Assembly: GCA_003388555.1 (NCBI GenBank) | Contig: QQVD01000006.1 | Span: 62,001 to 126,000, forward strand | Length of the DNA: 64,000 nucleotides | Direction of reading: 5' to 3' | From: Acidobacteriota bacterium | Lineage (GTDB): Bacteria; Acidobacteriota; Thermoanaerobaculia; Multivoradales; Multivoraceae | Shown here: positions 1-64,000 of the stretch, one piece after another | Layout of the letters: each line of letters starts with the position of its first letter | Position numbering within the stretch: position 1 is the stretch's first letter | Notes under the pieces: generated by a model | Database searches by the model: none | What the model was told of the DNA's origin: nothing | The model's input: only the letters and a program-made list of their open reading frames with translations | Translations under genes and position numbers: made by a program

Positions 1-9
1 ACTCCGGAG

Positions 10-846
10 ATGGCCTCGAGGCTGCCGGAGCCGCGCCAGGACCGGGCCGAGAGGCTCGATCAGCAGCTCGGCAGCGAAACGGCCGTCGCCGACGAGCTCA
101 CCGGCGACGAGCAGTCGGTCGAGCGCGTCGAGCAGGGCGAGGAGATCGAGCCGAGACCGCCGCGACCCGGCCTGCTGCGTCGGGTGCTGCTCGGGCTGCT
201 GCTCCTGCTGCTGGCGGCCGCGGCCTGGACCGTCCTCACCTGGCCCGACGTCGCGGCGCTGGCCGAAGAGGATCCCACGACCACGGCGTTCATCGAGCGC
301 GCCAAAGGGCGCGGCGGAGTGGCCTGGACCTGGGTGCCCGACCGGCGGATCTCCTGGCAGCTGCGCAAGGCGGTGGTGGCCGCCGAGGACGCCTCGTTCT
401 TCTCCCACGACGGCTTCGACGAGCACGAGATCCGCAAGGCGATCGACGAGGCCCTCGAAGGCGGCCGCGTGCGCGGCGCCTCGACGCTCACCCAGCAGCT
501 GGCCAAGAACCTCTGGCTGTCACCGTCGCGCAACCCGCTGCGCAAGCTGCGCGAGCTGGTCCTGACCCGCCAGCTCGAGAAGCACCTCGACAAGCGTCGC
601 ATCCTCGAGATCTACGTCAACGTGGCCGAGTTCGGCCCCGGCGTCTACGGCGCCGAGGCGGCGGCGAGAGAGTACTTCGGCGTCTCGGCGGCGAATCTCG
701 ACTCCGATCAGGCCGCTCGCCTCGCCGCGTCGCTGCCGTCGTCGACCTGGCACCCCGGCTCGCAGAGCGCCAACTACCGCGCCCACGTGCGCCGGGTGCG
801 CGAGCGCATGCGGCAGTACGGCTGGCTCGATCAGCTGGTGCGCTGA
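10..846 (+). CDS. mtgA: Monofunctional biosynthetic peptidoglycan transglycosylase
   Basis: A GT51 glycosyltransferase that polymerises lipid II into glycan strands at the outer face of the inner membrane. The 278-residue protein has an acidic N-terminal tail, one membrane anchor at about residues 56-77, and the GT51 domain from about 110. The family motif EDASFFSHDGF starts at 125 and contains the expected catalytic Glu126; RGASTLTQQLAKN lies at 155-167. There is no transpeptidase domain, so it is the monofunctional type rather than a class A PBP. The family is usually near 240 residues; the excess is the charged N-terminus. No well-spaced ribosome binding site precedes the ATG at 10, so the true start may lie before the window or further inside the gene. 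Confidence 0.9.
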   Translation: MASRLPEPRQDRAERLDQQLGSETAVADELTGDEQSVERVEQGEEIEPRPPRPGLLRRVLLGLLLLLLAAAAWTVLTWPDVAALAEEDPTTTAFIERAKGRGGVAWTWVPDRRISWQLRKAVVAAEDASFFSHDGFDEHEIRKAIDEALEGGRVRGASTLTQQLAKNLWLSPSRNPLRKLRELVLTRQLEKHLDKRRILEIYVNVAEFGPGVYGAEAAAREYFGVSAANLDSDQAARLAASLPSSTWHPGSQSANYRAHVRRVRERMRQYGWLDQLVR

Positions 847-924
847 GCGCGACCGACCCGGCGGATGCCGAGCGCCTCGACCAACGCCCCCACTCGAGAT
901 CCACCACCAGGAGGCTCACCCCCG

Positions 925-2298
925 ATGGCAGGCATGCGCGTCCCCCACACCCTGATCCTGCTGCTGGCGATGAACGCCGCGGCGCTGGTCCTCGCCTACG
1001 TGCTGCCGCAGGGCGCCTTCGAGCGGGTCGAGAAGGACGGCCGCGAGCAGGTCGTCGCCGGCACCTACGCGCCGCTCGAGGAGGCCGAGCGGGTGCATCC
1101 CCTGAGCCTCTTCACCGCGATCCCGCGCGGCTTCGCGGCGGCGCAGGAGATCATCTTCTTCGTCTTCCTGATCGGCGGCGCCTTCGCGGTGCTGCGCGCC
1201 ACCGGAGCGATCGACGCGATGATCGGCCGGCTGCTCGAGCACCTCGGCAGCCGCCCTCTGTGGTTCGTCGCCGGCGGCATGCTGGTGTTCTCGATCGGCT
1301 CGAGCACCATCGGCATGGCCGAGGAGTACATCCCGTTCGTGCCGGTGCTGCTGGCGCTGGCGATCGGCCTCGGCTTCGACGCGATCACCGCCATCGGCAT
1401 CCTCTGCGTCGGCTACGGGATCGGTTATGGCGCGGCGATCTTCAACCCCTTCACGGTGCTGATCGCGCAGGACATCGCCGAGGTGCAGCCGGCCTCCGGC
1501 ATGGGCTTCCGGATCGCCCTCTGGCTGGTGCTCATCGTGGTCGGCGTGCACCACGTCTACCGCTACGCGACCCGGGTGCGCGCCGATCCGGCGGCCAGCC
1601 TGGTCGCCGACGTCGAGCCGGATCCGAGCTGGCGGGTCACCGAGACGCGGGCTCTGGCCGGGCGCGACCTGCTGGTGCTGGGCCTGACCCTGGCGGCGAT
1701 CGCGCTGATCGTCTACGGCCTCAAGGAGCTGCACTGGTACGTGATCGAGATGGGTGCGGTGTTCCTCGGTCTCAGCATCGTGCTGGTGGTGCTGACCCGG
1801 ATGTCGGCCGATCACGCGGCGCGCGAGTTCTGCACCGGCGCCGCCGAGCTGACCACCACGGCGCTGCTGATCGGCTTCGCCCGCTCGATCCTGATCCTGC
1901 TCGAGGACGGGCAGGTGATCGACACGGTGGTGCACTACGTGTCGCAGCCGCTCGATGCCGCCGGCTCGATCGTCGCCGCGGTCGGCATGCTCTTCTTCCA
2001 GAGCCTGTGCAACCTGTTCATCCCCTCGGGCAGCGGTCAGGCCTACGTGACGATGCCGGTGATGGCGCCGATCGGCGATCTGGTCGGCGTCAACCGGCAG
2101 GTCGCCGTGCTGGCGTACCAGATAGGCGACGGCCTGACCAACATCCTGGTGCCCACCAACGCGGTGCTGGTCGGCATCCTGGCGATGGCTCGCATCCCCT
2201 ACGAGCGCTGGGTGCGCTTCGTCTTCCCGTTCATCCTCAAGGCACTGCTGGTCTGCGCCGTCGCCCTGGCGGTGGCGGTGCTGACCGGCTGGAGCTGA
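925..2298 (+). CDS. YfcC-family membrane transporter (ion transporter superfamily)
   Basis: A 457-residue polytopic inner-membrane protein of the YfcC type, related to C4-dicarboxylate and basic amino acid carriers. It has roughly 11-12 hydrophobic segments, a glycine-rich stretch around [17 protein letters not shown], and a C-terminal conserved region with [11 protein letters not shown] followed by [14 protein letters not shown], all typical of the superfamily. The ATG at 925 is chosen because AGGAGG at 909-914 lies ten bases upstream; the frame is open to 865 but those codons look non-coding. It sits between the transglycosylase and a secreted S9 peptidase, so uptake of peptide breakdown products is possible. 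That is inference; the substrate is not evident from sequence. Confidence 0.82.
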
Positions 2299-2459
2299 TC
2301 GCTCCGGCACTCATGCTGCACCAGCGCCGCGTGACGGAGCGCGAAACATCCCCCGCGCCGCCGCCGTCCCGCAGCCATCTCCGTTCTCCGCCGCTCCGGC
2401 GCGGCCGCGCCCAGAAAGCCACCGACCCCGCGGCCCCACATCCAGAAAGGACCTGTCCC

Positions 2460-4583
<2,124 letters not shown>

Positions 4584-4617
4584 GTGCGCCGCGACGAGCG
4601 TCGAGACGAGGAGGACG

Positions 4618-5769
4618 ATGACGGACGATCGGGCGCCGGCCGATCCGCTGCGCGACAGCGAGCTGCCGCTGCGCGACGACCTCGTCGCCGGCCACGCCGC
4701 CGCGTGGCGCCACGTGGCGCGGTCCGGCGCCTGGTGGAACGGAGTCGAGCGGGTGGCGATCGCCGCCGCGACCCGCGACGCCTGGAGCTGCGCCGCCTGC
4801 GACCGGCGCGCCGCGGCCCTGTCGCCGGAGATCGAGGTCAGCGAGCACGGGCGCGGCGTGGCTCCTGAGCTGCAGGCGCACCTCGCCGAGCCGGTGGTCG
4901 ACGCCGTGCACCGGCTGGTGCGTGAGCCGGCACGGCTGTCGCGGCGCTGCAGCGAGCGCCTGTTCGCGTCCGGCGCGGTCTCGCCGGCCGCCTACGCCGA
5001 GCTGGTGGGCGTCGTCACCCAGGCGGTCTCGCTCGACGCCCTGCACCTGGCGCTCGGAATCGGCCCCGCGCCGCTCCCCGAGCCCGAAGGCGGCGAGCCG
5101 TCGCAGTACGAGCCGCAAGGCCTCGCGTGGGAAGACGCCTGGGTGCCGATGATCCTGCCCGCGAACCTCGGTGAGGCCGAGCGCGACCTCTACGGCGATC
5201 CCACCGGCAACGTGGTGCGCGCCCTCAGCGCGGTGCCCGACGAGGTGCGGGCGATGAAGGCGCTGTCGGCGGCGCAGTACATCGCCATCGAGCAGATGCG
5301 CGACTACGTCGGCGGCGAGCGGGTGGGCAGAGCCATCTCGCGCGCCCAGATGGAGCTGGTCGCCGGCCGGATCTCCGCCTTGCACGAATGCTTCTACTGA
5401 ACCAGCTCCCACGCGACGATGCTCCGGGTGAGCTCGCAGACGATGCAGGAGCGCTACGACGGTGCGGCGATCACCGGCGGGCGCGGCGCCGCGCCGACCG
5501 GCGTGCCCCACGGCGACGAGCTGCTCGCCTTCGCCGAGGCGGTGGTGGCGCGTGATGAACGGGCGATCGAGGAAGCCCGCGAGCGACTGATCGCCGCCGC
5601 CGGGCCGCGCGCCACGGTCGACGCCGCGGGCGTCATCGCCAACTTCCACCGCATGACCCGCATCGCCGACGGCACCGGCATCCCGCTCGACGAACGCATG
5701 CTGAAGGCGAGCGCGCCGGAGCGCGAGGCTCTCGGCATCGACGCCTTCGATCGACGCCGCCGGAGGTAG
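4618..5769 (+). CDS. Selenoprotein: carboxymuconolactone decarboxylase / AhpD-like peroxidase with CxxU motif (TGA at 5398-5400 read as Sec)
   Basis: The frame runs to an in-frame TGA at 5398-5400 and continues without interruption to TAG at 5767. Read through, it gives a 383-residue AhpD-like protein with Cys258-Phe-Tyr-Sec261 followed by TSSH (His265). This is where the family carries its redox-active CFYC-x3-H motif (ARVSALNECFYC-like consensus). The part after the TGA contains the usual C-terminal family signature, here IANFHRMTRIADGTGIP, so each half alone is an incomplete domain. The N-terminal half has its own CxxC at Cys58/Cys61 and looks like a second, diverged CMD repeat. A bSECIS-like hairpin lies just after the TGA. 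The start ATG at 4618 follows GAGGAGGA. The likely role is peroxide or disulfide reduction; the substrate is unknown. Stop-truncated annotation as two hypothetical genes is the probable automated outcome. Confidence 0.85.
5413..5437 (+). promoter_or_regulatory. Candidate bacterial SECIS hairpin downstream of the Sec codon
   Basis: Lower stem GCGA (5413-5416) pairs with TCGC (5434-5437), a four-base bulge CGAT (5417-5420) follows, and upper stem GCTC (5421-5424) pairs with GAGC (5430-5433), closing a five-base loop CGGGT. The loop has G at its second position and begins 24 bases after the TGA. These properties agree with what is known of bSECIS elements: a short apical loop with an early G about 16-37 nt from the UGA. 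A competing AGCTC/GAGCT pairing (5404-5408 with 5430-5434) exists. Confidence 0.6.
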
Positions 5770-5787
5770 CCGGCTGGGGGTCGACCG

Positions 5788-6873
5788 CTAGCTGCCATCG
5801 GCGAGCCGGTAGATCCGCTCGGCGTTGCGCCGCAGCAGCAGGTCCTTCGTGTCGTCGTCGAGATCCGCGATGAGCCGCTTGAAGGCGTTCCACAGCATCA
5901 CGTAGGAGCACGACAGCCGGTCGACCGGGAAGTTGCTCTCGAACAGGCAGCGCTCGGCGCCGAAGCGCCCCAGGCAGTGCTCGATCCAGGGGGCGATCGA
6001 GTCGCTGATCTCCTCGGAGCCCGGCGGCGCGTCCCGCAGGTGGAAGCCGAAGCCGTTGCGCGGCATCAGGATGCCGCCGAGCTTGCAGACCACGTTGGGC
6101 AGCGGCGCGACGGCGTCGATGCCGCGTCGCCAGCGGTCGAGCTCGCTCGTCGTGCGCGTCGCGGCGTAGGGGCCGATGCCGATCGGGCCGCCGCAGTGGT
6201 CGAGCACGAAGGTGGTGCCCGGCGTCGCGCGCACCAGCCCCTCCAGCCCCTCCTCGCCGGCGAGCTGGGTGTGGTACTGCCAGGTCTCGCAGAGCAGCCC
6301 CATCTCGCCGAGCAGCGCGGCGCCGCGCCGGAAATCGGGGCGGGCGTAGAGATCGCGCGGCGGGTCGGTGTGCGAGTTGGCCACCTCCGGGCTCGCGTCC
6401 CAGCCGGCGGCGTGACGGATACCGCGGAAGCGCCCACCGGCGAGGGCCAGGTGCTGCTCGAGCAGCGGACGTGCGGCATCGCCCAGGGTCAGATCGACGA
6501 AGCCGACGATGCCGCGCACCACGGCGCCGTCGGTGGCACCGGTGCCACCGGTGTCACCGCTTCCTCCGTCGTCGTCGCTGTCGCCAACACTCTCGCTCTC
6601 CGCAGCCACCGCCGCGACCGCCTCTGTCTCCCCCAGCGCCCGCTCGCTGGGCGTCCCCTCGTCGCGGTAGAACGCCGCACACTCGACGAACACGGTCGAG
6701 GTGACCCGGTGGCCCGACCCGGTGTCGGCGCGCAGCTCGTCGAGCATGTAGACGCTGTCCGGCCGCTGCCACAGGTGGTGGTGCGGATCGCACAGCGGCC
6801 GCTCGGGGTCGATCGCCGGCTCGACGACCTGATCGAGCCAGTCCTGGTGCTGACGTGGGTCTCGGCGGCTCAT
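5788..6873 (-). CDS. Amidohydrolase-2 family metal-dependent hydrolase
   Basis: A 361-residue TIM-barrel hydrolase of the amidohydrolase-2 group, which includes lactonases such as L-fuconolactonase and decarboxylases. DPHHHLW near residues 29-35 is the metal-binding HxH strand. LDHCGGPIG in the middle and FESNFPVD near residue 318 are the later barrel metal and active-site strands. A glycine/aspartate/threonine-rich low-complexity insertion sits around residues 92-118, after the first barrel strands, and is not a family feature. The gene converges on the selenoprotein gene with only 18 bases between the two stop codons. The sequence suggests a lactone or cyclic amide as substrate, but the specific one cannot be read from it. 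Confidence 0.82.
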   Translation of the reverse strand: MSRRDPRQHQDWLDQVVEPAIDPERPLCDPHHHLWQRPDSVYMLDELRADTGSGHRVTSTVFVECAAFYRDEGTPSERALGETEAVAAVAAESESVGDSDDDGGSGDTGGTGATDGAVVRGIVGFVDLTLGDAARPLLEQHLALAGGRFRGIRHAAGWDASPEVANSHTDPPRDLYARPDFRRGAALLGEMGLLCETWQYHTQLAGEEGLEGLVRATPGTTFVLDHCGGPIGIGPYAATRTTSELDRWRRGIDAVAPLPNVVCKLGGILMPRNGFGFHLRDAPPGSEEISDSIAPWIEHCLGRFGAERCLFESNFPVDRLSCSYVMLWNAFKRLIADLDDDTKDLLLRRNAERIYRLADGS

Positions 6874-7221
6874 GTCAGGAGTCTTTGGGATCGGAAGCGC
6901 TCTAGGTTACCGGCCTCGCGGCACCCTCGCGGAAAGGGTCGGAGCCGCAGTCGTCGACTCGAACGAACCACCTCTACCGAGGTCGTTGCCGGCTCACTTC
7001 CAATGATTCCGGACCCTCACCCGTGCGCCCTCCGACGGAAACGTCGAAGCGGACTCGAACTGCAGCTCGACGATCAGGTCGCGGCCGCGGATCGCGCCGA
7101 AGTTCACCGGGCGAAAGCAACCCTCGAGCGCGAGCGCGCGGCTGCTTGGGTCGTGCTCAACCAGGCCCATTGGACGCGAGAACGGTCGCCACTGTGATGA
7201 CTCTGATCTTGCAACGCGTGG

Positions 7222-7242
7222 ACCCCGGATCAAGTCCGGGGT
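7222..7242. repeat. Perfect 8-bp inverted repeat, first copy of an interspersed palindromic element
   Basis: ACCCCGGA, a five-base spacer TCAAG, then TCCGGGGT. It is embedded in the string GCGTGGA...GTCCGGGGTGACG, which recurs about 120 bases downstream. It resembles the short palindromic intergenic repeats common in high-GC proteobacterial and related genomes. There is no T-run, so a simple terminator role is unlikely. Confidence 0.6.
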
Positions 7243-7337
7243 GACGGATTTGGGGCGATGCGGCGACAGCAGGCCTCACTCTTCAGGAGTTGGCAACCAA
7301 TCCCATCTGCCATTGGCACGACACCTCGTACCGCGAG

Positions 7338-7370
7338 GCGTGGAGCCTGCGATCGAGTCCGGGGTGACGA
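7338..7370. repeat. Second, degenerate copy of the palindromic element
   Basis: GCGTGGA followed by a diverged left arm (GCCTGCGAT) and then an intact right half, GTCCGGGGTGACGA. It matches 7216-7247 at both ends, but the left arm no longer pairs with the right. It is therefore an eroded copy in the same orientation. Confidence 0.5.
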
Positions 7371-7574
7371 ATCAGCTGTCATCGCTAGACCAGTCAGTGC
7401 ACGCGGCGCGGCACGGCGCTCCACGGAATCCCTGCACCGTTGCGCCTCACAAAGGCGCGACCGGCGACTCCGATAGCATCGCACGCCACTCCCGTGCAAC
7501 GTGGCGCCCGCTCTCCTCTCCACCAGTTCACCACTGCCGGCGGGAGGCCCGGCGCCGAGGAAGGAGACGCGAGC

Positions 7575-7928
7575 ATGAGTCCATCCACCGAATCCACAGG
7601 CGACCACTCGGGATCCGCGAAGGGGACCGCGGCGGATCGCGGCGCCACCGTGGTCGCCGACCCCGACGCGGTCGAGCCGGCTCCCGAGGCAGCCGACAGC
7701 CAGAGCGCGCAGGGCGACGAGCTGCCGCCGGTGGTCATCGATCTGGGACGCACCAAGCGCAAGTGGGCCAAGCGGCTCAAGCGCGGCGAGGGCCCGCTGA
7801 TCGAGGAGATCGAGAGCGTCATCGAACAGGTCCGCGAAGAGCTGCACGACGAGCTCGGCGGACGCGAGCTGCTACCCGTCGTGGTGCTGTACGAGCGCAA
7901 GCCGAAGCGCAAGGGGCTGTTCGAATGA
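7575..7928 (+). CDS. Small conserved hypothetical protein (DUF6200-like)
   Basis: A 117-residue soluble protein of unknown function. Residues 1-50 are low-complexity, acidic and serine/alanine-rich. The conserved-looking core begins at PPVVIDLGRTKRKWAKRLKRG, then an amphipathic helix (about residues 75-95), then ELLPVVVLYERKPKRKG at the C-terminus. This layout (a VVxDLG-K/R-rich strand, a helix and a VVVxxxxKxKR strand) resembles the DUF6200 family as I remember it; I could not check the assignment. AAGGAGA at 7561-7567 supports the ATG at 7575. Its stop overlaps the next start as ATGA, so it is probably translated in coupling with the following two genes. Confidence 0.7.
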   Translation: MSPSTESTGDHSGSAKGTAADRGATVVADPDAVEPAPEAADSQSAQGDELPPVVIDLGRTKRKWAKRLKRGEGPLIEEIESVIEQVREELHDELGGRELLPVVVLYERKPKRKGLFE

Positions 7929-8338
7929 GCGACCAGGAACGCCGCAAGGACCGGGAAGCGACTCGCGAAGGCAAGAGCTACCGGGTGATCGTGGTCGAGC
8001 CCGAGGGCGTGCGCGCCGCCGACGAGGACGAGGGCCCCTCGAAGCGACGCAAGAGCGCCCGGCGGGCCGAGAACGCGGTGATCCGCGCCGCCGAGACCAG
8101 CGTGCAGGCGCTCGCCGACGGCATCGGCGCCTACCGCGAGGAGCGTGAGAAGGCGCGCGAGGAAGACCGCGACGACCGCATCGAGGAGGTCGCCATCCAC
8201 CTCGCCGAGGGCGTCGCCAAGTCGGTGGAGACCGCTTCCCAGGTACCGCGCGACCTGGCCAGGGACATGCCCCGCGACGAGGTCCGCCGCGCCATCCGCC
8301 GCGGCACCAAGGCGTTCCGCAAAGCCACCCGTCGGTGA
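7925..8338 (+). CDS. Hypothetical charged coiled-coil-prone protein
   Basis: A 137-residue protein with no family I recognise. After a short basic start there is a strand-like segment (KSYRVIVVEPEGV), then a long stretch of alternating Arg, Glu, Lys and Asp at about residues 35-90 that would form helices or a coiled coil. The helix at about 85-110 (VAIHLAEGVAKSVETAS) looks phasin- or apolipoprotein-like. The C-terminus is strongly basic. There is no signal peptide or membrane segment. It overlaps both neighbours by four bases (ATGA at 7925, GTGA at 8335). It therefore very likely works with the small DUF6200-like protein and the UbiB-like kinase; a membrane-surface or complex-assembly role is a guess. 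Confidence 0.65.
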   Translation: MSDQERRKDREATREGKSYRVIVVEPEGVRAADEDEGPSKRRKSARRAENAVIRAAETSVQALADGIGAYREEREKAREEDRDDRIEEVAIHLAEGVAKSVETASQVPRDLARDMPRDEVRRAIRRGTKAFRKATRR

Positions 8339-10416
8339 GCCGACCGTCCCGCGGCGCGCCGCGGCTGTTCGAGCGCAGCGACGGTCCCGACGCCGACTCG
8401 GAGGGAACGCTGCGCAGTGTCGAGCCGGCACGGGAGGGCGACGACGACGGCGCACCGCTCCGCGGCGACGCAGTGGCCGACGCGATCGCCGCCTGGCGGC
8501 GCGAGAGGACCCGGCGATCGGCCGAGAGGGCCCGCCCCGTGAGCGCCCACACCACCCGCGGGCGCCGCGCCGCTGCGAGCGCCGCCGGCAATGCCGACAG
8601 GGCCGGTGACGTCGTCAGGGCGCTGCCGCGACGCGAGCCGCTCTTCTTCGGCGCCGGCGTCGAGCGCACCGCGACCCCGCCGCTGCTCACCCGCAACCCG
8701 CCACGCGCCTCGCTCTTCGCGGTGCTCGCCCGCCTGGTGGTGTGGGCCTACGCCGGCCTGCTGCTGCTCTCGGGCCTGCTCTTCGATCTGCTGCGCGGAC
8801 GCAGCAGCGAATCGCGGCGGGCGCAAAGGGTGCGTCGAACCATCGAACGCCTCGGCGGCTCGTTCCTCAAGCTCGGCCAGCAGATGTCGATCCGCATCGA
8901 CCTGCTGCCCCTGTCGTACTGCGAGGAGCTTTCCAAGCTGCTCGACCGGGTGCCGGAGTTCCCCGCCGAGCAGGCGATCGCCATCGTCGAGCGCACCACC
9001 GGAGCGCCTCTCGCCGCGAGCTTCCGCGCCTTCGACCCCGAGCCGATCGGATCCGCGTCGCTCGCCTGCGTCTACCAGGCCGAGCTGCTCGACGGCACCG
9101 AGGTGGCGGTGAAGGTGCGGCGCCCCGGAATCGGGCGCAAGTTCGCCGCCGACTTCCGGGCTCTCGGCTGGCTCGTCGCACTGCTCGAGTTCCTCACCCT
9201 GGCGCGTCCCGGCCATCTGCAGGAGATGGTGCGCGACCTGCGCAAGATGTTCTACGAGGAGCTCGACTTCCGCCTCGAGGCGCGCAACACCGACCTCTTC
9301 CGCCGGCGCGTCGCGCGCTCGCGGCTGCGCTCGGTCACCGCGCCGCGCGTCTTCTTCGGGCTCTCGGGCGACGAGGTGCTGGTCACCGAGATGGTGCACG
9401 GCGTCTGGCTCTGGGAGCTGCTGGCAGCCCACGAGGGCGACGACCCCGAGGCCAAGCGCTACCTCGCCGAGCGCGACATCGATCCCGAGGTGGTGGCCAA
9501 GCGCCTCTTCCACTCCAGCCTGTTCGGCATCTTCGAGAACCTGATCTTCCACGCCGACCCGCACCCGGCGAACGTGGTGGTGCGCGACGGCGGCGAGGTG
9601 GTGCTGATCGACTTCGGCTCCTGCGGCACGTTCAACGAGTCGCAGGTGCGGGTGATGCGCCAGATGCACAGCTTCCAGTCCAAGGACGACTTCGGCGGCA
9701 TGGTGCAGTGCGTGCTGACCCTGCTCGAGCCGCTGCCGCCGATCGACGTCGACGCGCTGACCAAGGAGGCCGAGGAGATCATCAGCGACCAGGTGATGGC
9801 GATCCGCAGCCGCAACTCGGAGTGGTGGGAGCGCACCACGGCGGGGGTGTGGATCGGCTTCATGGGCGTGGTGCGCAAGTTCGGGGTGCACGTCAACCTC
9901 GACGTGCTGCGCATGATCCGCTCGACCCTGCTCTACGACACCCTGGCGGCGCGGCTCGACGAGAGCCTCGACATCTACGCCGAGTACCAGGAGTTCCGGC
10001 TGCGCTTCGCCAAGGACGCGCGCAAGCGCTTCGAGCGCCGGGTCGACCGGCTGCTCGAGCGCGGCCTCGACGACCGCTTCTACGAACGCCTGGAGGAGAT
10101 GTCGGACCTGCTGGAGCAGGTGGCCTACCGGGTGCAGCGCACCGTCGACTCGCCGGCGTACCACTTCTCTTCGCTGGCCGGCAAGGCCGGCTTCGCCGCC
10201 GAGACCTTCCTGCGCTGGGTCGTCGGCACCGCGGCGGTCGGCGCGGCGGTGGCGCTGGGCATCGCGGCGGTCCAGGTGGTGGGCCAGAGCAGCCTGCAGC
10301 CGGCCGCGCTGCTGCGCAGCCTGATCTCGAGCCCGCTCTTCCTCAGCGCCTCGACCCTGCTCCTGCTGCTCAACCTGAGGCGACTGATGGTGCGCTTCCG
10401 CGATGTCGACAGCTGA
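8335..10416 (+). CDS. ABC1/AarF/UbiB-family protein kinase-like ATPase
   Basis: A 693-residue member of the UbiB/ABC1 atypical kinase family. Known members support ubiquinone or isoprenoid-lipid metabolism at membranes and show ATPase rather than protein kinase activity. Visible features are the family motif KLGQQMSIRIDLLP near 178, the modified glycine/alanine loop GSASLACVYQAELLDG, Lys260 in VAVKVRRPG, the catalytic loop FHADPHPANVVV and the metal-binding VLIDFGSCG. Two hydrophobic segments close the C-terminus (about 630-680), as in other UbiB proteins. The first 130 residues are charged, not conserved-looking, and include one hydrophobic stretch near 135. GTG at 8335 overlaps the previous stop. 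Nothing nearby is a quinone biosynthesis gene, so a role in ubiquinone synthesis should not be assumed. Confidence 0.85.
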   Translation: MSRPSRGAPRLFERSDGPDADSEGTLRSVEPAREGDDDGAPLRGDAVADAIAAWRRERTRRSAERARPVSAHTTRGRRAAASAAGNADRAGDVVRALPRREPLFFGAGVERTATPPLLTRNPPRASLFAVLARLVVWAYAGLLLLSGLLFDLLRGRSSESRRAQRVRRTIERLGGSFLKLGQQMSIRIDLLPLSYCEELSKLLDRVPEFPAEQAIAIVERTTGAPLAASFRAFDPEPIGSASLACVYQAELLDGTEVAVKVRRPGIGRKFAADFRALGWLVALLEFLTLARPGHLQEMVRDLRKMFYEELDFRLEARNTDLFRRRVARSRLRSVTAPRVFFGLSGDEVLVTEMVHGVWLWELLAAHEGDDPEAKRYLAERDIDPEVVAKRLFHSSLFGIFENLIFHADPHPANVVVRDGGEVVLIDFGSCGTFNESQVRVMRQMHSFQSKDDFGGMVQCVLTLLEPLPPIDVDALTKEAEEIISDQVMAIRSRNSEWWERTTAGVWIGFMGVVRKFGVHVNLDVLRMIRSTLLYDTLAARLDESLDIYAEYQEFRLRFAKDARKRFERRVDRLLERGLDDRFYERLEEMSDLLEQVAYRVQRTVDSPAYHFSSLAGKAGFAAETFLRWVVGTAAVGAAVALGIAAVQVVGQSSLQPAALLRSLISSPLFLSASTLLLLLNLRRLMVRFRDVDS

Positions 10417-10476
10417 CGCCAGCGGCCAGGTCGCCGCTCTCGTCAGGCACCGTAGATCTCGGACGCCCTCGGACTC

Positions 10477-10998
10477 TCAGACGCCCTGGGCGACGTCACA
10501 CTCCTCGGCGCCGACCAGCTGGCGCAGCTGAGCGAAGGTGGTCGGCACTCCAGAGGCGTCGGTGCCCGCGGCCGGATAGATCGTCGGCCACGCCTCGAGG
10601 CTGCGGTCGATGTACAGCTCGACGTCGCGGTGCGCCGGGTCGGAGGCGACAGGGCCGACGTCGAAGGGGCAGACGCCACCCGGCCGGTAGCCGGTCACCG
10701 CCTCGGTCTCCTCCGCGGTCGCCATCCGCGTCTTGGCGCCGAGCAGCTGCTTGAGCCGGCGGTCGTCGAGGCGACGGTCTCCAGCCAGCAGGACGAGCGC
10801 ATAGCGGCCGTTCTTCGCCTTGACCACGATCGACTTGGCGATCTGACCGACCTCGACGCCGAGCCGCTCGGCCGCCATCGGCGAGGTCGGCGTGCTCCCC
10901 GGCTCGAAGCAGCGCGCCACCAGGCCGGCGGCGGAGAGCACCCGCTCGACCCGCGGCGGCAGCGGGGCGACGTCTGCGGTCTTCCCGCTGTCGTTCAC
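10477..10998 (-). CDS. YbaK/EbsC-family aminoacyl-tRNA deacylase-like protein
   Basis: A 173-residue YbaK/ProX-domain protein. Family members hydrolyse mischarged aminoacyl-tRNAs in trans, for example Cys- or Ala-tRNA(Pro). The conserved core is visible: a strand with AAERLGVEVGQIAKSIVVKAK (near 41-61), then YALVLLAGDRRLD, and GYRPGGVCPFDVG, which matches the family's GxxxGGxxPFG-like loop. The start is GTG at 10998, overlapping the stop of a 59-residue membrane protein gene as GTGA. The frame is open further upstream but that would run through the membrane protein gene. The substrate specificity is not decidable from sequence. Confidence 0.83.
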   Translation of the reverse strand: MNDSGKTADVAPLPPRVERVLSAAGLVARCFEPGSTPTSPMAAERLGVEVGQIAKSIVVKAKNGRYALVLLAGDRRLDDRRLKQLLGAKTRMATAEETEAVTGYRPGGVCPFDVGPVASDPAHRDVELYIDRSLEAWPTIYPAAGTDASGVPTTFAQLRQLVGAEECDVAQGV

Positions 10999-11174
10999 AG
11001 CGCCAGGAAGAGGATGAGGCCGATGAACACCGAGCTCACGAACACCGAGCCGGCAAGGATGAGCGCCACCGGGGTCTTGCCTTGGCGCACCAGGCGAGGC
11101 ATCACGATCGCCAGCGCGGCAAGATCGCCGAGCACCACCAGGCCGAGGATCAAGAGCTTGAGCTGGAACGACAT
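10995..11174 (-). CDS. Small two-helix membrane protein (59 aa)
   Basis: A gene short enough to be missed by length-filtered callers. ATG at 11174 is preceded by a strong GGAGGTTCG ribosome binding site. The 59-residue product starts MSFQLKLLILGLVVLGDL, has two predicted membrane helices (about residues 6-26 and 37-58), and a short basic loop PRLVRQGKTP between them. Its TGA (10995-10997) overlaps the GTG of the YbaK-like gene by four bases, which implies coupled translation. I recognise no family. The strong RBS, third-position GC bias and coupling make it a real gene; the function is unknown. Confidence 0.75.
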   Translation of the reverse strand: MSFQLKLLILGLVVLGDLAALAIVMPRLVRQGKTPVALILAGSVFVSSVFIGLILFLAL

Positions 11175-11419
11175 CGAACCTCCAGGAAGGGCACGCGCTA
11201 TGCGAGGAAGTCCTGGATGTTAGTGGACCGGACGACCGCAAGACGGCCCTTGCCGCCGGCGGATTCTCCGCCGAGTCGGCAGTATCGGCCATGTCCTGTT
11301 TGGTTCCCGGGAGCCCTGGTCTTCTGCGGACGAACCGCCTGAGCCGATTCGTGGAAGACTCGACCGCACTCGCTTCGCCACCGAGTCCCCTCCCAAGGTC
11401 CATAGGCTGGAGACCTCAG

Positions 11420-12463
11420 ATGCCCGACCGCTACCGTCTCTTCGGCTCCGAGCTTTCGCCCTACTCGGTCAAGGTGCGCTCGGTGCTGCGCTACAAGGGC
11501 GTTCCTCACCAGTGGGTGGTGCGTACGCCGGCGCACCGCGAGGAGTTCGAGCGCTACGCCAAGCTGCCCCTGGTGCCGCTGCTGGTGACGCCCGAGGAAC
11601 AGGGCATGCAGGACAGCACGCCGATCGTGCTGGCGCTCGAAGCCGCCCATCCGACTCCCAGGATCAACCCTCCTGCTCAGCCCCTTGCCTTCCTCTCGCT
11701 GCTGCTCGAGGAGTTCGCCGACGAGTGGGGCAACAAGTGGATGTTCCACTACCGCTGGGCGCGCGAGGTCGACCAGCACTCGGCATCGCAGCGCATCGCC
11801 GAATCGCTGCTGCCGCCCGAGGCGGACGAGAACCAGATCGCCGCCACCGCGGCCGAGATCCGCGAGCGCATGGTCCAGCGCGTCTGGTTCGTCGGCTCTT
11901 CCCCGCAGACCGCTCCCCTGATCGAGCGTTCGTTCCGCGACGCGCTGGGGCTGCTCGAGCGCCATCTCGAGTCGCGGCGGTTCCTCTTCGGCGACCGTCC
12001 GGCGCTGGCCGACTTCGGGCTATGGGGCCAGCTCTACGAGTGCTGGAGCGATCCGACCCCGCACGGGCTGATCGCCGAGTCGGCACCCGCCGTCATCGCC
12101 TGGATCGAGCGGCTGCTGTCGCCCAAGGCGCGCCCCGAGCACTCCGACGGCGCTGTCGGATGGGAGCCCTGGGAGCACCTCGAGCCGACGCTCGAGCCGC
12201 TGCTGCGCGAGCAGGTGGCGGAGCTGTTCCTGCCCTGGAGCGACGCCAACGCGCGAGCGCTCGAGCGCGGCGACGACGAGTTCTCGATCGATCTGACCGG
12301 CGGCGCCTGGACCCAGAGGCCGCAGAAGTACCACGCCAAGTCGCTGGCGACGCTGCGCCGGGCCTGGCTCGAGACGCCGCAGCACGAGGGCCTGCGTCAG
12401 ATCCTCGACGACACCGGCTGTCTCGCCTGGCTCGAGCCCAAGCCGCCGCCGCCGGCGGCCTGA
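11420..12463 (+). CDS. Glutathione S-transferase family protein
   Basis: A 347-residue protein with an N-terminal thioredoxin-fold GST domain (residues 4-80). The motif LFGSELSPYSVKVRSVLRYKGV places a Ser at the usual catalytic position rather than Cys, and VPLLVTPEEQGMQDSTPI matches the glutathione gamma-Glu binding turn. An all-helical GST C-terminal domain follows to about 240, including LFGDRPALADFGLWGQL. The last 100 residues, a helical extension, make it longer than a typical 200-230 residue GST. The start ATG at 11420 was chosen because the thioredoxin fold begins eight residues later. No obvious operon partner; the next gene is convergent. Confidence 0.82.
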   Translation: MPDRYRLFGSELSPYSVKVRSVLRYKGVPHQWVVRTPAHREEFERYAKLPLVPLLVTPEEQGMQDSTPIVLALEAAHPTPRINPPAQPLAFLSLLLEEFADEWGNKWMFHYRWAREVDQHSASQRIAESLLPPEADENQIAATAAEIRERMVQRVWFVGSSPQTAPLIERSFRDALGLLERHLESRRFLFGDRPALADFGLWGQLYECWSDPTPHGLIAESAPAVIAWIERLLSPKARPEHSDGAVGWEPWEHLEPTLEPLLREQVAELFLPWSDANARALERGDDEFSIDLTGGAWTQRPQKYHAKSLATLRRAWLETPQHEGLRQILDDTGCLAWLEPKPPPPAA

Positions 12464-12523
12464 GCTGTCGGACCGCGTCGGCAAAGCTGCGCCGTCCGGT
12501 ACCGTCGGCGCGTCAGTGATTCG

Positions 12524-12678
12524 CGGCGCGAAGCGCTCAGACGATGGCGGCGCGAAGCACTCAGACGATGGCGGCGCGAAGCACTCAGACGGTGGCGGCG
12601 CGAAGCACTCAGACGATGGCGGCGCGAAGCACTCAGACGGTGGCGGCGCGAAGCGCTCAGACGATGGCGGCGCGAAGC
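12524..12678. repeat. 24-bp tandem repeat array, six full units plus 11 bp
   Basis: Unit CGGCGCGAAGC-R-CTCAGACG-R-TGG, with units at 12524, 12548, 12572, 12596, 12620 and 12644, then a partial unit 12668-12678. Only two positions vary between A and G, in the order GA, AA, AG, AA, AG, GA, so units 2-3 and 4-5 also form a 48-bp higher-order repeat. The two rightmost units include the last codons and the stop of the aminotransferase gene. The array is thus an expansion of that gene's 3' end. Units with GCGCGAAGCGC can form a small hairpin. There are no spacers, so it is not a CRISPR. Confidence 0.92.
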
Positions 12679-13853
12679 GCCGCCGCGACCTCGCGCACCT
12701 CGGCGTCGCGCATGGTCGGGAAGATCGGCAGCGACAGGGTGCGCTCCCACACCTCGCTCGCCACCGGGCAGTCGTCCGGCGTCCATCCTGCCTCTTCGTA
12801 CAACGGGTGCAGGTGCAGCGGGCGCCAGTGCACCGAGGTGCCGATCTCCGCAGCGCCGAGCCGACGGATCACGTCGTCGCGATCGACCGCGGCGTCCGGC
12901 GCCAGCCGCACCTGGTAGAGGTGCCAGGCGTGGCGCCGGTCGGCGGGCTCCGACGGCAGCTCGAGCTGTCCGGTGCGCGCCAGGTCGATCAGCAGCTCGT
13001 CGTAGCGCCGCGCCACCTCGCGGCGCGCCTCGCGCATCTCCTCGGCACGCGCCAGCTGGTGGATGCCGATCGCGGCGGCGACGTCGGTGAGGTTGTACTT
13101 GAAGCCGGCGGCGACGATCCGGTAGTCCCACGAGCCGCCCGAGCGGTAGCGCCCCCAGGCATCGCTGGAGAGCCCGTGCAGCGACAGGCAGCGCATGCGG
13201 TCGGCGAGGTCGCGCCGCGAGGTCACCGCCATGCCACCCTCACCGGTGGTGATCGTCTTGTTGGCGTAGAACGAGAAGCAGCTCACCGACGCGGTGTTCT
13301 GACCCGCCGTGTGCCAGCCCTTCGCGTCGCGGTACGACGCCGGGAAGGCGTGCGCGGCGTCTTCGATCGTCCACAGGTCGAGCTCGGCGGCGAACTCGCG
13401 CAGTTCCGTCATGTCGATCATCAGACCGCCGACGTGCACCGGCATCACCCCGACCACCGAAGTGTCCGGCTCGAGGTCGAGCAGGGCGCCCTCGCGCAAT
13501 CGCTCGATCTTGGCCCGCGCGTCGTCGAGGTCGATGCCGAGGGTGCGCTCGTCGCAGTCGACGAGGATCGGCGTCGCGCCGGCGTAGAGCACCACCTCGG
13601 CGGTCGCCGCGAAGGTCATCGTCGGCACCAGCACGGCGTCTCCCCGCCGCAGGCCCAGCGCCGCGGTGGCCACGTGCATGGCGGCGGTGGCGCTGTTCAG
13701 GGCGACCGCGGTCTCGGCGCCGACCGCGGCGGCGAACTCACGCTCGAAGCGGGCGACCCGCGGTCCCGTGGTGAGCCAACCGGAGCGCAGGGTCTCGCAG
13801 ACCTCCTCGATCTCCTCTGCGCGCAGATCGGGGCGATAGTAGGGCACCGCCAT
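12657..13853 (-). CDS. DegT/DnrJ/EryC1/StrS-family PLP-dependent sugar aminotransferase
   Basis: A 398-residue fold-type I aminotransferase of the kind that adds an amino group to nucleotide-linked keto-sugars for polysaccharide, O-antigen or glycan synthesis. Hallmarks are the N-terminal PDLRAEEIEEV with SGWLTTGPRV, the PLP phosphate loop NSATAAMHVA, the EDAAHAFPASY segment, and the PLP lysine Lys199 in SFYANKTITTGEGGM. Substrate-side motifs HWRPLHLHPLY and SLPIFPTM close the domain. The ATG at 13853 starts directly before the conserved YYRPDL. The last codons and the stop lie inside a 24-bp tandem repeat that continues downstream. No other sugar-nucleotide genes are in the window, so the product is unknown. 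Confidence 0.9.
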   Translation of the reverse strand: MAVPYYRPDLRAEEIEEVCETLRSGWLTTGPRVARFEREFAAAVGAETAVALNSATAAMHVATAALGLRRGDAVLVPTMTFAATAEVVLYAGATPILVDCDERTLGIDLDDARAKIERLREGALLDLEPDTSVVGVMPVHVGGLMIDMTELREFAAELDLWTIEDAAHAFPASYRDAKGWHTAGQNTASVSCFSFYANKTITTGEGGMAVTSRRDLADRMRCLSLHGLSSDAWGRYRSGGSWDYRIVAAGFKYNLTDVAAAIGIHQLARAEEMREARREVARRYDELLIDLARTGQLELPSEPADRRHAWHLYQVRLAPDAAVDRDDVIRRLGAAEIGTSVHWRPLHLHPLYEEAGWTPDDCPVASEVWERTLSLPIFPTMRDAEVREVAAALRAAIV

Positions 13854-14006
13854 GATGCGCAGAGCGTATTGCAATCGCCGCGGCGCCGGCGGCGGCGGGA
13901 AGCTCCGAAGCCGCCGCGAGTCAGCCGGGATAGCCTGGGCCCGAGGCGCCCGGCGAAGCCGCCCGCCGGACCCGCTCTCCCTCCTCTCCGACCGATCCGT
14001 CGACCC

Positions 14007-15059
14007 ATGCCCTCCGATCCGATCGCCACCGGACAGCCGGCGCCTCGAGACCGCGGCGAGCCTGGCGCCACGGGGGCCTCGGCGTCGCGACCGGTCGCCT
14101 TCTTCACCGACCGCTTCGTGCTGCCGCTCCCCGAGCGGCACCGCTTCCCGATGCTCAAGTACCGACGCCTGCGCGAGCGGCTGCTGGCGGACGGAGTGCT
14201 GCGCGCCGACGATCTCGCCGAGCCGCCGGCGGCGAGCGACGAGCAGCTCGCCCTGGTGCACACCACCGACTATCTGCGCCGGGTCCGCGAAGGCCGGCTC
14301 GACGCCGGCGAGATCCGCCGCATCGGCTTCCCCTGGTCTCCCGAGCTGGTCGAGCGCAGCCGGCGCTCGGTCGGCGCGACGCTGGCGGCGGCCCGCCGGG
14401 CGCTCGAGGGACCACCGCGACTGGCGGTGAACCTCGCCGGCGGCACCCACCATGCCTTCCCCGGTCGCGGCGAGGGCTTCTGCGTCTTCAACGACGTCGC
14501 GGTGGCGATCCGGGTACTCCAGGGCGAGGGCGCCATCGTGCGAGCTCTCGTCGTCGACTGCGACGTGCACCAGGGCAACGGCACCGCCTCGATCTTCGAG
14601 CACGACGACAGCGTCTTCACTCTGTCGCTGCACGGCCGCAGGAACTTCCCGCTGCTCAAGGAGCGCTCCGACCTCGACGTCGAGCTCGAGGACGGGGTGG
14701 GCGACGAGCAGTACCTCGACGCCCTGGCGCGGGCCCTCGACGTCGCTCTCTCGCCGTCGCGACCGCCGCCCGACCTGGCGATCTACCTGGCGGGCGCCGA
14801 TCCCTACCGTGGCGACCGGCTCGGCCGCCTCGACCTGAGCGCCGCGGGCCTCGAGCGCCGCGACCGTCTGGTGGTACGGCGCCTGGTGGGCGTCGGCGTG
14901 CCGATCGTGGTGACGATGGCCGGCGGCTACAGCCCCGATCCCGGCGCGGTCGAGGAGCTCAGCGCCATCCACGCCAACACGGTGCGCGTGGCGCTCGAGA
15001 TCGCCACCGCGTCGGCACCTCGCAGAGCGCCGCGTGGAGGCGCCGCGAAGGCTCCATGA
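14007..15059 (+). CDS. Histone deacetylase / AcuC-family zinc deacetylase
   Basis: A 350-residue member of the arginase-deacetylase fold family, which removes acyl groups from lysines, acetylpolyamines or related amides. The catalytic dyad HH is at 148-149 in GGTHHAFPGRGEGFCVFND. The zinc ligands are Asp186 and His188 in DCDVHQGNGT, and Asp265 in AGADPYRGDRLG. The GGYS motif near the end supplies the small-residue turn (GGY) seen in the family. The first 35 residues are a low-complexity extension; the domain begins at VAFFTDRFVLPLPERHRFP. The start ATG at 14007 is the only one near the domain. It is divergent from the aminotransferase, with 153 bases between the starts. Confidence 0.88.
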   Translation: MPSDPIATGQPAPRDRGEPGATGASASRPVAFFTDRFVLPLPERHRFPMLKYRRLRERLLADGVLRADDLAEPPAASDEQLALVHTTDYLRRVREGRLDAGEIRRIGFPWSPELVERSRRSVGATLAAARRALEGPPRLAVNLAGGTHHAFPGRGEGFCVFNDVAVAIRVLQGEGAIVRALVVDCDVHQGNGTASIFEHDDSVFTLSLHGRRNFPLLKERSDLDVELEDGVGDEQYLDALARALDVALSPSRPPPDLAIYLAGADPYRGDRLGRLDLSAAGLERRDRLVVRRLVGVGVPIVVTMAGGYSPDPGAVEELSAIHANTVRVALEIATASAPRRAPRGGAAKAP

Positions 15060-15275
15060 ACTCTCGGCTCATTCTTGCTCGGGGCTTGCAAATCCCGGTA
15101 CTGCATAAGTTAGGATGACTGCATCGACACCTTAGACCCCGGACTCGTCGAGAGTCCTGACTCCCTTTCCACCCCTTCTTCCCCGTCGGCCCCGGAGTCG
15201 ACGAAGCCGTCGAAGAAGAGCGGCGCCCGAGCCCGGCGCGAGCCCGGCGCTCCTTCTGAGGGAGCCAAGATCTTC

Positions 15276-16577
15276 GTGCTCGACACGTCGGTGATCCTGC
15301 ACGACGGTCAGGTGCTCGAGCAGCTCGAGGACAACGACATCGCGGTGCCGATCACCGTGCTCGAGGAGCTCGACGGCTTCAAGAAGGGCAACAACGTGCT
15401 CTCGCAGCACGCCCGCGAGTTCATCCGGCGGCTCGATGCGCTGTCGGAGGATCCCGAGCACGACCTGCGCGACTGGCTCGATCTCGGCGACGAGCTCGGC
15501 CGGCTGTGCGTGATCTCCGAGGAGGCCGACAGCGACCAGCTGATGCTCGGCCTGCGCGGGCGCAGCAACGACCACCGCATCCTCGGCGCGGCGCTGTCGA
15601 TGCAGGCGCGCGAGCCCGGGCGTTCGGTGATCCTGATCAGCAAGGACATCAACCTGCGGGTCAAGGCGCGGGCGCTCGGCCTGGTGGCCGAGGACTACGA
15701 GAGCACCCAGGTCTCGGACGTCGAGCACCTCTACTCGGGAATGAGCGTCGAGCAGGTCGGCGAGGACGAGGTGATCGACGAGCTCTACTCCGAGGGCTCG
15801 ATGCCGCTGAGCCGGCTGCCGCAGGGCGACTGGCCGCTGAACCACCACCTGATCCTCAAGGGCCCGTCGCGCTCGGCCCTGGCCTACCGCGGCCGCAACG
15901 GCTCGATCCAGCTGGTGCGCAAGGTGCCCGCCTACGGCATCACGCCACGCAACGCCGAGCAGGTGTTCGCGCTCAACGCCATCCTCGACGACGAGATCCC
16001 GCTGGTCACGCTGACCGGCGGCGCCGGCACCGGCAAGACGCTGCTGGCGCTCGCCGGGGCGCTGGAACGTCGGCGCCGCTACCGCCAGATCCTGCTGGCG
16101 CGGCCGATCGTGCCGCTGTCGAACCGCGACCTCGGCTACCTGCCGGGCGACGTCGACTCCAAGATCTCCCCCTACATGCAGCCGCTGTGGGACAACCTCA
16201 GCGTCATCCGCGGCGCCTTCAGCGACGGCCACCGCGACACCCAGCGGCTCGACGAGATGCTCGAGCACGAGAAGCTGCAGATCGCGCCGCTCGCCTACAT
16301 CCGCGGCCGCAGCCTGTCGCGCTGCCTGTTCATCATCGACGAGGCGCAGAACCTGACGCCGCACGAGATCAAGACGATCATCACCCGCGCCGGCGAGGGC
16401 ACCAAGGTGGTGTTCACAGGCGACATCTTCCAGATCGACACGCCCTACCTGGATGCCCAGAGCAACGGGCTGTCGTACCTGGTCGACCGCATGCGCGGCC
16501 ATGCCCTCTACGCCCACGTCAACCTGCACAAGGGCGAGCGCTCCGAGCTGGCCAACCTGGCCACCGAGCTGCTCTGA
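15276..16577 (+). CDS. PhoH-family protein: PIN nuclease-like domain plus PhoH ATPase
   Basis: A 433-residue PhoH2-type protein: an N-terminal PIN (RNase-like) domain and a C-terminal PhoH helicase/ATPase domain, a family implicated in RNA unwinding and cleavage. The PIN strand FVLDTSVILHD opens the protein and TVLEELDGFKKG follows. Walker A is GGAGTGKT with Lys254, and Walker B is LFIIDEAQN with Asp355/Glu356, then VVFTGDIFQIDTPYLD. GTG at 15276 is given as the start only because it is the first standard start codon. It cuts into the first PIN strand, and the frame is open and coding-like back to 15114 with no ATG, GTG or TTG. An unusual start or an upstream indel is likely. Confidence 0.88.
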   Translation: MLDTSVILHDGQVLEQLEDNDIAVPITVLEELDGFKKGNNVLSQHAREFIRRLDALSEDPEHDLRDWLDLGDELGRLCVISEEADSDQLMLGLRGRSNDHRILGAALSMQAREPGRSVILISKDINLRVKARALGLVAEDYESTQVSDVEHLYSGMSVEQVGEDEVIDELYSEGSMPLSRLPQGDWPLNHHLILKGPSRSALAYRGRNGSIQLVRKVPAYGITPRNAEQVFALNAILDDEIPLVTLTGGAGTGKTLLALAGALERRRRYRQILLARPIVPLSNRDLGYLPGDVDSKISPYMQPLWDNLSVIRGAFSDGHRDTQRLDEMLEHEKLQIAPLAYIRGRSLSRCLFIIDEAQNLTPHEIKTIITRAGEGTKVVFTGDIFQIDTPYLDAQSNGLSYLVDRMRGHALYAHVNLHKGERSELANLATELL

Positions 16578-16622
16578 GCCGGCGGCGCGCTGGCCGCGGG
16601 CAGCTCGATCGGGAACCGAGAT

Positions 16623-16639
16623 CGGCAGCTCGGCTGCCG
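16623..16639. terminator. Hairpin between convergent PhoH and DUF1704 genes
   Basis: CGGCAGC, loop TCG, GCTGCCG: a seven-pair GC stem in the 66-base gap between two convergent stop codons. It lacks a T-run on either side, so it may be a weak or Rho-assisted bidirectional terminator. Confidence 0.4.
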
Positions 16640-16643
16640 GACC

Positions 16644-17924
16644 TCAGGCGAGAAGCCGGGCGTAGTCGAGGCCGACGCGCTCGATGTTGAGCTTGTGCAG
16701 GTAGTTCGAGAAGCACAGCCAGGCCGCAAGGCCGTGCAGGTCGGCGAGCTGCGGTGGCAGGAAGGCCGGCGGCTGCACGACTCCCTCCTCGATCAGGTCC
16801 CAGAGCGCCGGCACGTCCTGCAGCGCCGTCTTGCCGACGTAGAGCACCGGTATGCGCTCGAGCTTGGCGGCGCGCACTGCGACGTGCAGGAAGTTGAACA
16901 CCTCGACGAAGCCGCGGGTGTACGACAGATCCTTGGTGAACGGGCCGCGGTCGGGCAGTGAGCCGCGGAAAGCACGCATCGCCGATCGATACGACGTCTT
17001 GACGGTGAACCCCTGCTCGCGGAAGAAGCGAAAGACTTCGAGGAAGTCGGCACCGTCCTCGATCTGGCGGATCGCCTCGACCCGGTTGGCCAGTCGCCGC
17101 AGCCGCGAAGTGTGCGACGAGAAGGTCAGCACCTCCATGAGCACTGCCAGCCCCTCCTGGGTCACCGTCGACGACGGCGGCCCCTTCTGCAGGAAGGTGC
17201 AGACCTTCTGCTGGCGGGCGTTGAAGTTGGTGCCCAGATGCACCCACCCCTCGTGCACCTCGAGCAGGCGCAGGTCGCGCTCGGAGAACTTGGCGTCGTG
17301 GCGCAGCTTGACGTAGTCGGCACCCGCGGCGGCGTCGGCGACGATGCCGTCGCTGAGCAGCACCCGCGGCTCGGCCGCGGTCTCGCCGAACGCCACGTCG
17401 AGGCGCTCGGAGAGGATCCGCACGCCCGTCTCCGCGTCGTGGACCTTGTCGGCCTCCTCGAGCAGGTCGCTGTCGTCGAGCCGATCGAGCAGCTCGGTCA
17501 TCCAGCTGCCGAGGTCGGCGAGGTTCGACTCGCCGACGTGGAAGGCGTCGTGCGCCGAACCGTAGAGCTCGCTCGAGATCTCCGAGAAGCCGTCGGTGCC
17601 TCGGGCTTCGAGCAGATCCAGCACGCGGCGGTACTCGCGGCACATCCGGGTGAGAATGGCGCCGACCGAGTGGAAGGCGCCGAGCCGCGCCTGCACGTCG
17701 CGCTCCAGAGCCCGCAGCTCGGCCCGCTTGTCCTCGAGATCGAACCCGAGGGGGCGCTCGAGGTAGGTCTCGCGCGTCACCTCCGGCATCTCGCGGCCGC
17801 GCTGGGCGAGAAAGCGCTCCTCGATCTGGTCGCTCCACTGGATGGCGTTGAGGATGCGGATCGGCTGCTGCGCCTGCACCAGGCGGTCGGAGAGCTCGCG
17901 GATGGTCTCGTGGGTGTGATGCAT
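16644..17924 (-). CDS. DUF1704 / QEGLA-motif protein, zincin-like carboxypeptidase family (MATCAP-related)
   Basis: A 426-residue member of the DUF1704 family, annotated in databases as flavohemoglobin-expression-modulating QEGLA-motif protein. The QEGLA motif is at 256-260 and a metal-binding HExxxH (HEGWVH) at 224-229. Eukaryotic relatives (KIAA0895L/MATCAP) are tubulin tyrosine carboxypeptidases using this HExxxH site, so the bacterial protein is plausibly a metallo-carboxypeptidase. A predicted catalytic partner region with RIPVLYVGKTAL follows near the C-terminus. The start is ATG at 17924 (MHHTHETIREL). The gene is divergent from the RimB-like and RimK genes, with 113 bases between starts, a setting that suggests processing of a ligase-made peptide tag. 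That functional link is inference. Confidence 0.85.
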   Translation of the reverse strand: MHHTHETIRELSDRLVQAQQPIRILNAIQWSDQIEERFLAQRGREMPEVTRETYLERPLGFDLEDKRAELRALERDVQARLGAFHSVGAILTRMCREYRRVLDLLEARGTDGFSEISSELYGSAHDAFHVGESNLADLGSWMTELLDRLDDSDLLEEADKVHDAETGVRILSERLDVAFGETAAEPRVLLSDGIVADAAAGADYVKLRHDAKFSERDLRLLEVHEGWVHLGTNFNARQQKVCTFLQKGPPSSTVTQEGLAVLMEVLTFSSHTSRLRRLANRVEAIRQIEDGADFLEVFRFFREQGFTVKTSYRSAMRAFRGSLPDRGPFTKDLSYTRGFVEVFNFLHVAVRAAKLERIPVLYVGKTALQDVPALWDLIEEGVVQPPAFLPPQLADLHGLAAWLCFSNYLHKLNIERVGLDYARLLA

Positions 17925-18037
17925 GACTGGCGCGGTGAGCGGCGACGCCCCGGATCCACTCCAGGAGAGGAGCGTGCGGCCTACAATACGCTGACGCGGC
18001 AGGAGTTGCCGCTCCGCCCCGTCGCCGGTCACCGACC

Positions 18038-18538
18038 ATGCCGTCCACTTCCCAGACCCGATCCCCGGACGCGGCCGAGGAGCGTCGAGCCGAATCGAGC
18101 GAGGCGCCGACGGTGATCGGCTGGCGCGAGCGCGTCTCCCTGCCAGACTGGGGACTGTTCGATCTGCGCGCCAAGGCCGACACCGGTGCGCGCTCGAGCG
18201 CACTCGACGTCTCCTCGATCGAGGAGACCGACGACGGCAGGAAGGTGCGCTTCACGGTGATCGCCGACCGCGCCGGCGACGGCGTCGAGAAGGTCGTCGA
18301 GGCGCCGATCGTGCGCCACACCCACGTGCGCTCGAGCTTCGGTCGCCGCGCCCGGCGGATCTTCGTGCGCACCCGGGTGGTGGTGGCGGGGCGCGAGTTC
18401 GTCACCGAGATCGGGCTGGTCGACCGCAGCAAGATGCTCTGCCGCATGCTGCTCGGCCGGCGCTCCCTGCAGGGGCGCTTCCTGGTCGACTCCAGGAGCA
18501 CCTACCTGCACGGCCGTCGACGCACGCGCGAGCGCTGA
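18038..18538 (+). CDS. RimB-type retropepsin-like protease (Zn_protease / RimK-associated family)
   Basis: A 166-residue protein of the PF05618-type family, often labelled ATP-dependent zinc protease but with a retropepsin-like fold. The active-site signature is ADTGARSS with Asp48. The later MLLGRRSLQGRFLVDS is the family's second conserved block. In Pseudomonas the related RimB acts opposite RimK, removing or limiting poly-glutamate added to ribosomal protein S6. Here a RimK gene follows 148 bases downstream in the same direction, which supports a RimB-like role. The N-terminal 25 residues are low-complexity; there is no signal peptide, so it acts in the cytoplasm. Confidence 0.83.
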   Translation: MPSTSQTRSPDAAEERRAESSEAPTVIGWRERVSLPDWGLFDLRAKADTGARSSALDVSSIEETDDGRKVRFTVIADRAGDGVEKVVEAPIVRHTHVRSSFGRRARRIFVRTRVVVAGREFVTEIGLVDRSKMLCRMLLGRRSLQGRFLVDSRSTYLHGRRRTRER

Positions 18539-18686
18539 GCCGGCGCGCCGGCCTGCGCAGCCCGGTCGGCCTCGGGAGGTCACTGCATCAGGCGCTCTTC
18601 TCGTACTCTTCCCGATCCCCTCGGCCGAAATCGCCGCCGGCTCGCGTTGCCTCGCTGTGCGGTCGCTGATAGGAGAACGGGCTGTG

Positions 18687-19880
18687 ATGAAAATCGGAAT
18701 CCTGTCGCGCGCCCCCAACTCCTACAGCACCCGTCGCCTGGTCCAGGCGGCCGAGAAGGCCGGACTCGAGGTCCGCCGCCTCGACGTGCTCGACTGCGCC
18801 GTCTCACTGGAAGAGGGCTTCCCGGACCTCTACCACCGGGGTCAGCCGGTCGGCGAGCTCGACGCCGTGGTGCCGCGCATCGGCGCCTCGGTGACCTTCT
18901 ACGGCACCGCGGTGCTGCGCCAGCTCGAGCAGATGGACGTCTTCTGCGTCAACAGCGCCACCGCGATCATCAACTCGCGCGACAAGCTGCGCTCGCTGCA
19001 GATCCTCAGCCGCCACCATCTGGGCATCCCACCCACCGAGTTCGTGCGCCGCAAACAGGACGTGATGCCGGCGATCGAGCGGGTCGGCGGCGCACCGGTG
19101 ATCATCAAGCTGCTCGAGGGCACCCAGGGGGTCGGCGTCATCCTCGCCGACACCGAATCGGTGGCCGCGGCGATCATCGAGACCCTGCAGAGCACGCGAC
19201 AGAACGTGCTGATCCAGAAGTTCGTCGCCGAGAGCCGCGGCCGCGACGTGCGCGCCTTCGTCATCGGCGACCGGGTGGTCGGTGCGATGCGGCGGGTGGC
19301 GCAGGGACAGGAGTTCCGCAGCAACGTGCATCGCGGCGGTAAGGCCGAGTCGATCGAGCTCGACGACCACTACGCCGAAACGGCGGTGCGCGCGTCGCAG
19401 ATCCTCGGCCTGCGGGTGGCGGGAGTCGACATGCTCGAGGGAGCCGACGGCCCGCAGATCACCGAGGTCAACTCGTCGCCCGGCCTCGAGGGCATCGAGT
19501 CCGCCACCGGCAAGGACATCGCCGGCGCGGTGATCGACTACGTGCGCGAGAACGTCGACTTCCCCGAGCTCGACATCCGCCAGCGACTGACGATCTCGCG
19601 CGGCTACGGCGTCGCCGAGCTGCCGATCGGCGAGCTCACCGCCCTCGCCGGCAAGTCGATCGCCGAGTGCGGGCTGCGCGAGGGCGACGTGCAGATCCTC
19701 ACCCTCTTCCGCGACGGCAAGGCGATCCAGAACCCGCGCAGCTCGCGGGTTCTCGAGCTCGGCGATCGGCTGCTCTGCTTCGGCAAGCTCGAGGTGATGC
19801 GCAGCTTCCTGCCCGACCGCAAGCCGCCACGAGTCCGCAAGCTGCGGCGCGCGGAATCACGATCGAGGGCGAGCTCGTGA
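18687..19880 (+). CDS. rimK: RimK-family ATP-grasp ligase with C-terminal RCK_C-like domain
   Basis: A 397-residue ATP-grasp enzyme of the RimK family, which ligates L-glutamate (or a similar amino acid) to a protein or metabolite carboxyl terminus. The RimK part covers residues 1-290: MKIGILSRAPNSYST, the ATP-grasp lysine in VIIKLLEGTQGVGV, QKFVAESRGRDVRAF, and the metal-binding ITEVNSSPGLEGIE. The remaining ~100 residues, especially 301-375, read as a TrkA_C/RCK_C ligand-binding domain: VAELPIGELTALAGKSIAEC, then LELGDRLLCFGKLEVM. That domain usually senses nucleotides or ions in transporters and is not part of E. coli RimK. ATG at 18687 follows AGGAGA at 18671-18676. The gene overlaps the next by four bases (GTGA). 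Confidence 0.88.
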   Translation: MKIGILSRAPNSYSTRRLVQAAEKAGLEVRRLDVLDCAVSLEEGFPDLYHRGQPVGELDAVVPRIGASVTFYGTAVLRQLEQMDVFCVNSATAIINSRDKLRSLQILSRHHLGIPPTEFVRRKQDVMPAIERVGGAPVIIKLLEGTQGVGVILADTESVAAAIIETLQSTRQNVLIQKFVAESRGRDVRAFVIGDRVVGAMRRVAQGQEFRSNVHRGGKAESIELDDHYAETAVRASQILGLRVAGVDMLEGADGPQITEVNSSPGLEGIESATGKDIAGAVIDYVRENVDFPELDIRQRLTISRGYGVAELPIGELTALAGKSIAECGLREGDVQILTLFRDGKAIQNPRSSRVLELGDRLLCFGKLEVMRSFLPDRKPPRVRKLRRAESRSRASS

Positions 19881-20635
19881 GCCCGAACGACAGCCGGAGC
19901 GACGGCGCGAGCGGTGGCCCGGTCGGTGGAGGCGACCTCCGCGTCGACGTCTTCTTCTCGTTTCGCAGCCCCTACTCCTACCTCGCGGTGCACCGCATGC
20001 GGCGGCTGCAGCGGGAGTACGCCCTGTCCTTCGACGTCCGCGTGGTACTGCCGATCGCGGTGCGCACGCCGGAGTTCTTCGAGCGCGTCAACCCGCTCTG
20101 GCCCCCCTACCTGCTGCGCGACATCGTCCGCGTCGCGGAGTACGAGGGCGTGCCGATCCGTTGGCCGCGCCCCGATCCGGTGGCGATGGACCGTGCCACT
20201 GGCCGCTACCCCATCGGCGAGGAGAACCAGCCGCGCATCTGGTGGGTGTCGCGTTTGTGCGCCGCCGCCCAGGAGCAGGGAACGAGCACCGCTTTCACCT
20301 TCGAGGTGGCGCCGACGATCTGGGACGGCGGCACCGACGACTGGCACGAGGGCGATCACCTCGAGAGAGCCTGCGGGCGCGCCCGGATCGACTACGCGGC
20401 GCTCGCCGCACGGGTGCGCGACGAGCCGGCGAGCCTCGACGCGTTGATCGAAGGCAACCAGGAGGCGCTCCGCGCCGCCGGTCACTGGGGCGTGCCGACC
20501 TTCGTCTACGACGGCGAGCCCTTCTTCGGCCAGGACCGCATCGACCTGCTGGTGTGGAGGCTGCACCAGCGGGGGCTGCGGCGCCGCGACGCCGCCACCG
20601 GCGCGACGAACGACGCCGAGGGCACCTCGCCGTGA
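19877..20635 (+). CDS. 2-hydroxychromene-2-carboxylate isomerase-like DsbA-fold protein
   Basis: A 252-residue protein of the HCCA isomerase / kappa-GST group within the DsbA thioredoxin superfamily. It begins its fold with VDVFFSFRSPYSYLAVHRM, where Ser replaces the Cys of true DsbA, as is usual for HCCA isomerases that use glutathione. The family ends with GVPTFVYDGEPFFGQDRIDLL, which is present. Known members isomerise a naphthalene breakdown intermediate, but many are of unknown substrate and no aromatic degradation genes are nearby. GTG at 19877 overlaps the rimK stop, and its own stop overlaps the next GTG. The three genes are therefore probably translated together. Confidence 0.82.
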   Translation: MSPNDSRSDGASGGPVGGGDLRVDVFFSFRSPYSYLAVHRMRRLQREYALSFDVRVVLPIAVRTPEFFERVNPLWPPYLLRDIVRVAEYEGVPIRWPRPDPVAMDRATGRYPIGEENQPRIWWVSRLCAAAQEQGTSTAFTFEVAPTIWDGGTDDWHEGDHLERACGRARIDYAALAARVRDEPASLDALIEGNQEALRAAGHWGVPTFVYDGEPFFGQDRIDLLVWRLHQRGLRRRDAATGATNDAEGTSP

Positions 20636-21531
20636 CCCGGGTCCTGCGCTCCGCCCTCTTCGTGCCCGCCAACCGCGAGTCGTGGGTCGCCAAGGCGGTC
20701 GCCAGCGGGACCGATTCGGTGATCCTCGATCTCGAGGACGCGGTGCCGGTCGACCAGAAGGTCGCCAGCCGCGAGCTGGCGCGCCAGGGCGTGCTCGAGC
20801 TCGCCGACGCCGGGGTGCACGCCCAGGTGCGGGTCAACGGCTGGGACACCGGCCTGACCGCCGAGGACGTGCGCGGCGTGCTGACCGGCGAGCTGCCGGC
20901 GGAGCAGCAGCCGGAAATCCTGCTGCCCAAGGTGCGCGCGGCGGACGACCTGCTGCGCCTCGGACGCTTCCTGCGGGTGCTCGAGGGCGAGCTCGGCCTG
21001 CAGATCGGTGCGGTCCGCACCCCCCTCGGTCTCGAGACCGCCGAAGCGATGCGCGCCGCCTACGACATCCTGCGCGCCTGCCCGCGCGCCGAGCTCTTCT
21101 TCCTCGCCGCCGGCGCCGGTGGCGACGCCAGTCGCTCGGTCGGCTACGTGTGGTCGAAGCAGGGCACCGAGACCCTCTACCTGCGCTCGAAGGCGGTGCT
21201 CGACTCCCGCGCGGCGGGGATCGCCTATCCGATGGTCAGCTCGTGGTGGGAGATCGCCGACCTCGAGGGACTGGAGCGGGACGCGCGCCTCAACCGCTCG
21301 CTCGGCTTCCGCGGCATGGTGGTGATGCACCCCAGTCACGTGCCGGTGGTCAACCGGGTGTTCACTCCCAGCGAGGAGGAGCTGGCCCACGCCCGCGGCC
21401 TGGTCGAGGCGTTCGAGAGGGCGGAGCGCGATGGACGTGCGGCGGTCGTCTACGACGGCGACATGATCGACCGGGCGATGGCCGAGTCGGCCCGCCAGCT
21501 GCTCGACTTCGCCGCCTCGCTCGATCGTTGA
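20632..21531 (+). CDS. CitE-like HpcH/HpaI aldolase / citrate lyase family protein
   Basis: A 299-residue TIM-barrel protein of the citrate lyase beta-subunit/malyl-CoA lyase family, which cleaves or condenses C-C bonds of CoA esters such as malyl-CoA or citramalyl-CoA. Family motifs are RSALFVPANRESWVAKA, SVILDLEDAVP (metal-binding Glu/Asp strand), RVNGWDT, and MVVMHPSHVPVVNRVF, typical of stand-alone CitE-like enzymes. There are no citrate lyase alpha or gamma genes beside it, so it is not a citrate lyase subunit. It is the last gene of a coupled set with the RimK and HCCA-like genes, starting at a GTG that overlaps the preceding stop. Confidence 0.85.
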   Translation: MTRVLRSALFVPANRESWVAKAVASGTDSVILDLEDAVPVDQKVASRELARQGVLELADAGVHAQVRVNGWDTGLTAEDVRGVLTGELPAEQQPEILLPKVRAADDLLRLGRFLRVLEGELGLQIGAVRTPLGLETAEAMRAAYDILRACPRAELFFLAAGAGGDASRSVGYVWSKQGTETLYLRSKAVLDSRAAGIAYPMVSSWWEIADLEGLERDARLNRSLGFRGMVVMHPSHVPVVNRVFTPSEEELAHARGLVEAFERAERDGRAAVVYDGDMIDRAMAESARQLLDFAASLDR

Positions 21532-21616
21532 TCCCTTCACCGATCGCGCCACCGTCGCGCGCCGTGCCCTGGGACTCGCCCGCCACGTCCGGCGAAGCCC
21601 CTGGTACCATAGATAT

Positions 21617-22663
21617 ATGGCGATACAAGCGCCCCGGGCCGTCGTCCGCCGTATCCGGCTGTCGACCTGCCTCCCGCTCGCCCTGACGAGCGTGGCAGCC
21701 GCCGCCTGCGCCGGCTTCGTGGCGGCCCAGGAGAGCGACGAGACCCGCCGCATCGGCTACCGCGAGACGGTGGCGGTGCAGTGGGTCGGCGTCCCGGTCG
21801 AGCTGCCTCCCCTGGTCGCCCAGGAGCAGCTCCCGGCAGAGGCCTTCGCCCTCACCGTCGACGGCCGACCGGTGCCGATCCACGACTTCGAGGGCCCGGC
21901 GCGCGAGCTGGCTCTGATCGTGCTGCAGGACCTCTCCGGCAGCATGGGGCTGGGCAGCAAGATCGACCAGAGCCGCGCCATCTTCGAGGCGCTGCTCGCA
22001 CAGCTCGGCGAACAGGACGAGGTCTCGGTGGTCGGCTTCTCCGAGCGCACCACCGAGGTGAGAGTGCCCCTGGCGGTGCCCGACCGTCGTCATCACGACG
22101 ATCCCGGCGCATGGAGCGGCTGGGGCAAAACGGCGGTCCTCGACGCCCTGATGCATGCGCCCCGGCTGGCGCGCGAGTCCAGGCGGGCGCGCACCGGGAT
22201 CGTGCTGATCACCGACGGCGACGACAACGCCAGCCTGGTGCAGGAAGAGCAGCTCGCGGCGGTGCTGCAGGCGTCGGCGGTGCCGATCTACCTGTTCGAC
22301 CTGTCGCGACCGCGCGCCTCCCTGCTCGACGAACCGGAATCGGGCGCCGCCCCGGCCCCCGAGACGGTGGCGGACATCGACACCCTGGTCGAGCTGGCGC
22401 GCGCCACCGGCGGCGCCACCTACCGGCTCGGCGCCCACCTCGATCCGGCGACGGCCGCCCGCTCCCTGGTGCGGCGCCTCGCCAACCAGTACTGGATCAC
22501 CTTCCCGGCCGACTCCCAGACCCCCACCACAGCCCACAGCATCCGCGTCGCGCTACGCCCCGACCATGCTCCGCGCCGGGTGCGTCGGGCGTTGGCGGCG
22601 GGAGGCGGCGACCTGCGCCATCGCTCGCACTACCTCGGTGGAGAGCCGCTGATCGAGCCTTGA
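21617..22663 (+). CDS. Exported VWFA-domain protein (Acidobacteria VWFA-related type)
   Basis: A 348-residue protein with an N-terminal signal (hydrophobic at about 17-38) and a von Willebrand factor A domain from about 98. The metal-ion-dependent adhesion site is complete at its first motif, DLSGSM with Asp105, and ITDGDDNAS supplies a later MIDAS acid. Such proteins bind other proteins or metal ions on the periplasmic side. The region at residues 45-95 and the overall layout match the VWFA-related domain family that is abundant in Acidobacteriota. The short upstream region is locally AT-rich (CCATAGATATATGG), with no clear ribosome binding site. No chaperone ATPase (MoxR) is adjacent, so its complex is unknown. 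Confidence 0.82.
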   Translation: MAIQAPRAVVRRIRLSTCLPLALTSVAAAACAGFVAAQESDETRRIGYRETVAVQWVGVPVELPPLVAQEQLPAEAFALTVDGRPVPIHDFEGPARELALIVLQDLSGSMGLGSKIDQSRAIFEALLAQLGEQDEVSVVGFSERTTEVRVPLAVPDRRHHDDPGAWSGWGKTAVLDALMHAPRLARESRRARTGIVLITDGDDNASLVQEEQLAAVLQASAVPIYLFDLSRPRASLLDEPESGAAPAPETVADIDTLVELARATGGATYRLGAHLDPATAARSLVRRLANQYWITFPADSQTPTTAHSIRVALRPDHAPRRVRRALAAGGGDLRHRSHYLGGEPLIEP

Positions 22664-22764
22664 AGACCGCCGGCCCCGTCGACCGTCGACGGAGGCGCCA
22701 TCGACACCACGAGTGAACCGCTCGCCGGCAGACACCGCCGAGCGCCCGAGAAGGAGGAACCGCC

Positions 22765-23499
22765 ATGAACCGAGCCACGATCCGAGAGCAGCGAATCCCC
22801 GCACCGACCCATCTCGCGGCGGACCGCCTTCGTCCCGGCGGCTCGCGGGGCCGTTCGACCGGCACGACGGTGGCCTTGGCCGTCGCCGCATCGCTCCTGC
22901 TCGGCGGCTGCGCGACCAAGAAGTTCGTCCGCGGCGAGCTCGACCGCAGCGTCGCCGAGTCGGAGACCCGCACCGGCGAGCGCATCGGGCAGGTCGAGAC
23001 CCGACTCGAGGAGAACCAGTCGGCGATCGCCGAGAACCGCTCGCAGATCGCCGCCCAGGGCGAGCAGATCACGGAACTGTCGAAGACCGCGGAGGAAGCG
23101 CTCGACCGTGCCGTCGCGGCCGGCCGTCTGGCCGAGGGCACGCTGCTATCCGAGACGGTGCTCTCCGACGACTCGGTGAGCTTCCAGTCCGAGAGCGCCG
23201 AGCTGAGCGACGCCGGCAAGGAGGCACTGGCCGCTTTCGCGGCTCCCCTCAAGGAGCAGAACACCGGCGTCTTCTTCGAGATCCAGGGCCACACCGACTC
23301 GACCGGCTCGGAGGAGTACAACTACCGCCTCGGCCAGCAGCGGGCGGAGGCGGTGCGGCGTCACCTCAACCTCGAGCACGGCTTCCCGCTGCACCGGATG
23401 TCGGTGATCTCCTACGGTGAGAGCGAGCCGGCCCACGACAACAAGACCCGTGAGGGCCGGGCAAAGAACCGGCGCGTGGTGATCGTCGTCCTGAAGTGA
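22765..23499 (+). CDS. OmpA-family peptidoglycan-associated lipoprotein
   Basis: A 244-residue outer-membrane lipoprotein that ties the envelope to peptidoglycan. The lipobox LLLGGC places the acylated Cys at 49 after a long signal. A coiled-coil stretch (about residues 60-115, repeating QVETRLEENQSAIAENRSQI) follows. The C-terminal OmpA domain then has IQGHTDSTGSEEYNYRLGQQRA and AKNRRVVIVV, which include the diaminopimelate-binding Asp and Arg positions. AAGGAGGA at 22751-22758 supports ATG 22765. It differs from Pal in having the helical spacer, so it resembles a stalked OmpA protein. Confidence 0.9.
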   Translation: MNRATIREQRIPAPTHLAADRLRPGGSRGRSTGTTVALAVAASLLLGGCATKKFVRGELDRSVAESETRTGERIGQVETRLEENQSAIAENRSQIAAQGEQITELSKTAEEALDRAVAAGRLAEGTLLSETVLSDDSVSFQSESAELSDAGKEALAAFAAPLKEQNTGVFFEIQGHTDSTGSEEYNYRLGQQRAEAVRRHLNLEHGFPLHRMSVISYGESEPAHDNKTREGRAKNRRVVIVVLK

Positions 23500-23828
23500 G
23501 CGCGGCCCTGGGTGCCCCCGTCGCAACGCCCCGGGCGAGCACCGACGCGGAGTGCGAGCTGCTAGGCTGACGCAGCGTACGCGTCATTTCGTCCCGGCTC
23601 GCACCGTCGCCGGGGCACCGCCGCCGATCTCTCGGATGCAACCGGAGGGAATGCGGCTGCGCCGCCGACGTAGACGGAGCAACAGGACTTCGAGATCGCG
23701 GGCCGCGCAGGTGGCTCTGGCGATCGTGCCGGCTCACGCCGGCACCGCGCCGGTCCGCGACGCGCTCCCGCCTGGCCCGTGCCGCCTTCGCGATCGATCC
23801 GATCGAAATCAACAGGAGACCTTCGACC
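23500..23828. other. Upstream region of a lipoprotein gene
   Basis: A 329-base gap between the OmpA-family gene and the next lipoprotein gene. I find no coding frame with a ribosome binding site. It contains an 8-bp perfect hairpin, GTGCCGGC-TCAC-GCCGGCAC, at 23726-23745 without a T-run. A promoter for the downstream gene must lie here but is not recognisable. CAGGAGA at 23814-23820 is the ribosome binding site of that gene. Confidence 0.5.
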
Positions 23829-24656
23829 ATGAGACAACGCCTCTTCCTCGCGCTGCTGCTCTGCGGCGCTCTGATCACCGTCGGCTGTTCCACCACCGCG
23901 GGTGGCGGCGACGTCACCAGCCCCGCCGCCGAGCAGGCGATGGCCGAGCCCGACTACACAGACGAGGTCGGCGAGAACGGCCTGCTCACCCCGCGCGCGG
24001 TCATCGCCCGCTTCATCGAGGCCCTCGGCGGCGAGGAGACGATCCGCTCGCACACATCGATGCAGCTGAAGGGCAAGATGGAGATGCCGGCGATGGGGAT
24101 GTCGGGCGAGACCACCATCGTCCAGGCCGCTCCCGACAAGATGATCATGAACATCGAGATGGCCGGCTTCGGCACGATGAACAACGGCGTGCTCGGCGAC
24201 GTCGCCTGGGCCGACAGCCCGATGACCGGAGCGATGCTGCTCGACGGCGAGATGAAGCGCCAGGCGCTGCAGCAGGCCGACTTCTATGCCAGCCTCAACT
24301 ACGAGGACACCTACCCGACGATGGAGACGGTCGAGCTCACCGAGTACAACGGTGAGGAGGCCTACAAGCTGCGCCTCGTCGACGATGCGGGCAAGGAATC
24401 GACCCAGTGGTTCTCGGCCGAGACCGGCCTGATGATCGGAGTCAAGGCGACCCAGGTCAACGAGATGGGCGAGTCCGAGGTGACCCAGACGATCACCGAG
24501 TACAAGGAGTTCGGTGGCGTCATGGTGCCGACCCAGACCACCATGAACATGATGGGCATGGAGATCAAGCAGTCGGTCTCGGAGGTCACCTGGGACTCGG
24601 TCACCGAGGACCAGCTGCAGCCGCCGGACTCGATCAAGGCGCTGCTCGACAAGTGA
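23829..24656 (+). CDS. Exported lipoprotein, LolA/outer-membrane-lipoprotein-sorting-like fold
   Basis: A 275-residue lipoprotein; the lipobox ITVGC gives Cys20. After a linker, a single domain with alternating beta strands, rich in Met, Thr and Glu, runs to the C-terminus. Examples are MQLKGKMEMPAMGMSGETT, then EAYKLRLVDDAG and QWFSAETGLMIG. The pattern of strands, with a middle section asking for a change in a model variable, resembles LolA/LppX-like and DUF4292 proteins that carry a lipid in a half-barrel. An RBS CAGGAGA lies nine bases before the ATG. A strong terminator follows 90 bases after the stop, so it is a single-gene unit. Its partner or ligand is not evident. Confidence 0.75.
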   Translation: MRQRLFLALLLCGALITVGCSTTAGGGDVTSPAAEQAMAEPDYTDEVGENGLLTPRAVIARFIEALGGEETIRSHTSMQLKGKMEMPAMGMSGETTIVQAAPDKMIMNIEMAGFGTMNNGVLGDVAWADSPMTGAMLLDGEMKRQALQQADFYASLNYEDTYPTMETVELTEYNGEEAYKLRLVDDAGKESTQWFSAETGLMIGVKATQVNEMGESEVTQTITEYKEFGGVMVPTQTTMNMMGMEIKQSVSEVTWDSVTEDQLQPPDSIKALLDK

Positions 24657-24748
24657 TCCTGTCGCTCTGGTCCAGCTCGGGATGATCCGGGCCGCGGCCG
24701 CCGGTCGACCCGACCGGCCGCCGTCGCCCGCTCCCTGCTGAGGCAACG

Positions 24749-24779
24749 AGGGCCATCCGCCCAGCCGGTGGATGGCCCT
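24749..24779. terminator. Intrinsic terminator hairpin between convergent genes
   Basis: AGGGCCATCC pairs perfectly with GGATGGCCCT around an 11-base loop, followed by TTCCT. It lies between the lipoprotein gene and the convergent phaR gene and could serve both, although the downstream T content is modest. Confidence 0.75.
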
Positions 24780-24881
24780 TCCTGCGTCCGGCGTGCGTGT
24801 CAGGGACTGCGATGCAGGCGGCGAACGGTCACTCCCGCCACGTGCCGAGGTGCTCGGCCTCGGCTACCGGGCTGAGACCCC

Positions 24882-25628
24882 TCAGCCGCTCTGCACCCGC
24901 CGCTCGAGCCGCTCCAGGCGGCGCCGCAGCTCCTGCAGCTCCTCGAGCTCGGCCGCCGCGCCGGCATCGTCGTCCGCCGGGTCGGCACCGTCGCCCGAGG
25001 GCCGCGGCTCCGCCTCGGGTCCCGGCGCCGCTCCAGGACGTTCGCGGCGCGCCGACTCCCTGTTCAGCACCCGCCCCAGCGCCTGGCCGATCGGATCGGG
25101 CCACAGCTTCGACAGGTTGGCCAGGCGGCCGGCAGGAGACAGCCGGTAGGCGCGCTCCCAGTTCTCGCGCACCGTCTGGTAGACCTCGGCGGCGCTGGCC
25201 AGGTACCACTGGAAGAAGTCGCGGTGTGCCTTGTCGTTGGCACGCACCAGGTCGCGCAGGAACTCCAGCGGCGGACCGCCCTTCTCGCGCGAAGACTCGA
25301 CGATGATCTGGGTGAGGACCTGGCGCGTGACGTCACGGTCGGTCTTCACCTCGACGACCCGCACGTCGATGCCCTCCCGCACCATCTCCGCGACCCGTTC
25401 GAGGTTGATGTACTTGCTGGCCTGTGTGTCGTAGAGGCGGCGGTTCTCGTACTTGCGGATCACGACGACGTCGTCGGCGGTGTTGCCGCTGGCGCCGGAA
25501 GCGCCTGCGGTCCCGGCGGTCTTCGGGGCCTCTCCGGCACCTCGCCCGTCGGCTTGCGTGGAGGCAGTGCCGCGGGACCGGGCGGATCGCGTCTTCTTGC
25601 TCGCGGCGGTCTTCTTCTTGGCGCTCAT
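24882..25628 (-). CDS. phaR: PHA/PHB synthesis repressor PhaR-like regulator
   Basis: A 248-residue regulator of polyhydroxyalkanoate storage. Known PhaR proteins bind both DNA upstream of phasin genes and nascent PHA granules, releasing repression when granules form. The N-terminal 55 residues are basic and Ala/Thr-rich. The PHB accumulation regulator DNA-binding domain follows, with VVIRKYENRRLYDTQASKYI starting near residue 54, then the PHB_acc segment DVTRQVLTQIIVE. Later are helices with WERAYRLSPAG and a C-terminal coiled coil of Leu/Arg/Glu (about 220-246). The neighbouring phasin gene is on the opposite strand, with PhaR-like boxes in its promoter, which supports the assignment. Confidence 0.9.
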   Translation of the reverse strand: MSAKKKTAASKKTRSARSRGTASTQADGRGAGEAPKTAGTAGASGASGNTADDVVVIRKYENRRLYDTQASKYINLERVAEMVREGIDVRVVEVKTDRDVTRQVLTQIIVESSREKGGPPLEFLRDLVRANDKAHRDFFQWYLASAAEVYQTVRENWERAYRLSPAGRLANLSKLWPDPIGQALGRVLNRESARRERPGAAPGPEAEPRPSGDGADPADDDAGAAAELEELQELRRRLERLERRVQSG

Positions 25629-25980
25629 CGCAGGATCTGGGACTCCAGGTGTCGGGATCGAAGCCGCCGGCAGCCTCGGCGGGACACTCGTCGGACGGCG
25701 CCGGCGAGGAGCGGGGGCACCGCCACCCTACCGAGAGGTGTGCCCTGGCCGGGTCTTGGCTGTCGCGGCGGAGGTCGTCCGAGGGTCCGAGGGTCCGAGG
25801 GTTTGGTGGTCGGGCGTTCCGAGGCGCCTCCGAAGCCCGATGTCGCGATGGCCCGACCGTGATGCCCGAGCTGTCCGGGAGTCAGCGGCCATCCGGGAGT
25901 CGGAAGGTCGTCCGTCAGTCAGTCGGGCCATCCGTCGATCAGACGGCAGTCGCTCGGGCGGTCGGGACCTGGGAGCTTCT

Positions 25981-25997
25981 TTGCTGCAGTGCAAAAA
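25981..25997. promoter_or_regulatory. PhaR-like operator box 1
   Basis: TTGCTGCAGTGCAAAAA, 16 bases upstream of the -35 element. TGC-rich sequences of this type, with a CTGCAG core, are what PhaR proteins of Paracoccus and Ralstonia bind upstream of phasin genes. Here it is recognised by resemblance only. Confidence 0.65.
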
Positions 25998-26012
25998 CCT
26001 CCGCCCGGCCCC

Positions 26013-26041
26013 TTGACAGGATTGCTGCAGTGCGGCATACT
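26013..26041 (+). promoter_or_regulatory. Sigma70-type promoter of the phasin gene with an embedded PhaR-like box
   Basis: TTGACA at 26013-26018, then a 17-base spacer, then CATACT at 26036-26041. The spacer contains TTGCTGCAGTGC at 26022-26033, a near copy of box 1. A repressor bound there would cover the region between -35 and -10 and block polymerase. Confidence 0.75.
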
Positions 26042-26048
26042 TTCCGCG

Positions 26049-26068
26049 TTGCAGCAAAAAGACTGCAG
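26049..26068. promoter_or_regulatory. PhaR-like operator box 3
   Basis: TTGCAGCAAAAA followed three bases later by CTGCAG, placed just after the predicted transcription start. It has the same TGC/GCA vocabulary as boxes 1 and 2 but in partly inverted arrangement, so three sites bracket the phasin promoter. Confidence 0.55.
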
Positions 26069-26187
26069 CCACGGGCCTCAAGGATAGCTGATCCCAGCCA
26101 CCCGAACCTCTGGAGCCCGGCGCTCGCCACGCAGACAGTTCGGACTTCCACAGAACCGACCATCAGATCCTCGAGGAGGACCAGAAC

Positions 26188-26565
26188 ATGGCCACCAAGA
26201 CCGAGAAGAACGCCAAGACCACCGCCAAGAACGCCAAGCAGACCGCCGACAGCGCCGCCGACACCGTGCGCAGCGGCATGAACTCCCTGCGCAACCGCGT
26301 GATCGACGGCCAGAAGCGGGTGCTCGACTTCCAGCGCTCGACCTTCGACCGCACCTACGACGCGGTCATCTCCTTCGCCGAGAAGCGCGAGGACGCGCTC
26401 AGCGACTGGATGAAGAACAACGAGCGCGTGCCCGCCGAGCTGCGCGACACCTACGCCGCCTGGGTGTGGGCGACCCGCACCGGCCGCTCGAGCTACCGTG
26501 AGGCGGTCATCAAGACCTTCGACCTCGCCGAGCAGTGGACCGAGGGTCAGCGCGCCAGCGCCTGA
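26188..26565 (+). CDS. Phasin-family PHA granule-associated protein
   Basis: A 125-residue, almost entirely helical protein. Phasins coat polyhydroxyalkanoate granules and control their number. After a Lys/Ala/Thr-rich N-terminus (about 1-25) come amphipathic helices (SLRNRVIDGQKRVLDFQRST, then YDAVISFAEKREDALSDWM). The sequence is hydrophilic, with no membrane segment or cysteine, which is typical. GAGGAGGA at 26173-26180 gives a well-spaced RBS for ATG 26188. Its promoter carries PhaR-type boxes and phaR is the divergent neighbour. A strong terminator follows. No PHA synthase is in the window, so it must be elsewhere in the genome. Confidence 0.82.
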   Translation: MATKTEKNAKTTAKNAKQTADSAADTVRSGMNSLRNRVIDGQKRVLDFQRSTFDRTYDAVISFAEKREDALSDWMKNNERVPAELRDTYAAWVWATRTGRSSYREAVIKTFDLAEQWTEGQRASA

Positions 26566-26896
26566 TCTCCACAGCCCGATCCACGGATCGGCTCGCCGGC
26601 TCCTCTCGCCAGCGAGTCAGCGCATTCGGCCCGGCAGTCCGTCGTTCGACGGTGCCGGGCCTCTTTCGTTTCTGGGGGCGGCGGTCCTGCCGGGCGCCAA
26701 GGTCTCGAGACGCCTCACGGTCGGCGAGGGGTGCCGACTCGGATCAGGCGATAGAGTGCGAGCCAAGAGAGCGCCTGCGAACCGACCGCGGCAGAGCACG
26801 GACGGTTCGGATGCGCCACCTCGGCTCGGCACGAAGCCCATCTCGGACGAGGGGCGCTGCGCGAGCCATCGATCCACGACTCCCGAGAGGTCCCGC
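26566..26896. other. Intergenic region after the phasin gene
   Basis: A 331-base gap. It begins with the phasin terminator, then shows only weakly coding-like sequence up to GAGAGG at 26885-26890, the RBS of the next gene. No promoter or additional gene was recognised. Confidence 0.5.
26628..26672 (+). terminator. Intrinsic terminator of the phasin gene
   Basis: GGCCCGGCA (26628-26636) pairs with TGCCGGGCC (26653-26661). The interior CCGTCG-TT-CGACGG (26639-26652) adds six pairs above a two-base GT bulge. CTCTTTCGTTT follows. It is a long, stable hairpin with T-rich downstream sequence. Confidence 0.85.
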
Positions 26897-28819
<1,923 letters not shown>

Positions 28820-28907
28820 CCGAGCGGGTCGCGGGCCGGCGACGAGCCTCCCGCGACCCGACGCGGCTTGCGCCCCCACGAGCCGGGGCGCCCTCGGGAG
28901 GCCAGCG

Positions 28908-30140
28908 ATGAACGACCGCATCCGATTCACCGGCTCGAGCGGCGAGCAGCTGGTCGGCCGGATCGACGCACCGGCGTCGACGCCGCGGGCCTGGGCGCTC
29001 TTCGCCCACTGCTTCACCTGCTCGAAGGACCTGCGGGCGGCGCGCAACGTCAGCCGGGCTCTCGCCGAGCGCGGTTTCGCGGTGCTCCGCTTCGACTTCA
29101 CCGGCCTCGGGGAGAGCGAAGGCGACTTCGCCGACACCACGTTCCGCTCCAACGTCGACGATCTGGTGGCGGCGGCCGACTGGCTGCGCGCCGAGCACTC
29201 AGCGCCGACCGTTCTGGTCGGCCACAGCCTCGGCGGCGCGGCGGTGCTGGTGGCCGCCGAGAGGATCCCCGAGGCCAGGGCGGTGGCGACTCTCGGCGCG
29301 CCGAGCGACACAGAGCACCTGCGCTCGGGCCTGCTGGCTCCGGCGGTCGAGGCCGGACCTCTCGGCGATGGCGAGCGCAGGCAGGTCACCCTCGCCGGCC
29401 GCAGCTTCGAGGTCGGAAAGGAACTGCTCGACGACCTCGCCGAGGACCATCTCGGGCCGCGGCTGGCGCGGCTGCGGCGCGCGCTTCTGGTGATGCACTC
29501 TCCGGTCGACGAGATCGTCGGCGTCGACCACGCCCGGCGCCTCTACGAGGCGGCGAAGCACCCCAAGAGCTTCGTCTCGCTCGACGACGCCGACCACCTG
29601 CTGACCCGTGCCGAAGACGCCCGCTACGCCGCCGACGTGCTCGCCGCCTGGGCCAGCCGCTACCTCGAAGAGACTGCCGACGCGGCGGCGGATAGCGACA
29701 CCGCGCCGGCCGAAGGCACGGTGCGCATCGTCGGCCGCGGCGAGGACTTCCTGACGCACGTCCACACCGCCGAGCACACTCTGATCGCCGACGAGCCGAC
29801 CTCGGTCCCCAAGGGCACCGATCTGGGCCCCAATCCCTACGAGCTGCTGCTCGCCGCGCTCGGCGCCTGCACCAGCATGACGGTGGGGATGTACGCACGC
29901 CGCAAGCAGTGGCCGCTGGAGGGGATCGAGCTGACGCTCACCCACGGCCGGGTGCACGCTGAGGACTGCGAGGAGTGCGAGAGCGCCGAAGGGCAGGTCG
30001 ACCGCATCGAGGTGGTCCTGACGCTGCACGGCGACCTCGATGCCGATCAGCGCCAGCGGCTGCTGGAGATCTCGCAGCGCTGCCCGGTGCACAAGACGCT
30101 GACCACCGAGACGCGCGTCACCACCGAGCTCGCCGACTGA
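28908..30140 (+). CDS. Alpha/beta-hydrolase fused to an OsmC-family peroxide-reductase domain
   Basis: A 410-residue two-domain protein. Residues 1-255 are a serine hydrolase with nucleophile elbow GHSLGGAA (Ser near 107). They also have [17 protein letters not shown] as the Asp block and DDADHLLT as the His block. Residues 270-410 are an OsmC domain with the two redox cysteines in [14 protein letters not shown] and RCPVHKTL, so thiol-dependent peroxide reduction is expected. The fusion is a known architecture; the hydrolase may act on lipid esters or peroxides before the OsmC reduces them, which is inference. Its ATG is 88 bases after the M2 gene. It converges with the gluQ gene. Confidence 0.87.
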
Positions 30141-30211
30141 GGCCACGCCAAACGACGTCGGCAGCGGGTCGGCAGCGGTCCGGCAGCGGTCGGACTCCCC
30201 GGCGGCCGCGC

Positions 30212-31303
30212 TCAGCCGTGGCGCAGACGCGTCGCGACGTCGTCCGGGACCACGGCCGGCTCGCGCCGCAGACGCTGCCACGAGAATCCGGCGATCAGCT
30301 CGGTCGGTCTCGCCGGCGTCGCCTCGGGGCGCAGACCGAGGGTGCAGGCGAGATAACCGACGATCGCCGACGCCTCGACTCCGCTCCGCCTCAGCGCCGC
30401 GAGCTCGAGCGCCGCATCGCGCTTGTTGAGCTTCTCGCCGTCGTTGCCGACCAGCAACGGCACGTGGCCGTAGCGCGGCGTCGGAGCACCGAGGCAGCGC
30501 TGCAGCCAGATCTGCCGTGCCGTCGAATCGAGCAGGTCGGCGCCACGCACCACCTCGTCGACCTCCTGCTCGGCGTCGTCGACCACCACCGCCAGCTGGT
30601 ACGACCACACCCCGTCGCGTCGACGCAGCACGAAGTCGCCGCAGGTCTCGGCCAGGTTCTCGCAGCGTCGGCCGTAGAGCAGGTCGTGCCAGCAGATCTC
30701 CTCGTCCTCGACCCGCAGTCGCACCGAGTCGCCAGCCTCGCCCGCCGCCGTCTCGTCAGCCAGCAGTCGCTCGAGCCAGCCCGGCTCCACGGCCGTCGGC
30801 CGCAGGTCGGCGGGATACTCGGCGGCGCGCAGCGAGACGCCACAGGCGCCGGAAACCGAGCCGTGCGGCGCCGAGGCGATCTGCTGCAGGTCGCGCCGCG
30901 ACAGGGCACAGGGGAAGAGCCGCCCCTGACCTTCGAGGCGCCGCAGAGCGGCGGCGTAGCGCGCCGAGCGCCGCGACTGCCACCACTCAGGCCCAGGGCT
31001 CTCCTCCCACGGCTCGTCCCACCACTCGGCGGGCGCGGCGGAAGAGCGTCCCAGCTCGCCTCGCCAGGGTCCGTCGTCCCAGTCGAGACCGAGCCACGCC
31101 AGCTCGCGCGCCTGCTCCGCCGCGCGACCGGGCACCGAGCGCGGGCCGTCGAGGTCCTCCACCCGCCACACCAGCATGCCGCCGCGCGATCGCACCGACA
31201 GCCAGGCGACGAGGGCGGTGCGCGCGTTACCGAGATGCATGCCGCCGGTGGGAGAGGGCGCCCAGCGCCCGCGCGGCCTGGCGACACCCACCGGAGACCT
31301 CAC
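30212..31303 (-). CDS. gluQ: Glutamyl-Q tRNA(Asp) synthetase
   Basis: A 363-residue class I aminoacyl-tRNA-synthetase paralogue. It ligates glutamate to queuosine at position 34 of tRNA(Asp) and lacks the anticodon-binding domain of GluRS. The HIGH-type motif is APSPTGGMHLGNARTA near the N-terminus and the KMSKS-type motif is KLNKRDAA. The family zinc site appears as CALSRRDLQQI with a later CGVS, and LVWRVEDLDGPRS is the conserved adenylate strand. GluQ is usually about 300 residues; the extra comes from insertions around 65-100. The start is GTG at 31303, overlapping the ThDP enzyme gene's stop as GTGA. Open frame further upstream is shadow of that gene. Confidence 0.88.
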   Translation of the reverse strand: MRSPVGVARPRGRWAPSPTGGMHLGNARTALVAWLSVRSRGGMLVWRVEDLDGPRSVPGRAAEQARELAWLGLDWDDGPWRGELGRSSAAPAEWWDEPWEESPGPEWWQSRRSARYAAALRRLEGQGRLFPCALSRRDLQQIASAPHGSVSGACGVSLRAAEYPADLRPTAVEPGWLERLLADETAAGEAGDSVRLRVEDEEICWHDLLYGRRCENLAETCGDFVLRRRDGVWSYQLAVVVDDAEQEVDEVVRGADLLDSTARQIWLQRCLGAPTPRYGHVPLLVGNDGEKLNKRDAALELAALRRSGVEASAIVGYLACTLGLRPEATPARPTELIAGFSWQRLRREPAVVPDDVATRLRHG

Positions 31304-33057
31304 CCGCGATCGGACTGGCCGGCGACCCGCACCTCGATCAGTGCAGGCCGACCGCCGGCGACCGTCTTCCACGCCGCGGCGAGCGCCGCGGTGAAGCTCT
31401 CGGCGTCGTCGGCCCGGCGCGCCTCGACGCCGTGCCCCTCCGCGAGGCGCACGAAGTCGAGGTCCGGCCCGGTGAGATCCATGTGCGGAAAGGGCCGATC
31501 GGTGTCGACACCGAAGCGCCTGCGGTAGAGCTGCATGTTGATCTTGAGGATCCGGTACTCGCGGTTGTCGACGATCAGGAAGAGGATCGGCAGGCCGAGG
31601 TGCGCGGCGGTCCACAGCGCCTGGATCGAGTACATCGCGGAGCCGTCTCCGGAGACGGCGAGAACCGGCCGGCCGGGATGGGCCAGCGCCGCGCCGAGGC
31701 CTCCCGGCAGCCCCTGGCCGATGCCGCCGCCGCGGGTGCCGTAGTAGCGGTCGGACGACTCCCTGGCGTCGGCGTAGGGCAGCTGCGACAGCAGCTCACC
31801 GGAAGCGGTGATCCCCTCGTTGACGAGGACGACGTCCTCGGGCAGCGAGGCGACGAGGCGGCTCACCATGGCTGCCGCGGGCAACGGCGCGCCCGCCTCG
31901 AGCGGCTGATCGGCGCGCGCCGCCCGCGCCGCATCGTCCTCGAGGCGCTCCCTCGTCCGTGCCGCGCGCCGCTCGGCGCCGGTGTCGCGCCACTCCCCGC
32001 CCTCCAGCCCACCGAGCCGCTCGAGCAGCGCCGCGAGTGCCAGCCCCGGATCCGCCAGCAGTCCCAGATCGGGGGTGAAGTTGAGCCCCAGGCGGTCCGG
32101 CGAAGCCTCGATCTGCGCCACCCGGCACCCTTCGGGGAACGGCGAGCCACGGTCGAACCAGATCTCCTCGAAGAAGTGGCCGCCGATCAGCAGCACGCAG
32201 TCGACTCCCTCGAGCACCCGCCGGATGCCGCCATGGTCGAGCGGCATGCGCGGCCTGGCCAGAGGATGCGCCGGCGGGAAGTGCAGATGGTGCACCAGGC
32301 CGTCGGGGTGCACCGTGGCACCGAGGATCTCGGCGAGCCGCACCAGCTCCGAGCGCGCTCCGCTGCGCGCCACGCCGTCACCGACCACGATCGCGGGGCG
32401 ACGCGCCAGCGCCAGCAGCTCCGCGAGCCGCGCGATCTCCTCCGGATGCGGCGCCGCGGCCCGCTGCAGCGGCGCCGGCGGGCGCGCCGGCTCGGTGGTC
32501 TCCTGCTCCAGCACGTCGATCGGCAGGGCGACGAACACCGGGCCCGACGGAGGATCCGCCGCGACCTTGAACGCCCGCTGCATCAGATGGCCGAGCTCGT
32601 CGGCGCGCTCTGCCTGCACGCTCCACTTCACCCACGGCGCCGCCATCGCCACCAGGTCGCCCGACAGCAGCGGCTCGCGCAGCCGCATCCGGGTGTCCTG
32701 CTGACCGGCGGTGATCACCATCGGCGAATTCGCTTCGGCGGCGTTGTAGAGCATGCCGAGGGCGTTGCCGAGACCCGGGGCGACGTGCAGGTTGACGAAG
32801 GCGGTGCGACCGGTCGCCTGGGCGTGGTAGTGCGCCGCGCCGAGCGCCACCCCTTCGTGAAGACAGGTCACGTAACGCAGGTCCTCGGCGTCGAGCAGAC
32901 CGTCGAGCAGTCCGCTCTCGGTGGTGCCGGGATTGCCGAAGAGGAGCTCGACGCCGTGCAGGCGCAGCGACTCGAGCAGCACCTGCTTGCCGCGACGCCC
33001 GGTCAGATCTCCCTGGACCGGTGGCGTCTCCGCTCCGAACTTCGGTCCGTCTCCCAT
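31300..33057 (-). CDS. ThDP-dependent enzyme, benzoylformate decarboxylase / acetolactate synthase-like
   Basis: A 585-residue thiamine diphosphate enzyme with the three-domain layout of acetolactate synthase and benzoylformate decarboxylase. The N-terminal Pyr domain has the catalytic Glu in CLHEGVALGAAHYHAQATG. A middle domain has PIDVLEQ and WFDRGSPFPEG. The C-terminal PP domain carries the ThDP motif SGDGSAMYSIQALW, ending in IVDN about 30 residues later. The GNPGTTE motif near 42 is typical of decarboxylase-like members. The likely chemistry is decarboxylation or carboligation of a 2-oxoacid, not branched-chain synthesis, since no IlvN/IlvC genes adjoin. GGGGAGGG lies about eight bases before ATG 33057. 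It overlaps gluQ by four bases. Confidence 0.85.
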   Translation of the reverse strand: MGDGPKFGAETPPVQGDLTGRRGKQVLLESLRLHGVELLFGNPGTTESGLLDGLLDAEDLRYVTCLHEGVALGAAHYHAQATGRTAFVNLHVAPGLGNALGMLYNAAEANSPMVITAGQQDTRMRLREPLLSGDLVAMAAPWVKWSVQAERADELGHLMQRAFKVAADPPSGPVFVALPIDVLEQETTEPARPPAPLQRAAAPHPEEIARLAELLALARRPAIVVGDGVARSGARSELVRLAEILGATVHPDGLVHHLHFPPAHPLARPRMPLDHGGIRRVLEGVDCVLLIGGHFFEEIWFDRGSPFPEGCRVAQIEASPDRLGLNFTPDLGLLADPGLALAALLERLGGLEGGEWRDTGAERRAARTRERLEDDAARAARADQPLEAGAPLPAAAMVSRLVASLPEDVVLVNEGITASGELLSQLPYADARESSDRYYGTRGGGIGQGLPGGLGAALAHPGRPVLAVSGDGSAMYSIQALWTAAHLGLPILFLIVDNREYRILKINMQLYRRRFGVDTDRPFPHMDLTGPDLDFVRLAEGHGVEARRADDAESFTAALAAAWKTVAGGRPALIEVRVAGQSDRG

Positions 33058-33431
33058 CGCCTCGACCCTCCCCGGTTTTCTGAGCTTCCCCGCGACGCCT
33101 CCCACCCTGCGCACCGCGGCGCCGGCGCCGACGCGCCTCCCGTTTCCGGGGCGTCCCTCATCGCCAGCCTCGCATTGTAGGGCCGTCCGCAACGGTCGAG
33201 CCGGAGGCGCGGTCGATTGCCGAAGGCTCGAAGAGTGCGCCGGAAGTTCCACCCGACTCGGCAAGAAGACTGTCCGTCACGCGCCGGGCCACTAGGTAGA
33301 CCCAAAGTCGTTTTAATAGTTATTCTACGATTGCGGACCATGCCTGCCGATGCTAGCCTCCAGTGCATCGGGGGGATCTGTCGTCTGCCGGTCCAGATGA
33401 AGAAACGGTGAGGATTGGCCCGTTACCACCG
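33058..33431. other. Divergent promoter region between the ThDP enzyme and a sensor kinase
   Basis: A 374-base region between divergent genes. An AT-rich island at 33309-33336 (TCGTTTTAATAGTTATTCTACG) is conspicuous against 70% GC and is the likely core promoter for the kinase operon. I cannot assign -35 and -10 elements with confidence. No small gene or RNA is visible. Confidence 0.5.
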
Positions 33432-36400
33432 ATGAAGACCCTACGAAGGACACTCGGCATCATGGCCGTCGCGGTGCCTGTGACGCTGGGAGCCCTTTAC
33501 TACAGGTACGAAGTCCACCGCATCGAGACCAATCGCCTCGAGCTGCTCCGCGCGGTCGCCGAGCGTTCGGCGAAGCGCATCGGCAACTGGCGTCGCGAGC
33601 GTCTGCGCGAGGCCGAGAACCTGGCCGACCGCCCGGGAGTTCGCGACCTCGGGCGCATCTCCTCTGCGCGACCCGCGGAGGAAGACAACACACGCCAGCT
33701 CGAGACGATGCGTCGGGGCCTGCGCTCCTACGGCTACGACAACGCCCTGGTGGTCGACGCCTCCGCCACGATTGTCTTCAACGCCGATCCGAACGACGAG
33801 GTCCTGCCGCCGGCGACACGTGAGCTGTTGGCGAGACTCGAAGCCAGCGACCCACCGACCCTCTCACAACCCCATCGGGATCCGCGCGACGGCCGCCAGG
33901 TCGTCGACGTCGTCGCGCCAGTCGCCCCGACCGACGACGGGGCGCCCCTCTTCCTCGTGTTGCGCTCCGGGCTGACAGAGCTGCTCGAGGAGACGATCTA
34001 CGGCTGGCCGACGGCCAGCGGGTCTGGCGAGATGCTGCTCTTCCGCAGCGACGACGAGAGCGTCGTGCTCTTCGCCGGCCCGAAGCGCGACGGTGAGATC
34101 CTCTCGGAAGACCTCCTCCTGCCACTCGCCACGCCCCAGCTGCCCGCGGCCCGCACCCTGCGCGGCGAGGGGCCCGGGGTCAACGGAATCGACTATCGCG
34201 GCCGCCAGGTGGTGGCGTATTCGCGGCCGATCGAGGGCTCCGACTGGTTCCTCCTGGCCAAGATCGACCGCGCTGAGGTGGTCTCCGAGGCGCGCAGGGC
34301 GGCCTGGCTGGCGACATTGATCACCCTGCTGCTGTCCGCAGTGGCTGCCACCAGCACTCTGCTCCTGTTCGCCCGGCGCCGGGAGCACTTCTACCGAGAG
34401 AAGCTCGATCTCGAGCAACGCGTGCGGGAGAGCGAGTCGCGCTTCCAGCGCGTGTTCGAGAACGACCACACCGTCATGCTCATCAGCGAGCTGGGCACCG
34501 GTCAGATCGTCGAGGCCAATCCGGCCGCGATCGCGTTCTACGGCTGGTCGCTAGAGGAGCTCCGAGCGAAGCGTCTCAGCGATCTGAGCGCACCCGGTGG
34601 CGCCACCGACCCCAAGGCGACCCACGCCGTCGGCAGGCACCTGCTGGCCGACGGAGAAGAGCGACACGTCGAGACCCACAGCGGAGAAATCAGCATCGAA
34701 GGCCGGCGCGAGGTCTTCACCATCGTGCTCGACGTCAGCGAGAGGCTGGAGATCGAACGGCAACGGATCGAGGCCGACAACCTGCGTCGGCTGGCCGGCC
34801 GCGTGGCGCGGCTCGGCGGCTGGTCGGTCGAGCTGCAGCCCGAGGTCAAGGTCAGCTGGTCTGACGAGGTGTGCGCCATCCACGAGATGCCGCCCGGATT
34901 CACGCCCGCGCTCGACGAGGCGATCGACTTCTACGCCCCCGCTCATCGCGACAAGGTCCAGACCCTGTTCGAGCGCTGTGCGACCACCGGGGAGCCGTTC
35001 GACTTCGAGCTCGAGCTCGACACGGCCACCGGCCGTCGCCTCTGGGTGCGCTCGATCGGCGAGGCAGAGCGCAACGAGGCCGGCGAGATCGTCCGCGTGC
35101 GCGGCGCCTTCCAGGACATCACCGAGCGCAAGCGCCGTGAAGGCCAGGTCCTGACCCTGATCCAGACCTCTCTCGACGGCTACTTCGCCTGCGACCTGCA
35201 GGGCAACTTCGAAGAGGTCAACGACTCTCTCTGCGAGATGCTGGGACGAAGCCGGAGCGAGCTCCTCGAGAGCTCCCTGCGCTCCTTCGAGCTCGCCGAC
35301 GACGAGCCGACTCAGTCCCAGACCCCCGCCTCGATCGACGGCGTAGTGGAGCGAGTCGTCGCCTCCGGACGCGCCAGCTGCCGCCTCAGGCAGCGGCGCC
35401 GACAGGGCTCGACGGTCGAGATGGAGGTCAGCTGCAGCTACCTGCCGATCCTCGGCGAGCGGATCTACGCGTTCGTGCGCGACGTCACCCAGCAGCTGGA
35501 GACCGAAAGGCGCCTGCAACAAGAGCGCGCTCGCTACAGACGCATCTTCGAGGAGGTGCCGATCTCGATCTGGGAGGAGGACTGGAGCGAGGTGCTGCCG
35601 ATCGCCCGAGCGGCTCGTCACTCCGGAACCGACGACTTCGCGTCGTACTTCGCCGAGCACCCCGAGGCGATCGAACGGGCGTTGCAGGCGGTGCAGATCC
35701 TCGATCTCAACCAGGCCAGTGTCGAGCTCTTCGAAGCCGCCGACAAGCAGCACCTGCTCGGCTCGCTCGAAATCGTGTTCTCCGATCCCAGCACCCTGCC
35801 CGGATTCGTCGGCGAGATGGTCGCCCTGAGCCAGGGTCTGCAGATGTACGAGACCGAGATGCGGCTCGTCACGTTGGCCGGTCACCCGATCGACGTGCTG
35901 CTCCGGATGACGTTCCCCGCCGAGGACGACACCGACGGCATCGTCTTCGTCAGTCTGGTCGACATCACCGAGCGCAAGCGACAGGAGCGGCAGCTGGCGA
36001 CGGCTCTGGCGGAAGCGGAGCGATCGAACCGCGAGCTCGAGCAGTTCGCCTACGTCGCCTCGCACGACCTCCAGGAGCCGCTCCGCATGGTCGCCAGCTA
36101 CACCGATCTCCTGGCTCGACGCTACTCGGGCGCGCTCGACGAGCGAGCTGATCGCTACATCCGCTTCGCCACCGACGGCGCCCGCCGGATGCAGCAGTTG
36201 ATCCAGGATCTATTGCAGTTCTCGCGCATCCAGACCCGGGCCCAGGAAGCCAAGTGGACCGATGCCAACCGCGCGCTCGAGCGGGCGCTCGCCAACCTCG
36301 ATACAGCGCTGGGCGAGGCCGGCGCCCGCGTCACCCACGACGAGCTGCCGACGGTGATGGCAGAGCCGACCCATCTCGTGCAGCTGTTCCAGAACCTGAT

Positions 36401-36713
36401 CGGCAACGCCGTCAAGTTCCAGCGACCCGGCGTCACCCCCGAGGTCCACGTGGGTGCGCGTGAGCACCAGCACAACTGGGCCTTCGAGGTGCGCGACAAC
36501 GGAATCGGCATCGACCCCAAGTACGAGCAAAAGGTCTTCGCCATCTTCCAGCGTCTGCACACCCGCGAGGAGTATCCCGGGACCGGAATCGGCCTGGCGA
36601 TCTGCCGCCGCATCGTCGAACGTCAGGGCGGAACGATCACCTTCCGCTCGCAGCCCGGAGAAGGTACCACCTTCGTCTTCACCGTCCCCAAGCCGATCGG
36701 AGTCGCGACATGA
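33432..36713 (+). CDS. Membrane PAS-domain sensor histidine kinase
   Basis: A 1093-residue sensor kinase. There is a membrane helix at about 5-23, an extracytoplasmic sensor region to about 285, and a second helix at 291-312. At least four cytoplasmic PAS/PAC units follow (each ending in ITERK-like linkers, for example [10 protein letters not shown] and [10 protein letters not shown]), then HisKA with the phosphoacceptor His878 in [11 protein letters not shown]. The HATPase block has [22 protein letters not shown] and [11 protein letters not shown]. The His-Asp-Leu-Gln-Glu-Pro motif is typical of phytochrome-like kinases. The ATG at 33432 lacks a good RBS; GTG at 33408 is an alternative. The ATGA overlap with the next gene couples it to a single-domain response regulator. 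Confidence 0.88.
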
Positions 36714-37156
36714 GCCCACGCAACGCCAACATGATCGACATCCTGCTCGTCGAGGACAATCCGGGCGACATCGAGCTGGCGCGCGAATCGCTCGCCGACA
36801 GCAAGATCATCAACCACCTCGACGTCGTCACCGACGGCGAGCAGGCCCTGGCCTATCTCCGCCGGCAGCCGCCGTACGAGGAGGCGGAGCCTCCCGACCT
36901 CGTCATCCTCGATCTCAACCTGCCACGCAAGGACGGCCGTGAGGTGCTGCAGGAGATCAAGCAGGATCCGAAGCTGCGCAGGTTGCCGGTGGTGGTGCTC
37001 ACCTCCTCGAGCGAGGAGAGGGACGTGCTGGCCGCCTACGACCTGCACGCCAACTGCTACGTGCAGAAGCCGCTCAACCTGGACTGCTTCATCGAGGTGG
37101 TGCGCTCGATCGAGGGGTTCTGGATGAGCATCGTCTCACTACCCTCGAAGGCATGA
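36710..37156 (+). CDS. Single-domain response regulator (Rcp1-like)
   Basis: A 148-residue receiver domain with no output domain. The acidic pocket is VEDNPGD near residue 16 and the phosphoacceptor Asp68 is in [20 protein letters not shown] and the switch lysine in YVQKPLN complete the set. The longer loop ([15 protein letters not shown]) and the DLNLPRKDG motif are characteristic of Rcp1-type regulators that pair with phytochrome-like kinases, in agreement with the upstream gene. Its ATG overlaps the kinase stop. It is probably a phosphate shuttle to the hybrid protein encoded three bases downstream; that link is inference. Confidence 0.9.
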
Positions 37157-37159
37157 ACG

Positions 37160-39880
<2,721 letters not shown>

Positions 39881-39966
39881 GTCGTGCGCCGGGGCTCCGA
39901 TCTCATCGGAGAGGTTCGAGGGACCGGGAATCCCGTCGCCCACCTGGCTGTGCGAGACTCGCCTCG

Positions 39967-42900
39967 ATGAGACGGTCTGCGCTTGGACTCCCCGAGCTCG
40001 TGCTGCTCCTCGCGGGGTTCGGCGCCTCGGCCCTCCCCGAGAACTGGACCTGGGCCCAGGCCGCGAGGGCGCCGACCCGTGCGAACGTGCTCTCTGGCAG
40101 TGACGGCGGTGAGATCGACCTCTCCGCTCTTCAGCTGCGCCACGTCGGGCCGATCGGCAACCGGGTGCCGGCGGTCGCCGGAGTGCCTGGCGATCCGCTG
40201 GTCTACTACGCCGGCTCGGCATCGGGCGGCCTGTTCAAGAGCGACGACGGCGGCACCAGCTGGCGGCCGGTCTTCGACGACCAGCCGGTCGCCGCGATCG
40301 GCTCGATCGCGGTGGCGCCGTCGGACCCGAACGTGGTCTGGGTGGGCACCGGCGAGACGTTCATCCGCTCCAACGTGATGATCGGCGACGGCGTCTACCG
40401 CTCGACCGATGCCGGCAGGACCTGGAGCCACGTCGGCCTCGAGCACAGCGGCCGCATCGGCCGCATCGCGGTGCACCCCGAGGACCCCGACGTCGCCTTC
40501 GTCGCGGCGCTCGGACACGCGTGGGGACCGCAGGCCGAACGTGGTCTCTACCGCACCCGCGACGGCGGCGCCTCGTGGCAGCAGGTGCTGTTCGTGGACG
40601 AGAACAGCGGCGCCATCGACGTGCTGCTCGGCGCCGGCAACCCGAGGGTCGTCTACGCCGCCACCTGGCAGCTCGAGATGTCGACCTCGGGGCGCACCTC
40701 GGGCGGGCCGGGCAGCGGCATCTTCCGCTCGCGCGACGGCGGCGACACCTGGGAGCGGCTCGGCACCCGCCGCGAGCAGGGGCTGCCGAAGCCGCCGTGG
40801 GGGAAGATCGGCCTGGCCCAGTCGGCCGCCGACCCCGACCGCGTCTGGGCCCTGATCGAGACCAGCTCGAACCGCGACTTCGCACCGGTCGAGGGGTGGG
40901 ACGGCGAGGGCTTCCAGGGTGTGCTGTGGCGCAGCGACGACGGCGGTGACCGTTGGCGGCTGATCAACCGCGACAACACCCTGACCCAGCGACCGCTCTA
41001 CTACACCCGCGCCGTCGCCGCGCCCGACGACGCCGACGAGATCACCTTCATGGCGGTGCAGCAGAGCATCTCCCACGACGGTGGCGCGACGATCGAGGAG
41101 CAGAACTCGGGCTGGGACCACCACGACCTGTGGATCGATCCGCTCGACGGCGACCGTCGCATCGCCGGCCACGACGGCGGCGTCAGCATCACCCTCAATC
41201 GCGGCCGCACCTGGGCCAAGCCGCAGCTGCCGATCGCCCAGCTCTACCACGTCGCCGTCGACGACGAGGTGCCCTACGACCTCTACGGCAACCGGCAGGA
41301 CGGGCCTTCGGTGCGCGGGCCGAGCCGCAGCCTCTCCGCCGACGTGATCCCGATCTCCGCCTGGCGCTCGGTCGGCGGCTGCGAGGTGGGCTTCGCGGTG
41401 CCGACTCCCGGGGCACCCCACCGGGTCTGGGCGGGCTGCTACGACGGCATCCTCGAGCTCTACGACGAGCGCACCGGGCAGGCGCGCGACGTCAGCGTAT
41501 GGCCGCTGGCGATCGAGAGCTGGGCGGCGGCGGATCTGCGCTACCGCTTCCAGTGGAACTTCCCGCTCACCCTCTCGCCGCACGATCCCGGCGTCGCCTA
41601 CGCCGGCAGCCAGTACGTGCACCGATCCTCCGACCTGGGGCAGACCTGGGAGCGCATCTCGCCCGACCTGACCAGCGCCGACCCCGAGCTGATGCGCCGC
41701 AGCGGTGGTTTGACCCTGGACGACGCCGGACCGACGATCGCCCCGGTGGTCTTCGCGATCGAGGAGTCGCCCCACCTTGCCGGCGAGATCTGGGCCGGCA
41801 CCAACGACGGCAGGCTGCACCGCAGCCGCGACGGCGGCTCGAGCTGGGACGATCTCACCGCGACGCTGCCCGATCTGCCGCCGCTCGGCACCGTGTCCAG
41901 CGTCTGGGTCTCGCGTCACGACGCGGCGCGCGTCTACGTCACCGTCGACCGCCACCAGGAGGGCGACAACACCGCGTACCTGTTCCGCAGCGACGATGGC
42001 GGCGCATCGTGGCGCTCGTTGCGCTCCGATCTGCCCGAGGGGCCCCTGGCGACCGCCCGCTGCCTGATCGAGGATCCGGCGCAGCCGGGGCTGCTCTTCC
42101 TGGGTACCAACAGCGGCCTCTTCGTCTCCCTGGACGACGGCGACAGCTGGCGCTCGCTGCGCGGCAGGATGCCGGCGGCGCCGGTCTCCTGGCTGGTGGT
42201 GCAGGAACGGTTCGGCGATCTCGCGATCTCCACCTACGGACGCGGCTTCTGGATCCTCGACGACCTGTCGCCGCTGCGCGAGCTGGCGCGGCGTCGGCAG
42301 GAGACGGCGGCGATCGGGACGCCGACCCTGGTTCCTCCCCGCGACGTCTTCCGCCTGCGCTCGCGGCCCGAGGTGATGTTCCAGCCGGACTCCCCGGCCG
42401 CGGGCACCAATCCCGCTGCAGCCGCCTTCTTCCATCTGCTGCTGCCGGCCGCCGGTGCAGCCGACACCGAACCCCGCACCGACGACGCCGGCGCCGCGTC
42501 CCTCGACGGCCTGGAGCTGGTGATCGAGCGGCGGGCCGGCGACGGCGACGAGCTGGTGCGTCGGCTCGAGCTCCCCGAGATCGACGCCGAAGCCACCCAA
42601 GCCGCGCTGTTGCGCGTCGACTGGGACCTGCGCAGCGAGCGCACCCCGAAGATCGCCCTCCTCCGACCACCCGCAGAGAACCCGGAGCTGCCGCTCGAGG
42701 GTGAACGCACCCTCTCCGACGGCGGCCGCTTCGCCCGCCTGGTGCCTCCGGGTCGCTACGAGATCGTGCTGCGACGCGCCGCGACGACGCGAGACCGGAA
42801 CGCCTCAGGGAACGGCGACGAGGGCGTAGTGCTCGCCCGGCACGCGTTCGAGGTGCTGCAGGATCCCGCCGCGGCCTTCTCACCCGAAGATCTCGCTGCG

Positions 42901-43455
42901 CAACAGGAGCTGCTCGACCGGATCGAAGAGGCGATCGTCGGGGCGGCGCGACTGATCGAAGCCAGCGAGCGGCTACGACAGCAGCTCGACGAGCACCGCC
43001 GTTGGCTGTCGACCGCCGCCCCTTCCTCTCCGTCGACGGGTGCCGGCGCGGCGGCCCCAGACGACAGCGACCTCGCCGCCGAGCTCGAGGAGGCCGACTC
43101 GGCGCTGGCGGCGATCGAGGACGAGCTCTTCGACCTGCGGCTGACCCCGGCCTCGCAGGACACGCTCCGCTGGCAGCGGCGGCTCTACGCCCAGCTGGTC
43201 TACCTGGCGCGCCGGGTCGACCAGTCCGACCACCGACCCACCGCCGCCCAGGAGGAGGTCTGGCTGCAGCTGCAGAGCCAGCTCGCCGAGGTGCAGCACC
43301 GCTACCACGAGTGGGCCGAGGGGGCGCTGCCTGCCCTCCGGAAGCGGATCGCCGACGCGGTACGTAGCGGACGACTGCTCGATGCCGCGCTGGAGGCGGA
43401 GTCGCCGGAGGCTTCGCAAGAGGCGCGAGCAGAACCGGAGGAGAGAGACCGATGA
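39967..43455 (+). CDS. Exported Asp-box (BNR/sortilin VPS10-like) beta-propeller protein
   Basis: A 1162-residue secreted protein. A signal peptide (about residues 1-31) is followed by two propellers made of Asp-box repeats: SDDGGTSW, STDAGRTW, TRDGGASW, SRDGGDTW, SDDGGDRW, SRDGGSSW and SDDGGASW. Each repeat caps a beta-hairpin. This is the WD40/YVTN/BNR-like family that is much expanded in Acidobacteriota and often called glycosyl hydrolase without proof. The last 300 residues are an alpha-helical, Ala/Glu-rich extension that may pair with another protein. ATG at 39967 gives the signal peptide. The gene overlaps the downstream AMP-ligase homologue by four bases (ATGA), an unusual pairing. 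Confidence 0.85.
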   Translation: MRRSALGLPELVLLLAGFGASALPENWTWAQAARAPTRANVLSGSDGGEIDLSALQLRHVGPIGNRVPAVAGVPGDPLVYYAGSASGGLFKSDDGGTSWRPVFDDQPVAAIGSIAVAPSDPNVVWVGTGETFIRSNVMIGDGVYRSTDAGRTWSHVGLEHSGRIGRIAVHPEDPDVAFVAALGHAWGPQAERGLYRTRDGGASWQQVLFVDENSGAIDVLLGAGNPRVVYAATWQLEMSTSGRTSGGPGSGIFRSRDGGDTWERLGTRREQGLPKPPWGKIGLAQSAADPDRVWALIETSSNRDFAPVEGWDGEGFQGVLWRSDDGGDRWRLINRDNTLTQRPLYYTRAVAAPDDADEITFMAVQQSISHDGGATIEEQNSGWDHHDLWIDPLDGDRRIAGHDGGVSITLNRGRTWAKPQLPIAQLYHVAVDDEVPYDLYGNRQDGPSVRGPSRSLSADVIPISAWRSVGGCEVGFAVPTPGAPHRVWAGCYDGILELYDERTGQARDVSVWPLAIESWAAADLRYRFQWNFPLTLSPHDPGVAYAGSQYVHRSSDLGQTWERISPDLTSADPELMRRSGGLTLDDAGPTIAPVVFAIEESPHLAGEIWAGTNDGRLHRSRDGGSSWDDLTATLPDLPPLGTVSSVWVSRHDAARVYVTVDRHQEGDNTAYLFRSDDGGASWRSLRSDLPEGPLATARCLIEDPAQPGLLFLGTNSGLFVSLDDGDSWRSLRGRMPAAPVSWLVVQERFGDLAISTYGRGFWILDDLSPLRELARRRQETAAIGTPTLVPPRDVFRLRSRPEVMFQPDSPAAGTNPAAAAFFHLLLPAAGAADTEPRTDDAGAASLDGLELVIERRAGDGDELVRRLELPEIDAEATQAALLRVDWDLRSERTPKIALLRPPAENPELPLEGERTLSDGGRFARLVPPGRYEIVLRRAATTRDRNASGNGDEGVVLARHAFEVLQDPAAAFSPEDLAAQQELLDRIEEAIVGAARLIEASERLRQQLDEHRRWLSTAAPSSPSTGAGAAAPDDSDLAAELEEADSALAAIEDELFDLRLTPASQDTLRWQRRLYAQLVYLARRVDQSDHRPTAAQEEVWLQLQSQLAEVQHRYHEWAEGALPALRKRIADAVRSGRLLDAALEAESPEASQEARAEPEERDR

Positions 43456-45083
43456 GTGGCCGAGACCCTTCCACGGCAGCGCCAGCACACGCCGACGAGC
43501 CCGGCGACGGCGACCCCCCGGCGCTGCGCTCCTTCACCCTCTACGACGTGCTGCGGCGCTGCGCCCGGGTCGCTCCCGAGGCGCCCGCGCTGATCTGCGA
43601 GGACGGCGACGAGCTCTCGTTCGGGGAGTGGCTGGCGCGGGTCGACCGGCTGGCGGGAGGCCTCGAGCAGCGGGGCATCGGACGCGGCGACCGCGTCGCC
43701 GTGCTGGCGCTCAACTCGATCGGCTTCGCCAGCCTCTACTTCGCCGCTGCGCGCCAGGGCGCGGTGCTGGTGCCGATCAACTGGCGGCTGCAGCCTCAGG
43801 AGATCGACCTGCTCTGGCGGCGCACGGGGCCGCGAGCCATCTTCGTCGATGCGGCGAACCGCGCCACGCTCGCCGCCACCGAAGCCGCGAGGCAGTGCGC
43901 GCTGAGCATCCTGCTGGAGGGCGACAGCGAGGGCCCCACCGATGCCGGCTCCGAGGAGGCCTCCCTCGAGCTCGAGCCCTTCGCCGCCGTCGACGCGGCT
44001 CCCGGCGAGCGGCCGGAGGTGAGCGCCGACGATCCGGTCGCGATCATCGCCACCGCAGCGGTCGACGTCATCCCGCGCGGCGCCCTGCTCAGCCACCGCA
44101 ATCTGATCTCCTCCAACCTGCAGGAGATCGCCGCCCTCGGCCTCGGCCCCGACGACCGCAGCCTGCTCGCCCTGCCGCTCTTCCACATCGCGGCGCTCGG
44201 CCACTTCCTCGCCTTCCTGCACGCCGGAGGCGCCAGCGTGGTCATGGCGCGTTTCGACGCCGGGCGAGCGGTGGAGCTGATCGCCCGCCACCGGGTGACC
44301 CACGTCAGCGACTTCCCTCCGGTGCTCAGCCAGCTGCTCGACGCCGCGGCCGCCGACGGCGCGCCGGAGAGTGCTCTCGCCTCCCTGCGCCACGTCACCG
44401 GGCTCGACTCTCCGGAGACCATGCAGCGGCTGCACGAGGAGACCGACGCCAGCTTCTGGACCGGATTCGGCCAGACCGAGACCAGCGGCTTCGTGACGTT
44501 GCAGAACGCGCGCGAGAAGCTCGGCAGCGCCGGTCGCCCCTGCGAGCTGTGCACCGTCGCGCTGCACGACGAGTTCGATCGTCCCGTACCCTCCGGCGAG
44601 ACCGGTGAGATCGTGGTACGCGGTCCGCTGGTCTTCCTCGGCTACGACGGCCAGCCAGACGTCACCGCGCACACCTTCCGCGGCGGCTGGCACCACACCG
44701 GCGACCTCGGACGTCTCGACGAGCAGGGCCGCCTGATCTACGTCGGCCGCACCGCCGCCAAGGAGCTGATCAAGCCCGGCGGCGAGAACGTCTACCCGGC
44801 CGAGGTCGAGAAGGTGCTGGTCGAGATGCCCGGGGTGCGGGCCGCCTGCGTGCTCGGCATCCCCGATCCGAAGTGGGGTGAGGGCATCCTGGCGGTACTC
44901 GAGACCGGCGAGGAGTACAGCCTCGATCTCGACGGCGTGCGCGCCTTCGTCGGCGAGCGCATCGCGCGCTTCAAGCGGCCGCAGAAGGTCGAGACCACCG
45001 ACTCCCTGCCGAGGCGCGACGACGGCACGATCGATCGTGATGCGGTGCGCGAGCGGTGGGCGAAAGGTCTCTCGCGCGGCTGA
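43452..45083 (+). CDS. AMP-forming acyl-CoA synthetase homologue with degenerate active-site motifs
   Basis: A 543-residue ANL-superfamily protein, by fold an acyl-CoA ligase. Its overall motifs fit: NWRLQPQEI, FWTGFGQTETSGF, GWHHTGDLGRLDEQGRL and GENVYPAEVEKVL. Two catalytic elements are altered. The Ser/Thr/Gly-rich P-loop, normally YTSGTTGxPKG, reads ATAAVDVIPRG at 200-210. The C-terminal A10 lysine position reads GTIDR with Thr526 instead of Lys. That suggests loss or change of adenylation ability, or a mis-assembled region. The ATG is the second half of an ATGA overlap with the Asp-box gene. Annotation as a working fatty-acid-CoA ligase would be unsafe. Confidence 0.82.
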   Translation: MSGRDPSTAAPAHADEPGDGDPPALRSFTLYDVLRRCARVAPEAPALICEDGDELSFGEWLARVDRLAGGLEQRGIGRGDRVAVLALNSIGFASLYFAAARQGAVLVPINWRLQPQEIDLLWRRTGPRAIFVDAANRATLAATEAARQCALSILLEGDSEGPTDAGSEEASLELEPFAAVDAAPGERPEVSADDPVAIIATAAVDVIPRGALLSHRNLISSNLQEIAALGLGPDDRSLLALPLFHIAALGHFLAFLHAGGASVVMARFDAGRAVELIARHRVTHVSDFPPVLSQLLDAAAADGAPESALASLRHVTGLDSPETMQRLHEETDASFWTGFGQTETSGFVTLQNAREKLGSAGRPCELCTVALHDEFDRPVPSGETGEIVVRGPLVFLGYDGQPDVTAHTFRGGWHHTGDLGRLDEQGRLIYVGRTAAKELIKPGGENVYPAEVEKVLVEMPGVRAACVLGIPDPKWGEGILAVLETGEEYSLDLDGVRAFVGERIARFKRPQKVETTDSLPRRDDGTIDRDAVRERWAKGLSRG

Positions 45084-45156
45084 GACGACGCCGGCGGCCG
45101 GGGCGCACCCGAGCTGCGCGCCGGCTGCCGCCCGGGCGCATCGCCGGGACGTCGGA

Positions 45157-48100
45157 TCAGCTCGACCGGGTCTCGAGCGGCGGACGGTCGATGGCGGAGC
45201 CCCTGCCGCCGCTCGCCGCTTCGCCCGTCGCCTCACCGCGGCACGCCGCGTGCACCGCGCGCACCAGCTCGCCGGCCTTGAACGGCTTGGCGAGGAAGGG
45301 CAGCTTGCGCATCGCGCGGCCGAGACGCTCCTGGCTGTAGCCGCTCATCAGCACCACCGGGACGTCGGGCATCTTGCGCTTCACCAGGCTCAGCAGGTCG
45401 GACCCCGAGAGCCTCGGCAGGGTGAGATCGAGCAGGATGCAGTCGACCGGGCGTGGCGGCCGCACCGCTCCTCCGGCGGCCGCAGGCTCGGCGACCTCTC
45501 CCGCCGGCGGGGACTCTCCCCGCCGCGGCCCGGACGACCCGGCGGCGAGTCGCTCGAGCAGGGCGGCGGCCTCGAAACCGTCGCTGGCCTGCAGCACCTC
45601 GAAGCCAACCTTGCCGAGCGCCACCTTCGCCAGATCGCGCACCAGCACCTCGCCGTCGACCACGAGAACGCGGCCGCGCCGCGGGACGATCTCGCGGGTC
45701 CCCGCCGCCAGCGCCAAGTCGAGGTCGCGACGCGCCGGGAAGAGCAGCTCGAAGCGGGTGCCCGCCCCCGGTCGGCTCTCGACCTGGATCGCACCGCCCT
45801 GAGAGTGCACCAGGCCGTGAGCCGCCGCGAGGCCCAGGCCCGTGCCCTGATCCTTGGTCGAGTAGAAGGGCTCGAAGATGCGGGGTAGCAGCTCGCTCGC
45901 GATGCCCTCGCCGTCGTCGCTGACCGTGACGACGACGTACTCGCCCTCGGGCAGCGGCCGACTGAGCCGTGAGAGGTCGAGCTCTCCCGCCTCGAACCAC
46001 CGGAGCGCCGTGCACACCCGCACAGTGCCGCGGCCTTCCTGCAGCGCATCGGAGGCGTTCGCCATCAGGTTCATGACCACCTGCTGGATCCTGATGGCAT
46101 CGCCCTCCACCGCGGGGAGGCCGTCCGCCAGCTCGATCTCGACTCGCGCTCCTGCGGCCAGTCGAGGTTGCATCGGACCGACGATCTCACGCACCACCTG
46201 CGACAGGTCGAGCGGACCCACCTCGAGCTCGCCGCGTCCCGCGTAGGCGAGCAGCTGGCGGCACAGCTCGGCAGCGCGTTGCGCCCCGGTCTGCACGTCC
46301 TCGAGGTGGCGCAGCACCGACGGATCGTTCGACTCCATCGCCGCCAGCTCGGTGTTGCCGGCGATGCCGGTGAGCAGATTGTTGAAGTCGTGTGCGACGC
46401 TGCCGGCGAGGAAACCGAGGCTCTCGAGACGAGCCATCCGCTGCATCTCGTGCTCGAGGTCGCGCCGCACCCGCTCGGCTTCCCGCAGCGACTCGACGTT
46501 GGTGACCACCACGGTGTAGCCGCCGCTGCCGCCGTCGACGCGATTCCTGGTCACCCGTAGCTCCACCCGCTCGTGCGGCGGCTCGGCTCGGCGCACTTCG
46601 ACTAGGCTGGTCCGGTTCCCCGAGCCGGCGCTCTCTATGGCGGCGAGCACGCGGCCGGAGTCCTCCTCCACCACCCAGTCGCGCAGAGGGCTGCCGATGC
46701 GGGGATCGTCGTCGGCGCTGCTCGACAGCAGCACCCTGTGGTCGTCGGAGACCTTGAGCACCGTGCCGGGAATCGAGCGCAGCAGCACGGCGAGCTCGGC
46801 CTGAGTCGCCTGGGCGGCGCGTTCCGCCCGCCGCCTCTCGGTCGCATCGAGAGCGATCGTGAGATAGCGGGTGCCCTCCTCGTCGAGCACCGGGAGCCGG
46901 GTCTGCAGCACCGGCAAGGTGACTCCGTCGCCGACTTCGATCTCGCCGTCCTTCCAAGTCACCCGGGCTGCCGCCCGGCCGGCGGCGGGCACCTCGACCA
47001 AGGGTCGGCTGGCGAATCCAGCAGCCGCGAGCCGGTGTGCATCGATCTCTCCGTCGCCGCCCGCGTCGAGCAGACGATGCAGGAAGCGGTTGGCGAACAG
47101 CACTCTGCCGCTGCCGTCCTGGAGGATCACCGCGCCGGGGATGCTGTCGACGACGGTCGCGAGCAGACGGCCCTGCGCCCTCAGACTCTCCTGCCGCTGG
47201 AGGAGCTCGGAACGGACCACCAGCACCACCAGAGCGACGAAGCAGACCAGCGCCAGGTCGGAGGTGAGCGCCACGAAGGTGCGCTCCTCGAGGATCGGCC
47301 GCGCCAGCTCCGGGAGCACCCCGTAGCCGATGGCAACGAGACTGGCGAACAGTGTCGACAGGGTTGCACACAGAGGCGCCGAGCCCCAGACCGCTGCTCC
47401 CAGCAGGAGGACGGCGGCGAAGCCGTAGCCGAGCGGCCACGTGACCAACAGCTCGTGCCCGCGCATGACCAGGAAGGCCAGCACCACGGCGCAGGTACCG
47501 AGCAGCGGGACCAGCCCGTCGCGTTCGGACCGATGCAGCGACTCGGCGCCGACCTCCCAGAGAACCACCGCGGGCGCGAACAGAAGCGCGCTGATCGCCA
47601 GGCCCGACCAACTCTCCAGCAGGGCGAGCGCCGGCGGCGAGCCGGCGGCCACCGAGCTCACCGCGAAGAGGCCGGCCGCGGCGACGGCCGGCCCGGCCAC
47701 GAGGGTGACCACCAGCGGCCTCCACAGTCGGTGTACGCGCAGCGCGATCGCAGAGGCCGAGCCGTCCCGCTCGACAGCAGGCAGGCCGTGGAGGCGGTGC
47801 GACAGCAGGACGCCGGACGCCAGGGCCACACCTCGGGCGAGGCCGATCCAGAGCGACCCCGGCCAGCTGGCGAGCGTCGTGATCAGAACGAAGGGCACCA
47901 GCCAGCGGCGGCCCCGGGTCAGGGTCAGGCCGAGGACGACGCCGTAGGCCGGGAAGAAGAAGCCCGGATCCCGCACGACTCCGTCAGCCGCCGCGAGAGC
48001 GACCTGGCGACCGAGCACGACCGCCGCGACGAGGGCGACGAGCTCCAGCAGCAGGCGCAACGGCGCCGGGCGCCTGGACCCACCCCAGCCGGCGTCTGCT

Positions 48101-48159
48101 CGCGTCTGCGTCTCGTCTCGCATTCGTCCCTGGACCAACCTTGCAATCTTACCGGCCAT
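45157..48159 (-). CDS. MASE1-like membrane hybrid histidine kinase with PAS and receiver domains
   Basis: A 1000-residue hybrid kinase. Residues 35-320 hold eight or so membrane helices of a MASE1-type sensor (for example DPGFFFPAYGVVLGL). Two PAS units follow (around 335-540), then HisKA with His590 in GSVAHDFNNLLTGIAG. The HATPase has MNLMANASDAL, VSDDGEGIA and GTGLGLAAAHG. A C-terminal receiver has Asp911 in ILLDLTLPRLSG. The receiver's first acidic pair reads VVDGE, lacking one acid, and a 25-residue Pro/Gly-rich insertion precedes the phospho-Asp strand. The first ATG at 48159 is used; ATG 48123 is an alternative. Confidence 0.87.
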   Translation of the reverse strand: MAGKIARLVQGRMRDETQTRADAGWGGSRRPAPLRLLLELVALVAAVVLGRQVALAAADGVVRDPGFFFPAYGVVLGLTLTRGRRWLVPFVLITTLASWPGSLWIGLARGVALASGVLLSHRLHGLPAVERDGSASAIALRVHRLWRPLVVTLVAGPAVAAAGLFAVSSVAAGSPPALALLESWSGLAISALLFAPAVVLWEVGAESLHRSERDGLVPLLGTCAVVLAFLVMRGHELLVTWPLGYGFAAVLLLGAAVWGSAPLCATLSTLFASLVAIGYGVLPELARPILEERTFVALTSDLALVCFVALVVLVVRSELLQRQESLRAQGRLLATVVDSIPGAVILQDGSGRVLFANRFLHRLLDAGGDGEIDAHRLAAAGFASRPLVEVPAAGRAAARVTWKDGEIEVGDGVTLPVLQTRLPVLDEEGTRYLTIALDATERRRAERAAQATQAELAVLLRSIPGTVLKVSDDHRVLLSSSADDDPRIGSPLRDWVVEEDSGRVLAAIESAGSGNRTSLVEVRRAEPPHERVELRVTRNRVDGGSGGYTVVVTNVESLREAERVRRDLEHEMQRMARLESLGFLAGSVAHDFNNLLTGIAGNTELAAMESNDPSVLRHLEDVQTGAQRAAELCRQLLAYAGRGELEVGPLDLSQVVREIVGPMQPRLAAGARVEIELADGLPAVEGDAIRIQQVVMNLMANASDALQEGRGTVRVCTALRWFEAGELDLSRLSRPLPEGEYVVVTVSDDGEGIASELLPRIFEPFYSTKDQGTGLGLAAAHGLVHSQGGAIQVESRPGAGTRFELLFPARRDLDLALAAGTREIVPRRGRVLVVDGEVLVRDLAKVALGKVGFEVLQASDGFEAAALLERLAAGSSGPRRGESPPAGEVAEPAAAGGAVRPPRPVDCILLDLTLPRLSGSDLLSLVKRKMPDVPVVLMSGYSQERLGRAMRKLPFLAKPFKAGELVRAVHAACRGEATGEAASGGRGSAIDRPPLETRSS

Positions 48160-48605
48160 CTGAAACCGTTCTGCGGCACCCGCGCGCCGTCAGTCCCCAT
48201 GCGACAAGGCTTTGGACGACGATGGCCCAGACCCGGACGCTGCTCCGGTCTCCACCGTCGACTGCCGGCCCGAGTGCCCCGCCCCGGGACGCAATCGGCC
48301 GCACACCGCGTCCGAGCTCCCGCAGTGCATCGCCACTGCAAGCGCCGTGCACATCCCTCGTCGCCGCCACCACGCCGTCGTGGATCGACGACCAGCGTCG
48401 CGAAGCCCACATCCCCGACCGACTCACGAACGCCCGGAGACCACGCGACACAGCGTTCGAATGCGTTCGGAGCGCTCCGGCGAGACACCGCCTTCACTGG
48501 GAAGGACCGGGGACGAAGGCGGGAGAAGCCGAGGGGCCGTATCGATCCGGTCCAGCGAAGCCCAGACTCCACCAGCGCCAAACCACAAGCAGCGAGACCC
48601 ACGCC
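48160..48605. other. Divergent intergenic region, no gene recognised
   Basis: A 446-base gap between the divergent MASE1-like kinase and the PfkB gene. Frames are open here but their protein sequences look like noncoding GC-rich read-through, with no RBS or family motif. Promoters for both flanking genes should lie here but no consensus elements are visible. Confidence 0.5.
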
Positions 48606-49679
48606 GTGAAGAACCTCTCCTCCACCGAGATGAAGGGCCGAGCGCTCGACGTCACCGGCATCGAGAACGCCCTCCTCGACCTCCTGGTTCGCCTCCCCGA
48701 CGACAGCGCGCTGGAACGGATGGGACTGGTGAAGGGCACCATGAAGCTCGTCGAGACCGACGAGCAGCGCTCGATCCTCGAACACGTCGGCAGCCTGCGG
48801 CCCGAGGTCCAGGCGGGAGGCAGCTGCGCCAACGTCCTGCGCACGCTCTCCCGACTCGGCCATCGCACCTGCTACTCCTCCGCGGTGGGTGAGGACGTCG
48901 AGGGCGATCAGTTCCTGGCCGGCTTGACCGACAACGGAGTCGTCGACCGCTGCGTCCGCCTCGGCCACGGGGCGACGGGCTCCTCGGTGATCCTGGTCTC
49001 GCCGGACGGCGAGCGCACGATGAACACCCACCTCGGAGTGTGCCGCGACTACGGACCGGACCACGTCCCGCATCACGAGATCGCGGAGAGTCGGTTCTTC
49101 TTCACCACCGCGTACATCTGGGACACGCCGAACCAGATCGAGGCGATCGAGTCGGCGATCGCGACCGCCCGATCGTCGGGCTGCCTGCTCGCCATCGACC
49201 TCGCCGACCCCTTCGCGGTCGGGCGCTCGCGCGAAACGATCCTGCACCACTTCGACCGCGGCTTCGACGTCGTGTTCGCCAACGCCGAGGAGGGCCGCAT
49301 CATGACCGGCCTCGGCTGCGAGGACGCGGCGCGCAAGCTCGCCGAGACGATCAGGGTGGCGGTGGTGACCAACGGAGCCGACGGCGCCTACATCGTCTCC
49401 GGCCGCGAGGAGGTGCACGTGCCGGCGCAGCGCGTCGAGGTCGTCGACACCACCGGGGCCGGCGACTGCTTCGCCGCCGGCTTCCTGCACGGGATGCTGG
49501 AGCAGCTGCCGCTCGAGCGCTGCGGCCAGATCGCCACCACGCTGGCGGCCGACGCCATCACCCACATGGGCGTCCGGCTCTCGGCCGACATCGAGCGGCG
49601 GGTGCGCGAGGCCTCGGCCGTCGACGACGCCCTGGCGCCGTCGGCAGGGAGCGCCGGGCCCCACCCCGAGCCCGCCTGA
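48606..49679 (+). CDS. PfkB-family sugar/nucleoside kinase (adenosine kinase-like)
   Basis: A 357-residue ribokinase-fold kinase. The substrate-side motif is GGSCANVLRTLSRLG and the C-terminal PfkB signature DTTGAGDCFAAGFLHG includes the catalytic Asp. The opening TGIENALLDLLVRLPDD and the GSSVILVSPDGERTMNTHLG block favour the adenosine kinase subgroup, but sugar kinases share these. GTG at 48606 is used; the ATG at 48630 is almost as good. The C-terminal 40 residues are extra, Ala/Pro-rich. An S9 peptidase gene follows 88 bases later, transcribed the same way, with no obvious metabolic link. Confidence 0.85.
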   Translation: MKNLSSTEMKGRALDVTGIENALLDLLVRLPDDSALERMGLVKGTMKLVETDEQRSILEHVGSLRPEVQAGGSCANVLRTLSRLGHRTCYSSAVGEDVEGDQFLAGLTDNGVVDRCVRLGHGATGSSVILVSPDGERTMNTHLGVCRDYGPDHVPHHEIAESRFFFTTAYIWDTPNQIEAIESAIATARSSGCLLAIDLADPFAVGRSRETILHHFDRGFDVVFANAEEGRIMTGLGCEDAARKLAETIRVAVVTNGADGAYIVSGREEVHVPAQRVEVVDTTGAGDCFAAGFLHGMLEQLPLERCGQIATTLAADAITHMGVRLSADIERRVREASAVDDALAPSAGSAGPHPEPA

Positions 49680-49767
49680 TCGCGCGACGCCCACGGATCG
49701 AGATGACCCTGCGCGCGCCGCGGCCATAGGTGCCGCCCGCGCAAAGTCCAAGAACGGAGATCGATCG

Positions 49768-51939
49768 ATGAAGAGAAGAGACCGCATGGCCGACACCCGT
49801 CTCGCCCGCACACGGGCACTCGCGCACCCACTGCCCGTGCTGCTGGTGCTCCTGGCCCTGCTCGCCACCGCGCCCCTGGCCGCACAGTCCGAAGTCGCCG
49901 AGCCGGACCACATCACTCCCTGGCAGGTCGCCACGGCCAAGCGGGTCTCCAGCGTCAGCCTCGGGCCCGACGGTCTCACCGCCTACATCCTCTCGGTGCC
50001 GCGCAAGCCGCTCGTCGACGAGAGCGGCTCGTCGTGGTCCGAGCTCTGGCTGGTCGACGCCGAGGGCCGCTCGCGCCCCTTCGTCAGCGGTGAGGTCGAC
50101 GTCTCGGCGGCGCGCTTCACGCCGGGCGGCGAGATCGGCTTCCTCAGCAAGCGCGAGGGCGACGAGAAGACGACGCTGTACTCGATCCCGGTCGACGGCG
50201 GCGAGGCGCGCCCGGTGGTGCGGCACGAGGAGTCGATCTCGGCCTGGGCGATGGCTCCGGACGGCACCGTGGCCTTCCTCGCCAGGGAGCCGCTGGCCAA
50301 GGACCTCGAGAAGCTGCGCGACAAGGGATTCGACCAGGAGATCTACGAGGAGGACGACCGTTTCGTCCGCCTCTACCTGCGAGCCCCGCACGAAGACCCC
50401 GAGCATCCGGCGCAGCAGGTGGAGATCGCCGGCTCCCTGCGCTCGCTGGCCTTCTCCGCCGACGGTACTCGTCTCGTCGTCGCGGCCACGCCGACTCCGC
50501 TGATCGACGACACCTACGTCGCCCAGAGCGTGCACGTGCTCGAGCGCAGCGGCGTCGAGACCACCGTAGCGCGATCGATCTCGCCGCAGCGCAAGCTGGG
50601 GCCGATCGTGCCGAACTCCGACGGCAGCGAGGTCGTGATGGTCGCCGCCGCCGACCCCAACGATCCGGCGGCCGGGCGGCTGGTGCACTGGAACCGCGAC
50701 GGTGAGCTGGTCGACCTGCTGCCCGGGCTCGAGGGCCACGTCGTCGACCTGGTGTGGAACGGCGATCGGCTGGTCTACCTGGCCGACGTCGGCACTGAGA
50801 CCCGGATCGGCAGCGTCGCCCTCGACGGCACCGACGCCGAGACCATCCGCGAGCCCGGTGGCACGGTGATCGAGTCGCTCTCCGGCGTCGTCGAGGCAGG
50901 CAAGGTGGCCGCCGTGGGCAGCGCGCCGCAGCACCCGAGCGAGCTGTTCACCCTCGATCTGGCGACCGGCGAGCTCACCCGCCGCACCGACAGCAACCCC
51001 TGGCTCGACAACGTCCGCCTGGCGCGCCAGGAGACGGTGCGGCACACGGCGCGCGACGGCCTCGAGCTCGAGGGCGTCCTGGTCTATCCCCTGGACTATG
51101 AAGAGGGTCGTCGCTACCCGATGTTCCTGGTCGTGCACGGCGGCCCCGAAGCGCACCAGAGCAACGGCTGGCTGACCGGCTACTCACAGCTCGGCCAGCT
51201 CGCCGCGGCACGTGGCTTCGCGGTCTTCTACCCCAACTACCGCGGCTCCACCGGTCGCGGCGTCGAGTTCTCGAAGATCAGCCAGGCCGACGCAGCGGGA
51301 CTCGAGTTCGACGACCTGGTCGACGCGGTCGACCACTTCGTCGAGATCGGCCTCGCCGACCGCGACAAGATCGGCATCACCGGCGGCTCGTACGGCGGTT
51401 ACGCCTCGGCCTGGGCCACCACCTACTACTCCGACCGCTTCGCTGCAGCGATCCCCTTCGTCGGCATCAGCGACAACATCTCGAAGGTCGGCACCACCGA
51501 CATCCCGGTCGAGATGTACGCGGTGCATCATCGCAAGTGGCTGTGGGAAGACTGGGACTACTTCGCCGAGCGCAGCCCGATCCGCTACGTACAGCGCAAC
51601 CGGACTCCGACCCTGATCCTGCACGGCAAGGACGACCCCCGGGTGCACCCCAGCCAGTCGCTCGAGCTGCACCGCCACCTCAAGGTGCTCGACCAGGCAC
51701 CTGTGCGGCTGGTGCTCTACCCTGGTGAGGGCCACGGCAACCGCAAGTCGGCGAGCCGTTTCGACTACATGCTGCGCACCCTGCGCTGGATGGAGCACTA
51801 CCTCAAGGGCCCGGGCGGCGAGCCACCTCCGTACGCCATCGACTACGAGCGCTTCGTGCCGAAGTCGGAGCTCGGCGACGAGGCCGACGCGGAGGAGGAA
51901 GGCGAAGCAGCCCCGGACGCCCAGCAGTCCGGCGGATGA
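49768..51939 (+). CDS. Exported S9-family serine peptidase
   Basis: A 723-residue peptidase of the acylaminoacyl peptidase/DPP type. A signal peptide covers about residues 1-40 and a beta-propeller runs to about 430. A catalytic domain follows with Ser541 in GGSYGGYASAW, Asp622/623 in HGKDDPRVHPSQS, and His656 in GEGHGNRKS. All three triad residues are intact, and the elbow is canonical GxSYGG, unlike the peptidase at 2.5 kb. The C-terminal tail after residue 695 is acidic. The start ATG at 49768 is four bases after GATC repeats, with a weak RBS (GGAGA at 49757-49761). Confidence 0.9.
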   Translation: MKRRDRMADTRLARTRALAHPLPVLLVLLALLATAPLAAQSEVAEPDHITPWQVATAKRVSSVSLGPDGLTAYILSVPRKPLVDESGSSWSELWLVDAEGRSRPFVSGEVDVSAARFTPGGEIGFLSKREGDEKTTLYSIPVDGGEARPVVRHEESISAWAMAPDGTVAFLAREPLAKDLEKLRDKGFDQEIYEEDDRFVRLYLRAPHEDPEHPAQQVEIAGSLRSLAFSADGTRLVVAATPTPLIDDTYVAQSVHVLERSGVETTVARSISPQRKLGPIVPNSDGSEVVMVAAADPNDPAAGRLVHWNRDGELVDLLPGLEGHVVDLVWNGDRLVYLADVGTETRIGSVALDGTDAETIREPGGTVIESLSGVVEAGKVAAVGSAPQHPSELFTLDLATGELTRRTDSNPWLDNVRLARQETVRHTARDGLELEGVLVYPLDYEEGRRYPMFLVVHGGPEAHQSNGWLTGYSQLGQLAAARGFAVFYPNYRGSTGRGVEFSKISQADAAGLEFDDLVDAVDHFVEIGLADRDKIGITGGSYGGYASAWATTYYSDRFAAAIPFVGISDNISKVGTTDIPVEMYAVHHRKWLWEDWDYFAERSPIRYVQRNRTPTLILHGKDDPRVHPSQSLELHRHLKVLDQAPVRLVLYPGEGHGNRKSASRFDYMLRTLRWMEHYLKGPGGEPPPYAIDYERFVPKSELGDEADAEEEGEAAPDAQQSGG

Positions 51940-52215
51940 GCCGCGCGGGCGCCTGCGAGGGCGGCGCGGCCGGCGACCGGTGGGATCGGACCGAGCCCCG
52001 GAATCGGGCCACGACCGGACCCACGCCGGAGAACGTGGGGGCCCGAACCGTGCCATGATCGGCTCGGCTCTCGAGGACCCTCTCCACGCTCTTCCGCTCA
52101 CCGCCGTCCTCCGGGCGGTGCCGCAGAGGCATTGCGGCCGCGCCGACGGCTGCTCCCCGGATCCGTGACACGAACCCCGACAACCGAGGAACCCGTTCAC
52201 TCCGCCGACGATCGC

Positions 52216-52509
52216 ATGGACCCGCCCGGGCCGCGACGGACCCACCCTGCGCGGTCCGTCGACTGGGCGGAGATCGTCCTCGACGAGGAGACGCTGCGCC
52301 CGGTGGTGGCCATCGCCACACCGGGGGGGTGGCAGATCGCCTGCTCCGACTGGCAGCAGGCCCGCGACCTGCTCGAGCGGTCGGGCTACCGCCCGGAGAC
52401 CGTCCGCGGTCACCAGCCCGAGCGATGGTCCAGGGTTCGCGAGCCGCTGACCTGCCGCGAGGAGCTCGAGCTCATCCGAGGCAGCGTCGGGATCGGCAGG
52501 GACGACTGA
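52216..52509 (+). CDS. Small hypothetical protein (97 aa)
   Basis: A possible 97-residue protein, starting MDPPGPRRTHPARSVDWAEIV. It is moderately charged and without cysteine-rich or membrane features beyond one Cys and several Trp. I recognise no family. Codon usage is GC3-rich like the neighbours. The frame is open back to 52132, with a GTG at 52165 as an alternative start. It ends 14 bases before the next kinase start, so it could be the first gene of that operon. The lack of an RBS keeps confidence low. Confidence 0.45.
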   Translation: MDPPGPRRTHPARSVDWAEIVLDEETLRPVVAIATPGGWQIACSDWQQARDLLERSGYRPETVRGHQPERWSRVREPLTCREELELIRGSVGIGRDD

Positions 52510-52523
52510 CCGGCGGCGTCGCG

Positions 52524-54236
52524 ATGGCTCCCTGGCTCCTCCTGCTCGGCCTCGTCGTCGCAGCTGCCGCCAGTGTGGTGGCGATCCGCTGTCTAAGGCA
52601 ACTTGGTCACGAGCGCCGGGAGCACCAGCGGACGCGCCTGGAGGCCGACCGTCTCGTCGCGGTCCTCGAGGAAGGCAGGCGTGCGGCGTTCTGGTGTGAT
52701 GGGGACTTCGTATTGCAGTGGACCAACTCGGCCTTCGACCGTTTCGCCGCGGCGAGCCTCGGCGAAGGTGCGAGGCCCCGTTCCCTGCGCCAGATCTTCG
52801 GTGACGGTGCCCGCGACAGGATCGACGACGAGATCCTCGTGGTTGCGGGGCGCGGACGCACCTGGCGCGGCGAGCTCGAGATCGTGGGAGACGGTGGCGA
52901 GACCCGCGTCGTCAGCTGCTACTTCGTGCCGCAGCTCGATGACCGAGGGCAACTCGGCAGTCTCGCCGGAACGCTGGAGGACGTCACCGAAGCGCTTCGG
53001 GTGCGTCGGGATCGCCAACGCCGCTTCGCCTGGCAACATCTGACGGCGACGATCTCCAGGTCGTTCCTCACCGAGACACCCGAGCCGATCGATGTCACTC
53101 TCGGGCGTGCTCTCGAGCGACTGGGCTGGTTCGTCGACGCCGACTGTTGTCGGCTCGATCTGGGCGCCGATGCGACGCATCGGGTGATCCGCTGGCTGCG
53201 CCCCGGGCGCGAGCACCACGACGACCACGGCCGCACCTCGACGAGCCGAGTGCGCGGCCGGCTCGCCCGCGGCCAGATCGTCCGCCACCGCCTGCCTGGG
53301 CGCGGCTCGTCGGGCTCGACGGAGAACGCACCTCTCCCGGCCGACAGCTCCAGCGTCACCGTGCCGCTGCGCCTCGGGCGAGAGATCCTGGGACTGCTCG
53401 AAGTCGTGCGCCACGGTCGTGAGCTGGAGCTCTCCGAACGCGATCTCGTCGATCTCGAGGTGCTGGCACACCTGCTCAGTGACGCCATCGCCCGCCATCG
53501 CACTCTCGACCGCCTCGCGGAACGCGAAGCGCAGCTGCGGCAGGCGCAGAAAATGGAGTCTGTCGGCCAGCTCGCCGGCGGCATCGCGCACGACTTCAAC
53601 AACCTGCTGACGGTGATCAAGGGGTTCTCCGCAGACGTCCTGTCCCGGGCGGACCTCGACCCGGAGACTCGCTCGGACCTGCGCGACATCGAGACGGCGG
53701 CCGATCGGGGGGCCGAGCTCGTCCAGCAGCTGCTGGCGTTCAGTCGCGGTCAACAGACGGCGCCGACCGCCTGCGATCTGAACCAGGTCGTCCTGCGTAT
53801 CGCCGCGATCCTGCGACGGTCCCTGGGGCGATCCATCGAGGTGGCGACCGAGTGTGCCTCGCCCCTCGGCGCGGTCCATGCCGATCCCCATCAGCTCGAG
53901 CAGGTGCTCGTCAATCTGGTGCTGAACGCACGTGACGCGATGCCTGAGGGGCGCGGCACGATCGTGATCCGAACCGTTCGCGGTGAACGCGACGACCGCG
54001 TCGGGCTCCAGGTCGAGGACGACGGCAGCGGCATGCCGCCGGAGATCCTGGCTCGCGTCTTCGACCCCTTCTTCACCACCAAGGAGCCCGGTTCGGGCAC
54101 CGGCCTCGGGCTGTCGACCGTGCACGGCATCGTCGCCCAGGCCGGCGGCACCATCGACGTCAGCAGCGAGGTCGGCAGTGGCACGACCTTCACCGTCTGG
54201 TTGCCCGCGATGGACGTCGCGGCGGTGGGCACGTGA
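52524..54236 (+). CDS. Sensor histidine kinase with PAS and GAF-like domains
   Basis: A 570-residue kinase anchored by one N-terminal helix (about residues 2-21). A PAS-like domain (40-155, ending TLEDVTEALRVRRDRQ) precedes a GAF-like domain (165-330). HisKA follows, with His356 in GGIAHDFNNLLTVIKGF, then the HATPase with NLVLNARDAMP, VEDDGSGMPPE and GTGLGLSTVHG. It has no receiver, so it is a simple sensor kinase. The stop overlaps the GTG of the next gene (GTGA at 54233), an exported PepX_C-type protein. That makes it odd for a kinase to be coupled to an enzyme rather than a regulator. Confidence 0.88.
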   Translation: MAPWLLLLGLVVAAAASVVAIRCLRQLGHERREHQRTRLEADRLVAVLEEGRRAAFWCDGDFVLQWTNSAFDRFAAASLGEGARPRSLRQIFGDGARDRIDDEILVVAGRGRTWRGELEIVGDGGETRVVSCYFVPQLDDRGQLGSLAGTLEDVTEALRVRRDRQRRFAWQHLTATISRSFLTETPEPIDVTLGRALERLGWFVDADCCRLDLGADATHRVIRWLRPGREHHDDHGRTSTSRVRGRLARGQIVRHRLPGRGSSGSTENAPLPADSSSVTVPLRLGREILGLLEVVRHGRELELSERDLVDLEVLAHLLSDAIARHRTLDRLAEREAQLRQAQKMESVGQLAGGIAHDFNNLLTVIKGFSADVLSRADLDPETRSDLRDIETAADRGAELVQQLLAFSRGQQTAPTACDLNQVVLRIAAILRRSLGRSIEVATECASPLGAVHADPHQLEQVLVNLVLNARDAMPEGRGTIVIRTVRGERDDRVGLQVEDDGSGMPPEILARVFDPFFTTKEPGSGTGLGLSTVHGIVAQAGGTIDVSSEVGSGTTFTVWLPAMDVAAVGT

Positions 54237-55948
54237 GCTCTCCGTCGCGCCGTGGCCTCACGGCGGCGGGCACCGCGCTCTGCGCCCTGCTGACCGCGGG
54301 GTTGTGCGTGGCACAGCCGGACGGTGCCGGCGCACCGCCGGACCTGGTGGCGTTCCCGCCGGCGCCCGACGTCGCCCCCGGCTGGACCGTCCTGCTGCGT
54401 CTGCCGGCTGCCGGTCGCGAGCGCTCGGTGGCCGAGCGCTGGGCCCGACGCGGCGTCGCCGTCTTCGTCCAGACCCCGGCCTCTCCGCCGACAGCTGCCA
54501 ACGCCGGCGACTGGCTGCCGAGCGAGATCGCGGCGCGGCGGCGGGCCCTGCGCTGGCTCGCCGCCGGTGAAGCGTCGGGCGCCGGACCGAGAGTGGCGGA
54601 GATCGCGGTCGGCAGCGCCGCCGCGGCGACCCTGGCCTCCAGCGGCGAAAAAAACGCGTCGACGCCGGACGCCATCGTCTGGATCGATCCTCCCGCCACC
54701 CTCGGCGAGCTCTTCTTCGCCGGCGGTCTCTACCGGGTCGCCGAGCGTGGAGCGGTCCGTGCCGCCAGGACCGGCGTGGCGCTCGACCAGCTGACGATCG
54801 CGTCGGATCTGGACCCGACGCTCGGGCACCCCCTCGATGCCCGCTACGAGACGGCGCCACGCAACCTCTGGCTCAGCGGCTGGTTCAGGCCGCATGCCCG
54901 CTCCACGGTGGCGCTCTGGCGCAGTCGCCGGGAGGCGAACGCGAGACCCGGCGCGCATGAGCTGCACCTCGGCGCCTGGACCGGCGGCGACGACGTCAGC
55001 GCGCTCGATCTCGCTGGCGGCGACGCGCTGCTCGACCATGCCTTCGAGTGGGTGGTCGGGCCGACCGCCGAGCCCGAAGCCGGGTCCGGGTCCGTATCGG
55101 AAACGGCCGACGCTGATCGCCGCGCCGAGGCGACGGGGTCGTCGGCCGGCGTCGTCGTTCCGTCGCCCGCGGCGCCTCCGGCAGTGCGCTACGAGCACCT
55201 GCGGGCGCAGGTCTCCACCGCCGGACCGGCCGAGCGGGGCTGGCGGTCGGCCGACGAGTGGCCGCCGGCGTGCTTGCGCTGCTCGGAGCAGCGCTGGCAC
55301 CTGCGCGCTGGCGGAGGTCTGACCACCGAGCCGCCGGGCCCCGAGGCGCCGACCAGCTACCGCTTCGATCCGAGCCGGCCGGTGTTCACCATCGGTGGGG
55401 CCCACTGGAGCGTCGACACCCTCGCCGACGGGCAGGTGCTGGAGGAGTATCCGATCGAGCCGCTCGAGCACGGCCCCCTGGATCAACGCAGGGTCGGAGA
55501 ACGACCCGACTACCTGCGTTTCCGCGGCGAGGCGCTCGCCCGACCGCTCCACCTGCGCGGCAGTCCCCGCGTCGAGCTCTGGGTCGCCAGCGACGCCCCC
55601 GACACCGCCTTCGTCGTGCAGCTGGTGGACGTGCATCCGGACGGCTACCAGGCGCTGCTGCTCGAGACCGCGCTGGCAACCCGCCACCGCGACGATCCCG
55701 GTCCAAGCGAGTTGAGCTACGGTGTGCCGGAGCGGCTCGACGTCGAGCTCGGCCCGATCTCGGCCACCCTGCCGGCCGGCCATCGAATCGCCCTGCACGT
55801 CACCTCGAGCAGCTGGCCGGCCTACGAGGTGCACCCGAACACCCACTGGGAGGATGCCTCGGCACCGCCGCGCCCCGCCTTCCAGACCGTCTACCACGAC
55901 CGACAGCACGCCAGCGTGCTGATCCTGCCGCGCACCGAGGAGCCATGA
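54233..55948 (+). CDS. CocE/NonD-like protein with PepX_C domain and altered hydrolase core
   Basis: A 571-residue exported protein. It has a signal peptide (about residues 1-27) and a short, diverged alpha/beta hydrolase-like middle. The C-terminal beta-sandwich (residues 380-560) is of the X-Pro dipeptidyl peptidase/CocE type, recognisable from DQRRVGERPDYLRFRG, YQALLLETALATR and RIALHVTSSSWPAYEVHPNT. The nucleophile elbow expected as GxSYxG reads AVGSAAAATLA at 125-135, with Ala129 where Ser is expected. An acidic/serine-rich low-complexity insertion follows near 281-310. It may be a binding protein derived from a peptidase. It lies between a kinase and an amine oxidase, sharing four-base overlaps with both. 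Confidence 0.75.
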   Translation: MSSPSRRGLTAAGTALCALLTAGLCVAQPDGAGAPPDLVAFPPAPDVAPGWTVLLRLPAAGRERSVAERWARRGVAVFVQTPASPPTAANAGDWLPSEIAARRRALRWLAAGEASGAGPRVAEIAVGSAAAATLASSGEKNASTPDAIVWIDPPATLGELFFAGGLYRVAERGAVRAARTGVALDQLTIASDLDPTLGHPLDARYETAPRNLWLSGWFRPHARSTVALWRSRREANARPGAHELHLGAWTGGDDVSALDLAGGDALLDHAFEWVVGPTAEPEAGSGSVSETADADRRAEATGSSAGVVVPSPAAPPAVRYEHLRAQVSTAGPAERGWRSADEWPPACLRCSEQRWHLRAGGGLTTEPPGPEAPTSYRFDPSRPVFTIGGAHWSVDTLADGQVLEEYPIEPLEHGPLDQRRVGERPDYLRFRGEALARPLHLRGSPRVELWVASDAPDTAFVVQLVDVHPDGYQALLLETALATRHRDDPGPSELSYGVPERLDVELGPISATLPAGHRIALHVTSSSWPAYEVHPNTHWEDASAPPRPAFQTVYHDRQHASVLILPRTEEP

Positions 55949-57159
55949 GCCACTCGAAGCACTGGGACGCCATCGTCATCGGACTCGGAGTCGTCGGATC
56001 CTCGGCGCTCGCCGAGCTGGCCCGCTCGGGCCTCGAGGTCCTCGGTCTCGACCGTTGGAGCCCGCCGCATCCCCAGGGATCCAGCGGCGGCGGCGACACC
56101 AGGATCATCCGCCTGGCCTACGCCGAGGACGACGCCTACCTCCCCCTGCTCGAGCTCTCCTACCACCAGTGGCGAGAACTGGCGGCCGGGCGCCGCGAGG
56201 CGATCCTCGAGCGCTGCGGATGCCTCACCATCGGCCCCACCGACGGCGAGCTGATCGCGGGCATCGACCAGACGGCCGAGCGACACGGTCTGGCGGTCGA
56301 GCGCCTCGGCGCCGACGAGATCGCCAGCCGTTTTCCCCTCTTCCGACCCGGCGGGGACTTCGTCGGCCGACTCGACCCCGCCGCCGGCTTCCTGCGTGTC
56401 GACCCGGCGCTGAAGTCCCTGCTGGCGCGCGCCGTCGGCGCCGGTGCCGAGGTCCAGGGTGGAGTCGTCGTCGACGGATGGGAGCGTGGCGAGGACGGCG
56501 CCTTGACGGTGCGTGCCGGCGACCGCAGCTTCCACGCCGACCGCCTGGTGGTGGCGGCGGGAGCCTGGATGCCGCGACTGCTGGAGCCGCTCGCCGCGCA
56601 CCTGGACGTGCGCCGCCAACCCGTCTTCTGGTTCGAGCCCGGAGCGGCGGCAGGCGCCGAAGCGCTCGCCCCCGATCGCATGCCGACCTTCATCTGGGAG
56701 CACGAGCCGCGGCGCTTCGTCTACGGCTTCCCGATCAGGCCGCGCGGCCTGAAGATCGCGATCCACCACGAGGGCGAGGCGACCACCGCCGACTCCGTCG
56801 ACCGCGAGCTGCGAGACGCCGACGTCGAGCGGGTGCTCGAGATCACCGAGAGGCACATGCCTGGCGGCTACGGCGCGCTGCGGCACGCCGACGTCTGTCT
56901 CTACACCAACACCCCCGACGGCCACTTCGTGATCGATCGTCATCCCGAGGTCCCGGAGATCGCCTTCGCCAGCGCCTGCTCGGGTCACGGCTTCAAGCTG
57001 GCGCCGGCGGTCGGTGCGGCGCTCGCCGACCTGACCCTCGGTCGCGACTGCCGGATCCCACTCGGCGACTTCTCGCTGGCGCGCCTCACGGCCGACAGCG
57101 ACCGCTCTCCGCGACGCATCCGCGGCGGATCGCGCGACTTCCGCGGCGAGTCGCGCTGA
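55945..57159 (+). CDS. FAD-dependent N-methyl-L-amino acid oxidase (SolA / monomeric sarcosine oxidase type)
   Basis: A 404-residue flavoenzyme that oxidises N-methyl amino acids such as N-methyltryptophan or sarcosine, producing formaldehyde and hydrogen peroxide. The FAD-binding Rossmann motif is IVIGLGVVGSSALAELARSG. GDTRIIRLAYAEDDAYLPL and SGHGFKLAPAVG match the family. The covalent-flavin cysteine appears as Cys318 in VCLYTNTPDGHFVIDRHP, where MSOX and SolA have the same Cys-x-Tyr-Thr-x-Thr-Pro-Asp block. ATG at 55945 overlaps the preceding stop (ATGA). The C-terminal tail after 375 is Arg-rich and not part of the family. Linked to the kinase and PepX_C-type genes by overlaps. Confidence 0.88.
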   Translation: MSHSKHWDAIVIGLGVVGSSALAELARSGLEVLGLDRWSPPHPQGSSGGGDTRIIRLAYAEDDAYLPLLELSYHQWRELAAGRREAILERCGCLTIGPTDGELIAGIDQTAERHGLAVERLGADEIASRFPLFRPGGDFVGRLDPAAGFLRVDPALKSLLARAVGAGAEVQGGVVVDGWERGEDGALTVRAGDRSFHADRLVVAAGAWMPRLLEPLAAHLDVRRQPVFWFEPGAAAGAEALAPDRMPTFIWEHEPRRFVYGFPIRPRGLKIAIHHEGEATTADSVDRELRDADVERVLEITERHMPGGYGALRHADVCLYTNTPDGHFVIDRHPEVPEIAFASACSGHGFKLAPAVGAALADLTLGRDCRIPLGDFSLARLTADSDRSPRRIRGGSRDFRGESR

Positions 57160-57237
57160 CGCCGGACCTCCGACCGAGCCCTCCTTCGAACCCCCGACCC
57201 GTCTCCCATCGACCACGGCCGCTTCGAGGAAATCAGC

Positions 57238-59436
57238 ATGCCCGCCGATCTCGCCACAGCCCCCACCGCATCGGTCTCCCGACAGGCTCGAGCCAGGCCG
57301 ACGGGCCTCTGGCCGACCGCCGCCGCGATCTGCCTGGCGGCGAGCGCGAACGCCGCCGCGCAGGACGACCGCCGCCCCTTCCGCGCCGAGGACCTGGTGA
57401 CGGCGAACCGCCTCTCGTCGACCACCGTCTCGCCGGTCGGCGACCGCGCGGTCTACGTCCTGCGCACGACCGATCTCGAGGCGAACCGCGGCCGCACCGA
57501 TCTCTGGCTCGTCGACCTCTCGCAGTCTCTGCAGCCACCGCGACCGCTCACCCACCACGAGGCCTCGGACTTCGAGCCGGTCTGGGCTCCCGACGGTCGC
57601 GGCCTCTACTTCCTGTCGACACGATCGGGCAGCTCGCAGGTCTGGCACCTCGATCTCGACGGCGGCGAGGCGCGCCAGATCACCGACCTCCCGCTCGATG
57701 TCGCCAACCTGCGCCTCGGCCCCGACGGTGAGAACCTGGCCTTCTCGATGGAGGTGTTCCCGGACTGCGCCGATCTGCGCTGCACCACCGATCGCCTCGA
57801 GCACCGACGGGCCAGCGGTGAGAGCGGCGTCGTCTATGACCAGCTCTTCGTCCGCCACTGGGACGGCTGGAAGGACGGCCGGCGTTCGCATCTCTTCACC
57901 CTGCGGCTCGACGAGCAGCTCGCCGGCACCACGCCGCAACCCGTGGACCTCATGGCCGGCCTCGATGCCGACGCCCCCTCGAAACCGTTCGGCGGCCGCG
58001 AGGAGTACTGCTTCACGCCGGACGGCGAATCGGTGGTGTTCACCGCGCGCGCGGCGCCCGACGCCAGCGGCTCGGCGGAAGCCTGGTCGACCAACTTCGA
58101 TCTCTGGATCGCCCCCGTCGACGGCAGCGAGCCACCGCGGAACCTGACGCCGACGAACCCCGCCTGGGACACGCAGCCCCAGTTCTCACCCGCCGGCGAC
58201 GCCCTCTACTACCTGGCGATGCAGCGGCCGGGCTACGAATCGGATCGCCTGGCGCTGATGAGACTGGCCTGGCCCTCGGGCCAGAAAGCCGCTGCCGCCG
58301 CGATCGAGATCGCGCCCGGGTGGGACCGCTCGATCGGCGGTTTCGAGATCGCCGCCGACGGAAGCACCGTCTTCGCCACCGCCGGCGACGTCGGCGAGAC
58401 GGGCCTGTTCGCGATCGATGCCTCGACCGGCGCTGTGCGCCGGGTGCTCGAGCACGGCAGTGGAACGGTACGGGCGATCGCGGCGACCGCGGACCGTCTC
58501 CTCTTCGAGCACCAGGACCTGGCACGGCCCGGTGACCTGTGGAGTCTCTCGTTGGCCGAGGTCGCCACGCAGGACGCGCCGCGAACGGTCGAATCGGCCC
58601 GCCGCCACACCGAGGTCAACCGCGAGCTCGAGGCGGCGATCGCCTGGGGCGACTGGGACCAGTTCTCCTTCGCGGGGTGGAACGACGAGTCGGTGCACGG
58701 CTACGTCGTCTGGCCCACCGTGGGCAAACGTCCCGCCTCGGGTTGGCCGGTGGCCTTCATCGTGCACGGCGGGCCGCAGGGCAGCTCTTCCAACAACTTC
58801 CACTACCGCTGGAACCCGCAGACCTACGTCGGCGCCGGCTACGCGGTGGTGATGATCGACTTCCACGGCTCGACCGGATACGGCCAGGCGTTCACCGACT
58901 CGATCCGCGACGACTGGGGAGGCAAGCCGCTCGAGGACCTGCAGAAGGGCCTGGCCGCGGCGCTGCAGCGCTACGACTTCCTCGATGGGGAGAGAGTCTG
59001 CGCCCTCGGCGCCAGCTACGGCGGCTACATGATGAACTGGATCGCCGGGAACTGGCCGGATCGCTTCCGCTGCCTGGTCAACCACGACGGCCTGTTCGAC
59101 AACCGCAGCATGTACTTCGCCACCGAGGAGTTGTGGTTTCCCGAGTGGGACCACCACGGCGGCTACCTGGACAATCCCGACGGGCACGAGAAGCACAACC
59201 CGGTGAACTTCGCCGATCGCTGGAAGACGCCGATGCTGGTGGTGCACGGCGAGCTCGACTACAGGGTGCCGATCACTCAGGGCCTGGCGACGTTCACCGC
59301 CCTGCAGCGGCGTGGGATCCCCTCGAGACTGCTCTACTTCCCCGACGAGAACCACTGGGTGCTGAAGCCGAAGAACTCGCTGCAGTGGCACCGCGAGGTC
59401 GAGCGCTGGCTCGGCGAGTGGCTGGGGCGTCGCTGA
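57238..59436 (+). CDS. S9-family prolyl-oligopeptidase-type peptidase
   Basis: A 732-residue peptidase with a signal-like hydrophobic stretch at about 20-41 and a beta-propeller to about 430. A catalytic domain follows with Ser593 in LGASYGGYMMNW, Asp674 in GELDYRVP and His706 in PDENHWVLKP. FVNHDGLFDNRSMYFATEELW-like sequence after the elbow resembles DPP/acyl-peptide hydrolase members. It is the third S9 peptidase in the window. It starts 78 bases after the oxidase stop with no clear RBS, and lies on the same strand. Confidence 0.9.
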   Translation: MPADLATAPTASVSRQARARPTGLWPTAAAICLAASANAAAQDDRRPFRAEDLVTANRLSSTTVSPVGDRAVYVLRTTDLEANRGRTDLWLVDLSQSLQPPRPLTHHEASDFEPVWAPDGRGLYFLSTRSGSSQVWHLDLDGGEARQITDLPLDVANLRLGPDGENLAFSMEVFPDCADLRCTTDRLEHRRASGESGVVYDQLFVRHWDGWKDGRRSHLFTLRLDEQLAGTTPQPVDLMAGLDADAPSKPFGGREEYCFTPDGESVVFTARAAPDASGSAEAWSTNFDLWIAPVDGSEPPRNLTPTNPAWDTQPQFSPAGDALYYLAMQRPGYESDRLALMRLAWPSGQKAAAAAIEIAPGWDRSIGGFEIAADGSTVFATAGDVGETGLFAIDASTGAVRRVLEHGSGTVRAIAATADRLLFEHQDLARPGDLWSLSLAEVATQDAPRTVESARRHTEVNRELEAAIAWGDWDQFSFAGWNDESVHGYVVWPTVGKRPASGWPVAFIVHGGPQGSSSNNFHYRWNPQTYVGAGYAVVMIDFHGSTGYGQAFTDSIRDDWGGKPLEDLQKGLAAALQRYDFLDGERVCALGASYGGYMMNWIAGNWPDRFRCLVNHDGLFDNRSMYFATEELWFPEWDHHGGYLDNPDGHEKHNPVNFADRWKTPMLVVHGELDYRVPITQGLATFTALQRRGIPSRLLYFPDENHWVLKPKNSLQWHREVERWLGEWLGRR

Positions 59437-59495
59437 GCCGGAGAGTGGCGGGCTGAGGCCCGGGAGCCGGCGGCGCTCTGCTACTGTGCCGGCCC

Positions 59496-60890
59496 ATGCA
59501 GTACGGCTTCGTTCTCGACCAGGAGGCCTGCATCGGCTGCCATGCGTGCACGGTGGGATGCAAGGCGGAGAACGACGTTCCGCTGGGCTCCTTCCGCACC
59601 TGGGTGAAGTGGATCGAGCACGGCTCGTTCCCCGACACGCGTCGCTCCGCTGCGGTCCTGCGCTGCAACCACTGCGCCGATGCGCCCTGCGTCGCGATCT
59701 GCCCGACCGGAGCGCTGCGCAAGCGCCCCGACGGCATCGTCGACCTCGACGCCGAGCGCTGCATCGGCTGCGCCTCGTGCCTGCAGGCGTGCCCCTACGA
59801 CGCGATCTACATCGACGATGCCGAAGGCACCGCGGCGAAGTGCCACTTCTGCGCCCACCGGATCGAGGTCGGCCTGGCACCGGCTTGCGTCAGCGTCTGC
59901 CCCGAACAGGCGATCAAGGTGGTCGACTTCGACGATCCGGCGACGGTCGCCCTGCTCGACGAACGCGGCGCGGTGGCGCGCAAGCCGGAGCGCGGCACCC
60001 TGCCGCGCACCCTCTACCTCGGCGCCGATCCGGCGACCCTCGATCCGCTGGCGGTCGACGGCACCCGCACCCTCAGCCACGCCTCGGTGCCCGACCCGCT
60101 GCCGGCGCCGGGCAACGCCGAGGCGCGTTCGGTCTACGACGTGCCGAGACCGCGGCGCTGGGGCGGCAAGATCGCCGCCTATCTGGTGACCAAAGCAGGC
60201 GCGGCAGGCGCGTTGCTGCTGGCGGCCTCGAGCGCGCTGCCGCCGCTGAGCGCGCGGCCCGAGTTCGCCAGCCTCGATCCGCGCTGGCTCGGCCTGCTCT
60301 CGCTGGTTCTGCTCGCCGCCACCGGGGTGCTGCTCATCGCCGACCTGCACAAGCCGGCACGCTTCTTCTACCTGCTGACGATGCCGAACACCGGCTCGTG
60401 GCTGGTCAGGGGCGCCTGGGTACTGGCGCTGCACGGTGCGATCGCGCTGGCGTGGACGCTCGGGCTCTCCCACCCGGTGCTGGCCGCGCTCAGCGTTCCG
60501 AGCGCCCTGATGACCGCGATCTACACCGCCTTCCTGTTCCGTCAGGCGCGCGGTCGTGAGATGTGGTGCGAGGACCGCCTGCTGCCGTGGACCCTCGGGC
60601 TGCAGGCGGTGGCGGCGATGGCGGCGATCGCCTGGTGCTTCGGTATCGACGGCGGATGGGTGCTGGCGGCGCTGATCGCCTACCTCGCGGTCGTCGGCCT
60701 CGATGCGCTGCTGCCGGGCACGACGCGGGCGGCGCGCCGCGGCCACGAGCTGATGATCCGCCATCCGGCGTTCGCCGCCGGAGTGGCGCTGGCTCTCGGC
60801 GCCCTCTTCCTGGCACCACTGGTCTTCGTCGCCTTCCTCTGCCTGGACTGGGCCTACGTGCACGCCGGCCAGGAGGTGCCGCTGTCGTGA
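59496..60890 (+). CDS. Fused FeS (DmsB-like) and NrfD/DmsC-type membrane subunit of a molybdoenzyme
   Basis: A 464-residue fusion of two electron-transfer subunits. Residues 1-190 are a four-cluster ferredoxin of the DmsB/PsrB type, with CIGCHACTVGCKAEN, CNHCADAPCVAICPTGAL, CIGCASCLQACPYDA and CHFCAHRIEVGLAPACVSVCP. Residues 220-460 form about eight membrane helices of an NrfD/DmsC-like quinone-interacting subunit, including LHKPARFFYLLTMPNTGSW. In most such complexes these are separate proteins. The start MQYGFVLDQEACIGC begins at the first cluster, so no signal precedes the FeS part. It overlaps the catalytic subunit gene (GTGA at 60887). Confidence 0.9.
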   Translation: MQYGFVLDQEACIGCHACTVGCKAENDVPLGSFRTWVKWIEHGSFPDTRRSAAVLRCNHCADAPCVAICPTGALRKRPDGIVDLDAERCIGCASCLQACPYDAIYIDDAEGTAAKCHFCAHRIEVGLAPACVSVCPEQAIKVVDFDDPATVALLDERGAVARKPERGTLPRTLYLGADPATLDPLAVDGTRTLSHASVPDPLPAPGNAEARSVYDVPRPRRWGGKIAAYLVTKAGAAGALLLAASSALPPLSARPEFASLDPRWLGLLSLVLLAATGVLLIADLHKPARFFYLLTMPNTGSWLVRGAWVLALHGAIALAWTLGLSHPVLAALSVPSALMTAIYTAFLFRQARGREMWCEDRLLPWTLGLQAVAAMAAIAWCFGIDGGWVLAALIAYLAVVGLDALLPGTTRAARRGHELMIRHPAFAAGVALALGALFLAPLVFVAFLCLDWAYVHAGQEVPLS

Positions 60891-63685
60891 CCCCTCCACC
60901 CGACGACCGCCACGACTCCTCGCGGCGCCTGCCGCCGCTCCCCTTCCTGCCGGCGGAGCTCTCGGCCGCACCGCCGCCCGAGCGCTGGGACGACTGGGAG
61001 GAGTACGACCCCGCGGTCTGGCCTCGCAAGCGCAAACGGCAGCTCCGTCTGGTGCCGACGATCTGCTTCAACTGCGAATCGGCGTGCGGACTGCTCGCCT
61101 ACGTCGACCGCGAAAGCGGTGAGATCACCAAGTTCGAGGGCAATCCGAAGCACCCCGGAAGTCGTGGCAGGGTCTGCGCCAAGGGTCCGGCGACGCTCAA
61201 CCAGGTCGAGGATCCGCAGCGCATCCTGCATCCGCTCAAGCGGGTCGGGGCGCGCGGCAGCGGCCAGTGGGAACGGGTCGGATGGGATCACGTGCTCGAG
61301 GTCTTCGGCGAGCGCATCGGCCGTGCCCTGCGCGAGGGGCGACGCACCGAGGTGATGTACCACGTCGGCCGCCCGGGCCACGATGGCACCATGGACCGCA
61401 TCCTCAAGGCCTGGGGCGTCGACGGCCACAACTCGCACACCAACGTGTGCTCGTCGGGGGCGAGGGTCGGTTACACCCTGGTCTGCGGCTCCGACCGGCC
61501 GTCACCCGACTACGCCAACGCCAGGGCGATCCTGCTGCTCTCGGCGCACCTGGAGTCGGGGCACTACTTCAATCCACACGCCCAACGGATCATCGAAGGA
61601 CGTCAGCGCGGCGCGCCGCTGATCGTGATGGACCCGAGGCTGTCGAACACCGCCGCCAAGGCCGACCTCTGGCTGCCCACCTGGCCCGGCTCCGAGGCCA
61701 CCGTGCTGCTGGGGATCCTGCGCCTGATGCTGCAAAGCGGGACCTGGGACCGCGAGTTCGTCGAGCGCTGGACCAACTGGCGGGCCACCCTGCAGCGGCT
61801 GCGCCGCGAGGCGCAGGAAGGGGCTGCGGCCGGCGCGACGGGCCGCGCCAGCGACGGAATCGCCGAAGAGTCGGCGGGCCCCAAGGAGTCCGGCGACTCC
61901 GGCGAGTTCGCCGACTTCGAGCAGGCGTTCCGGCAGCACCTCGAGCCGTACGACGAGGCGCGGGTCGAGCGCGAGAGCGGCCTGCCGCCGGAGCGCCTGC
62001 GCCGCGCCGCGGAGCTGCTCGGCGGCGCCCTCGGCGGCCTCGCCAGCCACGTCTGGCGCGGACCGGCGACCGGCAACCTGGGCGGCTGGCAGATCGCCCG
62101 CGCCCTCGAGCTGCTCAACGTCTTCACCGGCTCGGTCGGCACCGAGGGCGGCACCTCGCCCCACGGCTGGCACAAGTTCGTCCCCGCGGCCCACATGAAG
62201 CCGCCCGCACAGTCGGTGTGGAACGAGCTGCTCTACCCGCTGGACTATCCGCTCGCCTACCACGAGCAGAGCCCGCTGCTGCCCTACCTGGTGACCCCCG
62301 AGAAGCGCATCGACGTCTACTTCACCCGCGTCTTCAACCCGGTGTGGACCTATCCCGACGGCACCGCCTGGATCGAGATGCTGTGCGACGAGGAGCGCGT
62401 CGGGCTGCACGCGGCGCTGACCCCGACCTGGAACGAGACCGCGCGCTACGCCGACTACGTGCTGCCGATGGGACTGGCCTCCGAGCGTCACGACCTGATG
62501 AGCCAGGAGACCCACGCCGGAGCCTGGATCGGCTTCCGCCAACCGGTGGCGAGGGCGCTGGCCGAGCGCGACGGACACCCGGTGGAGTTCACCTGGCAAA
62601 CCAACCCCGGAGAGGTGTGGGAGGAGGAGGAGTTCTTCTTCGAGCTCAGCTGGGCGATCGACCCCGACGGTGCCCTCGGCGTACGCCGTCACTTCGAGTC
62701 GCCCTACCGCCCGGGTGAGAAGCTCACCATCACCGAGCACTACCGGTGGATCTTCGAGAACTCCGTCCCCGGCCTGCCGGAAGCTGCAGCCGCCGAGGGA
62801 CTGCAGCCGCTCGAGTACATGCGTCGCTACGGCGCTTTCGAAGTGACTCGCGACGTCTACCGCCGGCACGAGCAGGAGCAGCAAGGCGGCGGCAAGGCCT
62901 TCGCCACCCCCAGCGGCCAGCTCGAGATCTACTCGCCCACTCTCGACGAGTGGGGCTGGCCGGAGCACGCGCTTCCCGGCAGCATCGAGTCCCAGGTCGC
63001 GCGCGCCGCCCTGGCCGACGGCGAGATGGTGCTGGTGCCGACGTTCCGCCTCGCGGTGCTGATCCACTCGCGCTCGGCGAACGCTCCCTGGCTGACCGAG
63101 ATCGCGCACAAGAACCCACTGTGGGTGCATCCGGCGGACGCCCGTCGCCTCGGGATCGACGAATCGGATCTGGTGCGCGTGGAGACGGAGATCGGTCACT
63201 TCGTCCTGCGGCCCTTCGTCACCGAAGGTCTGCTGCCCGGCATCGTCGCCTGTTCGCACCACCTCGGCCGTTGGCACCGCAGCGGCGATCACGACGCCTC
63301 GGGCTGGGCAAGCGCCGAGGTGGAGATCACCCGGCGGCCGTCCGACGATCCCGACGCACCCGGCGAGATCTGGCGCTGGCGCCGCCTCGGTGAGCCCGAC
63401 GGAGCGCTCAACTGGTGGCGCGAGAGCGGCGTGCACCAGAACATCACCTTCCCGGTACAGCCCGACCCGATCAGCGGCATGCACTGCTGGCACCAGAAGG
63501 TACGGGTGCGCCGCGCCGAGCCGGGCGACCGCTTCGGCGACATCGAGGTGCACCGCGGCAGGGCACGCCACGCCTATGAACGCTGGCGGGCGATGACCCG
63601 GCGACCGCCGGGTCAGCTGCGTCGGCCGCTGTGGTTCGCGCGGGCGGTGAGGCCCGACGACAGCGCCTTCCGGATCAGGCCCTGA
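60887..63685 (+). CDS. Molybdopterin oxidoreductase catalytic subunit (DMSO reductase family)
   Basis: A 932-residue bis-MGD enzyme. The N-terminal 4Fe-4S site is Cys60, Cys63, Cys67 and Cys97 (TICFNCESACG then GRVCAKG). The probable molybdenum ligand is Cys188 in HTNVCSSGARVGY. MGD-binding blocks include FNPHAQRIIEGRQ, PLIVMDPRLSNTAAKADLWLP and a C-terminal NAPWLTEIAHKNPLWVHP. Cysteine ligation groups it with polysulfide/thiosulfate-reductase, nitrate-reductase (Nap) or arsenate-type enzymes rather than DMSO or TMAO reductases; substrate unknown. It carries no recognisable Tat signal, only SSRRLPPLPFL, so a cytoplasm-facing active site is possible. GTG at 60887 overlaps the FeS-membrane subunit gene. 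Confidence 0.88.
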   Translation: MTPPPDDRHDSSRRLPPLPFLPAELSAAPPPERWDDWEEYDPAVWPRKRKRQLRLVPTICFNCESACGLLAYVDRESGEITKFEGNPKHPGSRGRVCAKGPATLNQVEDPQRILHPLKRVGARGSGQWERVGWDHVLEVFGERIGRALREGRRTEVMYHVGRPGHDGTMDRILKAWGVDGHNSHTNVCSSGARVGYTLVCGSDRPSPDYANARAILLLSAHLESGHYFNPHAQRIIEGRQRGAPLIVMDPRLSNTAAKADLWLPTWPGSEATVLLGILRLMLQSGTWDREFVERWTNWRATLQRLRREAQEGAAAGATGRASDGIAEESAGPKESGDSGEFADFEQAFRQHLEPYDEARVERESGLPPERLRRAAELLGGALGGLASHVWRGPATGNLGGWQIARALELLNVFTGSVGTEGGTSPHGWHKFVPAAHMKPPAQSVWNELLYPLDYPLAYHEQSPLLPYLVTPEKRIDVYFTRVFNPVWTYPDGTAWIEMLCDEERVGLHAALTPTWNETARYADYVLPMGLASERHDLMSQETHAGAWIGFRQPVARALAERDGHPVEFTWQTNPGEVWEEEEFFFELSWAIDPDGALGVRRHFESPYRPGEKLTITEHYRWIFENSVPGLPEAAAAEGLQPLEYMRRYGAFEVTRDVYRRHEQEQQGGGKAFATPSGQLEIYSPTLDEWGWPEHALPGSIESQVARAALADGEMVLVPTFRLAVLIHSRSANAPWLTEIAHKNPLWVHPADARRLGIDESDLVRVETEIGHFVLRPFVTEGLLPGIVACSHHLGRWHRSGDHDASGWASAEVEITRRPSDDPDAPGEIWRWRRLGEPDGALNWWRESGVHQNITFPVQPDPISGMHCWHQKVRVRRAEPGDRFGDIEVHRGRARHAYERWRAMTRRPPGQLRRPLWFARAVRPDDSAFRIRP

Positions 63686-63787
63686 TCCCCCGCCGGGTCA
63701 GTTGACATACTCGGACGGCGTCGGCCGGCAGGAGGGGTTGGCCGACCGGCAACCCGCTGTCTCCCAACGGCCTCGACCTCGGAACAG

Positions 63788-64000
63788 ATGCACGGCACCG
63801 ATCTCGCGAGCCTGCGCGGCCAGCTCGCCGTCGTCACCGGAGCCGCCAGCGGCATCGGCGCGGCGATCGCGGAGAGCTGTGCCATGTACGGCATGGCAGT
63901 GCTGCTCGCCGACGTCGAGGAGGAAGCGCTCGAGCGCACCGTGACCTCACTACGCCGCCGAGGGGCGACCGCCACCGGGCGGGTGGTCGACGTCGGCGAT
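63788..64000 (+). CDS. Short-chain dehydrogenase/reductase, 3'-truncated by window end
   Basis: The first 71 codons of an SDR gene. The cofactor-binding motif is VVTGAASGIGAAIAES, followed by LLADVEEEALERTV, where the Asp after the second strand indicates NAD(H) preference. VVDVGD at the window edge is the strand that normally has DVxD. The start ATG at 63788 sits after GGAACAG, a weak RBS. It lies 102 bases after the molybdoenzyme gene, in the same direction. The catalytic YxxxK lies outside the window. Confidence 0.8.
   Translation, partial: MHGTDLASLRGQLAVVTGAASGIGAAIAESCAMYGMAVLLADVEEEALERTVTSLRRRGATATGRVVDVGD

Follow-up and report, generated by a model that had tools for sequence, protein, structure and literature searches.

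A MATCAP-type metallopeptidase gene beside RimB-like and RimK genes in an Acidobacteriota genome: a candidate replaceable trimmer of glutamate chains

Introduction

Human TMCP/MATCAP enzymes shorten glutamate chains on protein tails; work in human cells and Tetrahymena introduced the family as trimmers of tubulin, with roles assigned to the HExxxH and (E/Q)EG motifs (PMC10499314). In bacteria, RimK makes free poly-alpha-glutamate (PMC11957791 and PMC12239564), and RimB requires about five or six contiguous glutamates (PMC11957791). In RimB-RimK-AstE/AspA operons (Salinivibrio, Phaeobacter, Acaryochloris plasmids), RimK is joined by a further metal-type hydrolase and often by RimB; that enzyme, of family PF24827, is mostly encoded co-directionally and directly downstream of rimK. 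Long MATCAPs, in turn, are found in an operon that encodes an N-formylglutamate amidohydrolase, the MATCAP, and a glutathione-synthetase-like ligase, and RimB was not found in the stretches of this operon that were examined. Some such neighborhoods may already be discussed in a 2009 treatment of ATP-grasp amidoligases by Iyer et al. We found no activity for any bacterial MATCAP in the literature searched and no work on MATCAP together with RimK in the searches made; among the matches listed, a search for DUF1704 returned one concerned with malaria parasites, and those for RimK with aspartoacylase appear, from titles and abstract openings, to be human, animal, or medical.

The locus and its genes

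We consider here a locus within a 64-kb stretch of Acidobacteriota DNA, the whole of which we call the window. The initial annotation had described a DUF1704 protein with HExxxH, divergent from a RimB-like retropepsin and a RimK ligase, and proposed that together they write and erase a peptide tag. All three genes are real, as judged by reading frames and family profiles, and their family matches are far above chance. The features are as follows.

15276..16577, plus strand: PhoH2-like protein, PIN plus PhoH ATPase (Pfam PhoH 164 bits, PIN_4 110 bits)
16644..17924, minus strand: MATCAP (DUF1704, PF08014) metallopeptidase (Pfam 414 bits, cutoff 27, E 6e-124; NCBIfam TIGR02421 381 bits, above its cutoff of 339)
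17925..18037, no strand: 113-bp intergenic stretch that separates the divergent MATCAP and RimB-like genes (from reading-frame coordinates)
18038..18538, plus strand: RimB-like retropepsin (PF05618, Pfam 69 bits) with a DTGA motif (ADTGARSS in the translation)
18687..19880, plus strand: RimK-type glutamate ligase, ATP-grasp (Pfam RimK 186 bits, Rimk_N 121 bits)
19611..19808, plus strand: TrkA_C (RCK_C) domain at the RimK C terminus (Pfam 33.7 bits, cutoff 27)
19940..20635, plus strand: DsbA-like protein (Pfam DSBA 66 bits)

As in the Pseudomonas RimB-RimK (RimABK) system, a retropepsin with a DTG motif and a RimK ligase are directly adjacent and co-directional, both here on the plus strand, and the ligase part matches solved RimK-type ligases over its full length. 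Unlike in Pseudomonas RimABK, RimK in the window carries TrkA_C, RimB is divergent, the S6 tail is without Glu, and a MATCAP gene is adjacent; Pseudomonas does have a MATCAP, but RimB and RimK lie outside its examined flanks. In contrast to the AstE operons, the window has a MATCAP gene, which stands upstream of and divergent from rimB-rimK, and the DsbA-like gene occupies the position that AstE/AspA holds in the RimK loci of relatives. An AstE profile had no match within the window. The PhoH2-like gene is the convergent neighbor of MATCAP and lies outside the proposed MATCAP/RimB/RimK module; none of the RimB/RimK loci of the 20 relatives searched had a PhoH2 match.

The long open reading frame of the MATCAP gene extends to 18203, and homology together with an ATG places its start at about 17924. 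The metal site is intact, with HEGWVH as the HExxxH motif and the Glu of QEGLA as third ligand, and H225, E226, H230, and E258 are invariant across 15 aligned MATCAP sequences. A single-sequence search of solved structures gave no relevant match, and a profile search did match human KIAA0895-like 7z5g (E 2.2e-10, approximately 240 positions) with the metal residues aligned. The window protein thus shares with human MATCAP/TMCP1 and TMCP2 (KIAA0895L, KIAA0895) the PF08014 family, HExxxH, the E of (E/Q)EG, and a conserved R..RG...KD..Y stretch; unlike for the human TMCPs, there is no tubulin in the window, and the similarity is at profile level only. Structure prediction from 11 rows, that is, the window sequence and ten mutually close gammaproteobacterial ones, gave a poor model (mean pLDDT 48.9). 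In the MATCAP tree the window sequence groups with gammaproteobacterial MATCAPs (clade 1), with 54-56% identity to Pseudomonas versus 33-36% to the short MATCAPs of its own order, and the gene was probably acquired. A scan of viral contigs for MATCAP gave 17 pattern matches, none of them a relative.

The RimB-like protein scores 80.5 bits against the NCBIfam RimB equivalog, below the cutoff of 200 (RloA3, 71.0 bits), and we therefore file it as RimB-like and not as RimB; its matches in the PDB (9g59, 2pma) are weak. In the phylum set, 19 of 21 PF05618 places adjoin a RimK match. The RimK reading frame opens at 18657, and the start Met of the family, at 18687, is the probable start. The ligase exceeds the cutoff of TIGR00768, the RimK family of ATP-grasp proteins (247 bits, cutoff 143), and falls below that of PRK10446, the S6--glutamate ligase equivalog (297.6 bits, cutoff 331). 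Its best PDB match is 7qyr, a “Probable alpha-L-glutamate ligase” (E 4.8e-97), which, with 7qys, we take to be a Pseudomonas protein.

MATCAP tracks RimK across genomes but is rarely adjacent to it

Is the three-gene arrangement conserved? MATCAP shares a contig with a RimK match in 0 of 15 other MATCAP genomes, such that adjacency is seen in 1 of 16, the genome of the window only among those examined, and neither RimB nor RimK was found in the flanks examined around 80 Pseudomonas-type MATCAP loci (0/80). Because adjacency is seen in one genome only, we reject a conserved three-gene locus, and the survey of DUF1704 beside RimK did not bear out this part of the initial annotation.

The link of DUF1704 to ATP-grasp ligases in relatives did hold, with short MATCAPs occurring in RimK genomes and long MATCAPs in the operon described above. 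In the phylum set, short MATCAPs have a true RimK in 9/9 host genomes and occur nowhere else. Across 395 genomes, MATCAP is present in 10 of 34 with a true RimK, 1 of 30 whose sole matches are weaker ATP-grasp paralogues, and 0 of 331 with neither. True RimK here denotes an identity of 43% or more and a weaker paralogue one of 37% or less; the line was set after the gap had been seen, in a search limited for most genomes to four scored candidates or fewer. In other words, MATCAP is nested in RimK (10/11 MATCAP genomes versus 34/395 overall), which it tracks more tightly than it does RimB (5/11). A PhaC control was flat (1 of 11 MATCAP genomes, 0.8 expected); its matches are for the most part partial, and a single genus accounts for 14 of the 29 PhaC genomes. 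Within the order, RimK is present in 8/8 MATCAP genomes versus 27/72 (P = 0.011, family stratified); with size matching, P = 0.047. In Pseudomonas, RimK was found in 32/32 MATCAP genomes searched. A replicate sample of 26 genomes from another class is not independent, because all 26 were already in the set.

An AstE/AspA zinc enzyme is usual at RimK loci, and clade-1 MATCAPs occur where it is absent

In the phylum, 37 of 51 informative genomes have a gene for an AstE/AspA zinc enzyme at their RimK locus, not all of them with RimB; absence here means absence in the flank examined, at least 1.7 kb downstream of RimK. This count leaves out G408 (no true RimK) and G238, whose RimK is at the end of a contig; it also leaves out three partial second Rimk_N matches in genomes that were themselves counted (G004:C107, G024:C156, G042:C38). 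G043, with AstE 2.7 kb off on the other strand and a RimK that runs to the contig end, was scored as AstE bearing. In G022, AstE lies beside RimB at one locus and after RimK at the other, and G038 has two RimK copies, one with AstE and one without.

The MATCAPs divide along this line. Clade-1 MATCAPs, the clade of the window, are in AstE-less genomes in 5 of 5 cases, and other short MATCAPs are in AstE-bearing genomes in 9 of 9 and AstE-less ones in 0 of 9 (P = 0.0009 and 0.0005 for the split), a pattern noticed post hoc and not predicted. Of the five clade-1 hosts, three are from a single class and share a PPDK-RimK arrangement; collapsing them gives a P value of 0.012. The MATCAP reads of G007, G023, and G215 are broken or partial and lie outside the tree, and clade placement was by similarity for the first two and solely by the genus mate G179 for G215. 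G130, with AstE and a long MATCAP, was counted as AstE bearing and excluded from the nine other short MATCAPs. In nine genomes, AstE at RimK coexists with a short MATCAP from a different clade, and 9 of 14 AstE-less RimK genomes are without a MATCAP match (G005, G016, G024, G072, G086, G230, G233, G243, and G434). Outside the phylum, RimB was present and AstE absent at the RimK loci of 15/15 Pseudomonas genomes examined, of 32 such genomes, and Aeromonas has RimK without AstE plus a clade-1 MATCAP.

S6 is an unlikely substrate

The initial annotation had suggested the tail of ribosomal protein S6 as a substrate to check. The single S6 match in the genome ends in ...KKKPETATASA, without a C-terminal Glu acceptor, and with such a tail S6 is unlikely to be the RimK substrate here. 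Among 31 genomes compared (the best 30 S6 loci of 68 matching genomes plus that of the window), a Glu-terminal S6 is equally rare in the order with RimK (2/17) and without it (2/14). We reject S6 as the likely target. What stands of the tag-locus reading is the co-occurrence with RimK and the usual presence of a third, metal-type enzyme (AstE/AspA); the conserved locus and the S6 target do not.

A proposed mechanism and its alternatives

We posit that RimK would add a glutamate chain to a protein C terminus, or would make free poly-alpha-glutamate, and that RimB would cut long chains internally. Given the number of contiguous glutamates that RimB needs, we infer that a stub would remain, from which a metal-dependent carboxypeptidase would remove the remaining glutamates singly. 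In most relatives, this exo-trimming would probably fall to AstE/AspA, the zinc enzyme of the RimK locus, and in the window genome, Pseudomonas, Aeromonas, and a few others, a clade-1 MATCAP would have taken over that role. Our preferred reading, held tentatively and somewhat short of likely, is that MATCAP trims the glutamate chains made by RimK as a replaceable, metal-dependent enzyme, with its activity, substrate, and direction of trimming all posited.

Could the neighborhood instead be due to chance? A horizontally acquired MATCAP, with a substrate unrelated to RimK, may have landed between phoH2 and rimB, with co-occurrence reflecting shared lifestyle or gene transfer habits. We regard this as quite possible, if on balance doubtful. 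The single case of adjacency (none at the Pseudomonas-type loci), the divergent and not co-directional orientation, the closer identity to Pseudomonas than to the order's own short MATCAPs, and the weak size-matched association all speak for it. However, weak ATP-grasp paralogues and PhaC are likewise patchy and do not co-occur with MATCAP, and the AstE/MATCAP split, which extends to the loci examined in Pseudomonas and Aeromonas, is hard to derive from lifestyle alone.

A second alternative, which we consider improbable, is that the substrates of MATCAP are small glutamyl peptides or free poly-alpha-glutamate in place of a protein tag, with a role in glutamate recycling, for example, for osmotic balance. 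The synthesis of free poly-alpha-glutamate by RimK and the lack of a Glu end on S6 are consistent with such a role, as may be the MscS, CorA, TrkA/TrkH, or TrkA_C-bearing transporters near some relatives' RimK/RimB loci (ten neighbors, picked by eye). The long-MATCAP operon, with its N-formylglutamate amidohydrolase, points the same way and, like the window, has MATCAP beside an ATP-grasp ligase; unlike the window, its MATCAPs are approximately 620-635 aa, form a separate and distant clade (support 100/100), and accompany a different ligase family. The distance of that clade counts against this alternative, as does the action of the human relatives on protein tails (PMC10499314). Finally, the reading as first annotated, in which three dedicated genes at one locus write and erase a glutamate tail on S6, is highly improbable: the three genes are present with motifs intact and RimK matches solved ligases across its whole ligase part, but the arrangement is not conserved and S6 ends in ...TATASA, with Glu ends as rare with RimK as without.

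Returning to the replaceable trimmer, a broader version would make RimK polyglutamylation a three-part module of a writer (RimK), an endo-eraser (RimB), and a swappable metal exo-eraser (AstE/AspA M14-type or MATCAP), both superfamilies being shared with eukaryotic erasers of tubulin glutamylation; here TrkA_C would couple the writer to osmotic or ionic conditions, and its target would be something other than S6. Taken whole, this is speculative and rather unlikely. The AstE/MATCAP pattern hints at swappable glutamate-tag erasers. If bacterial MATCAPs do trim RimK-made chains, glutamate-tag editing in which the writer is an ATP-grasp enzyme and the erasers are of M14 or MATCAP type would be common to bacteria and eukaryotes, and a function would follow for the Pseudomonas MATCAP gene and a role for the AstE-like gene after rimK. 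The bacterial MATCAPs, the QEGLA proteins, carry in databases a name unrelated to tubulin trimming.

The TrkA_C tail of RimK

The TrkA_C domain on RimK and the low RimB score were both absent from the initial annotation. Among solved RimK-type chains, the four best matches have lengths of 306-320 aa, and their alignment stops at residue 300. The domain is probably a sensor for some small ligand or for an ion, which would amount to ligand gating of the ligase. A TrkA_C-matching tail was found in 10 of 19 other RimK loci.

MATCAP BESIDE RimB AND RimK

The initial annotation described a candidate peptide-tag writer/eraser locus of three genes, and all three are real, as judged from their reading frames and from Pfam and NCBIfam naming.

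16644-17924, minus strand: MATCAP (DUF1704) protein (Pfam, NCBIfam)
18038-18538, plus strand: RimB-like retropepsin (Pfam, NCBIfam)
18657-19880, family start 18687, plus strand: RimK ligase (Pfam, NCBIfam)
19611-19808, plus strand: TrkA_C domain in the C-terminal part of RimK (Pfam)

The HExxxH reported for the MATCAP is HEGWVH, and a QEGLA motif is also present. An alignment of 15 MATCAPs shows no variation at the two HEGWVH histidines and their intervening glutamate, at the QEG glutamate, or at R318, R321, D333 and Y336, and almost none at K332; the profile built from it matches the human KIAA0895-like protein (MATCAP, 7z5g; E 2.2e-10) with both motifs aligned. The protease holds at the level of the retropepsin family, but it scores well under the NCBIfam RimB equivalog cutoff. 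A DsbA-like gene comes after RimK, and a profile search of the window found no AstE. Elsewhere, an ORF from about 12516 opens with repeated eight-residue units (GAKHSDDG-like), which suggest that the intergenic DNA there holds a short tandem repeat.

CONSERVATION AND ORIGIN

Is this arrangement conserved? A genome-context survey of the kind the initial annotation called for shows that it is not. Of 72 genomes of the order, 8 carry MATCAP, 26 a RimB-family gene and 27 RimK; in each of the seven MATCAP genomes besides the window's, the MATCAP contig lacks a RimK match. The 395-genome phylum sample has 11 MATCAP genomes, and all 8 outside the order carry the gene on contigs other than those with RimK matches. 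Among the best 80 MATCAP relatives listed in a species-genome collection (about 55% identity, 78 titled Pseudomonas; others may exist), 0 of 80 loci have a RimB or RimK match in flanks of up to 10 kb, shorter in some. The neighborhood is thus private to the window genome among those examined.

The window MATCAP was probably acquired, given its gammaproteobacterial grouping in the tree and its low identity (33-36%) to the other short MATCAPs of its own order. In a 23-protein tree, it groups with that of G373, a surveyed relative, and with Pseudomonas (support 95/91), nested with MATCAPs of Legionella, Pseudoalteromonas and Aeromonas (100/100). In another genome, G007, the MATCAP reading frame is broken by a transposase-like gene, with a further MATCAP piece after it (L077:4220-6759).

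ASSOCIATION WITHOUT ADJACENCY

The window RimK has matches in 64/395 genomes, which we split by identity into 34 with a true RimK and 30 with only weaker ATP-grasp paralogues; MATCAP is present in 10/34, 1/30 and, among the remaining genomes, 0/331. All nine short-MATCAP genomes have a true RimK (nominal p 9e-11, relatedness ignored). PhaC, a patchy control, occurs in 1/11 MATCAP genomes versus 0.8 expected (14 of the 29 PhaC genomes are one genus). The association gives p 0.011 within the order by family, p 0.047 within the order when genomes under 4.5 Mb and genus g4 are excluded, and p 0.030 inside the class of G179; that is, it exists without adjacency and is weakened, not abolished, by correction for relatedness. 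Because RimB was found in only 5/11 MATCAP genomes, it is RimK, not RimB, that MATCAP tracks. Pseudomonas usually carries RimK, so the presence of RimK in 32/32 MATCAP-bearing Pseudomonas-type genomes searched, drawn from 33 of the best-listed 80 loci, is simply consistent with this association.

The initial annotation also named a lack of ATP-grasp association in relatives as evidence against it. That objection fails, since the long MATCAP (about 620-635 aa), a separate clade (100/100), adjoins an ATP-grasp gene. That gene is glutathione-synthetase-like, and an N-formylglutamate amidohydrolase lies on the other side of the long MATCAP; the three form a tight operon common to two genomes of the same class as the window, G130 and G408, and to two alphaproteobacterial plasmids, from Shinella and Aminobacter.

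Loci of the long-MATCAP operon
L174:7874-11687
L175:8121-11802
L267:6337-10081
L268:6331-10075

AstE AT RimK LOCI

When the neighbors of RimK were clustered across 11 TrkA_C-RimK loci, the window's included, 7 loci had an AstE/AspA-type protein as the next one after RimK, and an eighth had it at a distance of 2.7 kb. Four such proteins score 117-127 bits for Pfam AstE_AspA_cat, and one has a Peptidase_M14 match just below cutoff, so the protein is probably a zinc enzyme of carboxypeptidase type. Both samples together gave 52 RimK genomes, less one with RimK at a contig end; AstE lies at a RimK locus in 37/51 and is absent in 14/51. Plasmids of Salinivibrio, Phaeobacter and Acaryochloris likewise carry annotated RimB-RimK-AstE genes (L306-L308). 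The AstE-type gene is thus an additional rim-operon member, for which the literature searched states no function. In G179 (L282:7802-9550), AstE and RimK matches fall within one reading frame, a possible fusion or frame error.

Loci with AstE at rimK
L177, L179, L182-L191, L193-L195, L272, L274-L276, L282-L289
Further loci: L312, L313, L316-L319, L321, L323-L325, L328

The wider clade of the window MATCAP (clade 1; 99/98) has five phylum members (window, G373, G133, G165 and G158), and 5/5 hosts lack AstE, whereas 9/9 other short-MATCAP genomes have it at a RimK locus (p 0.0005; p 0.0009 across all 51 genomes; p 0.012 with three related hosts collapsed). This pattern was noticed after the fact, not predicted. 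Cases from outside the phylum fit it: the 15 Pseudomonas RimK loci fetched (of 32 genomes; flanks at least 2.3 kb) all have RimB and lack AstE; Aeromonas caviae, with a clade-1 MATCAP, has RimK with neither AstE nor RimB in 7-kb flanks. Counter to replacement, however, nine AstE-less RimK genomes have no MATCAP match, and a Vibrio campbellii and a Halomonas record show RimK but no AstE within 5-kb flanks, while the 11 plasmid-collection records that match MATCAP at more than 40% identity include neither Vibrio nor Halomonas (these records are not whole genomes). Separately, in three MATCAP-bearing genomes of one class with no RimB match, the gene immediately upstream of rimK is pyruvate phosphate dikinase-like (L279:5847-9502, by Pfam; L280:5210-9065; L281:1717-5418).

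A POSSIBLE FINISHING STEP

According to the RimB paper (PMC11957791), RimK adds alpha-linked glutamates, and a chain must have about five or six of them, or more, for RimB to cleave it; tubulin's glutamate chains are shortened by TMCP enzymes (PMC10499314). We tentatively propose, at somewhat under even confidence, that clade-1 MATCAP completes the work of RimB: it would finish off the leftover of RimB cleavage, a job that an AstE-like enzyme would do elsewhere. A chance neighborhood of MATCAP with RimB-RimK, plus a lifestyle correlation, is a serious if somewhat less probable alternative. It is unlikely that MATCAP works instead on glutamyl peptides, small or free, for all that the long MATCAP has an N-formylglutamate amidohydrolase as neighbor. 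The three families, and RimB-RimK as a system, are already known. Nothing in the literature searched (the 2009 amidoligase survey lay outside it) joins MATCAP with RimK, and papers with both RimK and aspartoacylase appear, from their listing, to be human, animal or medical.

TARGET AND IONIC CONTEXT

What might be tagged? The one S6 match in the window genome ends in ...KKKPETATASA, and terminal Glu occurs in 2/17 RimK-bearing versus 2/14 RimK-free genomes (31 S6 tails from the order). The RimB paper likewise notes S6 tails without terminal Glu and allows RimK other roles (PMC11957791). MscS, CorA, TrkA/TrkH or TrkA_C-bearing transporters lie near some RimK loci, but these ten proteins were picked by eye with no background frequency behind them, so an ionic role for the RimK system is a lead only. 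TrkA_C-type RimK tails occur in 10/19 other RimK loci (L178, L181-L185, L187, L191, L192 and L194), several of them near mechanosensitive channels or TrkA_C-bearing transporters.
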